Part shown: positions 1 to 64,000 of the stretch, one piece after another
Layout: each line of letters starts with the position of its first letter
Numbering within the stretch: position 1 is the first letter of the stretch
Assembly: GCA_041530395.1 (NCBI GenBank)
Contig: CP136945.1
Location: 620,001-684,000 of the forward strand
DNA: 64,000 nt
Origin: Thermosynechococcaceae cyanobacterium Okahandja
Lineage (GTDB): Bacteria > Cyanobacteriota > Cyanobacteriia > Thermosynechococcales > Thermosynechococcaceae
Direction of reading: 5' to 3'
The notes under the pieces: generated by a model
The model's input: only the letters and a program-made list of their open reading frames with translations
Told to the model about the DNA's origin: nothing
Databases searched by the model: none
Translations under genes and position numbers: made by a program

Positions 1-146
1 ACCTGAGCGGTGCCCCTAAGCTGGTGTTCCTGCAATGCTGCCGGAACCCTTTCTTGCCACTGGGCGATCGCGCTAGCCACAAAACGTGCGGGCAGATCCT
101 CGGTTCCCACCTCTAAAAGGAACGTATGCTGACCAGACTTTGGCAT
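1..146 (-). CDS. glyS: Glycyl-tRNA synthetase beta subunit, N-terminal fragment
   Basis: Only the first 48 codons are present; the gene runs off the left edge. The start ATG is the complement of 144-146. The translated start contains [13 protein letters not shown] close to the N-terminus, the hallmark opening of bacterial GlyRS beta chains (usual form LLEVGTEELP). The beta subunit works with GlyS alpha in an alpha2-beta2 cytoplasmic enzyme that charges tRNA-Gly. It lies downstream of pnp on the same strand with a 38-base gap, so co-transcription is possible. The identification rests on one motif and its position, and the rest of the protein cannot be seen. Confidence 0.85.
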
Positions 147-184
147 GACCCCTGAGTACTAACTTGAGCAACTGATAGCGTAAC

Positions 185-2332
185 TTAGTTGGTGGCACGC
201 GCATGAACCGCTTGTGCCTCATCGGGATGAATGCCCAAACGGGTGAGATTAATGCGTCCTTTGCTGTCAACTTCGCGAATTTTGACCACAATTTCATCGC
301 CAATCTTCACTTCATCTTCAACTTTGCCGACGCGGTACTCCGCCAGTTGGGAAATATGGATCATACCCTCTTTCCCGGGCAAAAACTCGACAAAGGCACC
401 AATGGGGATAATCCGCGTCACTTTACCCAGATAGACATCTCCGGCATTCAGTTTACGGGTTAAGCCCTCAATGGCATTGCGAGCCTGCTTGGCGTTGGCA
501 GCGTTGGGGGCACTGATGGTCACAATTCCCTCTTCCGCAATATCAATCTTGACACCAAACTGCTCGGAGAGACTGCGCACCGTTTTGCCGCCCGGGCCAA
601 TCACAAGGCCAATGGTGTCGGGGGGAATCTGCATCGTTAGCAGTCGCGGCACGCTATCGCGCAATTCTAGGCGGGGTTTGTCGATGACGGCCAACATCTT
701 TTCAAGGATGTGGAGGCGAGCCGGGCGAGCCTGTTCAATGGCCTGCTTAATTACCGCCACCGGTAGGCCGGTAATTTTCATATCCATTTGCAGCGCCGTA
801 ATGCCGGTATCGGTACCGGCGACTTTGAAGTCCATATCCCCAAGGAAGTCCTCAATCCCTTGAATATCCGTGAGGATGCGCACCTCATCCCCTTCCTTGA
901 TCAGTCCCATGGCCGCACCACTCACCGGTTTGCTAATGGGTACGCCGGTATCCATCAGCGACAGGGTAGAGCCGCACACCGACCCCATGGAGGTAGAGCC
1001 ATCGGAGGAGAGAACCTCCGAAACCACACGAATCACGTAGGGAAACTTCTCTTTGGGGGGCAGCACCGGTTCAAGGGCACGCTCGGCAAGGGCACCATGG
1101 CCAATTTCGCGCCGCCCAGGGGAGCGCAGCGGCCTGACCTCCCCCACCGAGTAGGGCGGAAAGTTGTAGTGGTGGAGGTAGCGCTTACTCTCTTCCGGGT
1201 GCAGATCGTCTAGGGCTTGGGCATCGGCGGGGGAACCAAGGGTGGTGACCGACAGCACTTGGGTGAGGCCGCGGTTAAATAGGGCGCTGCCGTGGACGCG
1301 ATCCGGCAGGACACCCACTTCACACCAGATGGGGCGCACTTCATCGAGGCGGCGGCCATCGACCCGCACCCCCTCATTAATAATTTGTTGGCGCATCAGC
1401 TTTTTGGTGACCGCCTTAAAGAGGGTGGCCAGGGCTTTGGGGTTGGCGGCAGCGGCAACGGCCACCGGATCCTCTGGCGGCAGTTCGGCAATTTCTTGGG
1501 CGATCGCCCCTTGCACCTCGTCAAGCGCCGCGTCGCGCACATTCTTATCCTTTTCAAATCGTTTCAGAATGGCCTGTACAGGGGCTGCCGCGCGATCGTA
1601 GATAAAGTTTTCCAAGGTGGCATCCACAGGGGGCGGTGACACCTGAACCATCTCAATGCCTAGCTCTTTGAGGAGATCCCGCTGGGCTTGGATTAGGTCT
1701 TGGATCACTTCATAACCAAAATCAATGGCTTCTACCATATCGGCTTCAGGCAGTTGATTCGCGCCCGCTTCCACCATGACCACGCCGTCGGGGGTGCCCG
1801 CCACCACCAGATCAAGGCCGCCGCGCTCGATTTCTTGGTAGGTGGGGTTAATAATAAACTCATCCCCCACCAGCCCCACCCGTACCGCCGCCATCGGGCC
1901 ATTAAAGGGAATTTGCGCCAGTAGTACCGCAATAGAGGCTCCCGTGACCGCCAGCACATCCGGGGGGACATTTTCATCTAGGGAGACGGTGGTGGCCACC
2001 ACTTGTAAGTCGTCCCGTAACCATTGGGGAAAGAGGGGGCGCAATGGCCGATCAATGAGGCGACCAATAAGAATAGCTTTTTCGGGGGGGCGACCCTCCC
2101 GCCGCAAAAAACCGCCGGGGATGCGACCAGCGGCATACAGACGTTCTTCGTAATCCACCACCAGGGGGAGAAAATCTATCCCCTCACGCGCCCCCGCACG
2201 ATTAGCGGTAACAAGTACGGCAGTTTCGCCAGAACTGATCAGAATTGAGCCGGCGGCTTGGGGGGCAAATTTTTGCAGTACAACCTTAATATCCCGGCCA
2301 TCTAGGGGGATAATCTTCTCTAGACCATTCAT
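185..2332 (-). CDS. pnp: Polyribonucleotide nucleotidyltransferase (PNPase)
   Basis: 715 residues, the usual PNPase length. The order is RNase PH-like domain 1 (about 10-145), a helical linker, RNase PH-like domain 2 (about 320-540), a KH domain starting near 565 with the GPGG loop around 578-581, and an S1 domain (about 630-700, containing [17 protein letters not shown]). The enzyme degrades RNA 3' to 5' using phosphate and can add tails in reverse; in cyanobacteria it is the main tailing enzyme. The trimeric core acts in the cytoplasm with RNase E. Start ATG is the complement of 2330-2332, with only a weak AGAG-like ribosome site. It stands first in a possible pnp-glyS unit; the gene 150 bases upstream is divergent. 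Confidence 0.97.
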
Positions 2333-2481
2333 TGTGTTCTCTAGTCTGTCCTTTGATTTCTTCTTCCTTACTAGGATAGCCGCTTCTGTTGCGAATCCGC
2401 TGCTGAAACCCCAAGGGTAAGCCTCCCCATCGGTTGGCCAAGAAAATTGCTAGCTTAGGGGAGTCCCCTGCGGGTTGATCT

Positions 2482-3117
2482 ATGATCGTTGCGAAGGTTG
2501 CCCTCCCACGGATCTATTGGCGCTGGGCGCAAATGCCGTTGACGGTTCTCATGGTAGCGATCGCCACCGTCAGCACCCCCACCGCCAGTATGGCGCAGCG
2601 AGATCTGATTCCCATTGATGGGTCGGATGAAGAGATTCAGTTGCTATTTGATATTGTCTATCACCCGCAGCGGGATCCCGCTCCCCTGCGCCTGCAAAAC
2701 AGCGCCGAAGTGGAAGCCTATAAACTGATTCGCACCATTTTGCGCACGGGTACGAAGATCTATGTGCGTCGCCAGCAGGATGGCAATTATGGCTCCTACA
2801 GTTTTAGTCGCGATCGCCTAGTGTTGCGCCCCCGCGCCCTTGCCCACTGGCCTATTTTTATTGAAACCCTGCGCCACGAAGGCTGGCACGTGGTTCAAGC
2901 CTGTTTTGCCGCCAAGCAGGATCTCGACTCCCTTGTTCCTGTAGGGATTCGGGTCAATCCCCGCACCGTTTCCGACCTCTACAACAAGAGCAGCTACCAC
3001 CCCGCCGATATTCCCATAGAAGCGGAAGCCTTTGAGGCAGAGCGAGTACCCAACATGACCCTACAAGGGTTGCAGCGGGAATGTGCTGATTGGCTCAACC
3101 GCCCCAGTAAAGATTAG
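2482..3117 (+). CDS. Exported protein with HExxH metallopeptidase-like motif
   Basis: 211 residues. The N-terminus has basic residues, a hydrophobic stretch (about 18-32) and a small-residue run ending ASMAQ near 38, which looks like a signal peptide, so the protein is probably periplasmic or secreted. Residues 131-136 read RHEGWH, a zinc HExxH motif inside a hydrophobic helix (FIETLRHEGWHVVQACF). About 44 residues later comes IPIEAEAFEAE, which could supply the third (Glu) ligand of a gluzincin-type site and resembles the EAEAF signature of several putative peptidases. I do not recognise a named family. It stands alone between divergent pnp and the porin. Peptidase activity is inference from the motif. 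Confidence 0.7.
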   Translation: MIVAKVALPRIYWRWAQMPLTVLMVAIATVSTPTASMAQRDLIPIDGSDEEIQLLFDIVYHPQRDPAPLRLQNSAEVEAYKLIRTILRTGTKIYVRRQQDGNYGSYSFSRDRLVLRPRALAHWPIFIETLRHEGWHVVQACFAAKQDLDSLVPVGIRVNPRTVSDLYNKSSYHPADIPIEAEAFEAERVPNMTLQGLQRECADWLNRPSKD

Positions 3118-3157
3118 AGCGCCCGCAAAAATAAAGCCACAAAAGTAAAAAACCTTA

Positions 3158-3187
3158 TTGACGAATTCTCAATCCACAGACTAGAAT
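3158..3187 (+). promoter_or_regulatory. Sigma-70-type promoter for the porin gene
   Basis: TTGACG at 3158-3163 and TAGAAT at 3182-3187 are separated by 18 bases, each one mismatch from consensus. Transcription would start near 3194, leaving a leader of about 120 bases before the porin GTG codon. This suits a highly expressed outer-membrane protein. No Fur-like 19-bp palindrome was recognised around it. Confidence 0.55.
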
Positions 3188-3314
3188 CTATCAAGCCTTG
3201 CATAATATGCTGGCCGCATGACTAAGCACTATTGTGTAAGCTAGGTATTAGGGGATAGCAGACTGAGTGCATCGCTCTGCCTACCCAGAATGCTCGTGAG
3301 TGAGGAGTAACATT

Positions 3315-5150
3315 GTGAAGAAAACATACCTTTTAGCGGGTAGTTTGAGCCTACTGGGTGTTGTCGCAGGGGCCAACATTGCTACCGCTAGCGAACCCGC
3401 TGCCTTTGGAAGTCTGATTGCGGCTGAACCCCAAAATCTGCAAGTTTCTGAAGCATTACCTGCCCCCAACGCCGTTGCCGATGCCTCTAGCGTGATCACA
3501 TCCGTGGATCAGCTTCTGGCCAATGAAGAGTCCATGGGTCAGGTAACCTCTGTTTCTCAGCTTTCGGACGTGCGCCCCACCGACTGGGCCTACCAAGCCC
3601 TAGCCTCCCTCGTTGAAAAATACGGTTGTATTGCGGGTTATCCCGATGGTACCTTCCGGGGCAACCGCGCCGCCACTCGTTACGAAATGGCTGCCGCCCT
3701 GAATGCCTGCTTGGATGTCATTAGCGATCGCTTTGCCACCAAGGAAGAACTGGCCACGCTGCAAAAACTAATGGACGAGTTCGCTGCTGAACTCGCCACC
3801 CTGCGCGGTCGTGTGGATAACCTCGAAGCTCGTACCGCTGCCCTCGAAGCCACCCAATTCTCTACCACCACCAAACTCACCGGAACCGCGGTGATGTCGG
3901 TGCAGTACGGTGGCCGCTTCAGCAGTAACTCCCTTCTTTCTAGCCCGCCGTTTAGCCTAGGTTCAATTGTGCCTAGCTCCACGGTACCCACCGCGGCAGT
4001 TAGTCCATTATCCCCGATTGGTTGGGCCGTCCCCACCCAAACAAACCCAACGGTTATTGCTGCTGTGATTCTTAACCTGAACACCAGCTTCACCGGTACC
4101 GATTTACTGCAAACGAGCCTTTCCACTGGGAATGGTGGCTTAGATGCCATTAGTGCTTATGGTGTAGGCCTAAACCAAAACCCCTTTGCCTACGGCATCA
4201 TCCCCTTGGGCAACCCAACCTCTACGTTTGGCGCGCCCCTGCCCTACTTTAGCCCCAGCCAGTACTACTGGTCTGGCTTTGGTCCGGGGGTTAACCTGTA
4301 CCGCTTGGCCTACAGCTTCAAGCCCACTCAGGACATCACCATTACGGCAGGTCCGCAGTTCTACCCTAGCGACATTATTGACACCAACAGTTGGGCCAAC
4401 TCCCCTGCCAGTGACTTTGGCACCTACTTCTTCATCAATAACCCCTTCATTGTTCCTTACGCGATGAACTTCTTAGGGGGTGCCGGTGCCGCGATTCAGT
4501 GGAACCCCAACGAAGGACCGTTTACCATGCGGGCGCTTTACGTGGCGGCTAACGCAGGGAACCCCTTCTCGGGTGTGCTACCTAGCGGTGGTTTCGCTGG
4601 TGATCCGTTCCAAGGCTCTTTGGAGCTAGAGTATGCGGGCACGTTTGGCAATGGCGCCAACAGCTATGCGGTTAAACTGCAAGGCACCTACTCCAAAACC
4701 TTTGGTGTTGAGAGCCAAGCTGGTGGTCTGAACTTTGAAGTGAACCTTGGCCGTTTGGGTATCTTTGGCCGTGCAGGTATTGCGGGCATTCCCGGCAGCT
4801 ACAACCCCCTCATGTCGCCACTGCCTTACTCGTTCCTCGTCTTCCCTGCCTCTGGGATGATGGCCTACAGCTTCATGGCGGGTATTGGTTATAAAGACCT
4901 GCTGGTGCCCGGTTCTGTGTTGGCGGCAGCCGCGGGTGCGCCGTTTATTAACAGTGCTCCGACTGCTGGGTTTATCAACAACGCTAACCAAGTGAACGTG
5001 GAAGCCTTCTACAAGTTTCCCCTCAGCGACAATATCAGCATCACGCCTATTTTCACGGCCATCATTAATCCCAATAACACTAATGGTGCAGGGATCATCT
5101 CTGGTCAGCCGATTCTTCAGGGCGTGATTCGGACAACCTTTACTTTCTAA
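3315..5150 (+). CDS. Iron-uptake-type porin (SLH + OprB barrel)
   Basis: 611 residues. I start at GTG 3315 because GAGGAG lies 7 bases upstream and the encoded N-terminus (VKKTYLLAGSLSLLGVVAG) is a clean signal peptide; the in-frame GTG at 3300 has no such site. Then come a single SLH domain (about 75-135, with TDWAYQALASLVEKYGCIAG and GYPDGTF), a coiled-coil segment (about 140-180, KEELATLQKLMDEF onward) and a long beta-strand region ending in Phe, as outer-membrane barrels do. This is the cyanobacterial Som/iron-uptake porin family: SLH anchors to peptidoglycan-linked polysaccharide and the barrel passes small solutes, including inorganic iron. It is monocistronic, with promoter at 3158-3187 and terminator at 5187-5214. 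Confidence 0.93.
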   Translation: MKKTYLLAGSLSLLGVVAGANIATASEPAAFGSLIAAEPQNLQVSEALPAPNAVADASSVITSVDQLLANEESMGQVTSVSQLSDVRPTDWAYQALASLVEKYGCIAGYPDGTFRGNRAATRYEMAAALNACLDVISDRFATKEELATLQKLMDEFAAELATLRGRVDNLEARTAALEATQFSTTTKLTGTAVMSVQYGGRFSSNSLLSSPPFSLGSIVPSSTVPTAAVSPLSPIGWAVPTQTNPTVIAAVILNLNTSFTGTDLLQTSLSTGNGGLDAISAYGVGLNQNPFAYGIIPLGNPTSTFGAPLPYFSPSQYYWSGFGPGVNLYRLAYSFKPTQDITITAGPQFYPSDIIDTNSWANSPASDFGTYFFINNPFIVPYAMNFLGGAGAAIQWNPNEGPFTMRALYVAANAGNPFSGVLPSGGFAGDPFQGSLELEYAGTFGNGANSYAVKLQGTYSKTFGVESQAGGLNFEVNLGRLGIFGRAGIAGIPGSYNPLMSPLPYSFLVFPASGMMAYSFMAGIGYKDLLVPGSVLAAAAGAPFINSAPTAGFINNANQVNVEAFYKFPLSDNISITPIFTAIINPNNTNGAGIISGQPILQGVIRTTFTF

Positions 5151-5186
5151 GGGTTACCGATAACTGATTAACATCTCAATGGATTA

Positions 5187-5214
5187 AGGGCAGTTCTAGG
5201 TAGCTGCCCTTTTT
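5187..5214 (+). terminator. Rho-independent terminator after the porin gene
   Basis: AGGGCAG (5187-5193) pairs with CTGCCCT (5204-5210) around a 10-base loop, followed by a run of T. It starts 36 bases past the porin stop codon. Confidence 0.85.
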
Positions 5215-5264
5215 CTATGACGCACAGAGAGGCTCGCGATTAATGTGGCCGCAACCCCTGTTCC

Positions 5265-5921
5265 TCAGCGCACCTCAAGGACGGTCTCAAGGGGATAGCG
5301 CACTTTAGGCAAGGTGGCATACTTGTCATCGGCGGCACGGTAGCCCGCCGCACAAACCACAACGGCATGGTAGCCCTGATCCGGCAGGCCCAGCACGCGA
5401 TCGTACTCTTGGGGCAGAAACCCTTCCATCGGGCAAGTATCAATGCCAAGCATTGCGGCAGTGACCATAAACTGGCTCAGGGCAATATACACTTGGCGGG
5501 TTGACCACTCATCCAGATTGAGGGGATAGGGGGGAGATTGTAAGAACCCTTTGACAAGGTCGCCGTACTTTTGCAAGGTTTCAATGCTGGTGTTGTGGAT
5601 CTCTGCTTGGCGCGCTAAATAGCGATCCACATCCGCCGCGTTAATGCCTTTTTTAATGGCAAATACCACCAAGTGAGAGGCATCTACCACCTGGCGTTGG
5701 TTCCAAGTGTGGGGCAGTAGCTCTTGCCGAAGTTCAGGCGTGGCAATAACGTAAAACTTCCAAGGTTGCAGGCCAAAGGAGGAGGGCGCTAAAACCAAGC
5801 TTTGGCACAGGATTTGCCACAGATCCTCAGGAATTTTGCGGTCGGGGTCAAATTTTTTGGTGGCGTACCGCCATTGCAACTGCTGGAGTACCGTTGTGGC
5901 AGCAACAGGGGTTTCAGCCAT
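5265..5921 (-). CDS. NfsB-like nitroreductase family protein
   Basis: 218 residues from ATG at 5921. AAGGAG sits 6 bases before this ATG and falls inside the longer reading frame that begins at an upstream TTG, so the later start is preferred. Family signs are RYATKKFDP near the N-terminus (FMN phosphate binding), APSSFGLQPW (about 53-62) and an AAGYR segment near the end. Such enzymes are FMN dimers in the cytoplasm that use NAD(P)H to reduce nitro compounds, quinones or similar electron acceptors; the physiological substrate is not evident. It is convergent with the porin gene and separated by 90 bases from the GIY-YIG gene upstream. Confidence 0.9.
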   Translation of the reverse strand: MAETPVAATTVLQQLQWRYATKKFDPDRKIPEDLWQILCQSLVLAPSSFGLQPWKFYVIATPELRQELLPHTWNQRQVVDASHLVVFAIKKGINAADVDRYLARQAEIHNTSIETLQKYGDLVKGFLQSPPYPLNLDEWSTRQVYIALSQFMVTAAMLGIDTCPMEGFLPQEYDRVLGLPDQGYHAVVVCAAGYRAADDKYATLPKVRYPLETVLEVR

Positions 5922-6010
5922 AGAATGCTCCTTACAAAACAAAACGTTTGCCTGTTTTAGGCTAGTGCGTTTGCCAGAGAATGTCTATTGTCGCCCCACC
6001 CTAGAGCAAA

Positions 6011-6550
6011 TTATTTGAGATCCAAGCGTCCGCTTTCTTTGAGCTTGGGGTTAAATACCAGTGGTTCCCGCAGCGATCGCCCTTGTAACTGGGCGAGAAT
6101 CTCGGCTTCTACCCGCCGCGCAATTTGTTTGAGGAGTTTGGGCTGCTGTAGCGGATCCGCATGAGCCACGGCGGCTGCTTCGGCAGGGGTCATCAGGGGA
6201 CGTACATCAATGGCCTGCTCCCAGCGCGATCGCTCTTGGGCATTACCAACCGGCGTAGTCCCCACTTCTGCAATCCACTGGGCTTGAACGGCTTGCAACC
6301 ACGGGCGATCGGGGCGATCGATGCCTAGGGCAGCGTAGCTGATGCATTCTTGAGGACAGCGAACAAGGTGCTGCTGGAGGCTGAGGCGCATATCGCGGGA
6401 ATAGCCAATGTACCGCACCACTTCGGCGGCATCAAAAATAGCATAGGCACCAATGCACCCTTGGAGGGTAGGCGCAACCTGACCGGCGGCATCAATGTAG
6501 GGGTGTCGCGGCAAGCTGGCTAGGCTGGGAATGGCAGGGCTAGGGGTCAT
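6011..6550 (-). CDS. GIY-YIG nuclease superfamily protein
   Basis: 179 residues from ATG at 6550. AGGAG lies 10 bases upstream, and the first 11 bases overlap the end of the Cache-HAMP gene, suggesting translational coupling. A GIY-YIG module spans about residues 30-85: CIGAYAIFD stands for the GIY strand and VVRYIGYSRD for the YIG strand plus the conserved Arg. The rest resembles uncharacterised cyanobacterial GIY-YIG proteins. Whether it cuts DNA is unknown, and no catalytic Glu was confidently placed. Its tie to a membrane sensor gene is unexplained by family knowledge. Confidence 0.75.
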   Translation of the reverse strand: MTPSPAIPSLASLPRHPYIDAAGQVAPTLQGCIGAYAIFDAAEVVRYIGYSRDMRLSLQQHLVRCPQECISYAALGIDRPDRPWLQAVQAQWIAEVGTTPVGNAQERSRWEQAIDVRPLMTPAEAAAVAHADPLQQPKLLKQIARRVEAEILAQLQGRSLREPLVFNPKLKESGRLDLK

Positions 6551-7922
6551 CGTTACGAGGCTCCTGAGGAGGGTCAGATTTGACCTGTTGTCGCAGGCTG
6601 CGGGCGCGATCGCGCAGGCTTTGGAAGTAATCGGTCTCTGTAATTTCAGCAACGGCTTTTTTGCGTTTTTCTTGATCAATTTCAATCTTGAGGTCGCTGA
6701 CTTGCTGTTTTAATTGCTGGTGGCGGTGCTCTACTTCTAGGGCCATTTCTAAAAATGTTTGTGCTAGTTCCCCCATATCATCTTGGGACTGGGTATAGGG
6801 GGTCAGGATGGCCGCATCAAAGGTATCGGTTTTAAGTCGTTGCGCCGCGGTGGCGATCGCCCGAATTGGCTTCGTAATCGACTGGGCAACCACTAAGGAG
6901 ATAACAATCACGCTACCTCCCACAAACAATAAACTAACCAACCCCCGCAGCGCCAGTGCATCTAGGGGAGCTAAAAACTCCTGTAGGCTAACACTGACGA
7001 CAATAGCCGCCTCCTTATTGGTCAGTAGGGCGTAGGCCAAAATCCGCTGGCGATCATCGGCGGTTGAGTAGGTGAGCGTCCCGGGATGACTAGCCCCGAA
7101 AATGACATCCCGCAATCGCGGATGGGAGCGATCGCTCAGGGCAGGAATAGGCTCGGACGGCACAAATAGGAAGTAAGAGCGGCGCACTGTCTCCGGCAGG
7201 GGGTCTAAACTGTGGAAATCAATATCGGGGTTTGTGCTGCTCAGCATCAGACCATTCTTATCCACCAAAAACGACTCTCCCCGAATATCGGGTACAAGGT
7301 AGGTAATGATGTCTTTAATGGCAGCGGCACGCAGCGTTAGTAATACCGCCCCCAGTAACTGCTGATTCTCATCCTGAATGCGCTGCAAGACTACAAACAC
7401 AGGTTCAGTGGCGATGGTGCTTTTAATTTTGACCGAAGAAACCCAATAGTCCCTTTGAATACCGCGCTGCCAAAGCTCCGTTTTAGCGTAATCATCGCCA
7501 ATGAGATCAGGGGTGGTGGCGGCGACGGAGCGGCCTGAACGATTGACAAGAATGACCTGATCGTAGGTGTGGTTGAGGCTATTGACACTTTGCAGCAGAC
7601 TTTTGATAGACGTGTGATCACCGGGGGCATCAATGGCATCACTTAAAAACCGTTGCACTTCGTAATCTTGGGCAACTAAGCGGGCATCGCTGAGCACATC
7701 ATTCGTGAGTTGATCAAGGGCACGAGCTTTGCCAATGGCCAAGAGCTTCAAGGCTTGGATTTCGGCATCCTCCATCATTAGGCTGCTTTCAGACTGGTTG
7801 TAGAGCACGACGGCTCCCATGGGAATGAGCGCCGTTAGCAGCATCACCACTAATAACCGTCCTGAAATAGACCACAGGAGCTTAGAAAAGCGTTTAGAAA
7901 AGGGCTGCTGCCAATCGACCAT
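6540..7922 (-). CDS. Membrane sensor: Cache domain, HAMP, coiled coil, no output domain
   Basis: 460 residues. Transmembrane segment 1 is about 20-42; a periplasmic region (about 45-325) has the look of a double-Cache sensor (SLVDKNGLMLSSTNPDI, VVLQRIQDENQQLLGAVLLTLRA-type strands); TM2 is about 327-346; HAMP about 347-400 begins with SITKPIRAIATAAQRL; then a Glu/Lys-rich coiled coil (about 395-425). The C-terminus has AEITETDYFQSLRDRARSLR, which I recall from cyanobacterial HAMP proteins. No kinase, cyclase, GGDEF or methyl-accepting domain follows, so it must signal through a partner. It overlaps the GIY-YIG gene downstream. Ligand unknown; Cache domains usually bind amino acids or other small metabolites. 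Confidence 0.8.
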   Translation of the reverse strand: MVDWQQPFSKRFSKLLWSISGRLLVVMLLTALIPMGAVVLYNQSESSLMMEDAEIQALKLLAIGKARALDQLTNDVLSDARLVAQDYEVQRFLSDAIDAPGDHTSIKSLLQSVNSLNHTYDQVILVNRSGRSVAATTPDLIGDDYAKTELWQRGIQRDYWVSSVKIKSTIATEPVFVVLQRIQDENQQLLGAVLLTLRAAAIKDIITYLVPDIRGESFLVDKNGLMLSSTNPDIDFHSLDPLPETVRRSYFLFVPSEPIPALSDRSHPRLRDVIFGASHPGTLTYSTADDRQRILAYALLTNKEAAIVVSVSLQEFLAPLDALALRGLVSLLFVGGSVIVISLVVAQSITKPIRAIATAAQRLKTDTFDAAILTPYTQSQDDMGELAQTFLEMALEVEHRHQQLKQQVSDLKIEIDQEKRKKAVAEITETDYFQSLRDRARSLRQQVKSDPPQEPRNDDP

Positions 7923-8004
7923 GAACGTACTCGATAGGGATACAATGGGGGCTTGAATCTGTTTTCTTCACTTCCAGCCTAGTGCGAAACGAAGGGTATT
8001 GCCT

Positions 8005-9276
8005 ATGTTTTGGACCACACTCCTGCGTCAACGGCGTTGGCAGGCATGGTTTTATCCATGGCGGGGGGTAGATTGGTCGCTGTTAATTGCTGTCTGGCTC
8101 ATTACCTTGATTGGTGCCCTATTTATCCACAGTGCCGAGCTTCACATTGGTGACAAAGATGGTTTTCAGCACTTGGCAGTGGCCGCACTGGGGACGCTGA
8201 TAGCCCTGAGCTTAGCCCGTGTCCCTGAGCCCATGTTCCTAGGGGTGCATTGGTTTGTCTATGGCCTCACTTGTGTACTGCTGTTGAGCGTGCATATTAT
8301 TGGCGTTGAGGCCAATGGTGCCCAAAGGTGGTTAGCGATTGGTGGTTTTAACCTCCAACCTTCCGAGTTTGCCAAAATTTCAGTGATTCTCACCCAAGCG
8401 GCTCTCCTACATCGTGTTCCTGCGAATGGCCTGACGGGGATTTTGCGAGTTTTTGCCGCCACTGCACTGCCGATGCTACTGGTCTTACTGGAAGATTTGG
8501 GCACTTCCCTCGTCTTCTGTGTCATCACCCTCGGGATGCTCTACTGGGCCAATGCCCGTCTTGGCTGGATTATCCTCATGCTCTCACCCTTGGTGGCGGC
8601 AATTTTATTTGCGCTGCCGCTTCCCTACGAATTAAACCTATGGATTTGGTTACTGTGGACGTTTGCGATGGGAGTGGTGGCATGGCGTAGCTTGCCCTTG
8701 GGGTGGATTGGCGGCCTTGGCAGCATTGTCCTGAATTTGTCAGGGGCAGGGGTAGGACAACTGTTGTGGAGTGTCCTGCAGGACTACCAAAAAAACCGTA
8801 TTTTAATGTTTTTAGATCCCGACAAAGACCCGCTGGGAGCTGGCTACCACCTGATTCAATCACGGATTGCTATTGGCGCTGGGGGAGTGTGGGGACGCGG
8901 CATTTTCCAAGGCACACAGACCCAGTTGGGGTTTATTCCAGAGCAGCACACGGACTTTATTTTTTCAGCCATTGGTGAAGAGTTGGGGTTTGTGGGGGGG
9001 CTGCTGGTGTTGGGGCTGTTCTGGTTTATCGGCTTTCGCTTGCTGCAAATTGCCAACAGTGCCCGCAATAATTTTGGCTCGCTGCTGGCGATCGGGCTGT
9101 TTTCGATGCTGATGTTTCAGGTTGTTGTCAATATCGGTATGACGATCAATATGTTTCCAGTGACGGGGATTCCGCTGCCGTTTGTCAGTTATGGCCGCTC
9201 CGCCCTGTTGGCTATTTATACGGGCTTGGGTCTGGTGCTCTCGGTGGCGAATCATCGACCGCGATCGCGCTACTAG
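8005..9276 (+). CDS. rodA: Peptidoglycan glycosyltransferase RodA
   Basis: 423 residues, starting at ATG 8005 with GAAGG 9 bases upstream; an in-frame TTG at 7999 is too close to that site. The protein is a polytopic SEDS-family membrane enzyme with about ten hydrophobic segments. Diagnostic pieces are GVEANGAQRWLAIGGFNLQPSEFAK, the EDLGTSLVF segment, and near the end GIPLPFVSYGRSALLA. RodA polymerises lipid II into glycan strands during side-wall elongation with a class B PBP in the MreBCD machine. It is divergent from the Cache-HAMP gene. Assignment to RodA instead of FtsW rests on length and overall resemblance. Confidence 0.92.
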   Translation: MFWTTLLRQRRWQAWFYPWRGVDWSLLIAVWLITLIGALFIHSAELHIGDKDGFQHLAVAALGTLIALSLARVPEPMFLGVHWFVYGLTCVLLLSVHIIGVEANGAQRWLAIGGFNLQPSEFAKISVILTQAALLHRVPANGLTGILRVFAATALPMLLVLLEDLGTSLVFCVITLGMLYWANARLGWIILMLSPLVAAILFALPLPYELNLWIWLLWTFAMGVVAWRSLPLGWIGGLGSIVLNLSGAGVGQLLWSVLQDYQKNRILMFLDPDKDPLGAGYHLIQSRIAIGAGGVWGRGIFQGTQTQLGFIPEQHTDFIFSAIGEELGFVGGLLVLGLFWFIGFRLLQIANSARNNFGSLLAIGLFSMLMFQVVVNIGMTINMFPVTGIPLPFVSYGRSALLAIYTGLGLVLSVANHRPRSRY

Positions 9277-9387
9277 GGCAGCTAGGGCTCAAAGGTGTAA
9301 GACCACGGTGGCGGAAACCCTGTTATAGTAATCCCAGCAACGCCGTGGCTAATTCGTCGTGGTTTGTTAGCGGTGGTGGGAGTGAGT

Positions 9388-10860
9388 ATGAATAAGCAGC
9401 ATTGCCTGTGGTTGATGGGTCAGTTGAGTGGGCTAGTCTTGCTGGCCACTCCGGCGGCGATCGCCCAAACGGCGCCAACTGCTGCAGACTTAATCCCCCT
9501 CAATCCAAATCCTGATCCCCTTTACTTACCCAGCCGTCCCGAGCAGGTGACCATTGACGTGGATCGCCCCATCACCTTAACCGAGGCGATTGAATTGGCA
9601 CGCCGCAACAATCGGCAGCTACAAATCCTAGAGGCGCAACTACAACAGAGCCGCGCTGTGCTCCGCCAAGCAGAGGCAGCCTTGTATCCCACTCTCTCGT
9701 TCCAAACCAGTATTAGCCGCACCGACTCGGCGGCCATTCGGCTACAAAATGCCCAAGCGCAACAAGCCTTTATTAACGCTGGCGGTGTGGGGGTGCCACC
9801 GGTGCCCCTAGATACCACAAGCAATACTTGGACGAATACCGTACAGTTGGGCTACAACCTTTTTACGTCGGGGCAGCGCGCCGGTAGTATTCAAGCGGCT
9901 CGCGAGCAGGTGCGCAATGCCGAATTCGATCTGCAACGCCAATTGGAGCAACTGCGCCAAGATGTGACTAATGATTATTACAATATCCAACAGGCAGAAG
10001 CACTGGTGCGTATTGGCCAAGCTGCCGTTCAAAACTCGGAAATTAGTTTGCGGGATGCGGTGGCGCGAGAGCGGGCGGGGTTGGGCACGCTCTTTGATGT
10101 GTTAACCGCAGAGGTACAACTGGCTAACAACCAGCAGCAGTTGGTGCAGGCCCAAAGTCAACTGCAAACGGCTCAGCGGCAGTTGGCGCAAACCCTTAGC
10201 CTGAATGATAAGGCCAATGTGCGGGCGGCAGACCCGATCCAAGTAGTGGGGGAGTGGCAACTCTCGCTGGAAGAAAGTATTAGCTTGGCCTTTCGCAACC
10301 GGGTTGAACTGGATCAACAACTGGCGCAACGGAATACGGCGTTGCAGCAGCGGCGGGTGGCCTTGGGGAACCTAGGGCCGCAACTGGTGGCGGGGGGTAG
10401 CTTTAACACCACCGATGAACTCAGCGATTCCCTTGCCCCCCGCTGGGGCTACACGGTCAGTGGCCAGATGAACCTGACCCTGTTTGATGGTGGGGTCTCC
10501 CGCGCTAGCGCTGCCCAGCAGGAAAGTTCAGCGGCGATCGCCGAGGCACAGTACGCGGCCTTTAAGAACCTGATCCGCTTTCAAGTAGAGCAAGCCTACT
10601 ACACCCTGAAGTCGAGCCAAGAGAACATTCGCACCAATGAAGTGGCGGTGCGCCAAGCCACCGAAGGACTGCGGTTGGCACGGCTGCGCTTTCAGGCGGG
10701 GATTGGTACCCAAGCGGAAGTAAGTAATGCCGAAACCTCCCTGATTCAAGCCCAAAGTAACCTGCTGAGTTCCACCATTGACTACAACCGTGCCATTGCG
10801 GCACTACAACGGTTTGTCAGTGGCTTGCCCCTGAAGCCGCAAGCAGCCACAACCCGCTAA
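9388..10860 (+). CDS. TolC-family outer-membrane efflux protein
   Basis: 490 residues from ATG 9388, which has GGGAG 6 bases upstream; a TTG 24 bases earlier is rejected. A signal peptide ([19 protein letters not shown] onward, cut near AIAQT) is followed by two OEP repeats rich in Gln and Ala heptads ([20 protein letters not shown] near 68; a second set around 305 and 410-480). TolC-like trimers form an outer-membrane beta barrel with a periplasmic alpha tunnel and serve type I secretion or RND/ABC efflux. No membrane-fusion protein or pump gene is next to it, so the substrate is unknown. The stop TAA shares its last A with the truB start codon. Confidence 0.93.
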
Positions 10861-11741
10861 TGCTGGGCTTTTTGAATCTTGATAAACCCGCAGGCTACAC
10901 CTCCCACGACTGCATTGCCCAACTGCGGCGGCAGTTAGGTTATCGGCGAATTGGCCATGGCGGAACGCTAGACCCAATGGCCACGGGGGTACTCCCGATC
11001 GCGATCGGAGCAGCCACGCGCCTCCTTCCCTATTTAGCGGATACGAAAATCTATATCGGCACCGTTCGCTTTGGCATAACCACAACCACCGACGATATTA
11101 CCGGCACGGTAGTGGCCTCTACGGCGGTGCCCCATTTAACCCTCGCCGCCATCGAGGAAGTACTGCCACAGTTTATTGGTACCATTGGGCAGCGTCCCCC
11201 CGCCTATAGCGCCATCCAAGTGGCAGGCGAACGCCTCTACAAGCGCGCCCGGGCGGGTGAGGCTGTAACCGTTCCGCTGCGTCAGGTCAGGATTCACCAG
11301 ATAACCATTCTTGACTGGACCACGGGAGATCAGCCCGAAGTGACCCTGCAAGTCCACTGCGGCTCCGGCACCTATATTCGCGCCCTTGCCCGCGATCTGG
11401 GGGAACGGCTGGGGGTGGGGGGGACCCTCTCTGGGCTGCGGCGGATTGCCAGCGGCGGTTTGGGCATTGACGAAAGCCATGCCCTAGAGGAGATCACACC
11501 GGACAACCTCCCCTTAATCTCACCGCAAGTGGTTTTGACCCATTTGCCGTGGATTGCCCTAGATGCGGCTCAAGTGACGGACTGGTACCATGGCCGCGCC
11601 CTCCAGCCGTCGAGCGATCTACCGGAACATACCCTTGTGGGGGTGACCTGTGGGGCTACCCAAGCCTGTTTGGGAATTGGCCTCTGCAACGGTACACTCC
11701 TACGGCCAAAGGTGGTGTTGCCCCCGTCAAGCCCTCCCTAG
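10860..11741 (+). CDS. truB: tRNA pseudouridine(55) synthase
   Basis: 293 residues. The N-terminus has [19 protein letters not shown] and then [14 protein letters not shown], with the catalytic Asp at residue 38. TruB isomerises U55 in the T-arm of tRNAs in the cytoplasm. The start codon overlaps the tolC stop (TAATG), so it is probably translated by reinitiation. Its own TAG stop at 11739-11741 interlocks with the TAG stop of the convergent tab2 gene through the palindrome CTAG. Confidence 0.96.
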
Positions 11742-12601
11742 GGCAGAGGGCAGTGCTGTAGTAACCAAAATCCTTGTAACTGTTCCTGCTGCGGTGTTTC
11801 CTGTACGGCAATGAAGTGCAGGCCATGACTGGTGCGACACGCTTCTATAAAGGCGTTGACCTCCTTACGCAGAGCATCGGTGCGGAGGCGGGCTAAAATC
11901 CAGCGATCGCTGGCACCACTTTCGAGAATCAGCAATGGAGTTGACTCCGCCTCAAGGGCAAGGTAGGCTGGTTCCAGCCCCGAGAGCCATCCCGCTAAGG
12001 GCAGCGCCCGCTGGGAGTAAATAATTACTCCCGGAAGGATTGTCTCCGGTGCCAATGGCAAAAAGGGTAGCGGGGGAATATCCCCAAAGGGAAGCGACCA
12101 TTCCGCAGCCGTGGCTAACTCCTGTAGGGGTAAGGCGCTGATCTGCCAGCGATCGCCCATGAGGGCGGGGGGCAACGGTTCCGGCGCCGGAGGTAACAAC
12201 TGGGGCACAGTCGCCAACTCAGCTTGATAGTTTTCTAGGCGGGGATAGAACTCGGTATGGCGCTCCTGTAACCAATGGCAGAGGGCAAAGGTGCGCCGAC
12301 TCGGCAGCATCTGCAAACCCGCCGCCTCACCGCCACGGCTAATAATACTGCTCATGGCCCGACGAAAAAAACGGATCCGATCCGGTTGAACGTCAGCGGC
12401 CAGACCAAATTGCTGCTGCCATTCCCGCAGGGCATCCCCAAGCGCCGCCTGCAACCAACGGGCATTGGCCTCCGCACCTGAACAGGTTTTACTGAACTGA
12501 AACTGCAACCGGCGATCGCATATAAGCAGTTCCCAAATTTTCTTGTTGTTTTCATCCACCACCGGGCGGGAATAAAAATCTAACTCCCAAATCCTATCCA
12601 T
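11738..12601 (-). CDS. Tab2/Atab2-like RNA-binding protein
   Basis: 287 residues. The start [20 protein letters not shown] followed by KIWELLICD is the family signature (DUF1092). Chloroplast relatives (Tab2 of Chlamydomonas, ATAB2 of Arabidopsis) bind A/U-rich leaders of photosystem mRNAs, notably psaB, and promote their translation; the cyanobacterial role is presumed related. No membrane segment or signal peptide is visible, so it should be cytoplasmic. It stands alone, convergent with truB (4-base stop overlap) and divergent from amt. Confidence 0.88.
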
Positions 12602-12687
12602 TCACACCCAACCAGAGAAAAAGGTGACCGACAACCGTTACAGGGTTGCCTTCCCTAGGATAGGCGGTTTTAGTAGCACAGGTAAAT

Positions 12688-12701
12688 GTATAACGTGATA
12701 C
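12688..12701 (+). promoter_or_regulatory. NtcA-binding site upstream of the ammonium transporter
   Basis: The sequence GTATAACGTGATAC matches the NtcA palindrome GTA-N8-TAC exactly. It is 193 bases before the amt ATG. NtcA, the cyanobacterial nitrogen regulator, normally activates amt genes from such boxes placed about 22 bases before the -10. At that distance there is TGCAAT (12724-12729), a poor -10, so the exact promoter is uncertain. Confidence 0.65.
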
Positions 12702-12894
12702 AGATTTCAGGGGGTAGAACTGGTGCAATCAAAGGTTAACTGCGGGTAAACGCTTAATTTTAACTTAAGCCGACCAATGGCCATGATTTTTTGTTGTGCT
12801 GTTGCACCGCCTGTGGGGTTGCCCGCTGCGAAGTCTCCTCCGCCGAACTTGTTTGCAAGCCTTGTCTTTTGTCCATCCGTTGAGAACGAAAGCG

Positions 12895-14325
12895 ATGTCC
12901 AAGTTAAAACTGAAACGTGCTAGACGGCAAAAGCGGCCGTTGCTAGACTGGCAACCGAATTTCCGCTGGCGATCGCCAGCCCTTGTGGCCTGTGTGCCCC
13001 TTGCCCTGATTATTGTTGCTGTTTGGGGAGTTGCCGCACAGGCGCAGGATGAACCCCTGACCCCCGAGTATGTGCAAGGGGTACTCAATAGTATTTGGGT
13101 GTTTATTGCTGCCATCCTCGTGATTTTCATGAACGCTGGCTTCGGGATGCTGGAAACCGGCTTCTGTCGCCAGAAAAACGCCGTGAACATCCTCTCGAAA
13201 AACCTGATTGTCTTTGCCTTGGCGACGCTGGCCTACTGGGCGATTGGTTTTTCCTTTATGTTTGGCACTGAAGGGAATGGCTTTATTGGCTTAGGGGGCT
13301 TTTTCCTCAGCAGTGACAATCCCGAAACCTACGGACTCGATCCGTTCCCAGAAGGGTTAGTGATTCCGGTGGCCTTTTTGTTCCAAGCTGCCTTTGCCGG
13401 TACCGCCGCCACAATTGTCTCTGGGGCAGTGGCTGAACGGATTAAGTTTGTTGACTTTTTAATTTTTAGCCTGCTGCTGACGGGGATTTCCTACCCCATT
13501 ACCGGTCACTGGGTGTGGGGTGGCGGTCTGCTTTCAGACATTGCCTTTCTGGGTGAAGGTGTCGCCTTTTCTGACTTTGCCGGCTCTACGGTGGTGCACG
13601 CCGTAGGGGGCTGGGCGGCGCTAATGGGGGCTGCCTTCCTTGGGCCGCGGCTTGGCAAGTATGCCGCCGATGGCACGCCCCAAGCCTTACCGGGTCACAA
13701 CATGGGCTTTGCCATGCTCGGTTGCCTCATCCTCTGGATTGGTTGGTTTGGCTTTAACCCCGGCTCTGAACTTGCAGCCAATGAAGCGGTGCCCTACATT
13801 GCGGTAACGACGAACCTAGCCGCTGCCGCAGGAGGGGTTGCGGCCACCATTACCGCTTGGGTGGTCATTGGCAAGCCTGATCTGTCGATGATTATTAACG
13901 GTATTCTTGCAGGACTGGTCTCGATTACGGCACCCTGTGCAGGGGTATCCTATTGGAGCGCCGTGATTATTGGTGCCATTGGTGGCGTGATTGTTGTTTA
14001 CTCTGTCCTCTTCTTTGACCGGATTAAAATTGATGACCCGGTGGGTGCCACCTCGGTTCACTTAGTCTGTGGGACGTGGGGAACTCTGGCGGTGGGTCTG
14101 TTCGATAAAGAATTAGGGTTGCTGACAGGTCATGGTGTGACCCAACTGATTGCCCAAATCATTGGCATCTTAACGGTTGGTGGTTTCACCGTCCTGCTGA
14201 CGAGCATCTTCTGGATTACGCTCAAGTCAACCCTTGGCATTCGCGTGTCGGAAGAAGAAGAGCTAAAAGGTTTAGATATTGGCGAACACGGCATGGAAGC
14301 TTACAGTGGCTTCCTGAAGGAATAG
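12895..14325 (+). CDS. amt: Ammonium transporter (Amt/MEP/Rh family)
   Basis: 476 residues from ATG 12895. The frame stays open for 99 bases upstream, but [13 protein letters not shown] is the more natural N-terminus. A basic segment is followed by a hydrophobic stretch and AQAQDEP, a likely cleavable signal or first helix, as in cyanobacterial Amt1. The 11-helix core includes [19 protein letters not shown], the [15 protein letters not shown] segment, the conserved His in [16 protein letters not shown] and a second in [13 protein letters not shown]. The trimer imports ammonium across the plasma membrane when it is scarce. The NtcA box at 12688-12701 points to induction under nitrogen limitation; a strong terminator follows. 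No glnB/glnK lies next to it. Confidence 0.96.
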
Positions 14326-14391
14326 CCGGCCAACACAAGTTTGGGGTTACACCACATTGGTGGTTGACCCCATTGCCCTAGGTGGTTTTTG

Positions 14392-14419
14392 CTGTCCTCC
14401 TCCAGAGGGCAGTTTTTTT
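14392..14419 (+). terminator. Rho-independent terminator after amt
   Basis: CTGTCCTC (14392-14399) pairs with GAGGGCAG (14405-14412) with one G-U pair, then seven T follow. It lies between amt and the convergent dipeptidase gene. Confidence 0.8.
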
Positions 14420-14423
14420 ATGG

Positions 14424-15137
14424 TTAGAGCAGGTCGGCGCGACCGTAGCGAGCCACGATGTCTAATTGTCCGGTTTGCGGCTGGGTTTGCCAAGCCCATA
14501 ACTGATCCCCAAGGGAAAAGTGCCACCACTCGTTGGGGTGGCGTTGAAAGCCAGCAGCGCGCATGGCTTCGTAGAGAATTTGGCGGCGCATGGCAACGGC
14601 GGCGGCATTGGCAAGGTGCGGGTGACGATCGTAAAAGTCGGGGTAGGAACGCTCCGATAGCTCATCAATCTCCCCGCCCATATCTAAGAGGTTTCCTGCC
14701 CCATCCACAAGGGTGAGATCGACTGCTGCCCCCGTGCTGTGGGGGGGCGGCTGCTGCGGGTCCAAATTGGGGACGGCCCAAAACAAATAGACCTGCTCCC
14801 ATAACTGATCGGCAAGGGAGGCAGGAATCTGTTGCGGCTCAAGACCCTGTTGGCGACACAATTGCTCAAAGGTGTAGTCCACCATAAACTGCTGCACGGC
14901 AACGGGGCGGTAGGCATCAAAAATAGCTAATTGCCAACCGTGGGCTGCTAGCTGGGCTTGCGCCTGCTCAAGGGCGGCAATGACCCCTACCCGTAGCCAA
15001 AAGGGCGAAGCTGCACCGTAGGGGGCACCCACCTGTTCGTAGGGATGGGGCATTAAACGGACAAACCCCTTGGGAATGGGGGCAAGGGGTTCACCGCACT
15101 CGTGGATGGGAATGTGGCTGTAGGGCTTGGCTGGCAT
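14424..15137 (-). CDS. D-alanyl-D-alanine dipeptidase (VanX/DdpX-like)
   Basis: 237 residues. Zinc-enzyme motifs of the peptidase M15D group are present: FDAYRPVAVQ, the HSTGAAVDLTL segment carrying the first His and Asp, and NEWWHFSLGD with the catalytic Glu and last His near 205-210. The enzyme splits D-Ala-D-Ala. In bacteria without van clusters it recycles cell-wall dipeptide; no other van gene is present here, so resistance is not implied. No signal peptide is evident. It follows psb27 on the same strand after 29 bases. Confidence 0.9.
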   Translation of the reverse strand: MPAKPYSHIPIHECGEPLAPIPKGFVRLMPHPYEQVGAPYGAASPFWLRVGVIAALEQAQAQLAAHGWQLAIFDAYRPVAVQQFMVDYTFEQLCRQQGLEPQQIPASLADQLWEQVYLFWAVPNLDPQQPPPHSTGAAVDLTLVDGAGNLLDMGGEIDELSERSYPDFYDRHPHLANAAAVAMRRQILYEAMRAAGFQRHPNEWWHFSLGDQLWAWQTQPQTGQLDIVARYGRADLL

Positions 15138-15166
15138 CTAAACCGGCCCGACAATAGGCTAGTGAT

Positions 15167-15571
15167 CTAGCTATTGGCTTCCCGCTCTAGGGCCAACTCC
15201 ACCTGCTTGAATTCCTGCTCTAGGCGAGCCTTTAATTTTTCAGGCAGGGGACGGTTAGGATAAGAGCTATAGTGCCCCGCAAGGGAGTTGAGCGCCGTTT
15301 GCATGGTGGTGAAGGAGGCTAAGGAGCGCAGGGACTCATCCCGACGATACAAGGCAAAGAAGTCGTTCAGTTTTTTGCGGGCATCCGCTTGGGCGGCTTT
15401 TTTGTTGGGGTCAGTGTCCGGTAGGGCGATCGCCTCGCGCAGACTGCCAATCAACGTCAACGTATCCTGACGAAAGTTACCCGTCAAGCCTGCGGGCACG
15501 TTCGCACAACTGGTGAGCAAGAGAGAAAAACTGAGAACAATGGCGCAAACCGCTGCCCAAAAACGCTTCAT
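15167..15571 (-). CDS. psb27: Photosystem II assembly lipoprotein Psb27
   Basis: 134 residues from ATG at 15571. The lipoprotein signal ends LLLTSC with the lipid-bearing Cys at 22. The mature part is a four-helix-bundle protein (GLTGNFRQDTLTLIGSLREA, YRRDESLRSLASF, HYSSYPNRPLPEKLKARLEQ). Length and wording agree closely with the T. elongatus protein as I remember it. Psb27 binds CP43 on the lumenal side of immature photosystem II and keeps the Mn cluster site free during assembly and repair. It heads a possible unit with the dipeptidase; the frame continues upstream to 15616, but those residues would spoil the signal peptide. Confidence 0.96.
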   Translation of the reverse strand: MKRFWAAVCAIVLSFSLLLTSCANVPAGLTGNFRQDTLTLIGSLREAIALPDTDPNKKAAQADARKKLNDFFALYRRDESLRSLASFTTMQTALNSLAGHYSSYPNRPLPEKLKARLEQEFKQVELALEREANS

Positions 15572-15711
15572 ACAAAACCCCAAGAACAGTCCTGCACCGT
15601 TGCAGTGACGGCGCATGGTGTCAATTTTAACCTATGGTGGCGGGGACTAGGGAGATGCCTCTGCGGCGATGGATACCTTACCTTGTGGCAGCGGCCCGCG
15701 GGCGATGTGCA

Positions 15712-15741
15712 TTGACAATTCAAGATAAATTGAAATAACGT
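15712..15741 (+). promoter_or_regulatory. Promoter with ArsR-like operator for the GAPDH-arsJ operon
   Basis: A perfect TTGACA (15712-15717) is followed after 18 bases by TAACGT (15736-15741). Between them lies TTCAA-GATAAA-TTGAA (15719-15734), an exact 5-bp inverted repeat with a 6-base spacer, the general form of an ArsR/SmtB-family operator. A repressor bound there would cover the polymerase site. No arsR-like gene is in the window, so the regulator would act from elsewhere. Regulator identity is inference. Confidence 0.5.
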
Positions 15742-15768
15742 AGGTAATGATCTGCTGGGGCAGCCACC

Positions 15769-16773
15769 ATGGGCATTGGAGTTGGCATTAACGGCTTTGG
15801 GCGTATTGGCCGCTTAGTGTTACGCGCTGCATGGGGTTGGCCTGAACTAGAGTTCCGCCACATTAACGAAGTGAAGGGAGGCACAGCCGCTGCTGCCCAC
15901 CTGCTGGAATTTGACTCGGTGCATGGTCGCTGGCCTCAGGCCATTGCTGCCCAGGAAGGGGCGATCGCCATCGGGGAGCAGAAAATTACCTTTTCAGAAG
16001 CAAAAAGCCCGGGAGAGGTTCCCTGGGGCGATCTTGGGGTCGAGATTGTGCTGGAGTGCTCTGGCAAGTTCCGTACCCCTGAGCAGTTAGCCCCCTACCT
16101 TGCTACGGGGGTCAAAAAAGTGATTGTGGCAGCCCCCGTCAAGGAAAAAGCCCTCAATATCGTCATGGGAGTGAACCATCACCAATACGATCCCCATACT
16201 CATCATCTTCTCACCGCCGCCTCCTGCACCACCAACTGCCTTGCTCCCGTTGTTAAGGTAATCCACGAAGCATTAGGTATTCGCCACGGCCTTATAACCA
16301 CGATTCATGATGTCACCAACACCCAGGTCGATGCCCCCCATAAAGACTTACGCCGCGCCCGCTCAAGCCTGATGTCCCTGATTCCCACAACGACCGGGTC
16401 TGCCACCGCCATTGGCCTGATCTACCCTGAATTGCAGGGAAAGCTCAACGGCTTAGCGGTACGGGTGCCCCTCTTAAACGCCTCTCTCACCGACTGTGTG
16501 TTTGAAGTGAGCCGTGCCACCACAGTGGCAGAAGTGAACCACGCCCTCAAGACGGCTGCCGCAGGAGTGCTGAAGGGAATTCTGGGCTATGAAGAACGGC
16601 CGCTGGTGTCCATTGACTATTGTAACGATCCGCGATCCGGTATCGTGGATGCCCCCTCAACCCTTGTGGTGGATGAGACTCAGGTTAAAATTCTGGCTTG
16701 GTATGACAACGAGTGGGGCTACAGTCACCGCATGGCTGAACTGGCTCGCCTTGTGGCAACAACCCTTCCCTAA
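15769..16773 (+). CDS. ArsJ-associated glyceraldehyde-3-phosphate dehydrogenase
   Basis: 334 residues, a complete GAPDH: NAD-binding [17 protein letters not shown] at the N-terminus, catalytic Cys153 in [12 protein letters not shown], base His180, and [11 protein letters not shown] near the end. The wording ([21 protein letters not shown]) resembles the GAPDH subgroup found beside arsJ, not the Calvin-cycle or glycolytic enzymes. Those enzymes use arsenate in place of phosphate and make 1-arseno-3-phosphoglycerate, which ArsJ exports. arsJ starts 18 bases downstream, so the two form an operon. The ribosome site is weak (GGGG about 8 bases before ATG). Cofactor preference cannot be settled by eye. 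Confidence 0.88.
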
Positions 16774-16791
16774 GCGTCAGGAGACCTCACG

Positions 16792-18045
16792 ATGGCCGCT
16801 TCCACGAGTGTCCGCAATTACATGATCGTTACCCTAGCCTACTGGGGATTTACGGTCACCGATGGCGCGCTGCGAATGCTGGTGTTGCTCTACTTTAACC
16901 AGATTGGCTACACGCCACTAGAAATTGCCTTTCTGTTCTTGTTTTATGAAATTTTTGGGGTTGTTACTAATTTTTTAGGCGGCTGGATTGGCTCCCGCCT
17001 CGGCTTAAACGTGACTCTGTACGCGGGCATTGGCCTGCAGGTGGTTTCCTTAATCCTCCTTACACCTCTGAGTCAGGCATGGCCGCTCTGGTTTGCCATT
17101 CCCTACGTGATGGCGGCGCAAGCCCTCTCGGGCGTGGCCAAGGATTTAACCAAAATGAGTTCCAAGAGTGCCATTCGCTTGGTGGTGCCCCAAGAGGCGG
17201 AGTCCCGCTTGTTTAAGTGGGTGGCGGTGTTAACTGGCTCTAAAAATGCCCTGAAAGGGGTTGGCTTTTTTGTCGGTAGTGTGCTGTTAACGGTGTTCGG
17301 CTTTGCCCCCGCCCTCTGGATAATGGCGATCGCCCTGATGTTCATTTTGCTCAGCGGCCTGCTCCTGCCTCGCGGTATGGGCAAAATTAAAACGAAGGTG
17401 AAGTTTCGCCAACTCTTTTCTAAAAGTAAGGCCATTAATATCCTCTCAGCAGCCCGTTTCTTCTTATTTGGGGCGCGGGATGTCTGGTTTGTGGTAGGCT
17501 TGCCGGTGTTCCTGCAAAGTGTGCTGGGGTGGTCGTTTTATCAGGTGGGGGGCTTTTTAGCGTTGTGGGTCATTGGCTATGGAGCGGTGCAATCTTCGGC
17601 ACCAGTACTCTTGCGCTACCTCAATCGTGGGCGATCGCCGCGGGCGGCCACCATTCAATTTTGGACATTTACCCTCACCCTTGTGCCAGCGGTCATTGCC
17701 CTTGGCCTCATGAGCGGTTGGAACCCTAACGCCGTCATTATTGGCGGGCTATTGCTGTTTGGTCTAATTTTTGCCATGAACTCGGCGGTGCATTCCTACC
17801 TTGTGTTGACCTACACCGATGATGAAAAAGTAGCGCTCAACGTTGGCTTTTACTATATGGCCAATTCTGGTGGGCGGCTGGCCGGCACCGTTCTGTCTGG
17901 TTTGGTGTATCAACTTTGGGGGTTGGTGGGGTGTCTGTGGGTGTCGATGGTCTTTGTGCTGTGCGCCGGGGTCATTTCCCTGAAACTAGAGGACCCAAAA
18001 CCCTCCCAACCCTCCGTTTCATTTGCGGTAGGGGATGCAGACTAG
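16792..18045 (+). CDS. arsJ: Organoarsenical efflux MFS transporter ArsJ
   Basis: 417 residues with about 12 hydrophobic segments, an MFS permease. The N-terminus (NYMIVTLAYWGFTVTDGALR) and the cytoplasmic segment (AKDLTKMSSKSAIRLVVP) are typical of ArsJ. It extrudes 1-arseno-3-phosphoglycerate, made by the adjacent GAPDH, whose breakdown outside the cell releases arsenate; the pair therefore gives arsenate resistance without reduction to arsenite. An AGGAGA ribosome site precedes the ATG. Further co-directional genes (DUF2839, dacB) follow after 41 bases and are probably unrelated in function. Confidence 0.9.
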   Translation: MAASTSVRNYMIVTLAYWGFTVTDGALRMLVLLYFNQIGYTPLEIAFLFLFYEIFGVVTNFLGGWIGSRLGLNVTLYAGIGLQVVSLILLTPLSQAWPLWFAIPYVMAAQALSGVAKDLTKMSSKSAIRLVVPQEAESRLFKWVAVLTGSKNALKGVGFFVGSVLLTVFGFAPALWIMAIALMFILLSGLLLPRGMGKIKTKVKFRQLFSKSKAINILSAARFFLFGARDVWFVVGLPVFLQSVLGWSFYQVGGFLALWVIGYGAVQSSAPVLLRYLNRGRSPRAATIQFWTFTLTLVPAVIALGLMSGWNPNAVIIGGLLLFGLIFAMNSAVHSYLVLTYTDDEKVALNVGFYYMANSGGRLAGTVLSGLVYQLWGLVGCLWVSMVFVLCAGVISLKLEDPKPSQPSVSFAVGDAD

Positions 18046-18086
18046 GGTAGGATCAGAAGCCAGAGCAACCCAACGAGGAGAGACAG

Positions 18087-18293
18087 ATGGGGGAAGCAAA
18101 ACGGCGGAAGGACTCCCTAGGGGAAAACTACGGCAAAGAAAAAAGCAGTTGGTTGCAAAAGGAGCAACTGGTGCTGCTGCAAAAATGGATGACTCGCGGC
18201 ACCTGGGTGGGGATTGGTCTTCTGGTGGTAATTTGGCTAACTGTTCGTTTTATTGGCCCTAGTTTAGGCTGGTGGCAGTTAGCGGCAAACTAG
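18087..18293 (+). CDS. DUF2839 small membrane protein
   Basis: 68 residues. MGEAKRRKDSLGENYGKEK is the conserved opening of DUF2839, a cyanobacteria-specific family. A single hydrophobic segment (about 41-58, VGIGLLVVIWLTVRFIG) suggests one membrane span with the basic part in the cytoplasm. GAGGAGAGACAG precedes the ATG. Function unknown. It lies 41 bases after arsJ and 7 before dacB. Confidence 0.85.
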   Translation: MGEAKRRKDSLGENYGKEKSSWLQKEQLVLLQKWMTRGTWVGIGLLVVIWLTVRFIGPSLGWWQLAAN

Positions 18294-18300
18294 AGGCACG

Positions 18301-19548
18301 ATGTTAGATCTCTTGGCAGCGCTGGCGTGGTACTCCGGCGGCATTAACATTGAACAACTGCACACTTGGGTCTTTCCCCGCGATGTTGTGCTGCAACGGT
18401 ACAGCGATCGCTACCTGCAGGGGATGGCGCAGCAGGGCTTTCCGGCAACAGATCAGGGCGTTTGGGTGCAAACAACGGATCGCTTGCTCATTGATCACCA
18501 AGGCGATCGCCCCCTACCGGCGGCCTCAGTCACCAAGGTGGCTACCAGCTTAGCCGTGCTCGATAAATACCCCCCCGACCATCGCTTTATCACCCGCATT
18601 GGCACCACGGGCACCCTCAGGAACGGCACCCTCACCGGTGATCTGGTCGTGATTGGCGGCAACGATCCCCTCTTTGTCTGGGAAGAAGCCATGGCGATCG
18701 CTAATGCCCTGAATCGCTTGGGTATCCGTACCGTGAAGGGCAATTTAGTGATTGTGCCCCCCTTCAGTATGAACTTTTACCCCAACCCCGACACCGCCGC
18801 CGAACTGTTCAAACTCGCTCTTAATCACCCAAGCTGGCCCGCCGAAGCCCAAGCCGCTTACACCGAGCACCTACAAGGCCAGCCGCGTCCCCAGTTGACC
18901 ATTAGCGGCACCACTCGCCTTCAGGCCACCCCACCCGCCAACGTCACAGTCCGGCTTGAGCACCGCTCCCTGCCACTGCTCGAAATTGTGCGCCAGATGA
19001 ATATCTACAGCAACAACGAGATTGCCGACACCCTTGCGGAGCTCGCCGGAGGAGCCGCCACTGTTGCTCAAATTGCTGCCCGTAACGCTAACGTCCCAGC
19101 GCAGGAAGTACAACTCATCAATGGCTCTGGTTTGGGGGTGGAAAATCGCATTTCGCCCCGCGCCGCCTGTGGCATGCTCTTGGCCCTACAACAGGATTTA
19201 GCCGCCAAAAATTATAGCCTTGCCGATGTTTTACCCATGGCGGGCCGAGATGGCGGCACCCTAGACGATCGCCAACTTCCGGCAGGAACCCTAGTTAAAA
19301 CCGGCTCCCTGTGGAACGTCAGCGCCCTTGTGGGGGTACTGCCTACCGCCAAGCACGGCACCGTTTGTTTTGCCCTCCTCAATGGCGGTGGCAACTTATG
19401 GGGATTCCGCGCAGGCCAAGATCGCTATGTCCAACACCTCAGCCAAACCCTGCAACCCGGCCAACAACGGGGGCCAGAGTTTCAGAGCCATGCGCCGTCG
19501 CCGCGCTTTGGTGACCCCCAGCGAATTCGGGTAATCACGGCCTTGTAA
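18301..19548 (+). CDS. dacB: D-alanyl-D-alanine carboxypeptidase, PBP4/DacB type (S13)
   Basis: 415 residues with the three penicillin-binding motifs: SVTK (Ser76, Lys79), YSNNEIAD (SxN) and LVKTGSLWN (KTG). The large insert between the first two motifs is usual for class C type 4 enzymes. These trim or cleave D-Ala from peptidoglycan in the periplasm. The N-terminus (LDLLAALAW) is a short hydrophobic stretch without an obvious cleavage site; export is assumed from the function. Starts 7 bases after the DUF2839 gene and probably shares its transcript. Confidence 0.92.
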   Translation: MLDLLAALAWYSGGINIEQLHTWVFPRDVVLQRYSDRYLQGMAQQGFPATDQGVWVQTTDRLLIDHQGDRPLPAASVTKVATSLAVLDKYPPDHRFITRIGTTGTLRNGTLTGDLVVIGGNDPLFVWEEAMAIANALNRLGIRTVKGNLVIVPPFSMNFYPNPDTAAELFKLALNHPSWPAEAQAAYTEHLQGQPRPQLTISGTTRLQATPPANVTVRLEHRSLPLLEIVRQMNIYSNNEIADTLAELAGGAATVAQIAARNANVPAQEVQLINGSGLGVENRISPRAACGMLLALQQDLAAKNYSLADVLPMAGRDGGTLDDRQLPAGTLVKTGSLWNVSALVGVLPTAKHGTVCFALLNGGGNLWGFRAGQDRYVQHLSQTLQPGQQRGPEFQSHAPSPRFGDPQRIRVITAL

Positions 19549-19579
19549 GCTAGTGCCCGCCTCAGAGGGTAGATGTATC

Positions 19580-20176
19580 CTAAGGCCCGCCAGTGAGGGG
19601 CCGCGGTGCCGCATCGTAGTACTTAGCCGTCATGGTGGGGTTGAGGCTGCGTGCCCGCTGATAGTCCCGCTGTGCCAGTTCAATGTTGCCGCTGTCAAAG
19701 TGAGCCATCCCACGGCTATAGTAGGCCGCAACAAACTGCGGGTCAATCTCTAGGGCAGCATTGAAGTCACGGATGGCGGCCCTGTAGTCCTGCAACGAAA
19801 GGTAGGCCATGCCGCGATTGTAGTAGGCACTGGCAAACTGCTGATCGTAGCGGATAGCCGCATCAAAATCGGCAATGGCGCGCTGCAAATCCCCTTGATC
19901 TAGGTAGGCTAAGCCCCGACCAAAGTAATAATCGGCACTCGGGGCTAGCTCAACAGCCCGACTAAAGGCGCGGATGGCCGCCACTAAATTACCTTCTCCC
20001 TGATACATTAGCCCCAGATTGTAATAATCCTCGGCACTACTGGGCACCAAGCGCTGCAATTCCTGAATTTCTGTGGTGGTGAGGGTGGCGATCGCAACCG
20101 GCTGGGCAACAGCCGCCCCACCCACAAGCGTGGTCAACGAGACAAAAGCAATGAAGGTGGAGAGTTGTCGGCGCAT
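19580..20176 (-). CDS. Exported TPR-repeat protein
   Basis: 198 residues. The signal peptide (RRQLSTFIAFVSLTTLVGG, cut near AVAQP) is followed by about four tetratricopeptide repeats between 48 and 180; examples are EDYYNLGLMYQGEGNLVAAI and FASAYYNRGMAYLSLQDYRA. TPR arrays bind other proteins, and here they would work in the periplasm or at the thylakoid lumen side. No enzymatic domain. Convergent with dacB; GAGGAG-like (GAGGCTC) sequence precedes the ATG. Confidence 0.85.
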   Translation of the reverse strand: MRRQLSTFIAFVSLTTLVGGAAVAQPVAIATLTTTEIQELQRLVPSSAEDYYNLGLMYQGEGNLVAAIRAFSRAVELAPSADYYFGRGLAYLDQGDLQRAIADFDAAIRYDQQFASAYYNRGMAYLSLQDYRAAIRDFNAALEIDPQFVAAYYSRGMAHFDSGNIELAQRDYQRARSLNPTMTAKYYDAAPRPLTGGP

Positions 20177-20659
20177 AGTGAGCCTCCTCAGGGCAGTCTT
20201 TAGCCTTATCTAGATCCTAAGAGAAAATTAAGACCCTGACCAGCAACCGCGATAAGCTGTAACAAATCGCTGGACATATTTACATCCTGCCGCTTGGAGA
20301 CAGGTGATGCAGTGGCCATGCTCTCCCGATGAGTGTGATCCGTCTCACCCTCTGGACACTGGAGCTACTGACTGAAAAGTAAATGATCTAACAAGAGGGG
20401 GAGCCATTGCGGCGCTATTCGGCTTCGAGTGCGACTGCAAGAATGGAAGGCAATTTTGTCTGACATCCCCCAGACGCTGACCGATGGTACAGCGCGGGGT
20501 TCCCAAGCTAATCACTGCCCGTTTAGGTTTCCCTTACTGTAGCCATTCAATCGTATCAAAATTGGGTTTGCATTGATACCCTTTTGTCCAGTTTCGTGCC
20601 TACGCCGGACTCGCATTCATCCCGATGCTCGGCCATGCCAGAGCGCAGGCCTTCTGCTG
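20177..20659. other. Intergenic stretch without a recognised gene
   Basis: About 480 bases between the TPR gene and the CNB/AAA+/NapH gene. No open frame with family resemblance, no tRNA and no terminal repeats were seen. One exact 7-bp inverted repeat, GTATCAA (20553-20559) with TTGATAC (20573-20579), could form a hairpin with a 13-base loop. Short protein-like segments on the plus strand around 20400-20530 end in stops and are not called. Confidence 0.4.
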
Positions 20660-23161
20660 CTAGAGGTAAAGGAGCACACGCACCATCACGGCTGTTGCCA
20701 CAATCCCTAGCCCTTGGGGCAACAGGGAAGGCAGGGGCAGCCGACTAATTTTTTGGCTCAGTACTAAACTGGCAACGACGCTGACCCCTAAGGCCGCTGT
20801 TTGCAAAAACGCAATCACGGCTGGGTGGGCACTCCACTGCACACTCATGCCTGTACTCAGGCCAAACGTGGCTAGGGTCACCGGCACAAGCTGTCCTGCT
20901 TCACCGAGGCCAAGGGGCAAGTAGTAGGCAAGGTTAGCGCCGAGCACTAGCGGTAAATAACCGTAGGCCAAGCGCACAAAGGGCTGCGGCTGCCCCCAAA
21001 GGCGCTGGGCTTGGTGTAGCCCCCAGGCCAGTGCGCCGGGCACGGCTAATAGGAGCATGGCCACTCCCGCCTGTACCCCAAACGATGCCGCAGGTTGACC
21101 CCACCACGCCAAGATGTGGGGTAGGTGGTGCAGGACGACCGCCCCTAGCAGTAGAAACAGCAAACAAACTTCGTAGGCGGTGGCGGTATGGCTCGTCCAG
21201 AGGTCAATGGCGGGGGGACGGAGATTTAGCTCGACGGAGCGGTGGGGGCAGGCCTTAAGGCAGGTCATGCACAGCACACAGTTACGATTGTCCGTCAGTT
21301 GCGCCGGATGGGAATACACAGGACAGCCGCCGGTGGCTTGGCCTTCACCAAGGGCGGGGCCTCCTTTGTAGCACTGGTAGGTGTCACAACTGGCGGCACA
21401 TACCCCTTGCTGGGCGCGCAACTCAAGAATTGACAGTTTGCCAAACAACCCATTCATCCCGCCAATGGGGCACAGGTAGCGACACCAAAAGCGGCGTTCG
21501 TAAAGCTGCGAAAAAATCACCGCGCCCGCTGTAATCAGGATCAGCAACCAACTGGAGAGGTAGGCGGTATTGGGCAGATCCCACAGTTCCTCCCACAGGA
21601 GAATAGCGGCAAATAGGGCAAACAGGAACCAGCCCCCCCATTTTTCCGCCAAGGGGCGCGGCCAAGCCCCTAACTGCCGCGGCAATAGCTTCAGGGAGAG
21701 GGTTTGCAACAGTTCGCCATAAATCATGAACGGGCAGACGGCACACCAGATGCGCCCCAAAAAGGGAAAGATCAGCAGCGAGACGGGCCACCACCACGCC
21801 CAAAAGAGATTCAAGGCAAGGTTATGGGCGCGGTCTTGTGGCCCCCACAGGCCAATGGCCACAATCAGCGGAAAGGCCCACAGGGTAATGCCATAGTTCA
21901 GGTAATTGGGCCACCACCGACTGCGCAGCAGGGCGCGCAACCGGGGATAGGCATTGAGGAGATTCCAGCGGAAGCGGCGCTGCTTTGAGTGCTCCGGCCA
22001 AAAGACTTCTTCGGTAAGGAGGCTGGCTCCATTGGCCTGGAGAATGGCGCGCTCCACCAAGCTGGCCAATTCCCGCAGGTTTCCGGGAAAGTCATAACTT
22101 TGCAGCCGTCGCAGGGCTTCGCGGGTGATGCGGGGTTTGGGGATGCGCTGACTGCGGCAGCAGAGGGCAATGTAGTAATTCACCAAGGCTTCCAGATCCG
22201 CTTTGGTGACCCGCAGGGGAGGAACCTTTATGACGTGGCGCACCAGATCTTGGCAGGTGCAGTCCTTTTTCTCGGCAATGAGGATAATCCGCCCCGGAAA
22301 TGAGCGTGGTATTGCAGTGGTCTCACTGGCGGGGGCATACTCCCTGTTTTGGACGAGCCGTCGCAGTTGGGGATAGAGGTGGCTTGGCCACTCGTGCACG
22401 TTGTTGAGAATGAGGGTGCCTTCTCCTAGCCAGTCTAAGAGGCCTTGCTTGCCCCCGGCTTTGCCAAAGAGTTCAGCCCCATTGACGGAGAGGGTACCGC
22501 AATTCACCTGAATCAAGGGTTGGCGGCGATCGCCCGAGCCGTAGTGAATGAGGGCGGCAATGTTATCTTTTTCCAGTCCCGGTTCGCCAAAGATAAGGAC
22601 GGGGTGGCGATCGCTGGCGGCTTCTTTGATGGCTTGGCGCAACCGCACCGCATAGCGACTGCTGCCAACAATACCCTGCCTGACCCGCGGCACCAGATAG
22701 GGACGGAGGGCCGCTTGCCGCTCTTTTTCGTAGGCCAGTTGCGCCGCAACATCGGCTAGGGCACCCTTGATCTGCTGGGAAATAGTTTGCCGTAGTTCCG
22801 GAAATTGGGCGGCCAACCGTTCAAACACATCCCGCGCCAGCGTCCACACCTCACAGTCGCTGAGGGTAATGACTGTTTGGGGGGTGGGCTGATCTAGGAC
22901 TAATTCCTGCCAGTGGAGCACCGTCCCCGGCAGCAGAGACACAACCGCGGCAGGTGTATCCGCTGTGGTGTGATAGGCTTCGAGGTGTCCTGAGTACAGA
23001 ATGTAAAGGGCGGTAACGGGTTGATCCTCAAGAACCAAGCGCCGATTCGCGGCAATGTGCTCTTGGCGCACAGCGGCGGCGATCGCCTCTAGGGCAGCTA
23101 AGGATAGGGAGGCTAGGGGGGTATGGCGCTGCAGCCACTGCAACCGTTCCAGCACGTTCAT
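20660..23161 (-). CDS. Fusion of cyclic-nucleotide-binding-like, degenerate sigma-54-type AAA+ and NapH-like iron-sulfur membrane domains
   Basis: 833 residues. Part 1 (about 1-130) is a CRP/CNB-like fold ([40 protein letters not shown]). Part 2 (about 165-390) resembles the central domain of sigma-54 activators: GEPGLEKDN (192-200) at the Walker A position, [11 protein letters not shown] (248-258) at Walker B, and [20 protein letters not shown] near the end. The ATPase looks dead: the Walker A Ser/Thr is Asp, the acidic Walker B residues are Asn, and no GAFTGA loop exists ([11 protein letters not shown] instead). Part 3 (about 415-833) has several membrane spans with CAVCP (473-477), CRYLCP (560-565), a Cys-rich loop (588-613) and a 4Fe-4S motif [12 protein letters not shown] (628-639), like NapH/NosR polyferredoxins. 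No helix-turn-helix. It overlaps ruvB by 4 bases (ATGA). Probably a membrane redox sensor or electron carrier; function unknown. Confidence 0.8.
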
Positions 23162-24228
23162 GGCTCTAGCTCCAAAAGCGGCAATTGGGCTGGTTCATAC
23201 CCCAAGTGCTGCCATGCGTGGGGGGTAGCAACCCGCCCGCGGGGTGTGCGCTGCAAGTAACCCATCTGGATCAGGTAGGGTTCGTAAACCTCTTCAATTG
23301 TTTGCACATCTTCGCCGGTGGCGGCTGCCAAGGTGTCAATGCCGACCGGCCCCCCTTGATACCCCTCAATGATCACACTCAGGAGGCGGCGATCGGTCCA
23401 GTCGAGACCCACCGGATCAACGTTAAAGCGTTCAAGGGCATCGGTGGCGATCGCTAAGGTAATCTCGCCCGTGTGCTTAACGGCGGCGTAATCCCGCACC
23501 CGCTTGAGCAGGCGAATGGCAATCCGCGGTGTGCCCCGACTCCGGCGACCAATTTCCAGAGCTGCTTCGGGGGTAATGGGGGTGCGCAGGCGGGCGGCGG
23601 TGCGCTCGACAATCTGCTGTAGCTCTGCCGGTTGGTAAAAGCGCAGCCGTTGAACCAAGCCAAAGCGATCCCGCAGCGGGGAGGTAAGGGCACCCACCCG
23701 CGTGGTAGCTCCCACCAAGGTAAAGCGATTGAGCCGGAGCCGTCGCGATCGCGCCGTTTGGTGCTTGCCCACCGTCAGATCCAGACAAAAGTCTTCCATG
23801 GCCGGGTAAAGCAACTCTTCGGTCATCCGCGACAGGCGATGGATTTCATCAATAAATAAAATGTCGCCGGGCTTGAGGTTCACCAGCAGCCCGACAATAT
23901 CACGGGGGCGCTCAAGGGCGGGGGCGCTGGTCATTTTGCAGTTCACCCCCATTTCCGTCGCTAAAATCAGGGCAATGGTCGTCTTCCCGAGGCCAGGGGG
24001 GCCATACAGCAACAGATGATCTAAGCTCTCTTGGCGTGATTTGGCCGCCTGAATGGCAATCTCAAGCACATCCTTGAGTTCTTGCTGGCCAATGTACTCC
24101 TGCAAGGACTGGGGACGCAACGAATCTTCAGTGGCAGGGAGCTGTTCCTCGGCAGTGGCAGCCGCAGACAAAAGAGGCGGTGAAGGCGATCGCTCCGGCG
24201 ATGGATTTTGGGAAGAAATAATCGCCAT
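23158..24228 (-). CDS. ruvB: Holliday junction branch migration helicase RuvB
   Basis: 356 residues from ATG at 24228, chosen because AAGGAGG is 5 bases upstream; a GTG two codons earlier abuts that site. Walker A is [13 protein letters not shown], Walker [13 protein letters not shown], followed by sensor 1 [20 protein letters not shown] and the C-terminal winged helix with [12 protein letters not shown]. RuvB hexamers drive branch migration with RuvA. The N-terminus carries about 30 extra Ser/Pro-rich residues, common in cyanobacteria. The stop overlaps the start of the CNB/AAA+/NapH gene, and ilvC is 26 bases upstream; all three may be one transcript. Confidence 0.96.
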
Positions 24229-24254
24229 TCCCACCTCCTTGGGGCAGAACCTCC

Positions 24255-25313
<1,059 letters not shown>

Positions 25314-25338
25314 TCAGTACAGTGCAACGTTGGGGAGT

Positions 25339-25626
25339 TTAGCGATTCCGCGAGAAGCGGTTGCCCCCACCGCCTGCCATGGCTTCGCGAGGACGGGCTT
25401 TGTTCACCTTGAGTTGCCGTCCCATCCACTCGGCACCATCGAGATCGGCGATCGCCGCATCTTCTTCCGCATCTGTGGACATTTCCACAAAGCCAAAGCC
25501 CCGCTTGCGACCGGTTTCCCGATCCACCGGTAAATAGACCTGTTTGACGGCTCCGTATTCGGCAAAGACGGCCTCTAAATCTTCCTGAGTGGCCGTGTAG
25601 GAAAGGTTGCCGACATAAATAGACAT
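25339..25626 (-). CDS. RRM-type RNA-binding protein
   Basis: 95 residues: a single RNA-recognition motif (about 1-80) with RNP2 IYVGNL and RNP1 KRGFGFVEM, then a short Gly/Arg tail (AMAGGGGNRFSRNR). This is the cyanobacterial Rbp family, many members of which rise in the cold and some of which help localise photosystem mRNAs. The leader upstream (25627-25860) is over 200 bases and shared with divergent mnmA, as expected for a temperature-controlled gene, but no structure was proved. ilvC follows after 88 bases. Confidence 0.94.
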   Translation of the reverse strand: MSIYVGNLSYTATQEDLEAVFAEYGAVKQVYLPVDRETGRKRGFGFVEMSTDAEEDAAIADLDGAEWMGRQLKVNKARPREAMAGGGGNRFSRNR

Positions 25627-25860
25627 AATCTGATCTGCTCCAAAGCAAAAGTTGAACCATACGTTGACGCTGACTTCGGAGAGATGACTGTCATGTAACC
25701 AACCTTCCCTAAGACCGAACTCATGAATCGCTCTACCTAAATACTCAAGCGGCGATTACTCGCCAACCTTGCCTAATGATTATAGCGGATGGCGCTGCCC
25801 CGCCGCCGCCCAAAAGAGAATGCTAGGCTAAAAGAGGGATATTTTTTGTGAATCTTAACA

Positions 25861-26979
25861 ATGTCAGGATTAGCAGCGGTTGTGGTGGGTCTATCGGGGG
25901 GCGTGGATAGCTCGGTAGCCATTGCCTCCCTCAAGCAGCAGGGCTATCCGGTGGTAGGGCTGACCCTATGGCTGATGAAGGGCAAGGGACAGTGCTGCTC
26001 GGAGGGGCTAGTGGATGCGGCACGCCTGTGCGAGGAGCTAGGGGTTCCCCACCACATTGTCGATAGCCGCGATCTCTTTGAAAAATATATTGTGAACTAT
26101 TTAGTGAGCGGCTATGGGAGTGGCATCACGCCGCTACCCTGCTCCCAGTGCAACCGCATGGTCAAGTTTGGGCCGATGCTGGCCTACAGCCAAGCGGAAC
26201 TGGGCATCGACACCATTGCCACCGGCCACTACGCCCAAGTGCGCTACAATCCAGAGAGCGATCGCTACGAACTCTGGCGGGCGGTGGATCGCCACAAGGA
26301 TCAAACCTACTTTCTCTACGATTTACCCCAAGAGATTCTGGCCCATGTCCTGTTTCCCCTGGGCAACCACACCAAAGCGGAAACCCGTGCCCTTGCGGCG
26401 CAGTACGGCTTGCACACCGCCACCAAACCCGAAAGCCAAGACCTGTGCCTGATTGAAGCCCATGGCTCCATGCGCCAATTTTTGGAGCAGTACCTGCCCC
26501 CTACCCAAGGGGAGGTGGTAGATACGAGCGGTCGGGTGCTGGGGCACCACCAAGGGATTCACAATTACACGATTGGCCAGCGCAAGGGGTTGGGCATTGC
26601 GGCGGCGGAGCCGCTTTACGTGGTGGCCTTGGATCGGGTGCATAACCGCGTCATTGTGGGCGATCGCGCCAGTGCTGCTCGCCGTGAATGCAGCGTCGCC
26701 CGGGTGAATTGGGTCTCTATTGCCCCACCCTCTCAGCCCTTGAGGGCAGCGGTGCAAATCCGCTACCGCACTCCCCCTGTCCCCGTTACGGTTGTTCCCA
26801 CCGCCAACCCCGAGCAGGTAAAATTAGTCTTTGCCGAGCCGCAGTTTGGGGTGACCCCCGGCCAAGCGGCGGTTTGGTACGAGGGCGATCGCCTCCTTGG
26901 GGGCGGCATTATCCAACCGTTTGCCAATGACCTAGTCGCGGATCTAACCGCAGATACTGGCTCAATCCCTTGTGAATAA
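25861..26979 (+). CDS. mnmA: tRNA-specific 2-thiouridylase
   Basis: 372 residues. The PP-loop [12 protein letters not shown] near the N-terminus binds ATP; the catalytic Cys pair lies in [14 protein letters not shown] and [12 protein letters not shown]; the C-terminal barrel has [12 protein letters not shown]. MnmA transfers sulfur to U34 of Lys, Glu and Gln tRNAs. It leads a same-strand run mnmA-rpoZ-27262-27943 with gaps of 15-30 bases. Confidence 0.96.
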
Positions 26980-27002
26980 CCATCTGAAGGAGTTACTCCC
27001 CC

Positions 27003-27233
27003 ATGCAAAAACGCCTAAACTATAGTGCGGCTGACATCATGCGCCGTGCCGAGCAATTAATTGAGCACTCCTCCAATCGCTATCGGATTACGGTACAGAT
27101 TGCCAACCGCGCTAAGCAGCGGCGGGGGTTAGAAGCCAGCGAGGATTTTGAGGACCTGCCCCTGAAGCCGGTGATCCGTGCCATCATTGAAATGTCGGAC
27201 GAGATTGCCCAGCCGGAGTTATTGGCCGATTAA
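27003..27233 (+). CDS. rpoZ: RNA polymerase omega subunit
   Basis: 76 residues. The family features are [27 protein letters not shown] and the downstream [15 protein letters not shown], matching cyanobacterial omega. It helps assemble beta-prime into RNA polymerase and, in cyanobacteria, affects sigma-factor recruitment in heat. AAGGAG lies upstream of the ATG. Placed 23 bases after mnmA, so expressed with it. Confidence 0.93.
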
Positions 27234-27261
27234 GACCATTGAGGGGTTATCGGAGGTTCTC

Positions 27262-27927
27262 ATGGGAAAGCGGCATTGGCGTCATTTTTTGCTGGGTCTT
27301 GGTCTTAGCGGTTTACTGGCACTCCTCGGCACTGGGTGGGGGGTGACCCTAGCGCGATCGCAACCCAGCCCGCCACCGCCCGCTGCCGCGGCCCAACTGT
27401 TCGTTAATCCGCGCCAAGTGGCCGAAGCCCTCTATCCAGAACTGCCGGATTTCCCCAAGGAAAATCACTACATCCGCCGAGACAATGGCCGTCCCGCGCC
27501 GGAAAGTACGCTTCTAGAGCGGTTTATTGTCTATCACACCACCGTGAAGGGGCGATCGCCCCTGTACCGCTTTGATTGGCTCATTTCCTTGGCAGATTAT
27601 CTGGGAGTGAACGATTTTCTGCGGCCAGAAACCTACCCCGGGCGATCCTACCTAACCAGCAACCCCATGGAGCAAGACGTGGCGGCCATTCGCCAACTGA
27701 ACCGCCAGCAACGCCAAGCCCTCGTGAACACCCTCACCGCTTTCTATGCCCGCCAAGCGGGATTGCCCACCACCCCGCCCCAACGTCCCCAAACGAATGC
27801 GCCAGCACCGGAGAACCCCGAGGTGGTTGTGCCCCCCCTTCCCCAGCCCGGGGGTGCCAACCTGCTCGCGCCGCCGGAGCCACCCCGTCCTCAACCCACC
27901 GGCGACTCCCGCTTTTTACTGCCCTAG
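27262..27927 (+). CDS. Exported protein of unknown function, proline-rich C-terminus
   Basis: 221 residues from ATG 27262 with GGAGG 6 bases upstream. A hydrophobic signal (HFLLGLGLSGLLALLGTGWG) is cut probably near TLARS. The middle (about 45-160) has NPRQVAEALYPELPDFPKEN and FDWLISLADYLG and resembles a cyanobacterial conserved hypothetical. From about 165 it is mostly Pro and Ala (TPPQRPQTNAPAPENP), a likely flexible tail. No enzyme motif was recognised. Confidence 0.75.
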   Translation: MGKRHWRHFLLGLGLSGLLALLGTGWGVTLARSQPSPPPPAAAAQLFVNPRQVAEALYPELPDFPKENHYIRRDNGRPAPESTLLERFIVYHTTVKGRSPLYRFDWLISLADYLGVNDFLRPETYPGRSYLTSNPMEQDVAAIRQLNRQQRQALVNTLTAFYARQAGLPTTPPQRPQTNAPAPENPEVVVPPLPQPGGANLLAPPEPPRPQPTGDSRFLLP

Positions 27928-27942
27928 TTGATTTGTGCCGCC

Positions 27943-30540
27943 ATGGTTATTCCCGTTGCTGAGTTGCTCACACCGGATATTCTCAAACCTGCCCGCTACC
28001 TCGGGAACGAATTGGGGGCAGTCCATAAGCCATGGGGGGCGGCCACCGTGCGCTGGGTGCTCAGCTACCCGGAAATCTACGAAGTGGGAGCCTCGAACCT
28101 TGGGCACATTATTTTGTACAACATCCTTAATGCCCTGCCGGAGCAACTGTGCGATCGCGCCTACTTACCCGCTGCGGATCTGGCACAGAAACTGCGCGCC
28201 AGCCATACCCCCCTCTTTGCGGTGGAGTCTCGACGCGCCCTAGGGGACTTTGACCTCGTCGGCTTTAGCCTCAGCTACGAGTTGGGAGCCACCAACATCC
28301 TCGAAATGCTGAATTTGGCGAGGTTACCCCTCACCTGGGCGGAGCGCCAGCAGGCTGATCTGAGGGAGATTCCCCTCATCTTTGCTGGCGGCCAAACTGC
28401 CACCTCAAACCCCGAACCCTACGCCGATTTCTTTGACTTTTTTGCCCTCGGGGACGGCGAGGAATTGCTGCCGGAGATTGGTCTGGTGGTGGCGGAAGGC
28501 AAACGGGCTGGTCTGAGTCGCCAAGGGTTGCTCTTGGATTTGGCGCAGATACCGGGGGTCTATGTGCCCCAGTTTTATGATCGCCAACCGGATGGTGCTG
28601 TCCGACCCAATCGCCCGGATGTGCCGGAACGGATTTTACGCCGGGTGGCCACGCCCCTGCCCGCCTATGCCATTGGCCTAGTGCCCTACGTGGAAACGGT
28701 TCACGATCGCCTAACGGTGGAAATTCGCCGGGGCTGTACCCGCGGCTGTCGCTTTTGCCAGCCGGGGATGCTCACCCGACCTGCCCGGGATGTAGCGCCG
28801 GAGGCGGTCATTGAGGCCATCGAAACGGGCATGAAGGCAACGGGCTACAATGAGTTTTCCCTTCTCTCCTTAAGCTGCTCTGACTATTTAGCCCTGCCAG
28901 CGGTCGGAGTTGAAATTAAGAATCGCCTACAGCAGGACAACATTTCCCTGTCGTTACCCAGTCAGCGGGTGGATCGCTTTGACGGAAACATTGCCCATAT
29001 TCTCGGCGGCACCCGCCAGAGTGGCCTAACGTTTGCGCCGGAGGCGGGCACCCAACGGCTGCGGGACATTATCAATAAGGGGCTGACCAACGAGGAGTTG
29101 CTGCGGGGGGTCAAAACTGCCTACGAACAGGGCTGGGATAAGGTTAAGCTCTACTTTATGATTGGTTTGCCGGGCGAAACCGATGCCGATGTGCTGGGCA
29201 TTGCCGAAACCATTCGCTGGCTGAAGCGGGAATGCTCGATAAAAGGCCGCAAACCCCTGAATTTTAATCTCACGATCTCTAACTTCACGCCGAAACCCCA
29301 CACGCCGTTTCAGTGGCATGCCGTCTCCACGGCGGAGTTTGAGCGTAAGCAGGCGATGCTTAAGGCGGAGTTCCGCACGATTAAGGGCCTCAAAGCTAAC
29401 TTTACCGATGTGCGTATTTCAGCCATGGAGGATTTTGTCGGTCGGGGCGATCGCCAACTGGGAGCGGTGGTACGGCGGGCATGGGAACTGGGTGCCCGCG
29501 AAGATTCTTGGTGGGAAAGCCTTGATCGTGCCTATGCGGCTTGGACGCAAGCGATTGCCGAGGCGGGGCTAGACTGGAAGTATCGGCAACTGGAAGCGGG
29601 GGAGTGGAATATCTTTTCGGGTACGGCGGAAGCGCTGGATGCCCCCCTGCCATGGGATCACATTGACACTGGCATTAGCAAGGCATGGTTGAAGGAGGAT
29701 CTACAGCGCGCCCTTGCGGCGGTGGTCGTGCCCGACTGTTCCTTTGACGGTTGCTCTCACTGTGGCGTGTGTGGCCTTGACTTTGGCCATAATGTGGTAG
29801 TGCCGCCACCGCCCATTCCGGCCATTCAGGGGCAACCTCAGCCTCCCCAAGAACGGGTTCAACGGCTGCGCCTCACGTTTGGTAAGCTCGGCAGCATGAC
29901 GCTGATTAGTCACCTTGATCTGCTGCGCCTGTGGGAGCGGGCGGTACGCCGAGCACAGTTACCCATTGCCTTTAGTGGTGGCTTTCACCCGTCTCCCCGC
30001 ATTGCCACCGCCAGTGCGCTGCCCCTCGGTATGGCCAGTGAGGGGGAAATTGTCGATCTGGAGTTCTATCAGCCGGTGGAGCCTGAGGCGGTTCTGGCTC
30101 AGTTACGGCAGCAGTTACCCGCGGAACTCCCCCTCTATCACTGTGAAGTGGTGCCCTTGAGCGCCCCGTCCGCCAGTCAAGCGCTGGTGGCGGCCACCTA
30201 TGAACTGCTGATTCGCCCCACCACATCGGTGTCTCGCGAGGCGTGGGAAGACGTGTTAGCCACCCTGCGTGCGACCCGTGAGGTGCTCTACCAGTTCACC
30301 TCGAAATCTGGCAAAACCCAGACGGTTAACCTGCGCGATCGCCTGCTTGAGATTGCCCTTAGCCCTGAGCAGCCCGATTGGCCTTTGGTGCATTTCATCT
30401 ACAAAGGGATGTGTCGCAATGATGGCACGTTCTTGCGCCCAGAGCACTGTCTGTACCTATTAGAAGTCATCAGCGGCCAATCCCTAGAACTGCACCGCGT
30501 TACTCGCCAAAAATTGCATCTTGAGCCGCCAACGGTCTAG
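27943..30540 (+). CDS. B12-binding-type radical SAM protein with DUF2344 domain (TIGR03960-like)
   Basis: 865 residues from ATG 27943; no clear ribosome site, so it may be coupled to the gene ending 15 bases before. The first 240 residues look like the vestigial B12-binding domain of the family. The radical-SAM cluster motif is RRGCTRGCRFCQPGM. Glycine-rich SAM-binding segments follow (FAPEAGTQRLRDIINKG, YFMIGLPGETDAD). A Cys-rich linker (CSFDGCSHCGVCG) near 605-620 could hold a second cluster. The last 220 residues form DUF2344 (RLRLTFGKLGSMTLISHLDL). The substrate is not established. It ends in CTAG shared with the convergent gene. Confidence 0.9.
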   Translation: MVIPVAELLTPDILKPARYLGNELGAVHKPWGAATVRWVLSYPEIYEVGASNLGHIILYNILNALPEQLCDRAYLPAADLAQKLRASHTPLFAVESRRALGDFDLVGFSLSYELGATNILEMLNLARLPLTWAERQQADLREIPLIFAGGQTATSNPEPYADFFDFFALGDGEELLPEIGLVVAEGKRAGLSRQGLLLDLAQIPGVYVPQFYDRQPDGAVRPNRPDVPERILRRVATPLPAYAIGLVPYVETVHDRLTVEIRRGCTRGCRFCQPGMLTRPARDVAPEAVIEAIETGMKATGYNEFSLLSLSCSDYLALPAVGVEIKNRLQQDNISLSLPSQRVDRFDGNIAHILGGTRQSGLTFAPEAGTQRLRDIINKGLTNEELLRGVKTAYEQGWDKVKLYFMIGLPGETDADVLGIAETIRWLKRECSIKGRKPLNFNLTISNFTPKPHTPFQWHAVSTAEFERKQAMLKAEFRTIKGLKANFTDVRISAMEDFVGRGDRQLGAVVRRAWELGAREDSWWESLDRAYAAWTQAIAEAGLDWKYRQLEAGEWNIFSGTAEALDAPLPWDHIDTGISKAWLKEDLQRALAAVVVPDCSFDGCSHCGVCGLDFGHNVVVPPPPIPAIQGQPQPPQERVQRLRLTFGKLGSMTLISHLDLLRLWERAVRRAQLPIAFSGGFHPSPRIATASALPLGMASEGEIVDLEFYQPVEPEAVLAQLRQQLPAELPLYHCEVVPLSAPSASQALVAATYELLIRPTTSVSREAWEDVLATLRATREVLYQFTSKSGKTQTVNLRDRLLEIALSPEQPDWPLVHFIYKGMCRNDGTFLRPEHCLYLLEVISGQSLELHRVTRQKLHLEPPTV

Positions 30541-32021
30541 CGGCTGGTGAGAATCATTTCACTGCGTCCAAGGCGATCGCTCACACCATAGTTCACCCAT
30601 GTGAGGCTTTGCAGCCGCTCTAGCCAGCCAGCCGTTAAGCCATTCAAGTAGGCCAGTAACGGCAGATTTTTCGCTAAGTAGGGGTAGAGGGTCTGCCAGT
30701 CGGCATACACTAAGCCCACACTACTGCGCTGTTGGCGGAGGAGTTCCTCGTTGAGCCATGGGGTGCGCTGCTGGCTGGGGTTGAGGACGACCAAGGAGGA
30801 GGCAAGGGTGAAGGTGTCTTTGTCCTGCTGATAGACTGCTGCCACGTCCGAGGTTAACCCTTCGCTTGTATTGGGATCGAGGGTGAGCTTTACCCATGCA
30901 GTAACGGGTTGCTTGTCCAGCACTAACCGATTGACATCATAGCCAGCAGCACGGGCTTGGGCATCAAGCCGAGCAAGGATGTCGGCGGTATCTGGTGTTT
31001 GGCGGGTCTGCCACCACCACTGCCAGCCCGATGGTTGCCGCCACAGAACCAAGGTGTAGCGATCGCTGGCCAAGGGGAAGATAGTTGTCTGGAGATCTAG
31101 CCCCACCCGTGCCCTCAAGTCTTGGAGGAGCTGGGGCACAATTGCGGTTCCCCTAGGGGTCGTGGCAACCCTAAAGGTTTCAAGATTGGCCAACAGGGCT
31201 TGATAGGTCGCCGGTAATTGTGTTCCCACCAGTACCAAGGTGGGGCGATCGCCAAGGCTGCGTAAGCCACTCAGAGACAGTGGCGATCCGGTCACGGTGG
31301 CATCGCTGGTGGCATGGAGCGCCGTTTCAAGATGAATCTCGTTGTTGTGGTTGCGAACCCCCAGCAGCAGGCGATCGTAGGCGGGCGCAAACTGGCCTTC
31401 TCGGGCCAAGGGTTGGAGATTGGCGTAGAAAATGAGACTGTCTTGATCGTTAAACGTTGCGATGGCCTGCTCATAGAAGGGCAAGCCCCCCAGATTTGCA
31501 TCCTTAGAGGCAGGACTACCTAAACTGGCCACAATGGCCTCGCGGTCACTGGCCACCAAGAGGCGATCGCCCACTGTTGCCGTCGCTACGCTCTCCCCCA
31601 CCTGCATGGGCACACCCGCCACGGTGTCACTCTGGTGGGGATGGGCTTGCCAATACTGATTCAGGAAGGCTGTTGCTGCCTCCGGTCGCTTGAGGTGCCA
31701 AATCCAGAGTTGTCGCGGCGTTGTACAGTCTGCCGTAGGACAGGGCAAGCGTACCAGTACTCCCTCGTCCCCTATCCAGGTTGCCAGATCAGACCAGCGC
31801 CATCCCCACGCGGCCAACTGCGGCGTTAGGGTAGTCTGCCAAAGCATCTGGAGGGGGGGGATGCTGGAGCGTTTGCGAAACTGTAGCGCACTCAGCGCCT
31901 GACGGGGCACCAGCGCCATATCCTCCACGGCTGCGGCTTGGGCTGGCGGACAGGCAAGGGCAAACCAGCAAAGACTTAGGATCAGGACAATAAACCAGTG
32001 GACTCGATGGCGCAATTGCAT
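30537..32021 (-). CDS. DUF3352 exported protein
   Basis: 494 residues from ATG at 32021 (GAGGAG 5 bases upstream; an in-frame TTG further up is rejected). A signal peptide (RVHWFIVLILSLCWFALAC, cut near AQAAA) is followed by the DUF3352 pattern: ALVPRQALSALQFRKRSSI, GVPMQVGESVATATVGDRLLVASD and later FTLASSLVVLNPSQ. Cyanobacteria carry such proteins at the cell envelope; function unknown. The tail overlaps the radical SAM gene by 4 bases. prk is 46 bases upstream on the same strand. Confidence 0.85.
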   Translation of the reverse strand: MQLRHRVHWFIVLILSLCWFALACPPAQAAAVEDMALVPRQALSALQFRKRSSIPPLQMLWQTTLTPQLAAWGWRWSDLATWIGDEGVLVRLPCPTADCTTPRQLWIWHLKRPEAATAFLNQYWQAHPHQSDTVAGVPMQVGESVATATVGDRLLVASDREAIVASLGSPASKDANLGGLPFYEQAIATFNDQDSLIFYANLQPLAREGQFAPAYDRLLLGVRNHNNEIHLETALHATSDATVTGSPLSLSGLRSLGDRPTLVLVGTQLPATYQALLANLETFRVATTPRGTAIVPQLLQDLRARVGLDLQTTIFPLASDRYTLVLWRQPSGWQWWWQTRQTPDTADILARLDAQARAAGYDVNRLVLDKQPVTAWVKLTLDPNTSEGLTSDVAAVYQQDKDTFTLASSLVVLNPSQQRTPWLNEELLRQQRSSVGLVYADWQTLYPYLAKNLPLLAYLNGLTAGWLERLQSLTWVNYGVSDRLGRSEMILTSR

Positions 32022-32067
32022 TCGTGCTCCTCGTGAGGGCCGCAAGGGGCGATCGCCAGCAGGTAGG

Positions 32068-33072
32068 CTAACGATTACTCACTGTGGCCGCCGATTTGGA
32101 AGTGAGCCGCTCGTAGGTGGCACGCATTTTTAACCCTGTGAGCACTTGGAACAGGCCAGAGCCATTGTCAGACCCCGGGTAGTCGCGGTGCTTCAGCAGT
32201 AGCTCCGTCATTTCACCGTAGTGCTTCGTGGAGGTATTGCTCAGATGGCTTTCGATGTAAATGACCTCATCGAGCTTTTCAAAGCGGCCATCCACCTCCA
32301 GCACCGACACCGAGTGGCCGTAGTACTCATCGGGACCATAGCTGAGACGAATGCCGGGGTACGAGCAGGTGAGCTTGCGACCGCAGGGAATCCAGGTAAT
32401 GGTTGAACCTTCATCGAACAGATAAACCGGATCAAATCCCGGCACGCCATCCCGTTGCAGCATCCGTACCCGTAAAATATTTCCCACTTTCTCTTCTTTT
32501 ACTAACTGGGTGGGCAGAATTTGCAGCACCACATCAGCGTACTGCTTTTGTGGGTCAATATAGGCCATAAAATCCGGGCGACGGGCATTGATCGAGGCAA
32601 TCACATCGTCGTAGCTGTGACCCCGCTCAGCCATGTCCCGCTTGATTTTCCAAGCAATTTTAACATCGTCACTAATGTCAAGATAGACGCTAAAGTCAAT
32701 CAGGGAGCGCACCCGTTCATCGTAGAGGGGGTGTAGCCCTTCAATGACGACCACATGGTTCGGATCAATGCGCTCTGGCGGGTCAATGGTGCCCGTTTCG
32801 TGGTTGTAAATAGGCTTCATGATTGACTCGCCGCTTTTGAGGGCTTTAATCTGCTCGTACATCAGATCAAAGTTATTGGCGCGGGGGTCAAGAGCCGTAA
32901 TCCCCGTTTCTTTGCGCTGTTTACGATCCAGACTGTGATAATCATCTAGGCAAATCACAGTCAAAAATTCTTCGCCAAACAGATCGGCCAGTCGGCGCAA
33001 GAACGTTGATTTACCACAGCCGGAGTCTCCAGCAACGCCGATGAGAACCACACGGTCTGGCTTACTGCTCAT
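32068..33072 (-). CDS. prk: Phosphoribulokinase
   Basis: 334 residues. The P-loop GVAGDSGCGKST contains the redox-active Cys19, and its partner Cys41 is in VICLDDYHSLD, so thioredoxin and CP12 control is expected. Other conserved parts are EGLHPLYDERVR and PIYNHETGTIDPPE. The enzyme phosphorylates ribulose 5-phosphate to RuBP in the Calvin cycle. It stands as its own transcript start, with 124 bases to the HicB-like gene upstream. Confidence 0.98.
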   Translation of the reverse strand: MSSKPDRVVLIGVAGDSGCGKSTFLRRLADLFGEEFLTVICLDDYHSLDRKQRKETGITALDPRANNFDLMYEQIKALKSGESIMKPIYNHETGTIDPPERIDPNHVVVIEGLHPLYDERVRSLIDFSVYLDISDDVKIAWKIKRDMAERGHSYDDVIASINARRPDFMAYIDPQKQYADVVLQILPTQLVKEEKVGNILRVRMLQRDGVPGFDPVYLFDEGSTITWIPCGRKLTCSYPGIRLSYGPDEYYGHSVSVLEVDGRFEKLDEVIYIESHLSNTSTKHYGEMTELLLKHRDYPGSDNGSGLFQVLTGLKMRATYERLTSKSAATVSNR

Positions 33073-33196
33073 AGCTGACGATTCCCTTTGCTCGTAGAAG
33101 TGGACATTCCCTCACGGGGCGGTTTAATTCAGTGTTCCCTTACTGATATTACAAGGGTGGTGTCCCCCTGCGATACCTTTTTTTAGAGAAATGGGG

Positions 33197-33442
33197 CTAA
33201 AACACGTCGCGAACGGGGACTTCAATCCCGTCAATAATGGGTACCGGAATGCCACGGGAGACATGGAAGTAAATCCAGTCCTCTAGCAATTCCGACAGGT
33301 GTTCGCGGCAGTCAATCAGGGTTTTGCCCTTGGCACTCACCCCCTCGAAGCCCGGAATCTCGCCGTAAATAAAGCCGTCCTCGGGGTTGAGATGATACAC
33401 CGCCCGATCTAAGGCGGCATTCATATAGTTAGACAGTGCCAT
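33197..33442 (-). CDS. HicB-like (orphan antitoxin-type) protein
   Basis: 81 residues. The fold features of HicB are seen in YHLNPEDGFIYGEIPGFEGVSAKGKTL, with GFEGV as the usual partial RNase H-like strand and CREHLSELLEDWIYFHV as the helix. A C-terminal DNA-binding tail is short (VPRDVF-like end). No HicA toxin is next to it, so it is an orphan, common in cyanobacteria. Its start overlaps the end of the protoporphyrinogen oxidase gene by 14 bases, so it is probably co-translated. Confidence 0.7.
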   Translation of the reverse strand: MALSNYMNAALDRAVYHLNPEDGFIYGEIPGFEGVSAKGKTLIDCREHLSELLEDWIYFHVSRGIPVPIIDGIEVPVRDVF

Positions 33443-34853
33443 GCCCCCCTCCTAGATAGGCCTGCACCGCTGCTGCTGTGGCATTGGCGTGCTCGACGCG
33501 ATCGCCCAAGGCCACCCCCGCTGCGTAGTTACTGCACAGAAATAGGCCGGGCAGTTGGTGCAGGGCGTGGCAAATCTGCTGCCAGCGTTCGGGGTAGCCA
33601 AGGGTGTATTGGGGGATGGCACGCCGCCACAGTTTCATGCCCAGTAGGCGGGCTTTGGCGGGGGGTAAGGCCAGCAGTTTGGCTAAATCTTGCTGCACCT
33701 GCTCGACAATCGCTTCAGAGGGGAGACGGGCCAGTTCCGGATCCGTTGCGCCGCCAATAAAACTGGTAAACACTTGCCACCCGGCGGGGGTGCGCTCAGG
33801 AAAGAGGCACGAAGACCAAATGGTGCCCAAGGTGCGCAGTCCTTGGCGACGGGGAATGAGCACCCCAAAACCCGGTCGTACCGTTGCCCCCACCCCCACA
33901 GGGTAGGCTAAGACGACGCAGGCCACCGCAGGATAGGGAATACTCCCGAGGGCTTCCGCCATGGTGGGTTGCCATGGCCGCAGTAGGTCGGCGCTGACGT
34001 AGGCGGGGGTGGCTAATACGACCGTGCGGGCGCGCCAAGTGTGCTCGCCGTTGGCGGTGCTTAGGGTATAGCCGCCAGTGGGTTCTGGTGTCAGCCGGTG
34101 CAGCGGTGTGTGCAGGTGAATGGGCGCGGCTAACTGCTCGGCGATCGCCCGTGGCAGGGCACTTAACCCGTCCCGAAAGGATCCGAGTTCGCCGGGGCGC
34201 ATCTCTAGCCCCTTAGGCGGCAGTGGTTTGGGGGGCTGTTGTTTGCGCAGACGCAGGGCACCGGCAAGGAGGCTGCCCCCGAGTTGTTCAAGCTGGGCAA
34301 TGCGCCGAAAGGCGGCAGCAGCACTGAGTTGTTGCGGATCTCCGGCATAGACCCCCGAGACAAAGGGAGCTACGAGCCGCTCCGCTACCTCTGCCCCGAG
34401 GTGCCGCCGAAAAAAGGCACTGACGGACTCATCACTACTGCTGAGGTGGGGGGGCACAAAGCCAATCGCCCCAAGAGCAGCCCGCAGTTTGCCCCACGGA
34501 CTCAGTAATCTGGTTGTGGCCAGTGCCAGCGGTCGGGTGGGTTCCAAGGGATGAAGTTGACCGCGCCAGTAGATGTACCGGGGCAGGTGGCGATCGCCCC
34601 GCAGGAGTTGATCCTGTAACCCTACGTCGGCAATTAACTGCAACAGAGCCGGAGTCGGCGCAAAACTATTGGGGCCCAGTTCCCAGACAAAGCCATCCTG
34701 CGCCGCCGTGGTGATGTTACCGCCGAGGCGATCGCTGGCCTCAAGCACAACAACCTTGTACTGGGGGGCTAGCCGTTGTAACCGCCACGCCACACTCAGG
34801 CCGCTCAGACCGGCACCCACAACCGCAACATCCACGCCAATTGGTTCACTCAC
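33429..34853 (-). CDS. hemY: Protoporphyrinogen oxidase (HemY type)
   Basis: 474 residues if the GTG at 34853 is used; it has GAGGA 10 bases upstream and the protein then begins a few residues before the FAD motif VAVVGAGLSGLSVAWRL. A GTG at 34880 is the alternative; longer forms would run into the DUF2811 gene. Further signs are VLEASDRLGGNI, VWELGPNSF, FVSGVYAGDPQQLS and the C-terminal GNYAAG-like CSNYAAGVALGD. It oxidises protoporphyrinogen IX to protoporphyrin IX with oxygen, feeding heme and chlorophyll synthesis. Sits between DUF2811 and the HicB-like gene on one strand. Confidence 0.93.
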   Translation of the reverse strand: MSEPIGVDVAVVGAGLSGLSVAWRLQRLAPQYKVVVLEASDRLGGNITTAAQDGFVWELGPNSFAPTPALLQLIADVGLQDQLLRGDRHLPRYIYWRGQLHPLEPTRPLALATTRLLSPWGKLRAALGAIGFVPPHLSSSDESVSAFFRRHLGAEVAERLVAPFVSGVYAGDPQQLSAAAAFRRIAQLEQLGGSLLAGALRLRKQQPPKPLPPKGLEMRPGELGSFRDGLSALPRAIAEQLAAPIHLHTPLHRLTPEPTGGYTLSTANGEHTWRARTVVLATPAYVSADLLRPWQPTMAEALGSIPYPAVACVVLAYPVGVGATVRPGFGVLIPRRQGLRTLGTIWSSCLFPERTPAGWQVFTSFIGGATDPELARLPSEAIVEQVQQDLAKLLALPPAKARLLGMKLWRRAIPQYTLGYPERWQQICHALHQLPGLFLCSNYAAGVALGDRVEHANATAAAVQAYLGGGHGTV

Positions 34854-34887
34854 CCGTACATTGTCCTCATCAATGGCCACGCGACCC

Positions 34888-35091
34888 CTAGAACCGCTTA
34901 AACAATGAGTCGAGATACACGCGCGCAGTCCGGCGATCGCACTCTCCATTTTGCAGTAAAAAGAGGGACAGCGCGGCCACAAACACCCGATCCTGATCCC
35001 AGTCAGGGTGCCGCTCTAGGTAATACTTCAGGGATTCGTGGAGCTCCTCCGGAATCTCGGCCAGAATACTAATGGTAGCTTGAGCGTTCAT
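34888..35091 (-). CDS. DUF2811 small protein
   Basis: 67 residues from ATG at 35091. The sequence ISILAEIPEELHESLKYYL then RHPDWDQDRVFVAALSLFLLQ is the full DUF2811 signature, a cyanobacterial family of unknown function that resembles a short helical regulator. The frame is open further upstream, but that part runs into the putative origin and lacks conservation. Followed after about 35 bases by hemY. Confidence 0.85.
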   Translation of the reverse strand: MNAQATISILAEIPEELHESLKYYLERHPDWDQDRVFVAALSLFLLQNGECDRRTARVYLDSLFKRF

Positions 35092-35163
35092 ACAGTGAGT
35101 TACCTCAGTTAAAGCAAATAAAGCAAACGAGCAAAAATCATTGCAGCCCAATGCTGCCCGCCC

Positions 35164-35540
35164 TGTGGAAACCTGTGGAAAACATTCCACAACCCCCCCA
35201 AAATCCCCCGAACCTAGCTCTCAAGGGGACTTAGCCGTAGCGGGTTTGGTTTTTTGGCAGGCAAATATCTATCTGTGGAACTCCATTCTCTGGGTTGCAT
35301 CTGAGTCTGTCAATCCTTGCTTAGACCTATGTTGGTGATAGGAATCAACGACAGAATGAGGCTTTTGGGGCTCGTGTGCCACCATCGGTGTTCCCAGCCC
35401 GTTATCCCCAGAACCCACCCTAAACCCTGAGTGGTTGGTTCGCCCCTGTGGAAAACTCCCCACAATCCTGTGGAAAACTTGGGCAAATTTGGGGAATTTC
35501 TGGGGAAAGTTAGGGGAAAATTAAGAACCCATTAAGATTA
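35164..35540. other. oriC: Cluster of DnaA boxes: candidate chromosomal origin
   Basis: The 600-base gap between the DUF2811 gene and the pentapeptide gene holds three exact copies of TGTGGAAAA (35174-35182, 35447-35455, 35469-35477), the complement of the cyanobacterial DnaA box TTTTCCACA. Near copies are TGTGGAAAC (35164-35172), TTCCACA in reverse (35185-35191), TGTGGAACT (35274-35282) and TTATCCCCA (35402-35410). Past the right group comes an A-rich stretch (35511-35540, TAGGGGAAAATTAAG) that could be the unwinding element. dnaA and dnaN are not in the window. Known cyanobacterial origins look like this, but function is inferred from sequence only. Confidence 0.55.
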
Positions 35541-35709
35541 CTCATCGGCTCTACAATCAAGGGAAAAGTTATGAATTCTTGACGTTATTTCGCCGCGTTT
35601 ACTGGCAAGTGGCTCTTTCCTTGCTGGCATGATGGAGGTGCCCCGCGGCTAGTGGGGAACTACGCTACTTTAGGGCTACCCTAGAAAGAACAAATTCAGG
35701 CAAACAGTG

Positions 35710-36918
35710 ATGGGCGAAGAACAGCAATGGTCGCGGGATACAGCACTCCGTGAGGCAAATGCGGCAGCGCTGCGCCTCACCAAAGTTCTTGCCGTTCGTA
35801 GTCGATGGCGCACCCTCTGGACATCGTTGCGCACCACCTTAACCCCGGTGATCATTGGGGTGGTGCTGGTGGCGTGGGCCTTAGATTGGGATGCCCTTGG
35901 GGTGGCCGCGGCCTTACTACTGGGCGTGTTTAGCTTCCCAATTGTTTGGCACTCCACCTATCACTGGTTTAGAGAAGACCTCACGGAGCAGCAGCGGCAG
36001 TTTATCTTTGCGGCAGTGGGTCTGAGCCTCACAGGTCTGGCGCTGATTGGCATGACCGGTGCCATGGACTGGATTCGCGGTCGTTTTCAGGGCACTAATT
36101 GGGATGCGGTGGGTGCCTTGGCCGAAGGCTTTGGTGCCCTTGGCCAAATTTTGGTGGCGCTTTTGGCCGCCTACGTGGCATGGCGACAGTACGTGATCTC
36201 GCGGGATCTGACCACCCAACAAAACCGAATTACCCAACAGCAAACGATTGATAGCTACTTTCAGGGGATTTCTGACCTGATTTTGGATGAGCAGGGGTTA
36301 CTGGAGGACTGGCCGCCGGAACGGGCGATTGCCGAGGGACGCACGGCAGCGATTTTGGGGGGCTTAGATGCGGAAGGAAAGGCCAAAATCATCCGGTTTC
36401 TGTCGGGGGCAAAGTTGCTGGCTCCCTTGAAGCGCGATCGCCGCTTGGGGCGTGCTATTTTTGATGGCTTGGGGGGCTACGAAGAGGATATTGAGTACGG
36501 GGTACGGGTCATTAACCTCGGTAGTATGTTGGCGGGCAGTGACCTGAGTGGCACGGACTTGCGTTGGACCGAACTGAGTGATGCCAACCTCACCGCTGTA
36601 CAATTCCGCAACTGTAACCTCACCCGCGCCAACTTGGCCGGAGCTATTTTGCAGGGGGCGGATCTCACCGGCGCAGATCTGAGTCGCACCCGTTTGTTTT
36701 ACGGCAGCGTGGAGCAGGCCAGTCCTCGCGATCGCCTGAATCCGCCTAATTTTCGCACTGGTGCCCAAACCGGTGCCGTGGTTGAAGATGTGAACTTTAG
36801 CAATGTCAAAAACCTCTCGGAGGAGCAGCGCTACTATTGCTGTTGTTGGAGTGGCAGTCGCTCCCGCGAGACCATCCCCGGCGGCTGCGAGGGCATTCCC
36901 AACAAACTGGGGCGCTAA
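35710..36918 (+). CDS. Membrane protein with pentapeptide repeats
   Basis: 402 residues from ATG 35710 (a GTG directly before is also possible). Two to four hydrophobic segments lie in the first 170 residues (TPVIIGVVLVAWALDW, FIFAAVGLSLTGLALIGM, GALGQILVALLAAYVAW). A helical cytoplasmic region follows (LTTQQNRITQQQTIDSYFQG), then about nine pentapeptides (GSDLSGTDLRWTELSDANLT) and a Cys-rich end with GGCEGIPNKL, often seen at the end of such cyanobacterial proteins. It probably exposes a small beta helix to the cytoplasm. Function unknown. It reads away from the DnaA-box cluster. Confidence 0.8.
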   Translation: MGEEQQWSRDTALREANAAALRLTKVLAVRSRWRTLWTSLRTTLTPVIIGVVLVAWALDWDALGVAAALLLGVFSFPIVWHSTYHWFREDLTEQQRQFIFAAVGLSLTGLALIGMTGAMDWIRGRFQGTNWDAVGALAEGFGALGQILVALLAAYVAWRQYVISRDLTTQQNRITQQQTIDSYFQGISDLILDEQGLLEDWPPERAIAEGRTAAILGGLDAEGKAKIIRFLSGAKLLAPLKRDRRLGRAIFDGLGGYEEDIEYGVRVINLGSMLAGSDLSGTDLRWTELSDANLTAVQFRNCNLTRANLAGAILQGADLTGADLSRTRLFYGSVEQASPRDRLNPPNFRTGAQTGAVVEDVNFSNVKNLSEEQRYYCCCWSGSRSRETIPGGCEGIPNKLGR

Positions 36919-37027
36919 GCAGAGCCAGAACACCCCCTTGTGGCGCAGGCTGAGTCCAGATAGGGCCTAGCAATAGCACGATACAATAGAATTCTCAGCG
37001 TTTGACCGAACACCTGCGACCTAATTT

Positions 37028-38845
37028 ATGCCCAACGACGTTGCTCCTGCGCCCATCCATCTGCCGAAAACCAGTGAATCAGAGCAGCTTAAGCGCATTC
37101 GCCACACTACCTCCCACGTGCTGGCCATGGCCGTGCAGAAACTGTTTCCCAAGGCTCAGGTCACGATTGGCCCATGGATTGAGAACGGGTTTTATTACGA
37201 TTTTGACAACCCCGAACCCTTCAGCGAAAAGGATCTCAAGCAGATCGAGAAGGAAATGGTCAAAATCATTAAGCGCAAGCTGCCGGTTATCCGCGAGGAA
37301 GTGAGTCGTGAGGAAGCCGAACGGCGCATTAAAGCCCTAGGGGAACCCTACAAGCTCGAAATTCTCCAGGATCTGCAGGAGCCAATTACCATTTACCACT
37401 TAGGGGACGAATGGTGGGATCTGTGTGCCGGTCCCCACGTTGAACATACCGGGGAAATTAACCCGAAGGCGATCGCCCTTGAAAGTGTGGCAGGTGCCTA
37501 CTGGCGCGGCGATGAAACCAAAGCCCAACTTCAGCGCATCTACGGCACCGCCTGGGAAACCCCCGAGCAACTGGCGGAGTACAAGCGCCGCAAAGCGGAA
37601 GCCCTCCGCCGCGATCACCGCAAACTGGGGAAGGAGTTGGGGCTGTTTATCTTTGCTGACCCCGTGGGTCCCGGCTTGCCCCTGTGGACCCCCAAGGGCA
37701 CGATTCTGCGCTCAACCCTGGAAGACTTCCTCAAGCAAGAGCAACTCCAGCGGGGCTATCTACCCGTGGTCACCCCCCACATTGCGCGGGTGGATCTGTT
37801 CAAAACCTCGGGGCACTGGCAAAAATACAAAGAAGATATGTTCCCGCTCATGGCGGAGGATGCGACTGCCGCTGCCGAAGAGCAGGGGTTTGTCCTCAAG
37901 CCCATGAACTGCCCCTTTCATATCCAGATCTACAAAAGCGAGTTGCGCTCCTACCGCGATTTACCCCTACGCTTGGCGGAGTTTGGTACGGTCTATCGCT
38001 ATGAGCAGTCGGGAGAACTGGGGGGGCTAACGCGGGTGCGCGGCTTTACGGTGGATGACTCGCATTTGTTTGTCACCCCCGAGCAGTTGGATGATGAATT
38101 TTTGAAGGTGGTGGATTTAATTCTGTCGGTATTTCGCTGCCTGCACCTGAACAAATTCAAAGCGCGCCTCAGCTTCCGTGACCCGGGTTCCGATAAATAC
38201 ATTGGCTCGGAGGAGGCTTGGTCAAAAGCCGAAGGAGCGATTCAACGGGCCGTTGAGCAGTTGGGCATGGAGCACTTTCTGGGGATTGGTGAAGCGGCCT
38301 TCTACGGCCCCAAGTTAGACTTTATCTTTGAAGATGCCCTCGGTCGCGAGTGGCAGTTGGGAACGGTTCAGGTGGACTATAACCTGCCTGAACGCTTTGA
38401 TTTAGAGTACATTGCTGAGGACAATACCCGCCGTCGTCCGGTAATGATTCATCGCGCCCCCTTTGGCTCCCTTGAGCGCTTAATTGGCATTTTAATTGAA
38501 GAATACGCGGGAGATTTTCCCTTCTGGTTAGCACCGGAACAGGTACGGCTGCTGCCGGTGGGGGATGAGCAGCGTCCGTTTGCTGAGGCCGTGGCGGCTC
38601 AGTTGGTCGCGGTGGGGGTTCGCTGTCGGGTGGATGGCAGTGGCGATCGCCTCGGCAAGCAGATTCGCAACGCTGAAACTCAGAAAATTCCGGTGATGGC
38701 AATTATTGGTGCCAAGGAAGTGGAAACAAATACCCTCAGCATCCGCAGCCGTGCTGATGGGGATGTGGGTACCGTGGGTGTGGCAACCGTCGTTGCCAAA
38801 TTAGCGGCAGTCGTCAAAGACCCCGGACAGGCGTTAACGTGGTAG
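37028..38845 (+). CDS. thrS: Threonyl-tRNA synthetase
   Basis: 605 residues. The N-terminal TGS domain of E. coli ThrRS is absent; the protein opens with the editing domain (RIRHTTSHVLAMAVQKLFP, later CAGPHVEHTGE), as is usual in cyanobacteria. The class II core follows with KPMNCPFHIQIYKS (zinc Cys), RLAEFGTVYRYEQSGELGGL and MIHRAPFGSLERLIGIL, and the anticodon domain at the end. Charges tRNA-Thr in the cytoplasm. The IS605-type element lies just downstream. Confidence 0.97.
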   Translation: MPNDVAPAPIHLPKTSESEQLKRIRHTTSHVLAMAVQKLFPKAQVTIGPWIENGFYYDFDNPEPFSEKDLKQIEKEMVKIIKRKLPVIREEVSREEAERRIKALGEPYKLEILQDLQEPITIYHLGDEWWDLCAGPHVEHTGEINPKAIALESVAGAYWRGDETKAQLQRIYGTAWETPEQLAEYKRRKAEALRRDHRKLGKELGLFIFADPVGPGLPLWTPKGTILRSTLEDFLKQEQLQRGYLPVVTPHIARVDLFKTSGHWQKYKEDMFPLMAEDATAAAEEQGFVLKPMNCPFHIQIYKSELRSYRDLPLRLAEFGTVYRYEQSGELGGLTRVRGFTVDDSHLFVTPEQLDDEFLKVVDLILSVFRCLHLNKFKARLSFRDPGSDKYIGSEEAWSKAEGAIQRAVEQLGMEHFLGIGEAAFYGPKLDFIFEDALGREWQLGTVQVDYNLPERFDLEYIAEDNTRRRPVMIHRAPFGSLERLIGILIEEYAGDFPFWLAPEQVRLLPVGDEQRPFAEAVAAQLVAVGVRCRVDGSGDRLGKQIRNAETQKIPVMAIIGAKEVETNTLSIRSRADGDVGTVGVATVVAKLAAVVKDPGQALTW

Positions 38846-38926
38846 CGATCGCCATCGGGGGGATGTGTAGAGTCGAGGTACCCAGACGTTACCGATGGCG
38901 TAGTCATGGCTGTAACGAATTATGAA

Positions 38927-40282
38927 CTACCCCACCGCACAGGCGGATGGGGTTTCTAAGACCCCAGATTCCACCGTAGCAGAGGATTTCCGTCTCTTCT
39001 TCTGCCCTAGTTGCTTCATCGAACCCGTATGCTTACGAGTCTCTGAAGTAGAGCTAAGACATCCAAGACTAACGAGGGTCGTTCCAACCCCCGGTTGCTG
39101 ATTCGTTGCAACCTTGTACAACACCATCGCATATCCCCTGTCCCTGGAAATCTCAAAACCACAGTCAGAACAAACGTGATGACGATTGCTAAGTTCAGCC
39201 CATTCTTTGTGAATTGCTCCACACTTAGGACAACGCTGCGATGGCTTGATGTCCCGTGTTGGAAGCTGCAACACCAACCCACCTTTCTGCTCGATCTTGT
39301 ACGAGAGCATCCTGTTGAGAGTCCCAAAACCGACCGAGAGAATCGATTTGTTGAGTCCTGCTTTTTGCTGCCTACGCTGACTTCCTTTCTTTGCAGCACG
39401 GGTCATCTTCTTTATATCCAGCTTTTCAGTCACTCCGATGTCATAACGACGTGCAATCTCTGAAGTGACCTTGTGTTGCCAGTCTGTACGCTGACGTGCA
39501 ACCTTAGCGTTTAGATTAGATTCCCGTTTGTTGATTTTCCGCCAACGACGTGAAGCCTTGACCCCTTTCTTTGGGGCGCGCTTCCGTCGTTTTTGTTTGG
39601 CAACTTTGCGAACTTGCTCATCATTTTTATGGGTGAAACGAGGATTTTCGATTTCCTCAAATTTAGACCCATCAAACAACGTCAGAGCCGTTTCAGTCCC
39701 CAAGTCATAGGCCACAATCGACTGATACGACAGTTCAGACTCAGAGCCAAACTTCGGTGCGGGGGTGACAACCTCAACAGTGAAGGATGCAAACCACTGG
39801 CGCTTAGACGGCTTGTAAACAATGGTGAGGGTCGTTGGAGTCCCCCAATCTTTCGCCTTTCCACGCATCTTGACGGTGATACCCAAATCATTCAGCTTCA
39901 CCGTTCCATGCTTGCCAGTGCTGTCAACTTTCCATCCAGACTTTGCAGGATACCCCCATCCTGAGTATTTGCGAATCGATTTGAATTTCGGCTTACCGTG
40001 CAATCCCTTGAAGAATGACTGGTATGCCAAATCAACTCGTTTCACCATTGATTGCAGTGCTTGCGAGTGCAGCATTGCAAATTCTTCCCATTCCGCCTTG
40101 AATTCGGGCAGGAGGTTTTGCTGGTCAAAGTAGGTAATCAACTTGCGATGATGCTTATACTCGAATTGACGATGCGAGATACAAGCATTGTAGAGATAAC
40201 AGTGCAAACGACGTGCCGCAAACAAGGCTTTTTCTTGCGCCTTGTTTGGATACAGTCGAAATGTCTGTTTTCTCGTTACCAC
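38927..40282 (-). CDS. tnpB: RNA-guided endonuclease TnpB (IS605 OrfB)
   Basis: 451 residues from a GTG start. The RuvC residues are probably Asp193 (AYDLGTE), Glu286 (GVTEKLDI) and Asp381 (ISRDRGYAM); the zinc ribbon is CPKCGAIHKEWAE with HHVCSDCGFE. All are present, so the nuclease looks intact. The usual DRDxNAA end is altered to SRDRGYAM, seen in many cyanobacterial TnpBs. Relatives cut DNA guided by an omega RNA made from the 3' end of the gene and the right end of the element, here toward 38930; the final residues are coded within the terminal hairpin. It promotes retention of the element at its donor site. Confidence 0.92.
   Translation of the reverse strand: MVTRKQTFRLYPNKAQEKALFAARRLHCYLYNACISHRQFEYKHHRKLITYFDQQNLLPEFKAEWEEFAMLHSQALQSMVKRVDLAYQSFFKGLHGKPKFKSIRKYSGWGYPAKSGWKVDSTGKHGTVKLNDLGITVKMRGKAKDWGTPTTLTIVYKPSKRQWFASFTVEVVTPAPKFGSESELSYQSIVAYDLGTETALTLFDGSKFEEIENPRFTHKNDEQVRKVAKQKRRKRAPKKGVKASRRWRKINKRESNLNAKVARQRTDWQHKVTSEIARRYDIGVTEKLDIKKMTRAAKKGSQRRQQKAGLNKSILSVGFGTLNRMLSYKIEQKGGLVLQLPTRDIKPSQRCPKCGAIHKEWAELSNRHHVCSDCGFEISRDRGYAMVLYKVATNQQPGVGTTLVSLGCLSSTSETRKHTGSMKQLGQKKRRKSSATVESGVLETPSACAVG
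38930..38952 (+). repeat. IS end hairpin at the tnpB side
   Basis: CCCCA and CCG at 38930-38937 pair with CGG and TGGGG at 38944-38952 with one bulged A. It lies within the last codons of tnpB and is probably both the right-end TnpA recognition structure and the 3' part of the omega RNA scaffold. Confidence 0.75.
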
Positions 40283-40368
40283 AGGACGATTTCCTTGACC
40301 TAGTGCTGACTCGATATTTGCAACTACAATGAGTATAGCCCATTTTTCGGGACTGACTAGAAATCGAT

Positions 40369-40812
40369 ATGACTCAACTTAGAAAAGGTTCTCACGTTGT
40401 TTTCAGGATTCACTTGCATATCGTATTTGTTACAAAATACAGGCGTGAAGTGCTGACCCAACCCATGCTTGAAGCGATGAAACCAGTTCTGGAACGGGTG
40501 TTGTCTGCAAATCAAAGTTCTCTAGTTGAGTTCAATGGTGAACCGGATTATGTTCATCTCCTAATTGATTTACACCCAGATAATAATATTTCTGATCTGA
40601 TAGCGTCACTCAAATCCACATCTAGTCGAATTCTCAGGCAACAGTTCAAGGAAGAAATCGATAAAGTCTATCGGGGAAAAGCAAAACTCTGGCATGATTC
40701 TAAGTGCATCATTTCTTGTGGAGGTGCGCCGCTAGAGACTGTCAAAGAGTATATTCAAAGTCAATCCGGTGGGAGAGCTTGCGCCCTGTCGCTATCCATC
40801 CCCACCGTGTAG
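40369..40812 (+). CDS. tnpA: IS200/IS605 TnpA transposase, HUH motif altered
   Basis: 147 residues. The Y1 transposase fold is clear (RIHLHIVFVTKYRREVLT; LIASLKSTSSRILRQQF), and the catalytic Tyr128 is in VKEYIQSQ. The metal motif, normally DHVHLL, reads PDYVHLLIDL: the first His is Tyr61 (codon TAT at 40549-40551), one transition from CAT. Loss of this metal ligand should abolish or weaken cleavage. The C-terminus (ALSLSIPTV) is read through the end hairpin. The copy may therefore be immobile unless another TnpA acts on it. Confidence 0.88.
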   Translation: MTQLRKGSHVVFRIHLHIVFVTKYRREVLTQPMLEAMKPVLERVLSANQSSLVEFNGEPDYVHLLIDLHPDNNISDLIASLKSTSSRILRQQFKEEIDKVYRGKAKLWHDSKCIISCGGAPLETVKEYIQSQSGGRACALSLSIPTV

Positions 40813-40822
40813 GCGGATGGGG
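40800..40822 (+). repeat. IS end hairpin at the tnpA side
   Basis: Same 23-base structure as at 38930-38952 with three changes in the loop, in the same orientation. The tnpA stop codon (TAG, 40810-40812) lies in its loop region. Same orientation at both ends is typical of IS605 subterminal hairpins. Confidence 0.75.
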
Positions 40823-41132
40823 AATTCCGCGAGAAGAGTTAAGGTTTATAGGGTGCCGTTCATCGATCGCTATGAGGCAGATACTGGCCAATCTTAACTA
40901 GGATGCCTATGGTCAGGGAGGTTCGTCAAGTGTAGATTGCCGATACTTTCGTCGTAGAATCCACCCGTTACAGGAGGGGAGCACGCTCATTACCCTGAGC
41001 ACTGGAAGTCTCCCCCATTCGTGCAGGTCTGTAGTTGCCAGTGGCTACCGTAGCAGGCTGTAAATAGTCTAGCTGAGATCCGGCGCGAACGATGCTAATT
41101 CATTACGTTTAAGCACTTGAGGAGAAGCAGGG
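40823..41132. other. Intergenic stretch after the IS element
   Basis: 310 bases between the IS hairpin and a glycosyltransferase gene. No gene, tRNA or terminator was recognised. It must hold the left junction of the element and the glycosyltransferase promoter; a good ribosome site, GAGGAGAAG, is at about 41118-41126. Confidence 0.4.
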
Positions 41133-42212
41133 ATGCGAATTGCACAGATTGCTCCGTTGTGGGAACGGGTACCGCCACCCGCCTATGGTGGCACTGAACT
41201 GGTTGTTAGCGTGTTAACGGATGAACTGGTGCGGCGCGGTCATGAAGTAACCCTGTTTGCAACGGGGGACTCTGTGACCTTGGCACACCTAGAGCCGATT
41301 TGCCCTGAGCCGCTACGCCTCAAGGGGGTGCTGCCCCCCGAAGGAGCCGTCTATGAACAAATTCAGCTTAGCCATGTGTTTCAGCAGGCGAACAAGTTTG
41401 ACATTATCCACTCCCATGTGGGCTATCCGGCCTTGCCCTACGCCAACCTCACGAAAACGCCGGTGGTGCATACGCTGCACGGGATTTTTACGCCGCTTTT
41501 TGAACAAATCTTTGTGCAGCACCGCAACCAAAATTTTGTCAGTATTTCCAATTCACAACGCCGTCCCGATTTGCACCTAAATTACGTGGCAACGGTATAT
41601 AACGCGATCGCCACCGAGCGGTTTCAGTTTTACCCCCAACCGGATGAACCGCCCTACCTCGCATTTTTGGGGCGGATGTCTATTGAGAAAGGCCCCCACC
41701 TCGCGATCGCCATTGCCAAGGCCACGGGCATTCCCTTAAAGATGGCGGGCAAAATTGATTTTGACAACGAAAACTTTTTTAGGCAAGAGGTGGCTCCCCA
41801 CATTGATGGTGAACAGATCCAATTTTTAGGGGAAGCCGACCATGCCATGAAAAACGACCTCATGGGACGGGCGATCGCCACCCTCTTCCCCATTACGTGG
41901 CAGGAGCCGTTTGGCCTTGTGATGGCAGAGTCGATGGCTGCGGGCACGCCGGTGATTGCCATGAATTTAGGTGCCGCACCCGAGGTCATTGCCCACGGCA
42001 AGACGGGCTTTCTGTGCGATACCGTTGAGGCGTGTGTGGCTGCCGTGCAACAGATCCACACCATTGATCGGGCGGCCTGCCGTGATCATGTGGAAACTCA
42101 TTTCCGCGTAGAGCGGATGGTGGATGGCTACGAAGCCGTGTATGAAAAAATTGTCGGCCAGCGCTGTGCTCAAAATGGCTACATCCATGCGCCGGTCCCC
42201 CTGAGCCGCTAA
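41133..42212 (+). CDS. GT4-family glycosyltransferase
   Basis: 359 residues, GT-B fold. The N-terminal half starts RIAQIAPLWERVPPPAYGGT, the acceptor loop typical of the family; the donor half has FLGRMSIEKGPHLAIAIA and the EX7E segment in ITWQEPFGLVMAESMAAGTP. The Arg, Lys and Glu needed for nucleotide-sugar phosphate binding are present. The sugar and acceptor cannot be told. No signal or membrane span. A strong terminator at 42253-42288 closes the unit, so it is monocistronic. Confidence 0.9.
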   Translation: MRIAQIAPLWERVPPPAYGGTELVVSVLTDELVRRGHEVTLFATGDSVTLAHLEPICPEPLRLKGVLPPEGAVYEQIQLSHVFQQANKFDIIHSHVGYPALPYANLTKTPVVHTLHGIFTPLFEQIFVQHRNQNFVSISNSQRRPDLHLNYVATVYNAIATERFQFYPQPDEPPYLAFLGRMSIEKGPHLAIAIAKATGIPLKMAGKIDFDNENFFRQEVAPHIDGEQIQFLGEADHAMKNDLMGRAIATLFPITWQEPFGLVMAESMAAGTPVIAMNLGAAPEVIAHGKTGFLCDTVEACVAAVQQIHTIDRAACRDHVETHFRVERMVDGYEAVYEKIVGQRCAQNGYIHAPVPLSR

Positions 42213-42252
42213 AGTAAAAAATAAGTCAAAAAATGATCTGAATTTACGTCTA

Positions 42253-42288
42253 GGGTGGCAAAATGCGCAAATGCCACCCCTTCTTTTG
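42253..42288 (+). terminator. Rho-independent terminator after the GT4 gene
   Basis: GGGTGGCA (42253-42260) pairs perfectly with TGCCACCC (42272-42279) around an 11-base loop; a T-rich tail CTTCTTTT follows. It sits 41 bases after the stop codon. Confidence 0.85.
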
Positions 42289-42328
42289 ATGGCATGAGAT
42301 GTTTGATTGCTGAACAGCCCAACGACCT

Positions 42329-44674
42329 ATGACTGATCCGAATGCGTTCCCGAATGCGGCTGAGGTACCTAACCCCCAAACCGAAGCATCAGCCGCGGCT
42401 AACGATGCGCTGCAAGTTCTTGAGTTGGGGGATGGCCGCACGTTTGCCCCCCTTGAACCATCAGCGTTACCCACGTGGCCGTGTACCCGTGGCCGACGGC
42501 AACACACGACCCTTACCCTCAAAGATAACGACATCTTTTTAATTACCGATCCGCTGGGGAATATCAACTGCTTTGACAGCGAGAGTGGTACCCATTTGGG
42601 CTTGTTTTGCCGCGATACCCGCTTCTTAAGTCGCCTGGAGCTACAGTTTGAACGTCAGCCGCTAATCCTCCTCAGTAGCTCAGCCCAGCGGGGGTTTGCC
42701 CTATCGGCGTTGTGTGCTAATCCGGAAACCCCAGATATTCCAACGGAAACGATTAGTATTCAGCGGGAGTTGGTGCTGCAAGGGGGCATCCTCGAGGAAA
42801 TGACGCTCACGAACTACAGCCAGCAACCGGTGACATTTGAGTTGAGCATGACTTTTGATGCCGATTTTGCCGATCTGTTCGAGATTCGCGGCTGGGTGCG
42901 GCAGCACAGTGGCGTGCGGTTGCGATCGCTCTCATCGCCGATGCCCCTGTCCCGTGAGACCAGTGCGACCGAGGCAGCGGTTTCTCCCCATACCCTTGTG
43001 CTGGCCTACCGTGGTATGGACGGTATCCTCATGGAGTCCCGCATTGATTTTTATCGCCGCCAGCCCGATGCCCTTGAGGGTTACACCGCAATTTGGCGGT
43101 TGACCTTGCAGCCTCACGAAGTGCGCATCTTGGGCTATCGCCTGCAACCCTTTATTGATAGCCAGCCTGCTTCGTCAGTGAGTATTCCGGCCACCCTCAC
43201 CCAAGCGATCGCCACCGAAACGATGGCCATCCACCACTGGCAGGAGCAAACCACCCACTTCCAAACCGACGATCGCCCCCTCCAGCAAATTCTGGATCAA
43301 GCCACCCAAGATATTTACCTGCTGCAACAGAGCTTCCCCCTCGGCAAACGTACTGACGAGACGGAAATTGCCCTCTCGGCGGGCATTCCGTGGTTTTCTA
43401 CCCTCTTTGGTCGCGATGCCATCATTGCAGCCATGCAGACCCTCATTTTGAACCCCGAGATTGCCCGCAGTACTTTACGGGTGTTGGCCGCCTACCAAGG
43501 GCAAGAGGACAATGCCTGGCGTGATGAAGAGCCGGGTAAAATTCCCCACGAACTGCGGCGGGGAGAAATGGCGCGCTGCCAAGAAATTCCCCATGACCCC
43601 TACTATGGCACGGTGGATGCCACCCCCCTGTGGATCATGCTCTACGCCGACTACTATAGCTGGACGGGCGATCGCGCCTTTATCGAGCAATACTGGCCGC
43701 AGGCGATCGCAGCGATGGCTTGGATTGATCGCAGTTGTGCCGCGGCGGGGGGCTACCTCACCTACGAATGGACGTCGGCTCAGGGACTACGCAATCAGGG
43801 GTGGAAAGACTCCGGCGATTGCATTGTCAATGCCAAGGGAGAACTGGCTAGCGGTAAAATTGCCCTTGCGGAAGTGCAGGGCTACGTCTATGCGGCACGG
43901 ATGCGCATGAGTCAGTTGGCACAGGTCCTCGATAAACCCGCCCTCAGTCAGCAGTGGCGGCAGTTGGCTCTCTCTCTGAAAGAGCAATTTGAACAGGACT
44001 TTTGGCTACCGGATCAGGGCTACTTTGCCCTTGCCTTGGATGGGGAGGGTCGCGCCGTGGATAGTATTACCTCAAATCCGGGGCATTGCTTGGGGCTGGG
44101 GGTATTTAGTGCGGCCTATGCCCAGAGTGTTGCGGAACGGTTGCGCGCCCCCGATTTATTTAATGGCTGGGGTATTCGTACCCTCAGTAGTGCCTCTCCC
44201 GCCTATAACCCGATGGGCTATCACTTGGGATCGGTCTGGCCTCACGATAGCGGGATGATTGCCATCGGCCTGCGCCGCCTTGGCTACACTGAACAAGCCC
44301 TTGAAATTGCCCAAGGTCTGCTGGATATGACGGCGCATCAGCCCTACCACCGTCCTCCCGAGTTATTTTGCGGTTTTGCCCGCACGCCTGATCGTCCGCC
44401 GGTGCGGTATCCGGTGGCCTGCTCGCCCCAAGCCTGGGCCACGGGCAGCATTTTTCACCTGATTCAAGTGATGGTGAACCTTGTGCCGGATGCCCCCAAT
44501 AATTCGCTGCGGATTGTGAACCCGACCCTGTTGCCCACCGTCCACTACTTGGCGCTGCGGAACCTCCGCATTGGCCAAACTTGGCTGGATCTGGAGTTTG
44601 AGCAATCGAATGGGGCAACCGCTTGCCGCGTCGTGCAAAAACGGGGAAACTTGCGGGTAATTATTGAAGCCTAG
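42329..44674 (+). CDS. Glycogen debranching enzyme family (amylo-alpha-1,6-glucosidase)
   Basis: 781 residues. The N-terminal domain (about 70-290) matches the bacterial GDE N-terminal type: FLITDPLGNINCFDSESGTH, GLFCRDTRFLSRLELQFER. The catalytic (alpha/alpha)6 barrel (about 330-760) has STLFGRDAIIAAMQTL, NQGWKDSGDCIVNAKG with probable acid residue, and VWPHDSGMIAIGLRRLGY. It hydrolyses alpha-1,6-linked glucose or acts on related glucans; the exact substrate is open. It precedes the HDAC-like gene by 5 bases, so both are likely transcribed together. A GH77 malQ occurs later in the window. Confidence 0.9.
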   Translation: MTDPNAFPNAAEVPNPQTEASAAANDALQVLELGDGRTFAPLEPSALPTWPCTRGRRQHTTLTLKDNDIFLITDPLGNINCFDSESGTHLGLFCRDTRFLSRLELQFERQPLILLSSSAQRGFALSALCANPETPDIPTETISIQRELVLQGGILEEMTLTNYSQQPVTFELSMTFDADFADLFEIRGWVRQHSGVRLRSLSSPMPLSRETSATEAAVSPHTLVLAYRGMDGILMESRIDFYRRQPDALEGYTAIWRLTLQPHEVRILGYRLQPFIDSQPASSVSIPATLTQAIATETMAIHHWQEQTTHFQTDDRPLQQILDQATQDIYLLQQSFPLGKRTDETEIALSAGIPWFSTLFGRDAIIAAMQTLILNPEIARSTLRVLAAYQGQEDNAWRDEEPGKIPHELRRGEMARCQEIPHDPYYGTVDATPLWIMLYADYYSWTGDRAFIEQYWPQAIAAMAWIDRSCAAAGGYLTYEWTSAQGLRNQGWKDSGDCIVNAKGELASGKIALAEVQGYVYAARMRMSQLAQVLDKPALSQQWRQLALSLKEQFEQDFWLPDQGYFALALDGEGRAVDSITSNPGHCLGLGVFSAAYAQSVAERLRAPDLFNGWGIRTLSSASPAYNPMGYHLGSVWPHDSGMIAIGLRRLGYTEQALEIAQGLLDMTAHQPYHRPPELFCGFARTPDRPPVRYPVACSPQAWATGSIFHLIQVMVNLVPDAPNNSLRIVNPTLLPTVHYLALRNLRIGQTWLDLEFEQSNGATACRVVQKRGNLRVIIEA

Positions 44675-44679
44675 CCCCC

Positions 44680-45639
44680 ATGTCTTATCCCCTCTTTATC
44701 TATAGCGATCGCTTCGCTGCTCACCGCTGCCGCCAGTTTCACTTCGAGCGGCCTGAGCGGTTAACGGTCATTTGCCAGCACCTACGCACCGCGTTTCCCG
44801 CAGCCGTCTGGCGCGAACCCACACCGGTCAGCGATACATTGCATCATTGGCTGGAACAGGTGCATAGCCGCCGCTACCTCGACCAGTTAGCCGACATCAG
44901 TGCCGCAGGCGGGGGCTGGCTCGACCCTGACACCTACTTGAATGAGCACAGCTACGAAGTGGCGCTCCTAGCGGCTCAGGCGTGGCTAGATGGGGTCAAC
45001 GAAACCTATCGCACCGGCCATCCCGTGTTTGTGCTGGCGCGGCCTCCCGGGCATCATGCCTTACGGGAGCGAGGGATGGGGTTTTGTCTGCTGGCTAACG
45101 CAGCGATCGCGGCCCACTACGCCCTTAGCCTAGAGGGGATTCAGCGGGTGGCGATTCTCGATTGGGATGTCCACCACGGCAATGGCACCCAAGCCTTGAC
45201 CCAAGCCGATCCACAACTGGCCTACTGTTCCCTGCATCAGTTCCCTGCCTATCCCTATACCGGCGACCGGGGCGATCGCGGTCCCCATAGCAACGTCCTC
45301 AACCTGCCCATGGCGGCGGGGGCAACCGGCGCAGACTACCAGCAGGCCTTTAGGGAACAGGTCATCCCCTTTTTGCAAGCCTTTCAGCCAAATCTATTGA
45401 TTCTCAGTGCGGGCTACGATGCCCACCGGGATGATCCCCTAGCTGACATTGACCTTGAAGACTCTGACTACGCTTGGATGATGAACCAGTGCCTGCACCT
45501 CTGCCCGCGAATGGTTGTGGGTTTAGAAGGGGGCTATGACCTCGATGCCCTAGGGCGATCGGTGGTGGCTACGGTTCAGGCTGTGGTTGACTACGATGCC
45601 GCTCTAGCACCGACTCATAGACCGCAAGGTACTGCTTAG
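44680..45639 (+). CDS. Histone deacetylase superfamily hydrolase
   Basis: 319 residues, arginase/HDAC fold. Active-site motifs: RPPGHHALRERGMGFC (His dyad), LDWDVHHGNGTQAL (zinc Asp and His) and LSAGYDAHRDDPLADI (second zinc Asp). In bacteria such enzymes remove acetyl groups from small molecules such as acetylpolyamines or from protein lysines such as acetyl-CoA synthetase; substrate unknown. Follows the debranching enzyme directly. The last 71 bases overlap the convergent glycosyltransferase gene. Confidence 0.92.
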   Translation: MSYPLFIYSDRFAAHRCRQFHFERPERLTVICQHLRTAFPAAVWREPTPVSDTLHHWLEQVHSRRYLDQLADISAAGGGWLDPDTYLNEHSYEVALLAAQAWLDGVNETYRTGHPVFVLARPPGHHALRERGMGFCLLANAAIAAHYALSLEGIQRVAILDWDVHHGNGTQALTQADPQLAYCSLHQFPAYPYTGDRGDRGPHSNVLNLPMAAGATGADYQQAFREQVIPFLQAFQPNLLILSAGYDAHRDDPLADIDLEDSDYAWMMNQCLHLCPRMVVGLEGGYDLDALGRSVVATVQAVVDYDAALAPTHRPQGTA

Positions 45640-46837
45640 CCACGACGGGATAGGCAAAATGCTCGACCGCAAAGGCACGGGCATACTCACAGAGTTGGGC
45701 ATGGCGCTCTCGATCCTCGATGACCCATTGAATGCCCTGAGCTAAATCAGCCACCTCAAAGGGAGTGGCCAAGTAGCCGCTTTGCTGATGGGTGACAATA
45801 TCCGGCAGGCCGCCAATGTGAAAAGCAACTACTGGTGTCCCGCAGGCGATCGCCTCTGAGGCTGTTTGCCCAAAAGCCTCTTGTCGTGAGGGAACAACCA
45901 TTACATCAGCAGCACTATAGAGAACTCGCAAAGTAAGATCATCGTAAAGATGCCCAGTGTAATGGATTGGGAACCCCAAATCTGGCGGTTGAGCAGGCTG
46001 CCGCTCACCAAAAACAACCAGTTCTAAATCCGAAACATGCCCCCGCAGATGCTGCAAGGCAGCTTGCAATAGATCAAAGCCCTTGCGCGGGTCTTGAGTA
46101 CCCCCTATTGCACCAAATAGTACCAAGCTTATCTCTTGCGGTAAGTTTAGTAGCTCGCGGGCTAATTTACAATTCAGGGGCTGCCAAACGTCAGTATTGA
46201 TCGGGTAGGGAATCACCGTCACGGGCCAATCATGCATTAAGGAACTTTGACGGACACATTCTGCCAACCACCGACTAGAAGTTACCAATTGAATTGGCCG
46301 TTGCCAGTGCTTACATTTGCGCTGCCATGTCCAGCGATTGAGATCAAACCCTTGCTCATAGGTAGGGCGGTTCTTTTTATGATAACCCTCCTGCCAACGG
46401 CAATCTTCGGTATAGTGCTCTGCGCCGCAAAATGCCCACATATCGTGCAGTGTCCAAACAAGGGGCTTCTGCAAACGGCCAATATCCGCAATTGAGAGCA
46501 TTTCATTTTGTACCCAGTGCAGGTGCAACACATCTGCAGGACTGGCATTAAGATCGCGGACTCGACCAGAAGGTAACATAGCCGGAGAATGTAGGACTTG
46601 ATTCTCTGTTTTAAAAAAGGGGCGGTAAAGCTGCCCTATATAGGGTCGAATTAAAGCAAACCTTTTTTTCAGTTTTCCTTGAGGAGCTTCAACTGTCCAA
46701 TCCCCTGCCTTGGCCACATCCACTGCCATACTTGAGTTGATACCAATATGACGTAGGGAATAGTGAATACGGTAAGCTGCCCGACAAGCACCACCAACAA
46801 TGTCAAAGGTACTTAAGTGTAAAATGCGTAAGGGCAT
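45569..46837 (-). CDS. GT4-family glycosyltransferase (surface glycan)
   Basis: 422 residues from ATG at 46837, 8 bases after the methyltransferase stop; the frame continues upstream but only through that gene. GT-B features: ILHLSTFDIVGGACRAAYRI at the start, LFGAIGGTQDPRKGFDLL near the donor site and VPSRQEAFGQTASEAIACGT as the EX7E region. Likely adds a sugar during polysaccharide synthesis. Base composition is between the AT-rich block upstream and the core genome. Its 3' end runs 71 bases into the HDAC-like gene on the other strand. Confidence 0.9.
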   Translation of the reverse strand: MPLRILHLSTFDIVGGACRAAYRIHYSLRHIGINSSMAVDVAKAGDWTVEAPQGKLKKRFALIRPYIGQLYRPFFKTENQVLHSPAMLPSGRVRDLNASPADVLHLHWVQNEMLSIADIGRLQKPLVWTLHDMWAFCGAEHYTEDCRWQEGYHKKNRPTYEQGFDLNRWTWQRKCKHWQRPIQLVTSSRWLAECVRQSSLMHDWPVTVIPYPINTDVWQPLNCKLARELLNLPQEISLVLFGAIGGTQDPRKGFDLLQAALQHLRGHVSDLELVVFGERQPAQPPDLGFPIHYTGHLYDDLTLRVLYSAADVMVVPSRQEAFGQTASEAIACGTPVVAFHIGGLPDIVTHQQSGYLATPFEVADLAQGIQWVIEDRERHAQLCEYARAFAVEHFAYPVVAKQYLAVYESVLERHRSQPQPEP

Positions 46838-46845
46838 AGTACCGT

Positions 46846-47688
46846 TCACTTCATTGCTTCCACATACATTGAAGAGCAACCTTTTCGAGGAGTTCCATCA
46901 GAATTTATATCCAGAGGAAACAAAGGAAAGTCAGGAATATTCGATGTATTGTAGCTGAGCTTCTGAATATCTCTAAAACCCACCTCAGTCAGCTTATTTG
47001 ATAAGGTATAAAAATCCCACATCCATGCATGTTTCTCACCAATACTACAGTAGCTAATATTTTGCTCTCGGAATGCTCTAGGTAGAAGGCTTGTAATAAA
47101 ACTAATCCATAAACTAGCCACTCTTCGATTTATTTTTTGTAAGGTTAATCTCTTGAATTTATCGAGAATTCTATTATCAGAATGGAAATGAGAATATGAA
47201 TTCAATATATCTTCTCCCATTCTATATCTAACATAATCAATCATATATTGAGAATGCTGTTCATTCTCAGCCAAATCTCTATAGTACCTACCCAGTCGGC
47301 CTCCGCTTTCTGTTCTGACACACTGATCTAGTAGCTCAATGATACAAAAATTAGCCTTCTCATGTTCTCCTTTTTTTCTCTGTTCTAGATACTCTTGGCA
47401 AATATTCTCTAAATCTGGAACAACAAGTCTGATGATGCCATTTTTTTGCAGAATCCTATAACACTCAGCAAGGAATTTATCAACTTTTTCATAGGGAATA
47501 TGTTCTAGGAAATGGGATGAGTAAGCAAACTTTATGGATTCATCAAGAAGAGGTAGCTTACCCAATAAATTAGCTTGTCTTACCGATGAATCACAGGGAG
47601 AGAAGTCAAGATTTAACCATAAATCATCATCAATAAAGCAATCACCACACCCAAGATTAATATATAAAATTTTCTCTAGATTTTTCAT
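46846..47688 (-). CDS. SAM-dependent methyltransferase
   Basis: 280 residues. The class I SAM motif is LYINLGCGDCFIDDDLWLNLD; then FAYSSHFLEHIPYEKVDKFL and GIIRLVVPDLENICQEYL, typical of Methyltransf_11-type enzymes in polysaccharide loci. The target is probably a sugar or lipid-linked glycan, judged only from context. The gene is AT-rich with no HIP1 sites and codons ending in A or T, unlike most of the window, which suggests transfer. Between two glycosyltransferase-type genes on the same strand. Confidence 0.85.
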   Translation of the reverse strand: MKNLEKILYINLGCGDCFIDDDLWLNLDFSPCDSSVRQANLLGKLPLLDESIKFAYSSHFLEHIPYEKVDKFLAECYRILQKNGIIRLVVPDLENICQEYLEQRKKGEHEKANFCIIELLDQCVRTESGGRLGRYYRDLAENEQHSQYMIDYVRYRMGEDILNSYSHFHSDNRILDKFKRLTLQKINRRVASLWISFITSLLPRAFREQNISYCSIGEKHAWMWDFYTLSNKLTEVGFRDIQKLSYNTSNIPDFPLFPLDINSDGTPRKGCSSMYVEAMK

Positions 47689-47729
47689 TTTTCTTATTTT
47701 TTATAGATCAAATTATTTATATTTCAATT

Positions 47730-49208
47730 TCACCTAGGCTGTTTATTAAATGAGTTTAATACTGATTTCATTGGTCTAAAAATTAATTTATTTATAAGAT
47801 AATAATTTATTTTTTCTGAAAAAGGATAATAACTTAGGTAAGAATTCATAAAGTAACCTTCAAATATACTAATTGGTTTATAGTATTGATGAGATATTCC
47901 ATGGGTTAAAAAATAAAAACCGTATGGATATGTATTTTCTTTTGGTTTTGCCTCTAAACAATCTGCAAAAATTAATTTTAATGCCTCATTTGAATCTTGA
48001 GGCTCATACACACAGTCAAGCTCTCTATATAAGGCATCACCAAGTAAAACTACTGGCTTACCTAAAAAAGCAGATTCAACCCCAATGGTTGAACCATAGG
48101 TTACAACAACATCAGCACTCTCAGCTAAGGCATATGAGTCAACAATAGAATTAGGTTTTTCAATAAATATATTCTCACTGGTTGACAAGTTTTCCCACCA
48201 GTATCTGTCAGTGTCAGATTTAGAGGCTAAATGAGGATGGATTCGGATAACAAGCTCATATTCTTTATTATTTTTAACTTGCTCGATTAGCCATAGGATG
48301 GCTTCTCTTTGGGATTTGAATATGGGGTGCTCAATGGCATCTTTTACAAAAATATATTCATCATCACTGGATGAGAAATAAACTATTCTTCTATTGAAAT
48401 TTTTTGATCTAAAATAACCTTGCATCTGATCTTTTGTAAAGGAAGTCCAATTGATACCATCCCCTTTTCTCCTTCGATTGAAAAAATCAGAAGCAATTTT
48501 TTGTTTTTCATCAAAGGAATAGGTGGATTTTTTCCAGTATTCCTTTATTTCTCTACGTCTTGATCTTAAATGATGAAGTGGATAATCAAAAATGGCATAT
48601 TTATCAATTGTTGATCCAACCTCATGATATGAAATTGGTACATTTTTTATTCGCGCAGCTTCTGCAATGGCCTTAGATAAGGCAAATCTACCATTATAAG
48701 TTATTATTCTTGAAGGTTGATATTTTTCAATTATTTCTAAGGTTTGCATGAAAACAGAAATTGCAGAAATAAAATAATCGGTAATTAATGTTTTATATTT
48801 TTCTATATCTGGATTACTGTTTTTTGTCTTGAAAACCAATGAACTGGCAACTCCCCAACCAAGGAAAGCATTATGATATTGAAATTTCGACAAATCATCT
48901 AGATTCTTGAAATTGCATATTTCGAGTACTAGATTATTTTTTATAAATAATTTATCTTCTGTGGATTTTGAATTAAAAATCTCGAAATCCAATCCTTGAG
49001 AATGTAATTTTTTCTTAAGGGCAATAATTTTATTTCTTCGATTTCTTAACCAGCCAAGACTTATCTTTGGATATCCATAATCATCAGGATTTTGCTCATC
49101 AATAAAAATAAACTTTACTGGAATTTTATCTTTATGTAAAGATAATGCTATTTCTGCTGATGTTTCAAGATGAGGGCTACATGAAAAGACACTAATTACT
49201 AATTGCAT
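47730..49208 (-). CDS. Capsule-polysaccharide/GT-B-like protein
   Basis: 492 residues. The C-terminal half shows a GT-B phosphate-binding pattern seen in capsule and CDP-glycerol-type transferases: ELVIRIHPHLASKSDTDRY, then DVVVTYGSTIGVESAFLGKP and VVLLGDALYRELD. The N-terminal half has no motif I recognise. Probably builds a surface polysaccharide. Very AT-rich: the 60 bases from 47701 contain only 12 G or C. A TATAAT-like -10 (complement of 49259-49264) lies just upstream, so this may be the promoter of the whole three-gene block. Confidence 0.7.
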   Translation of the reverse strand: MQLVISVFSCSPHLETSAEIALSLHKDKIPVKFIFIDEQNPDDYGYPKISLGWLRNRRNKIIALKKKLHSQGLDFEIFNSKSTEDKLFIKNNLVLEICNFKNLDDLSKFQYHNAFLGWGVASSLVFKTKNSNPDIEKYKTLITDYFISAISVFMQTLEIIEKYQPSRIITYNGRFALSKAIAEAARIKNVPISYHEVGSTIDKYAIFDYPLHHLRSRRREIKEYWKKSTYSFDEKQKIASDFFNRRRKGDGINWTSFTKDQMQGYFRSKNFNRRIVYFSSSDDEYIFVKDAIEHPIFKSQREAILWLIEQVKNNKEYELVIRIHPHLASKSDTDRYWWENLSTSENIFIEKPNSIVDSYALAESADVVVTYGSTIGVESAFLGKPVVLLGDALYRELDCVYEPQDSNEALKLIFADCLEAKPKENTYPYGFYFLTHGISHQYYKPISIFEGYFMNSYLSYYPFSEKINYYLINKLIFRPMKSVLNSFNKQPR

Positions 49209-49319
49209 AGAAACGATTCAAGAACTTTACTCTAGTATTTGATTTTCCACACTATATAATTATAGGCCAACAATATTGCCCCATTATCTACCGAGTAGTA
49301 GGGAGCAGGTAAATCCTTC

Positions 49320-49730
49320 CTACTGCTCTTGAATGCCAAAGGATAACACCCAGCCTTCTAGGTCACTTTGCGTGCGGACTTTGACCCACTCCCCATCGCT
49401 GCTGCGCTCAAGAATGGTCACAATTTCATGAAACTCGACTCCTCCTAAGGCTTCTGCGTCACGGCTGGGCCGATCGCGCACCCGTAAGCCTTCACCGTAG
49501 GTCACCCGTCCTTCCTTAAGGGGGTCAGGGCTGGGTTCCGGGGAGTCGCTGGGGGTGGGCGCTTCAGACTCAGCAACTGGCTGTGGTTGATCCACCTCAA
49601 CATTAGGGCGGGGGGGAGACAATAGCAAGTTAAAAATAAAGGGCGTAATTATGGCGGCAGCCGCCACAACAATGAGGCTTAACCCTAGCAGGGTACCCAA
49701 GAGCCATTGCAGTAAGCGCAGGGGTTTCAT
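49320..49730 (-). CDS. Membrane-anchored bacterial SH3 domain protein
   Basis: 136 residues. One transmembrane span (about 8-34, LLQWLLGTLLGLSLIVVAAA) followed by a Pro/Ser/Glu-rich linker (EAPTPSDSPEPSPDP) and an SH3b domain from about 73 (YGEGLRVRDRPSRDAEALGG, WVKVRTQSDLEGWVL). SH3b domains bind peptidoglycan peptides or protein partners in the periplasm. It starts 3 bases after the ycf46 stop, so it belongs to the yceD-ycf46 unit. Confidence 0.88.
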   Translation of the reverse strand: MKPLRLLQWLLGTLLGLSLIVVAAAAIITPFIFNLLLSPPRPNVEVDQPQPVAESEAPTPSDSPEPSPDPLKEGRVTYGEGLRVRDRPSRDAEALGGVEFHEIVTILERSSDGEWVKVRTQSDLEGWVLSFGIQEQ

Positions 49731-49733
49731 GAG

Positions 49734-51233
49734 TTAGCTGTTAGGGGGAGCAGAGAGCAGGCGCGAAGCAAACCGTGCCCGACCGGAGGCGGCCCACTCT
49801 TGGAGTTGGTGAACCTGTTCGCGGGCCGTGCGCGCCAAGGGAATGATTTCGCTGGCCGCATGGAGTAGGTCATCCGTGGTGAAATCGCGGTCTTGGCTAA
49901 AGGCAAGGTGCATGGCTTCGATAATACATTGCTCAATTTCAGCGCCGGAAAAGTCAATGGTTTCGTAGGCAAGTCGATCCAAATCATAGTGGCCGAGGCG
50001 ATCGCCCCGCACGCGGCTGAGGTGCACTTCAAAAATTGCCCGCCGCTCATCCACACTGGGCAAGCCCACAAAGAAGATTTCATCAAAGCGCCCTTTGCGT
50101 AACAGTTCCGGTGGCAGCACTTGGATATTATTGGCGGTGGCCACCACAAACACTGGCGAGGTCTTCTCGGCGAGCCACGTAATGATGGTGCCAAAGACGC
50201 GGCTACTGGTGCCGCCATCTCCACGACCATCAATCCCCGCAAAAGCTTTGTCCATTTCATCAATCCACAGGACACAGGGTGCCAAAGCCTCGCTAATTTG
50301 GATCATGTCGCGGGTACGCGCTTCCGATTCGCCAACTAGACCGCCAAACAAGCGCCCCACATCTAAACGTAGTAGGGGGAGGTGCCATTGGTGGGCGATC
50401 GCCTTGGCAGTGAGAGACTTACCGGTGCCCTGAATGCCCACGAGAAGCACTCCGCGGGGATAGGGTAAGCCGTAGCGGCGAGCACGCTCTGAAAAAGCCC
50501 CCCCCCGGCGCAGCAACCATTCCTTCAGGTTATCCAGACCACCAATATCGGCAATGGTTTCTTGGGCAGGATAAAAGTCAAGAATTTGTGTTTGCCGTAG
50601 AATTTGCCGCTTTTCTTCCAGAATTAAATCCACATGGCTTGCTTCAAGGCTGCCATTGAGGGCGATCGCCCGGCCAACCACACGGCGAATGCGATCCAGC
50701 GTCAGTCCCTGACAAGCACCAATGAGTTGATCGAGCACGGCTTCCGGCGGCACAGCCCCCAAACTTTGGCAGAGCTTGACAAGTTCAGCGCGAATTTCAT
50801 CGCGGTAGGGCAGCGGAAACTCCACCACCGTGACCACATCCCGCAGTTCGGGGGGCAACTGTAGGGTGGGTGCCAGTAAGATCAGGTTTTTGGGTTGGGA
50901 TTTTAACAGCCGCGCCAAATTCCGCAGCTTACGGGACACCGCCACATCGTCAATAAAGCGATGGAAGTCCCGCAACAGAATCATGGCGGCGGCTGGCGGG
51001 GGCAATTTTTCAATAAACTCGAGGGCTTGGAGAGGATTACGCTTGGCGGTACCTCGGTCATTGGCATTCCCCTGATACCCCTCCACAAAGTCCCAGATGT
51101 AGATGGGGCGCCGGTTTAAGCGCTGACTAATACCCTGAAGAACTCCTTCGAGGCGCTCCTCTTCTGTTGTGGCAACGTACAACAGCGGGTAGCGGGCGCG
51201 CAGTAGCAGTTCTAGGTCAGAATGGGCACTCAC
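49734..51233 (-). CDS. ycf46: AAA+ ATPase of the Ycf46 family
   Basis: 499 residues. The N-terminal half (LELLLRARYPLLYVATTEEE, YIWDFVEGYQG) is special to Ycf46; the AAA+ module has Walker A GIQGTGKSLTAKA, Walker B CVLWIDEMDKAF, and GRFDEIFFVGLPS as the Arg-finger region. Chloroplast-encoded in red algae; in cyanobacteria it has been linked to inorganic carbon use, mechanism unknown. Its start overlaps the yceD stop by 4 bases, and the SH3 gene follows. Confidence 0.93.
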   Translation of the reverse strand: MSAHSDLELLLRARYPLLYVATTEEERLEGVLQGISQRLNRRPIYIWDFVEGYQGNANDRGTAKRNPLQALEFIEKLPPPAAAMILLRDFHRFIDDVAVSRKLRNLARLLKSQPKNLILLAPTLQLPPELRDVVTVVEFPLPYRDEIRAELVKLCQSLGAVPPEAVLDQLIGACQGLTLDRIRRVVGRAIALNGSLEASHVDLILEEKRQILRQTQILDFYPAQETIADIGGLDNLKEWLLRRGGAFSERARRYGLPYPRGVLLVGIQGTGKSLTAKAIAHQWHLPLLRLDVGRLFGGLVGESEARTRDMIQISEALAPCVLWIDEMDKAFAGIDGRGDGGTSSRVFGTIITWLAEKTSPVFVVATANNIQVLPPELLRKGRFDEIFFVGLPSVDERRAIFEVHLSRVRGDRLGHYDLDRLAYETIDFSGAEIEQCIIEAMHLAFSQDRDFTTDDLLHAASEIIPLARTAREQVHQLQEWAASGRARFASRLLSAPPNS

Positions 51234-51727
51234 AATGGTGGGTCAGAACGCTCCAAGGCCGATTGCAGTTGCGCTAGAGCCGCCCAGCGATGGTCCATGG
51301 CAGACTCTACCGCTGCGGGCGGTAAGATGCCACTACACTGGGGATCGCAGTACTGCGGATGGGGAAGCGCCAAGCATAACTGCTGATACAACCAATCTAC
51401 TAAATCAATGTGCCCCGTAGCGGGCAGGGTTTCCACCAAGTCATCCCCGGGATCGGTGGCGGTGGCATCCATGAGCCAGATGAGCTCCTTAGCGGTACAC
51501 TGCAAGCGGTGGTTGTAGTACTGCAAGCAGCGATCGCAACAGAGGGTAATAATGGTCTCAACGTTAGCGGCAAGCTCCAAGTAGGTCTGACGATGACAGA
51601 CGCTAACCACCCCCTGCACTGGCGTTAACGTGGCCAACTCCGGCCATTCCACACGCACCTGCCATTCGTAGGTTTGCGCCGGTAGCCGCAGTAGGTTTGG
51701 GATGGGAAGCCAGTGGGGTTCAGCCAC
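51230..51727 (-). CDS. YceD family (DUF177) 23S rRNA accumulation protein
   Basis: 165 residues. Core motif TLCCDRCLQYYNHRL followed by the acidic ELIWLMDA segment and, near the end, PHPQYCDPQCSGI, the Cys pattern of the YceD/DUF177 family. Homologues influence large-subunit rRNA processing, and a plant relative acts in plastid 23S rRNA. Usually it precedes rpmF, but here the neighbour is ycf46, overlapped by 4 bases. It begins one base from the pixD stop. Confidence 0.88.
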   Translation of the reverse strand: MAEPHWLPIPNLLRLPAQTYEWQVRVEWPELATLTPVQGVVSVCHRQTYLELAANVETIITLCCDRCLQYYNHRLQCTAKELIWLMDATATDPGDDLVETLPATGHIDLVDWLYQQLCLALPHPQYCDPQCSGILPPAAVESAMDHRWAALAQLQSALERSDPPL

Positions 51728-51728
51728 G

Positions 51729-52160
51729 CTAGGTTCCTTGGGACATTAAATAAAGCTCTTTGAGGAATGTAAAACACTGCTGGGCATTCATCGAGGTAGG
51801 TTGAAATGTCGCCGCGGGCGAGTGTTTTAGCCGCAACAGTCGGATGGTGTCGCTGTCCATATCCCCCAGTTGCACCAGTCGCATTGACCAGTTAATAAAC
51901 GTGCGTTCGTCAATCTCCTTGAATTCTATAATTTCAGCACTGTGGTGGCGGGGGTCTTTGAGGATGCGGGCATAGGTTTCGCTAATTTTCTGGCGATCGC
52001 CCTCAAGGGTCTGCAAAAACATGCCATTGCCATAGCAGAGCATCCCCGTAATGCCATCGCGGACATTGTTCACTTCCGACTTGGCCATGATGTCTCGCAA
52101 ATCCGGATAGGCTAGGCCATCAGTGGCCGAACTCAGGTAGAGCAGGCGGTGCAGTCTCAT
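51729..52160 (-). CDS. pixD: BLUF photoreceptor PixD
   Basis: 143 residues from ATG at 52160. The flavin-site residues of BLUF proteins are at the known positions: Tyr8 (LHRLLYLSS), Asn32, Gln50 (YGNGMFLQTLEG), Trp91 and Met93 (INWSMRL). The sequence closely matches TePixD (Tll0078) as I recall. FAD-bound PixD forms decamers and in the dark binds the response regulator PixE; blue light breaks the complex and changes phototaxis. No pixE lies next to it. The two bases to yceD suggest co-transcription with yceD-ycf46-SH3, an unusual tie. Confidence 0.95.
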   Translation of the reverse strand: MRLHRLLYLSSATDGLAYPDLRDIMAKSEVNNVRDGITGMLCYGNGMFLQTLEGDRQKISETYARILKDPRHHSAEIIEFKEIDERTFINWSMRLVQLGDMDSDTIRLLRLKHSPAATFQPTSMNAQQCFTFLKELYLMSQGT

Positions 52161-52320
52161 CAGCAATCCGTTGCAAATCGAACACGATCCCACTATCCCA
52201 CGAAACGGAGCCGCTGTTGCACCCCCAGTACCCACCCTGCAAGAGATCTTTATGTTTGCTGTCAGCTTTTTTTATTGTGGGTTGGTGTGTGGCTGAGGTG
52301 CATCCGCTAGGGCAACCCCC

Positions 52321-52326
52321 TATAAT
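52321..52326 (+). promoter_or_regulatory. -10 element of the ndhK operon
   Basis: Perfect TATAAT 45 bases before the ndhK ATG. No good -35 is seen 16-18 bases upstream, so an activator or an extended context is likely. Confidence 0.45.
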
Positions 52327-52370
52327 TTAATTGTTTTAAGATTTATGGCCGATGTCCCTTGAGGGAACCT

Positions 52371-53084
52371 ATGACCAATACGACCTCGCCTGCCGTTGTT
52401 AACCCCATTGCCCGTCCTGAAGTTCCCCAAGAACTTGCCGAAAACATCATTCTCACCTCCCTAAACGATGTCTATGACTGGGCACGGCTTTCGAGCCTGT
52501 GGCCCCTGATGTACGGTACTGCCTGCTGCTTTATTGAATTTGCCGCCATGATCGGCTCCCGCTTCGACTTTGATCGTTTTGGGCTGGTGCCCCGCAATAG
52601 CCCACGCCAAGCGGATCTCATCATCACCTCTGGCACCATCACCATGAAAATGGCACCCGCCCTTGTGCGCCTCTACGATCAAATGCCTAACCCCAAATAC
52701 GTCATTGCCATGGGTGCCTGTACGATTACCGGTGGCATGTTTAGCTCCGATTCCTACTCGGCAGTGCGCGGTGTCGATAAGCTGATTCCCGTCGATGTCT
52801 ATCTGCCGGGCTGCCCCCCTCGCCCCGAAGCGATTATGGATGCCATTGTGAAACTGCGCAAAAAAATCGCCAACGAGCACCTGAGTGAGCGGGGTAACCT
52901 TGCCCAAACCCACCGCCTCTTTACTGCTAAGCACGCTATGAAGGCAGTGCCCCCCATCCTCACGGGCGAGTACCTGAAGGCACCAACGCGGCAAGCCCCC
53001 CCCGCCGCCCTTGCCGAGGCGATGGGCATTGCGGTGCCTGCCTTGACTGAACAAGTTGCCGAAGCTGCGCCTGCCGCCGAGTAA
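52371..53084 (+). CDS. ndhK: NDH-1 subunit K (4Fe-4S N2 cluster)
   Basis: 237 residues from ATG 52371 (GAGGGAACCT just before; a TTG 12 bases earlier is rejected). N2 cluster ligands are visible: Cys52 and Cys53 in [13 protein letters not shown], Cys117 in [11 protein letters not shown], Cys148 in [11 protein letters not shown]. NdhK sits in the peripheral arm of the thylakoid complex that passes electrons from ferredoxin to plastoquinone. It is not next to ndhC and ndhJ as in most cyanobacteria, but 18 bases before ndhL. Confidence 0.97.
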
Positions 53085-53102
53085 ACCACTACGGAGAATG
53101 CC

Positions 53103-53333
53103 ATGGACCTTTCAACCGACTTACTGGTATGGGCTGTTTACGCTGGGTTGGCGGGGCTGTACCTGTTCATTTTGCCCGCCCTCACCTATGCCTACCTCAA
53201 CAGCCGCTGGTATGTAGCTGGCTCCTTTGAGCGTGCCTTTATGTACTTCTTGCTGCTCTTTTTCTTTCCGGGGATGCTACTGTTGGCACCCTTCCTCAAC
53301 TTCCGTCCGCAGCCTCGTTCCATCGAGCCTTAA
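53103..53333 (+). CDS. ndhL: NDH-1 subunit L
   Basis: 76 residues with two membrane spans (LLVWAVYAGLAGLYLFILPA and FMYFLLLFFFPGMLLLAPFL). NdhL is an oxygenic-phototroph-specific subunit that helps hold the ferredoxin-side arm and is needed for inorganic-carbon transport in Synechocystis. Lies between ndhK and a DUF3007 gene with tight spacing. Confidence 0.95.
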   Translation: MDLSTDLLVWAVYAGLAGLYLFILPALTYAYLNSRWYVAGSFERAFMYFLLLFFFPGMLLLAPFLNFRPQPRSIEP

Positions 53334-53338
53334 AGTCG

Positions 53339-53662
53339 ATGCGTCGCATTGATGTTCTGGGCATTGGTATCGGGGTCTTTTTTACCGGTGGCCTACTCTA
53401 CGCCGGTCTGCGGCTGCTGGGGCTAGAGCCTACCCAAGCGGGGATTTGGAGCCAAGGCATTTTTGTGCTAGGGGTCATGGGGTGGCTGGCCACTTATTTG
53501 CTGCGGGTGTTCACGGGCAAGATGACCTACCACCAGCAACTGAACGACTACGAGGAGGCCGTCCTCACCCAGCGGCTAGCGGAACTTTCACCGGAAGAGT
53601 TGGCGGCTCTGGAAGCGGAAATTGCTGCGGACACTTCTGCCACGCCCGAAAGCGATCCCTAA
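53339..53662 (+). CDS. DUF3007 membrane protein
   Basis: 107 residues with two hydrophobic segments (VLGIGIGVFFTGGLLYAGLR and GIFVLGVMGWLATYLL) and a charged C-terminal tail (YHQQLNDYEEAVLTQRL). DUF3007 is often found after ndhL and could assist NDH-1 assembly; this is guilt by association. Starts 5 bases after ndhL. Confidence 0.85.
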   Translation: MRRIDVLGIGIGVFFTGGLLYAGLRLLGLEPTQAGIWSQGIFVLGVMGWLATYLLRVFTGKMTYHQQLNDYEEAVLTQRLAELSPEELAALEAEIAADTSATPESDP

Positions 53663-53699
53663 TCGCAGGATAATAGGGGCAGATTTCTGCGGCGTTGCT

Positions 53700-55235
53700 A
53701 TGCACTTTCCCCGTTCCTCTGGTCTCCTGTTACACCCCACTTCGCTACCCGGCAGCTACGGCATCGGTGATCTGGGGGCAGGGGCACGACAGTTTATTGA
53801 GTTCCTTGTGGCCAGTGATCAGCAGTACTGGCAGGTATTACCCCTGGGGCCAACGGGGTTTGGCAACTCCCCCTACATGTGCTACTCCGCCATGGCCGGG
53901 AACCCCCTCCTCATTAGTTTGGATGAATTAGTGACGGCGGGATGGCTGACAGCAGCAGACTTAGGAGAACTTACCTACGAGAATGGCGATCGCGTCGATT
54001 ATGAGACGGTCATTCGCCAAAAGCTACCCCTATTGCGACGAGCCAGCCAACGGTTTCAACGCCAAGCCACGGCAGCGGACTGGCAAGCCTTCGCCGAGTT
54101 CCGCCAGTTAGCCCACTACTGGTTGCCGACCTATGCCCTGTTCATGGCCTTAAAAGATCACCATGAGGGGCAGCCTTGGTACGAGTGGCCCGCCCCCTTG
54201 CGCGATCGCGAACCGACTGCCCTTGCGGCCATGGGCACCCTCCTCAAGGAACAGGTGTTTGAGTACGAGTTTCAGCAATTTATCTTTTACCAGCAGTGGC
54301 ACGCCCTCAAGGAAGTCGCCAACGACCAAGGGATTCAAATCATTGGTGATATTCCCATTTATGTGGCTCACGACAGCGCTGATGTTTGGGCCTTTCCCCA
54401 ATTTTTTGAACTGAATCCCGAAACCGGTGCCGCCGCCCTCATGGCCGGGGTGCCCCCGGATTACTTTAGTGCCACGGGTCAGCTTTGGGGGAACCCGATC
54501 TACAACTGGCAAGCATTGGCCGCCGATGGCTACTCCTGGTGGATTGAACGCTTTCGGGCGCTGTTATCCTATATGGATATTATCCGCGTCGATCACTTTC
54601 GCGGCTTTGCAGGCTACTGGCAAATACCGGAAGGAGAAGAGACCGCCATTAATGGCACATGGCAACCGGGACCGGGTGCGGCCTTTTTTGAAGCCTTGCA
54701 AGTGGCCCTAGGGCGGCTGCCCATCCTCGCGGAAGACTTGGGCGAGATTACCCCCGATGTCATTGCGCTGCGGGATCAGTTTCAGTTTCCGGGCATGAAA
54801 ATTCTCCAGTTTGCCTTTGGCGGTGGCTCCGATAATCCGTTTTTGCCCTTTAACCAAGAGCGCAACTTTGTGGTTTATACGGGCACCCACGACAATGACA
54901 CCACCGTCGGCTGGTACCAGAATTTAAGCGACTGGGAGCGGCAGCGGCTGATTGACTATCTGGGCTACACCCCGAGTGAACCCCACTGGGCCTTGATTCG
55001 CTTGGCCTTCGGCAGCGTGGCCAACCAAGCCATTATTCCGGTTCAAGATCTGTTGGGGCTTGACAGTCATGCCCGCATGAATTTTCCCGGTACTGGCGAA
55101 GGGAACTGGGCCTGGCGACTGAGGGCTGATCAACTGACCGATGAATTAGCTGCCCGTGTTAAGCATTTGGTGCACTTGTTTGGGCGGCAGGCACCACCGC
55201 GTCCTCAGCCCGAGGTGACCGAAGCACAACCCTAA
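53700..55235 (+). CDS. malQ: 4-alpha-glucanotransferase (amylomaltase, GH77)
   Basis: 511 residues from ATG 53700. GH77 motifs: SSGLLLHPTSLPGSYGIGDL, DIPIYVAHDSADVW, IIRVDHFRGFAGYWQIP with the nucleophile Asp, and ILAEDLGEITPDV with the acid. It moves maltodextrin segments between glucans in glycogen metabolism. Follows DUF3007 after 37 bases, so it may be read through from ndhK. Its TAA stop overlaps the stop of the convergent pentapeptide gene (CTAA). Confidence 0.95.
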   Translation: MHFPRSSGLLLHPTSLPGSYGIGDLGAGARQFIEFLVASDQQYWQVLPLGPTGFGNSPYMCYSAMAGNPLLISLDELVTAGWLTAADLGELTYENGDRVDYETVIRQKLPLLRRASQRFQRQATAADWQAFAEFRQLAHYWLPTYALFMALKDHHEGQPWYEWPAPLRDREPTALAAMGTLLKEQVFEYEFQQFIFYQQWHALKEVANDQGIQIIGDIPIYVAHDSADVWAFPQFFELNPETGAAALMAGVPPDYFSATGQLWGNPIYNWQALAADGYSWWIERFRALLSYMDIIRVDHFRGFAGYWQIPEGEETAINGTWQPGPGAAFFEALQVALGRLPILAEDLGEITPDVIALRDQFQFPGMKILQFAFGGGSDNPFLPFNQERNFVVYTGTHDNDTTVGWYQNLSDWERQRLIDYLGYTPSEPHWALIRLAFGSVANQAIIPVQDLLGLDSHARMNFPGTGEGNWAWRLRADQLTDELAARVKHLVHLFGRQAPPRPQPEVTEAQP

Positions 55236-56581
55236 GCGCGGCGACGGCCATCGGGCATAATGGTGCCCCGCAGATCCACTTCACTCAGGTTGGCACCACT
55301 CATATCGGCGGCGGTTAAGTTGACGCGGGTCAAATCGGCACGGGAGAGGTTCGACCCGGAAAGATTGGCATCCCCCAAATCAGCACCACTAAGGTTTACG
55401 CCGCTGAGGTCAACGGTGCCCACTAAACTGCCACTGAGGGTGGCGCGGCTGAGGGTGGCACCACTGAGGGTGGCGCGGCTCATATTGGCTTCTGAGAGGG
55501 TGGCACGGCTCAAATTCACCCCAATGAGACGGGCGCGGCTGAGGTTGGCTTCAACCAGATCCGCGCGGCTAAAGTTGGCTTCGGTAAGCTCTACCTCCCG
55601 CAAGTTCGCACCGCTTAAATTCGCTCCCCGCAACTTCACACCGTTAAAGACCAGGGCGCTGAGGTTGGCGCTGCGCAGATCTGTCTGACTCAGATCCGCC
55701 CCATCGAGGAGGGCACCCTGTAAATTTGCCCCCTGCAGGTTAGCTCCTCGTAAATTCGCACCGACTAACTTGGCTCGGCTGAGGTTGGCACCCCGCAGAT
55801 TAGCACCACTTAGATCCGCGCGGCTGAGGTTCGTCCCCGACAAATTGGCCCCACTGAGGTTTGCCCCTCCCAAATTCACATCCGCCAGTTCTAGGGAGGA
55901 TAAGTCTGCTTTAGCTAGCTCGGCTCCAGTCAGATTTGCCTTCGTGAGGTTGGCTTCGCTGAGTTTGACTTCCGTGAGATCAACCCGACTGAGATTGGCG
56001 CCACTGAGGTTGGCAGCGGTTAAATTGGCACCCCTGAGGTTTGCTCCACTTAAGTTCGCGCCGCTGAGGTTGGCATTACTAATATCGGCTTCAATAAGGT
56101 CAACGCGCATTAAATTGGCTTGGCTGAGTTCGCTGCCGTGGAGATTACAGCCCTGTAGGTTTGCGCCGCAGAGGTTAACTCCTTGGAGTGCTAAGCCCCG
56201 CAAGTCAGCATTGGCTAAGTCCACCCGCGTCAGATTGGCTCCCTGTAGATTGGCTCCCCGTAGGGTGGTTTCCCCTAGTTCGGCGCGACTCAGGTTCGCA
56301 CGGGTTAGGTTGGCCCAACTGAGATCGGTACGGCTTAGGTTGGCACCTGATAAATTGGCATCCACCAGTTCCGCCTTAATGAGCATGGCGTTGATAAGTT
56401 CAGCCCCGCACAGGGATGCACCACTGAGGTTAGCACCGCTGAGGTTGACCCACTCCATATCGGCGCGGGAGAGGATGATACCACGCAGGTCGGCATTGAT
56501 AAATTCACCATTGGTCAAACTGGCACGATTAAAATCCCGTTCACCACTGATGTAGCGCTTTAACAACTCCTGTGGATTCAT
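55232..56581 (-). CDS. Long pentapeptide-repeat (quadrilateral beta-helix) protein
   Basis: 449 residues. From about residue 25 to the end nearly every fifth residue is Leu or similar, preceded by Ala or Ser (ANLSGANLRGANLTAANLSG), giving some 80 repeats, twenty or so coils of a right-handed square beta helix. The short N-terminus MNPQELLKRYISGERDF is a common cap in the family. No signal peptide or membrane span. No Shine-Dalgarno sequence (CCTCCCCT precedes the ATG). Function unknown; DNA-mimic, structural or binding roles are all possible. The repetitive sequence opens long false frames on the other strand. Confidence 0.88.
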   Translation of the reverse strand: MNPQELLKRYISGERDFNRASLTNGEFINADLRGIILSRADMEWVNLSGANLSGASLCGAELINAMLIKAELVDANLSGANLSRTDLSWANLTRANLSRAELGETTLRGANLQGANLTRVDLANADLRGLALQGVNLCGANLQGCNLHGSELSQANLMRVDLIEADISNANLSGANLSGANLRGANLTAANLSGANLSRVDLTEVKLSEANLTKANLTGAELAKADLSSLELADVNLGGANLSGANLSGTNLSRADLSGANLRGANLSRAKLVGANLRGANLQGANLQGALLDGADLSQTDLRSANLSALVFNGVKLRGANLSGANLREVELTEANFSRADLVEANLSRARLIGVNLSRATLSEANMSRATLSGATLSRATLSGSLVGTVDLSGVNLSGADLGDANLSGSNLSRADLTRVNLTAADMSGANLSEVDLRGTIMPDGRRRA

Positions 56582-56653
56582 AGGGGAGGTACTCGCACCG
56601 GTCGCTATCTTTTCTAGTTTGACATACGGCTTTGGCGGTTAGGGGTCGCCCGC

Positions 56654-57916
56654 CTAGGTGGTATATTCAGCGTTAATTTTCACGTAGTCGTAGCTAAGGT
56701 CACAGCCCCATGCGGTGCCGGTGCCGCTACCATGGCCAATTTTTACCGCCAGTTGAACGGGGTGCTCAATTGACTGCCCCTGCGTGGCGGTTTGATTGCG
56801 CTCCGCTTGACCCACAAGGTAAGCATGGGCCGCGGCGCGATCAAAGGGAACGGGTTGGCCGTGGCTCATCATCACAATATCACCGAGGGAAATAGCCAAA
56901 TTACTGGCATCAAAGGGAACCCCTGCACGGCCAGCGGCGGCGGCAATTCGTCCCCAGTTGGGGTCACGGCCGTAAATGGCAGATTTGACCAGCAGCGAAC
57001 CGGCAATAGTGCGGGCAACATGACGTGCTGCTGCATCGTCACTGGCACCGCTCACCTGTACCTCAATGAGGCAGGTGGCACCTTCACCATCGCGGGCGAT
57101 CGCCTTGGCGAGGACGGTACACACCTCGGTGAGCATCTCCTCTAGCAGGATGGCCGCAGGTTCCGTTGCATCGGTAATGGCAGGGGTGCGCGACTGACCG
57201 TTGGCCAAGGCAATGACGCTATCGTTAGTACTGGTGTCGCCATCAACAGTAATTTGATTAAAGGAGCGATCGCAGGCGCGCTGAAGCATTGCTTGCCACA
57301 GATGGGGAGACACCGCCGCATCACAGGTAATAAATGCCAGCATTGTGGCCATGTTGGGGTGAATCATGCCTGACCCCTTGGCCATGCCACCCATCCGAAT
57401 GGGTTGTCCCTCCCACTGCGCCTCAAGGGCAATGGATTTCGGCACCAGATCTGTGGTCATAATGGCTCGAGCCGCTGCATCCCCCCCCGTTTCGCTCAGG
57501 GCACTCGTTAGGGTTGGCAGCGCCGCACGAATTTTCTCCAACGGAACTGGCTGGCCAATCACGCCGGTGGAGGCCACAAGCACCGTATCAGCACTAATGT
57601 TGAGGTGGTTCGCCACCATGGTGGCCTGCTCAAGAACCGCTGCCCAGCCTTGGTCGCCCGTTGCTGCATTGGCATGACCGGCATTACACAACACCGCTTG
57701 CGCCGTTGCCTTTGCCTGCAGCCGTTGGCGACAGTAGGTGACCGGCGCGGCACAAACATGATTGGTGGTAAACACACCCGCGGCGATCGCCGGCACATCC
57801 GAAACAATTAAACTCAGATCGGGCGCACCGGACGCTTTTAAGCCCGCGCAAATTCCGGTTGCACGATACCCTTTAGGAGCTGTCACCCCCCCAATAATGC
57901 GTTGCCAGCGGGTCAT
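56654..57916 (-). CDS. argJ: Bifunctional ornithine acetyltransferase/N-acetylglutamate synthase
   Basis: 420 residues from ATG at 57916; the TTG seven codons earlier is less likely. The self-cleavage and catalytic Thr191 is in GMIHPNMATMLAF; it becomes the nucleophile of the beta chain. Other parts are GVFTTNHVCAAPV and DGDTSTNDSVIALANG. ArgJ recycles the acetyl group from N-acetylornithine to glutamate in arginine synthesis. It is 72 bases upstream of the pentapeptide gene on the same strand. Confidence 0.96.
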   Translation of the reverse strand: MTRWQRIIGGVTAPKGYRATGICAGLKASGAPDLSLIVSDVPAIAAGVFTTNHVCAAPVTYCRQRLQAKATAQAVLCNAGHANAATGDQGWAAVLEQATMVANHLNISADTVLVASTGVIGQPVPLEKIRAALPTLTSALSETGGDAAARAIMTTDLVPKSIALEAQWEGQPIRMGGMAKGSGMIHPNMATMLAFITCDAAVSPHLWQAMLQRACDRSFNQITVDGDTSTNDSVIALANGQSRTPAITDATEPAAILLEEMLTEVCTVLAKAIARDGEGATCLIEVQVSGASDDAAARHVARTIAGSLLVKSAIYGRDPNWGRIAAAAGRAGVPFDASNLAISLGDIVMMSHGQPVPFDRAAAHAYLVGQAERNQTATQGQSIEHPVQLAVKIGHGSGTGTAWGCDLSYDYVKINAEYTT

Positions 57917-58081
57917 AGGTCGTAGCGAATGTTTCAACAGAACCGCTGTGATTATATCAGGCTAATTTTGCTCCCCATCAACGTCTTAACAGAACTTGCA
58001 ACATTGCCCGCTGTAAGGCTCAGATAGCTCGACAACAGATGGCTATGGCATCATGTTGAGTAGCTTTTCCCCGCAATCCGT

Positions 58082-59272
58082 ATGGCGCGAAAACCCTTTC
58101 ACCTGTTTCGGCCCGATCCGCCTGATATAACCAGTGCCGATACCGCCCCAGAGGATCCCTATCTCGAAGACTACTTTTTAGAGCAACCGGGGGCAATGCC
58201 CGGCACCCTAAGTATCGAAGCAGATGCACCGCCCCCCACCATTATCCTGATTGATTACCAGCCAGAGTACGCCAGTCGCCGCGTCATCGAAACCCCCGAA
58301 GAATGTCGTCCCTACCTCAGCAGCCCCTCAGTCAGTTGGATTGATGTGCAAGGGCTAGGGGATGAAGACATTATGCGCCGCCTTGGCCAAGTCTTCAACC
58401 TGCACCCCATCGTGCTTGAGGACATCGTCAACGTTCCCCAGCGACCCAAAGTAGAAGATCATGACGACTACATGGTTCTTATTACGCGCATGGTCAGCCC
58501 CAAAGAGCATGAGCACGGCTTCTATACCGAGCAGGTGAGCTTCATCTTGGGTAAGCACTTTCTCCTCACCGTCCAAGAAGAACCCGAGCGGGACTGTTTC
58601 AACCTTGTGCGCCAGCGGATTCGTACTAGCCGCGGCATGATTCGCCGTTACGGCCCTGATTACCTTGCCTATGCCTTGGTGGATGCCATCATTGACGGCT
58701 TTTATCCCGTGCTTGAGGACTACGGCGAACGGATCGAAGAGCTTGAGGATGCGGTTGTGAGCAAACCCAGCCGCGCCATTCTTGAAGAAGTGCATCAGGT
58801 TCGGCGGGAGTTGCTTGCCCTGCGCCGTGCCATCTGGCCGCAGCGGGATGCCATCAATGCCATGATCCGCGATCCTAGCCCACTCCTCTCAGAAGACGTG
58901 CGCATCTATCTGCGGGACTGTTACGACCATGCCATTCAAGTGCTGGATATGGTGGAAACCTACCGCGAACTGGCGGCAAGCTTAATGGACGTTTATTTGT
59001 CGTCGGTGGGGAACAAAATGAATGAAATTATGAAGGTGCTAACCATCATCTCCACCATTTTTATCCCCCTGACGTTTATTGTTGGTATCTACGGCATGAA
59101 CTTTGATCCGGAAGCCTCCCCCTGGAATATGCCGGAACTGCACTGGTATTGGGGTTACCCCCTCTGCTGGCTGGTGATGATTACCGTTGCCCTCAGTCTA
59201 TTTGGCTTCTTTTGGCGCAAAGGCTGGTTTCAAAGCACGACCAGCCTTGATCCCCCCGATGCCAACCGTTAG
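58082..59272 (+). CDS. corA: CorA-type magnesium/cobalt transporter
   Basis: 396 residues. The soluble cytoplasmic domain has VSWIDVQGLGDEDIMRRLGQ and NLHPIVLEDIVNVPQRPKVE; the two C-terminal spans frame the selectivity motif YGMNFD, followed by the MPELHWYWGYP loop and a basic tail. The pentamer imports Mg2+ across the plasma membrane. About 60 acidic and Pro-rich residues precede the usual start. Alone on the plus strand after argJ. Confidence 0.95.
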   Translation: MARKPFHLFRPDPPDITSADTAPEDPYLEDYFLEQPGAMPGTLSIEADAPPPTIILIDYQPEYASRRVIETPEECRPYLSSPSVSWIDVQGLGDEDIMRRLGQVFNLHPIVLEDIVNVPQRPKVEDHDDYMVLITRMVSPKEHEHGFYTEQVSFILGKHFLLTVQEEPERDCFNLVRQRIRTSRGMIRRYGPDYLAYALVDAIIDGFYPVLEDYGERIEELEDAVVSKPSRAILEEVHQVRRELLALRRAIWPQRDAINAMIRDPSPLLSEDVRIYLRDCYDHAIQVLDMVETYRELAASLMDVYLSSVGNKMNEIMKVLTIISTIFIPLTFIVGIYGMNFDPEASPWNMPELHWYWGYPLCWLVMITVALSLFGFFWRKGWFQSTTSLDPPDANR

Positions 59273-59335
59273 CGTAACCCTAGGCGTTTACTTAGGTTTT
59301 CCGCTACGATCGCCAAACAGATCGTTGCACCTGCC

Positions 59336-59878
59336 ATGGCCGAAGTAGTTCTATTATCCTTAATGAGCGGTAGCCTTGGTGTTTCGGTGCTGCTGTACCG
59401 CCAGTGGTGGTGCTGGCAAGACCAACAAATCCAACAGGCCGATGAAGAAGAGGAACAGTTGACCACCTACCCTGCAAAACCCCCAGAGTCGAAAAGGCAA
59501 TCCTCCCCCCAGTTAGTGGGCTGGGAATTTAAAATTGTGCGATCGCTGCGCAATCAATTCCATGATCCCGAGGTGCTGCGCCAAGTGTGCCGCGAAGAAG
59601 CCCAAGGGGGATGGGTTCTGTTTGAAAAACTCGATGATCGACGTTTGCGCTTTAAGCGCCCCATGGCACTACGGGAAAAAATTGCTCCCAAACCCGGCTA
59701 CGACCCCTACCGTAGCTACTACGGCTCCCGCTTTCACTGGGGGTCGCTGCTCTCCGTGATAATCTTAATGGTAATGGCGACATTACCTGCATACTTGGGC
59801 TATCGCTTAGTTATTCTTAGTCAACGTTCAGCCCCGTTCCCAAGCCCGACTCCCCCTTCGTCAACGCTGCGCCCCTAA
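59336..59878 (+). CDS. Two-span membrane protein, conserved hypothetical
   Basis: 180 residues. TM1 about 4-20 (VVLLSLMSGSLGVSVLLY) and TM2 about 137-160 (LLSVIILMVMATLPAYLG) with a cytoplasmic middle (VGWEFKIVRSLRNQFHDPEV; REEAQGGWVLFEKLDDRRLR). The middle resembles a cyanobacterial conserved segment, but no named domain was recognised. It ends 10 bases before the kinase gene, so the two are probably one transcript. Confidence 0.7.
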   Translation: MAEVVLLSLMSGSLGVSVLLYRQWWCWQDQQIQQADEEEEQLTTYPAKPPESKRQSSPQLVGWEFKIVRSLRNQFHDPEVLRQVCREEAQGGWVLFEKLDDRRLRFKRPMALREKIAPKPGYDPYRSYYGSRFHWGSLLSVIILMVMATLPAYLGYRLVILSQRSAPFPSPTPPSSTLRP

Positions 59879-59888
59879 CCCGTTGCCT

Positions 59889-61271
59889 ATGTCCTCCCTC
59901 AGTACGCTGAATGCAGGTAGCACCCTCCAAGGCGGGAAGTATCGTCTTGACGCATTGTTAAGTCAGGGAGGCTTTGGGGTTACCTACCGCGCCACCCACA
60001 CCCTGCTCAACCAGCCGGTCGTCCTGAAAACCCTCAACCTCCAGCAGGAGCCACCCAAACGCATCCATGATCTGGGGGAGCGCTTTATCCAAGAAGCCCA
60101 ACGTCTTGCGCAATTTCAGCACCCCCATATTGTGCGGGTCAGCGACTGCTTCATTGAAGGGGGTCGCCCCTTTATTGTCATGGACTATATTGCGGGTCAA
60201 ACCCTGTCCCAAGTCATTCAGCACCAAGGTCCCCTACCAGAAAAAACAGCGCTGCACTACATTCGCCAAGTGGCCAGTGCGTTGGAGCTAGTGCACGAAC
60301 ATGGGATTCTGCACCGCGATGTTAAGCCCGATAACATCATGCTGCGGGACGGCACCGATCAGGTGGTGCTCATTGACTTTGGCATTGCCCGCGAATATAC
60401 CACCGGTGTGACTGAAACGAATACGGGTCTGCTGTCGGCAGGCTATGCCCCCGTTGAACAATACTTGCCGCGGCATCAATGGACCCCAGCCACCGATGTT
60501 TATGCCTTGGCTGCAACCCTTTATGCCCTCTTGGCAGGCCAGCCCCCCGTTGCTTCGGTACTGCGCGATCGCGTCCCCCTCGAAGACCTGCGCCAGTTTC
60601 GGCCCAACCTTAGCCAGCGTACCATCGAGGCAATTGAGCGGGGCATGGCTCTCGATGCCAAAGAGCGCCCCCAAACCGTGCGGGCATGGTTACAACTCCT
60701 AGCGGGTGGTACTGTGGCGCGGCCAACCACTGCCACGGTAGCGGTGATGCCAAAGCATCGGACTGTTGTTGGCATCACTCAACCGGAGGGGGGGGTCGCC
60801 GTGCTGCCATCCCCCCAACGAACAGGGGTCTCACCTTGGATGTGGTTGCTAGGGGCGGCCCTGATGGGTGGACTTGCAGGCGCAGGTCTAGGGTTACTGT
60901 TACGGAATCAACCTGCCGACACGCTCGTACCGCCCCCCCTACGTCCTGAAGAGCAAGAGTTTCCCCCCACCTTACCGACAGTGATTCCCCCCCTTGAGGT
61001 TACACCAACACCCACACCAACCCCCACAGAAACACCGGAGCCAGAACCCACCCTATCCCCCCTGCCAGAACCGGTCGAGAGTCCTACGCCTGAGGTAGAG
61101 GAACCTCGGCCGACCCCCACCTTGACCTTGCCGAGTCCAACCCCCCCAGAAACACCGGTCGTGACCCCCTCACCCACCCCTCTCCTACCAGAGCCACTGC
61201 CGCCCACAAACGAGCAACCACAGAACGAGACAGGCATCAATGGAGAGCCTACCCAAGGAGCGCCCCAATGA
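59889..61271 (+). CDS. Serine/threonine protein kinase (eukaryotic type)
   Basis: 460 residues from ATG 59889. Kinase domain about 18-275: glycine loop SQGGFGVTY (25-33), catalytic Lys47 in VVLKTLN, HRDVKPDNIML (142-152) and IDFGIAREY (162-170). After a linker comes one membrane span (about 312-335, LLGAALMGGLAGAGLGLL), then a long Pro/Thr/Glu tail (TPTPTPTPTETPEPEPTLS) outside the membrane with no sensor domain. Substrate unknown. The stop TGA overlaps the start of the methyltransferase gene (ATGA). Confidence 0.92.
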   Translation: MSSLSTLNAGSTLQGGKYRLDALLSQGGFGVTYRATHTLLNQPVVLKTLNLQQEPPKRIHDLGERFIQEAQRLAQFQHPHIVRVSDCFIEGGRPFIVMDYIAGQTLSQVIQHQGPLPEKTALHYIRQVASALELVHEHGILHRDVKPDNIMLRDGTDQVVLIDFGIAREYTTGVTETNTGLLSAGYAPVEQYLPRHQWTPATDVYALAATLYALLAGQPPVASVLRDRVPLEDLRQFRPNLSQRTIEAIERGMALDAKERPQTVRAWLQLLAGGTVARPTTATVAVMPKHRTVVGITQPEGGVAVLPSPQRTGVSPWMWLLGAALMGGLAGAGLGLLLRNQPADTLVPPPLRPEEQEFPPTLPTVIPPLEVTPTPTPTPTETPEPEPTLSPLPEPVESPTPEVEEPRPTPTLTLPSPTPPETPVVTPSPTPLLPEPLPPTNEQPQNETGINGEPTQGAPQ

Positions 61272-61978
61272 GTTTTAGCCCAGAGTCCTTAATGGCAACG
61301 GAGCCGCTTCACCAAAACCAAGAAGCGATGGACAGCTATTTTGGTAGCTTTTTTGGCTTGATGCGCAAGGCACTTGTTGCCGGGGGGTCAGAACTAGGTT
61401 TGGGCATGACCCTCTTTTCGTTGGCGGTGAGCATCCGGGCCAGCCGTATTATTGAAATTGGTCGGTTTAAAGGATTTTCTACCTTATGTCTTGCCAGTGC
61501 CCTACGGTTTATTGATGTGGGGTGGCAAGAGCCGCAGCAACATAAGCAGCGACCTGATATTGACTACAAGGACTGGGAAGCACCGAAGCAGCGTCAACTG
61601 CTGTCAATCGATCCATTTCCCACCCAAGAGGCTGCAGATTTAATCGTTGCGGCGAAACTGGAAAATTATGTTCGGTTTATTAATGCCCGGTCTGACGAGG
61701 TGACAATTGAGGGCTTGGTTGATTTAATTTTTATTGATGGCGACCATAGCTATGAAGGCTGCAAGGCCGATGTTTTCAACTATATCCCATGGTACTTGCG
61801 TCCGGGAGGATACTTTATCTTGCACGATTACTATGGTTGGTACGATGCACAAGGGAACAATAACTCCCCAGTTAAACTGGTTATTGATGAGCTGATCGAG
61901 GAAGGCCTGTTTGAACACCTGTTAGTGGATACGGGGTATCAGTCCTTTACAGTGTTCCGTAATCCTGTCGCCCCCTGA
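61268..61978 (+). CDS. Class I SAM-dependent methyltransferase (Methyltransf_24 type)
   Basis: 236 residues. SAM motif I is SRIIEIGRFKGFSTLCLA; FIDGDHSYEGCKADVFNY and LRPGGYFILHDYYGWYD are typical of this family, which methylates sugar or small-molecule hydroxyls. The loop with WQEPQQHKQRPDIDYKDWE is charged and variable. Translationally coupled to the kinase (4-base overlap), so both may act in one process. Target unknown. Confidence 0.85.
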   Translation: MSFSPESLMATEPLHQNQEAMDSYFGSFFGLMRKALVAGGSELGLGMTLFSLAVSIRASRIIEIGRFKGFSTLCLASALRFIDVGWQEPQQHKQRPDIDYKDWEAPKQRQLLSIDPFPTQEAADLIVAAKLENYVRFINARSDEVTIEGLVDLIFIDGDHSYEGCKADVFNYIPWYLRPGGYFILHDYYGWYDAQGNNNSPVKLVIDELIEEGLFEHLLVDTGYQSFTVFRNPVAP

Positions 61979-62079
61979 GGTCTGAGTGGTACAGAGGCAG
62001 TCCTCTGCTCAAGGACATTCTAGGCTATAGTCAATGGGTAAGTTTGTTGTACTCTGGCCACAGGTATTGTGGGAGTGCT

Positions 62080-63129
62080 ATGCCCAACTGGTTTGACCGC
62101 CTCGAAAATCGGCGCTTGCTGCGATTTTTATTACTGTTTGCCCTCGGTTGGGTTGCCGTGCAGCTTGTCAATTTCTTTGCCACAGTTTTATTGATTTTTC
62201 TGTTTTCGGCTATTCTGGCCTTTTTGCTCAACTATCCGGTGCGCTGGGTGGAACGGTATCTTCCCCATACGGCGGCGGTTACTCTGGTTTTTTTAGGGGC
62301 ACTGGCGATCGTGGTTGGGGTGGGCATTACCCTTGGTTTTGGCATTATTGGCCAACTACAAGAACTCCTGAGTACTCTACCGGATCAGGTGGATACATGG
62401 ATTGGCCTGCTCAATGATGTTCAAGGCTGGCTGGAGCGCTGGAACTTAGAAATTGATCTGCGTCAAGTTGAGTCAGAGTTACGCAACTATGCCTTCGCGG
62501 GGCTAGAGTTTGGCTTTGGTAAGCTACAGTTTGTTTTTTCATTACTGCTAGAGAGCATTATTGTTGCCGTAATTACCTTCTTTATGCTGCTGGATGGGCA
62601 ACGGTTATGGCACTACCTCTTGAGCTTTCTGCCGCCACCGTGGCAAGAACGGGTGCCCCGCGATTTGCAACGCAATTTTTTGGGCTTCTTTTGGGGACGG
62701 TTTTTGCTGTCCCTCTTTTTTGGCGTTTCGGTGTTTATCGTGCTGTTGCTGCTGCGCGCTCCCTATGCCCTTGCCCTTGCGGCCATTGCCGGAGGGTTTG
62801 ATCTGATTCCCGGTATTGGTGCCACCCTTGGCATTGGCCTAGTGGCTATCCTATTGCTGCCCAAAGGGATTGCCCTCAGTTTTAAGGTGCTTGTTGGCTG
62901 TATTTTGCTCCAGCAGGTGGAGGAAAACATTCTCATGCCCCGCATCATGCGCAACTCCGTGAACCTCAATCCGGTGGTGTTGTTTTTGGCGCTGCTGGTG
63001 GGGGCAACGGTGGCGGGGTTGGTGGGGGTCTTTTTGGCGATTCCCATTGCCGGAACTATTGTTAGTCTCTTTAATTTGCAGGCACTACAGGCAGGGCACA
63101 CGGCTGAGCTATCAACACCCGCTAAGTAG
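62080..63129 (+). CDS. AI-2E family transporter (YdiK/TqsA-like permease)
   Basis: 349 residues from ATG 62080; the frame is open to a TTG 36 bases earlier. About eight hydrophobic segments and the family end: AAIAGGFDLIPGIGATLGIG, EENILMPRIMRNSVNLNPVV. Members are uncharacterised exporters; some move autoinducer-2 or sodium-coupled substrates, but most cyanobacterial ones are untested. Separate from the flanking genes. Confidence 0.9.
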   Translation: MPNWFDRLENRRLLRFLLLFALGWVAVQLVNFFATVLLIFLFSAILAFLLNYPVRWVERYLPHTAAVTLVFLGALAIVVGVGITLGFGIIGQLQELLSTLPDQVDTWIGLLNDVQGWLERWNLEIDLRQVESELRNYAFAGLEFGFGKLQFVFSLLLESIIVAVITFFMLLDGQRLWHYLLSFLPPPWQERVPRDLQRNFLGFFWGRFLLSLFFGVSVFIVLLLLRAPYALALAAIAGGFDLIPGIGATLGIGLVAILLLPKGIALSFKVLVGCILLQQVEENILMPRIMRNSVNLNPVVLFLALLVGATVAGLVGVFLAIPIAGTIVSLFNLQALQAGHTAELSTPAK

Positions 63130-63155
63130 CTCAGTCATTCCTGCCAAAACCTGAG

Positions 63156-63185
63156 TTGCGATCGCCCCCAGACTGTTGATATACT
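63156..63185 (+). promoter_or_regulatory. Probable promoter of rpsD
   Basis: TTGCGA (63156-63161) and TATACT (63180-63185) with an 18-base spacer. The leader would be about 90 bases; S4 often controls its own translation, but no structure was established here. Confidence 0.45.
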
Positions 63186-63283
63186 AGGCAAGCTGATCTA
63201 GTTGCCCCTTGCGCACTGGATGGCGTTAACATTTGCACTCGTCTGGTTGGACACCGTCATCATTGTAGGTTGGGTATAGTTGC

Positions 63284-63892
63284 ATGGCTCGATATCGTGG
63301 CCCCCGTTTAAGAATTGTTCGTCGTCTGGGAGAACTGGCCGGTTTAACCCGTAAGGCTCCGAAGCGCAATTATCCGCCCGGGCAGCACGGTCAAGCCCGC
63401 AAAAAGCGTTCAGAATACGCCCTGCGCTTGGATGAAAAGCAAAAGCTGCGGTTTAACTATGGGGTTTCCGAGCGGCAACTGGTGCGCTACGTGCGCAAAG
63501 CGCGGCGCGTGAGTGGTTCCACGGGACAAACGCTGTTGCAACTGCTGGAAATGCGCCTCGACAATACCGTCTTTCGCCTTGGCATGGCACCCACGATCCC
63601 CGCGGCTCGTCAACTGGTGAATCACGGTCACATTCTAGTGAACGGTCGCAGTGTCTCGATTCCCAGCTATCAGTGCCGTCCGGGGGATGTCATTACAGTG
63701 CGGGACAACGATCGCTCCCGCAAGCTGGTGGAAACCAACTTACAAAACCCGGGTCTGGCCAACTTACCCAGCCACTTAGAGCTAGATAAAAACACGCTTA
63801 CGGGTAAAGTCAATGGCGTGGTCGAGCGGGAATGGGTGGCGCTACAGGTGAATGAACTCCTTGTGGTTGAGTACTACTCCCGTAAAGTTTAA
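63284..63892 (+). CDS. rpsD: 30S ribosomal protein S4
   Basis: 202 residues. Complete S4: [20 protein letters not shown] start, [20 protein letters not shown], then the S4 RNA-binding fold ([33 protein letters not shown]). It lacks the N-terminal zinc Cys cluster, as in cyanobacteria and chloroplasts. It nucleates 30S assembly on the 5' domain of 16S rRNA. prfA starts 17 bases after. Confidence 0.98.
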
Positions 63893-63909
63893 GGCAGCGG
63901 TCAGTAGCC

Positions 63910-64000
63910 ATGGCAGAAGCCTATCTTCTGGAAAAACTGCGTACCGTCGAGCAAACCTTTACAGAGCTAACGCGACGTTTGGCAGATCCAGATGTTGCGG
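63910..64000 (+). CDS. prfA: Peptide chain release factor 1, N-terminal fragment
   Basis: The first 30 codons are visible, [20 protein letters not shown] then [10 protein letters not shown], matching the N-terminal helix of cyanobacterial RF1 that begins just this way. RF1 reads UAA and UAG stops. Runs off the right edge. The closeness to rpsD suggests one transcript. Confidence 0.85.

Follow-up and report, generated by a model that had tools for sequence, protein, structure and literature searches.

A gene in the window, the whole stretch of 64,000 nucleotides analyzed here, encodes a protein that we read as an electron-transfer protein of the membrane, with a regulatory head incapable of hydrolysis, and not as a transcription factor, a reading to which, taken in full, we give an even chance. 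A CNB fold and an AAA+ domain of the sigma-54-activator type are joined in a single chain to an iron-sulfur membrane module in which twelve cysteines are invariant in all aligned members of the family, and the motifs for ATP hydrolysis and for sigma-54 contact are lost. Two further observations are new: one group of relatives (group B) is found in gene clusters of the sulfide type, and the group of close relatives (group A) is accompanied in many species by a membrane peptide of some 29 residues that carries no annotation. The family is widespread in cyanobacteria and essentially unstudied, and the electron-transfer reading competes chiefly with roles in metal reduction, assembly or transcription.

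Domain Architecture and Sequence Motifs

The 833 codons at 20660-23161 of the minus strand (Table 1) form one frame without interruption in a host genome that is a single contig of 2.82 Mb. Pfam recognized cNMP_binding at residues 34-119 (1.5e-13), Sigma54_activat at residues 164-285 (2.5e-14), AAA_lid_14 at residues 320-385 (4.3e-13) and, in two stretches and over the cut-off, Fer4_5 (7.5e-09). The full-length AlphaFold model (mean pLDDT 86.8, pTM 0.60, with residues 589-622 poor) combines a CNB fold and an AAA+ domain with a membrane part made of helices. In structure comparisons, residues 160-390 matched FleQ and NtrC1 with a Z of 23.4 over 227 residues, and residues 1-135 matched the CNB-B domain of PKA RI-alpha (Z 17.6) and HCN2 (Z 17.3) over about 130 residues. 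The three-part layout proposed in the initial annotation was thus borne out by Pfam, NCBIfam, the AlphaFold model and the structural matches, and both profile and structure searches assign the middle part to the AAA+ proteins of the sigma-54-activator type. The absence of a DNA-binding domain, likewise claimed at the outset, also held, since no DNA-binding family, HTH or Fis included, was matched in Pfam at E ≤ 1 across the 833 residues.

Table 1. Features of the 833-residue protein, with positions in the window, and examples of the accompanying peptide.
Feature	Position	Strand	Basis
Whole gene, 833 aa: CNB / sigma-54-type pseudo-AAA+ / membrane iron-sulfur protein	20660..23161	(-)	single ORF, Pfam, NCBIfam, AlphaFold
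CNB fold without conserved phosphate-binding Arg, residues 1-135	22757..23161	(-)	Pfam 34-119, structural matches, PBC residues
Sigma-54-activator-type AAA+ domain and lid, residues 160-395	21977..22684	(-)	Pfam, structure comparison, FleQ alignment
Walker A-like GEPGLEKD, residues 192-199	22565..22588	(-)	alignment, conservation
Site of missing GAFTGA loop, residues 232-240	22442..22468	(-)	FleQ alignment; pattern in 0/171 rows
Walker B-like GTLILNN, residues 248-254	22400..22420	(-)	alignment, conservation
NapH-like membrane module and extra C-terminal helices, residues 400-833	20663..21964	(-)	TIGR02163 below cut-off; AlphaFold pTM 0.87
CxxCP, residues 473-477, Cys 473 and 476 invariant	21731..21745	(-)	alignment
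CxxxCP, residues 560-565, Cys 560 and 564 invariant	21467..21484	(-)	alignment
Eight invariant Cys, hydrophilic iron-sulfur part, residues 588-638	21248..21400	(-)	alignment; pLDDT <50 at 589-622
Peptide examples	L071:5818-5931, L077:5841-5966, L126:497-604	minus	profile

The membrane module resembles NapH/MauN (TIGR02163) in its membrane helices and paired cysteine motifs within residues 467-645, where NCBIfam returned an E of 1.6e-13, but the score of 50.8 bits lies below the cut-off of 213.05, and the family differs in having twelve invariant cysteines, long extra C-terminal helices and a regulatory head. The features by which NapH-like polyferredoxins are more widely recognized were all found, namely membrane helices, paired Cys-Pro motifs and a 4Fe-4S ferredoxin motif, the last scoring below the Pfam cut-off. 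Of the two paired motifs, the CxxxCP at residues 560-565 is as first described, but the other is CxxCP (473-477). Cys 473, 476, 560, 564, 588, 592, 597, 613, 628, 631, 634 and 638 are invariant in 171 of the 171 rows of the family alignment, and twelve such ligands would fit three [4Fe-4S] clusters. Against solved structures, Foldseek gave no match for the module at E ≤ 0.001 and the best VIA-align Z was 6.3; these weak results do not amount to a new fold. All 12 cysteines are also present in a free-standing 4Fe-4S protein of Deinococcus ficus (DFI_RS15945, 31 percent identity), which shares the membrane module but has no CNB or AAA head. Its gene, on a plasmid (L197:8042-10323, plus strand), shares four bases with the adjoining gene, whose His-rich product appears to be exported, and DUF305 and two-component genes lie within 9 kb.

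In the AAA+ domain, the Walker A motif GESGTGKE of FleQ aligns to GEPGLEKD, the departure being Glu for Gly directly before the lysine, with the acid after the lysine common to both. Of the 141 group A rows, 140 have the lysine, usually within GEPGL[E/G]KD, and 139 have Asp at the next position; position 197 is Glu in 105 of the 141 and Gly in 29, and only five changes between the two were counted on a tree of 132 sequences. This motif is therefore not plainly ruined, as had initially been supposed, but conserved in an unusual form. The replacement of the Walker B acids by Asn was recognized correctly: FLDE of FleQ aligns to ILNN, of the 141 group A rows, 135 have Asn at position 253, 135 have it at 254 and 130 match the NN pattern, and the DE pattern is present in none of the 171 family rows. 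In group B, all 14 rows have GKT, 11 have Asp at 253 and 12 have Asn at 254. The missing GAFTGA loop was confirmed as well, the stretch being deleted relative to FleQ and the pattern absent from all 171 aligned rows. That the Walker motifs are unusual but conserved argues that the site has not decayed; judged from these residues, nucleotide binding may survive, and the domain most likely neither hydrolyzes ATP nor contacts sigma-54.

The protein thus shares the AAA+ fold, the Walker A lysine and the lid with bacterial enhancer-binding proteins (FleQ, NtrC1, PspF, NtrX), but departs from them in the deleted GAFTGA, the Walker B NN and the Glu before the Walker A lysine, in having no DNA-binding domain, and in residing in a genome without a sigma-54 DNA-binding domain. 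A genome profile search found no PF04552 in the window genome (G000), which makes it probable that the activator module was re-used, as the initial annotation had argued from a lack of sigma-54 in cyanobacteria. Among 54 family-bearing genomes PF04552 exceeded the cut-off in one, G172, and there partially; it was weak and below the cut-off in G061 and was detected in 4 of 14 control genomes. The partial match in the cyanobacterial genome G172 (G172:C1:411956-412339) has an E of 2.3e-16.

The CNB domain is like those of the PKA regulatory subunit and HCN channels in fold, but unlike them in that the phosphate-binding Arg, which contacts cAMP, is not conserved in the family in either plausible register. 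Its place is taken in the window protein by Thr 93, Pro 94 and Gln 95, and in group A Arg is found at 93 in none of the 140 rows listed, at 94 in 10 of 141 and at 95 in 26 of 141, which renders cAMP-type binding doubtful. For the PBC Glu, an ungapped alignment to PKA points to position 84, which is not Glu in any of the 141 group A rows, whereas Glu 86, present in 114 of the 141, could stand in if a two-residue gap is allowed.

Family Groups, Distribution and the Probable Synechocystis Orthologue

Homologues at E ≤ 1e-100 were present in 41 of 58 relatives, the host genome included, and, across the phylum, in 103 of 386 genomes (rows listed, groups B and C counted), so the layout is not a product of chance. 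The 103 positive genomes all belong to one class, Cyanobacteriia, over which the family is spread patchily, even inside Thermosynechococcus: 7 of 11 genomes carry the gene, the G010 copy being in two broken pieces, G002, G004 and G006 have no family gene, and G007 has a fragment alone. Three groups were distinguished, group A being the close kind, group B about 40 percent identical and with a CNB of its own, and group C CNB-less. The alignment of 171 rows comprises 141, 14 and 16 rows of groups A, B and C, with the window protein twice in A, and is biased toward what the searches returned, one set being the best 80 of 371 matches. Group C comes mostly from one small-genome family, putative picocyanobacteria, two rows of which (L135 and L137) were placed in group A by the identity cut, and it also contains L169, a CNB-less row with a group B-like Walker A. 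Little or nothing of a CNB is present in 16 of 16 group C rows and in five of group A, among which are a broken copy, L135 and L137; since the group C rows all retain the AAA domain and the membrane module, these two parts constitute the core. A homologue of 1121 residues at L172:8043-11408 (plus strand) has a CNB and two tandem AAA domains ahead of the membrane module. At L173:7956-10668 (minus strand) a group B homologue appears as two overlapping frames; on reading the sequence a split gene was rejected for what is apparently a frameshift.

In Synechocystis, slr1529 is probably the orthologue of the window protein. In G127 the genes for the group A protein, ScpA and Ffh follow in that order on one strand, a gene order with which slr1529 would agree, Slr1531 being Ffh (PMC12475003; PMC3479031), and the annotation of slr1529 as nitrogen assimilation regulatory protein (NtrX) is also borne by a group B protein on an Aulosira plasmid; the comparison is one of gene order and annotation. 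According to the accessible portions of the respective papers, the transcript ratio of slr1529 (ntrX) was 0.29 at high copper, a fall among those of many genes of a general stress response (PMC4182526), the transcript and its antisense RNA were lowered in iron deprivation (PMC3516471), and, at 72 h, the knockout was one of the six whose metabolome had changed most, and it was outside the four mutants with a growth difference in standard medium (PMC5318462). Cyanobacterial regulators with cNMP or Fer4 domains have been noted (PMC1858693, in part), and the accessible part of PMC7522525 contained nothing informative on the family. Among the literature matches listed, which cover titles and abstract openings of open-licence PMC papers, the CNB/AAA+/iron-sulfur architecture is described nowhere, in keeping with the earlier statement that no characterized protein of this layout is known.

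Gene Neighborhoods

The window gene had been described as translationally coupled to ruvB, with ilvC in front. The window gene does overlap ruvB by the four bases ATGA, but the data give no support for ruvB and ilvC as a meaningful context, the arrangement being lineage-specific. Among the loci examined, many with 1.5 kb flanks, ruvB adjoins the family gene only in the window (L001) and in L003, where the overlap is absent, and the only further case, L173, has ruvB about 6.5 kb away; in four other Thermosynechococcus genomes the divergent neighbor is a gene whose sequence we take to be TypA-like. As a functional partner ruvB was accordingly rejected. No neighbor of at least 70 aa recurs in more than 20 of 89 group A loci, and the largest cluster stands at scattered positions. 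Recurrent sulfur neighbors are absent from group A as well, the cysK cluster being near 4 of 89 loci in scattered places, and neither group A nor group B has metal genes as recurring neighbors. In the regions preceding 85 non-redundant group A genes, NtcA boxes were found for three, against 14 of 410 background regions, and LexA, Fur, FNR and CRP-type boxes for none or nearly none; a loosely defined ATA..TAT motif showed a modest excess over background (41 of 85 compared with 146 of 410). Cytochrome bd, present in 53 of 74 genomes, was rejected as a co-occurring partner for want of association (29 of 43 genomes with group A against 24 of 31 without). Elsewhere in the window, 3300-5150 of the plus strand encodes an iron uptake porin family protein (NF033921).

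Around group B, a cysK-cluster gene is near 13 of 17 loci, several of them from one genus, and cysK lies directly downstream in 8 of 14. Subsets of about two to four loci each have neighbors that match ArsR, CydB, PetC and PSII D1 over the cut-off and SQR-like, rhodanese and sulfur-dioxygenase-like families below it, and further subsets contain genes that are presumably Hdr-like and TSUP-like. On two cyanobacterial plasmids (L195 and L196), an annotated cysteine synthase gene is next to group B, with PetC and Q(B) (PSII D1) genes nearby, and one of the two also has annotated DsrE, glutaredoxin and rhodanese genes; this plasmid set resembles a portable sulfide-response cluster. Group C has a zinc- or manganese-type ABC transporter nearby in 2 of 16 loci and a Fur-family-like gene in 4 of 16, all by matches below the cut-off.

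A Peptide of About 29 Residues Accompanying Group A

The strongest signal upstream of group A genes came from the antisense of a small divergent frame, which encodes some 29 residues with a single predicted helix and a consensus near MSLSDLPNLWVPLALLGLIVLAAVFFSRS; the frame is either oriented divergently to a group A gene or next to scpA. A profile of the peptide gave 53 matches below E 1e-8 among 67,933 frames, seeds and repeated genomes included, the next being at E 0.34. Frames that could be placed are upstream of group A on the opposite strand, and a few overlap the assigned gene start. Over 715 pairs the median dN/dS was 0.092, and 8,483 synonymous stand against 4,081 non-synonymous codon differences in this frame, the two alternative reading frames giving 1,902 against 10,557 and 636 against 11,776; the peptide codons are under purifying selection. 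The peptide matched no Pfam or NCBIfam family and, among PDB chains, nothing better than E 0.13.

The peptide was found in 49 of 80 genomes with group A (E ≤ 8.4e-5), leaving 31 in which it was not found, and in none of 69 without group A (E ≤ 0.005), of which 44 have no family member, 7 group B only and 18 group C. At E ≤ 0.1, weak matches appear in 23 of these 69 (best 0.0076), and matches in 52 of the 80. The site is more than 10 kb from group A or on another contig in 18 of the 49 genomes, and 9 of 20 sites fetched place the peptide beside scpA or one frame away. On an 88-genome tree, about five independent pairs were concordant, none discordant and three to six uninformative (median p 0.06). 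In Nostocales, 19 of 22 genomes with group A and 0 of 12 without have the peptide, a Fisher comparison that overstates the co-distribution because the 12 negatives need only two changes on the PNPase tree. G345 has group A without the peptide, within a clade lacking both. In none of six Thermosynechococcus genomes searched, the window's own among them, was the peptide found, nor was it seen upstream of scpA in that genus. In G039 (L256:1729-5536, plus strand), NdhF/NdhD-type antiporter-like genes are upstream of a weak peptide match and scpA.

Discussion

Following the NapH analogy, we propose that the C-terminal module would hold three [4Fe-4S] clusters at the membrane, with either the quinone pool or a donor in the cytoplasm as their partner in electron exchange. 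The head, a CNB-fold sensor together with a sigma-54-type AAA+ domain that most likely neither hydrolyzes ATP nor contacts sigma-54, might serve as a regulatory or oligomerizing device that gates the clusters or signals their redox state. For group B, this role may be tied to sulfide and persulfide chemistry, and in many cyanobacteria the single-helix peptide is likely to be a small subunit. The architecture, the invariant cysteines, the lost motifs for hydrolysis and sigma-54 contact, the sulfide-type surroundings of group B and the peptide with its selective constraint are what we observe; cluster content, electron partners, gating and subunit role are what we infer. Counted against the electron-transfer reading are the NapH match far below its curated cut-off, the want of a clear structural match for the membrane module, a group A with neither a sulfide context nor a widely shared neighbor of at least 70 aa, the lack of association with cytochrome bd, and a peptide that was not found in Thermosynechococcus or in 31 of the 80 group A genomes, is missing beside group A in G345 and gave a median p of 0.06 on the 88-genome tree. 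A more far-reaching version, which we advance tentatively as possible, holds that the family is a new class of membrane redox receptor in which an oligomeric pseudo-AAA+/CNB head derived from a sigma-54 activator, in a phylum that lacks sigma-54, would gate electron flow through a three-cluster module, with the micropeptide as subunit, and so couple the plastoquinone pool to the sulfur or metal redox state.

The module might instead move electrons across the membrane to a periplasmic metal ion, such as copper or iron, under regulation by the head, much as CcoG reduces copper. The Deinococcus module gene, with its overlapping gene for a His-rich, apparently exported protein and the DUF305 and two-component genes within 9 kb, is consistent with such a metal reductase, and so are the below-cut-off transporter and Fur-family-like neighbors of group C and the lowered slr1529 transcript at high copper, although the latter is one among general stress genes (PMC4182526, in part). 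Considering that neither group A nor group B shows recurrent metal genes in its neighborhood, we regard this role as unlikely. Several AAA+ proteins serve as assembly factors, and the retention of the AAA domain in groups A, B and C despite the lost hydrolysis motifs would accord with a head that helps to mature or assemble the iron-sulfur membrane part or its partner complex, as an adaptor and not as a gate of electron flow; however, assembly AAA+ proteins normally hydrolyze ATP, whereas the Walker B acids are lost here, and such an adaptor seems improbable. It is quite unlikely that all groups serve sulfide or persulfide chemistry, with group A as the general-purpose version: the group B context and the same 12 cysteines across the groups point that way, but not the scattered sulfur genes around group A. 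A membrane-tethered transcriptional regulator acting without sigma-54 has in its favor the NtrX-type annotation of the Aulosira protein and of slr1529 in the accessible text of the Synechocystis papers, together with the large metabolome change of the knockout (PMC5318462, in part), but is quite unlikely given that no DNA-binding family, no GAFTGA pattern and no sigma-54 domain in the genome were found, which is also why we do not consider the protein a transcription factor.

A nitrogen regulator function, as the relatives are labeled, is unlikely. Since slr1529, the probable orthologue, has been deleted with no growth change in standard medium reported in the accessible part of the study (PMC5318462), the electron-transfer reading is directly testable. 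If it is true, a gene whose relatives bear the label of nitrogen regulators would be a regulated electron-transfer protein in the phylum of oxygenic photosynthesis, and it would show the recycling of a sigma-54 activator where sigma-54 is missing. It would moreover add a micropeptide partner without a Pfam or NCBIfam match and provide a first means of probing a redox connection between sulfide chemistry and the photosynthetic membrane.
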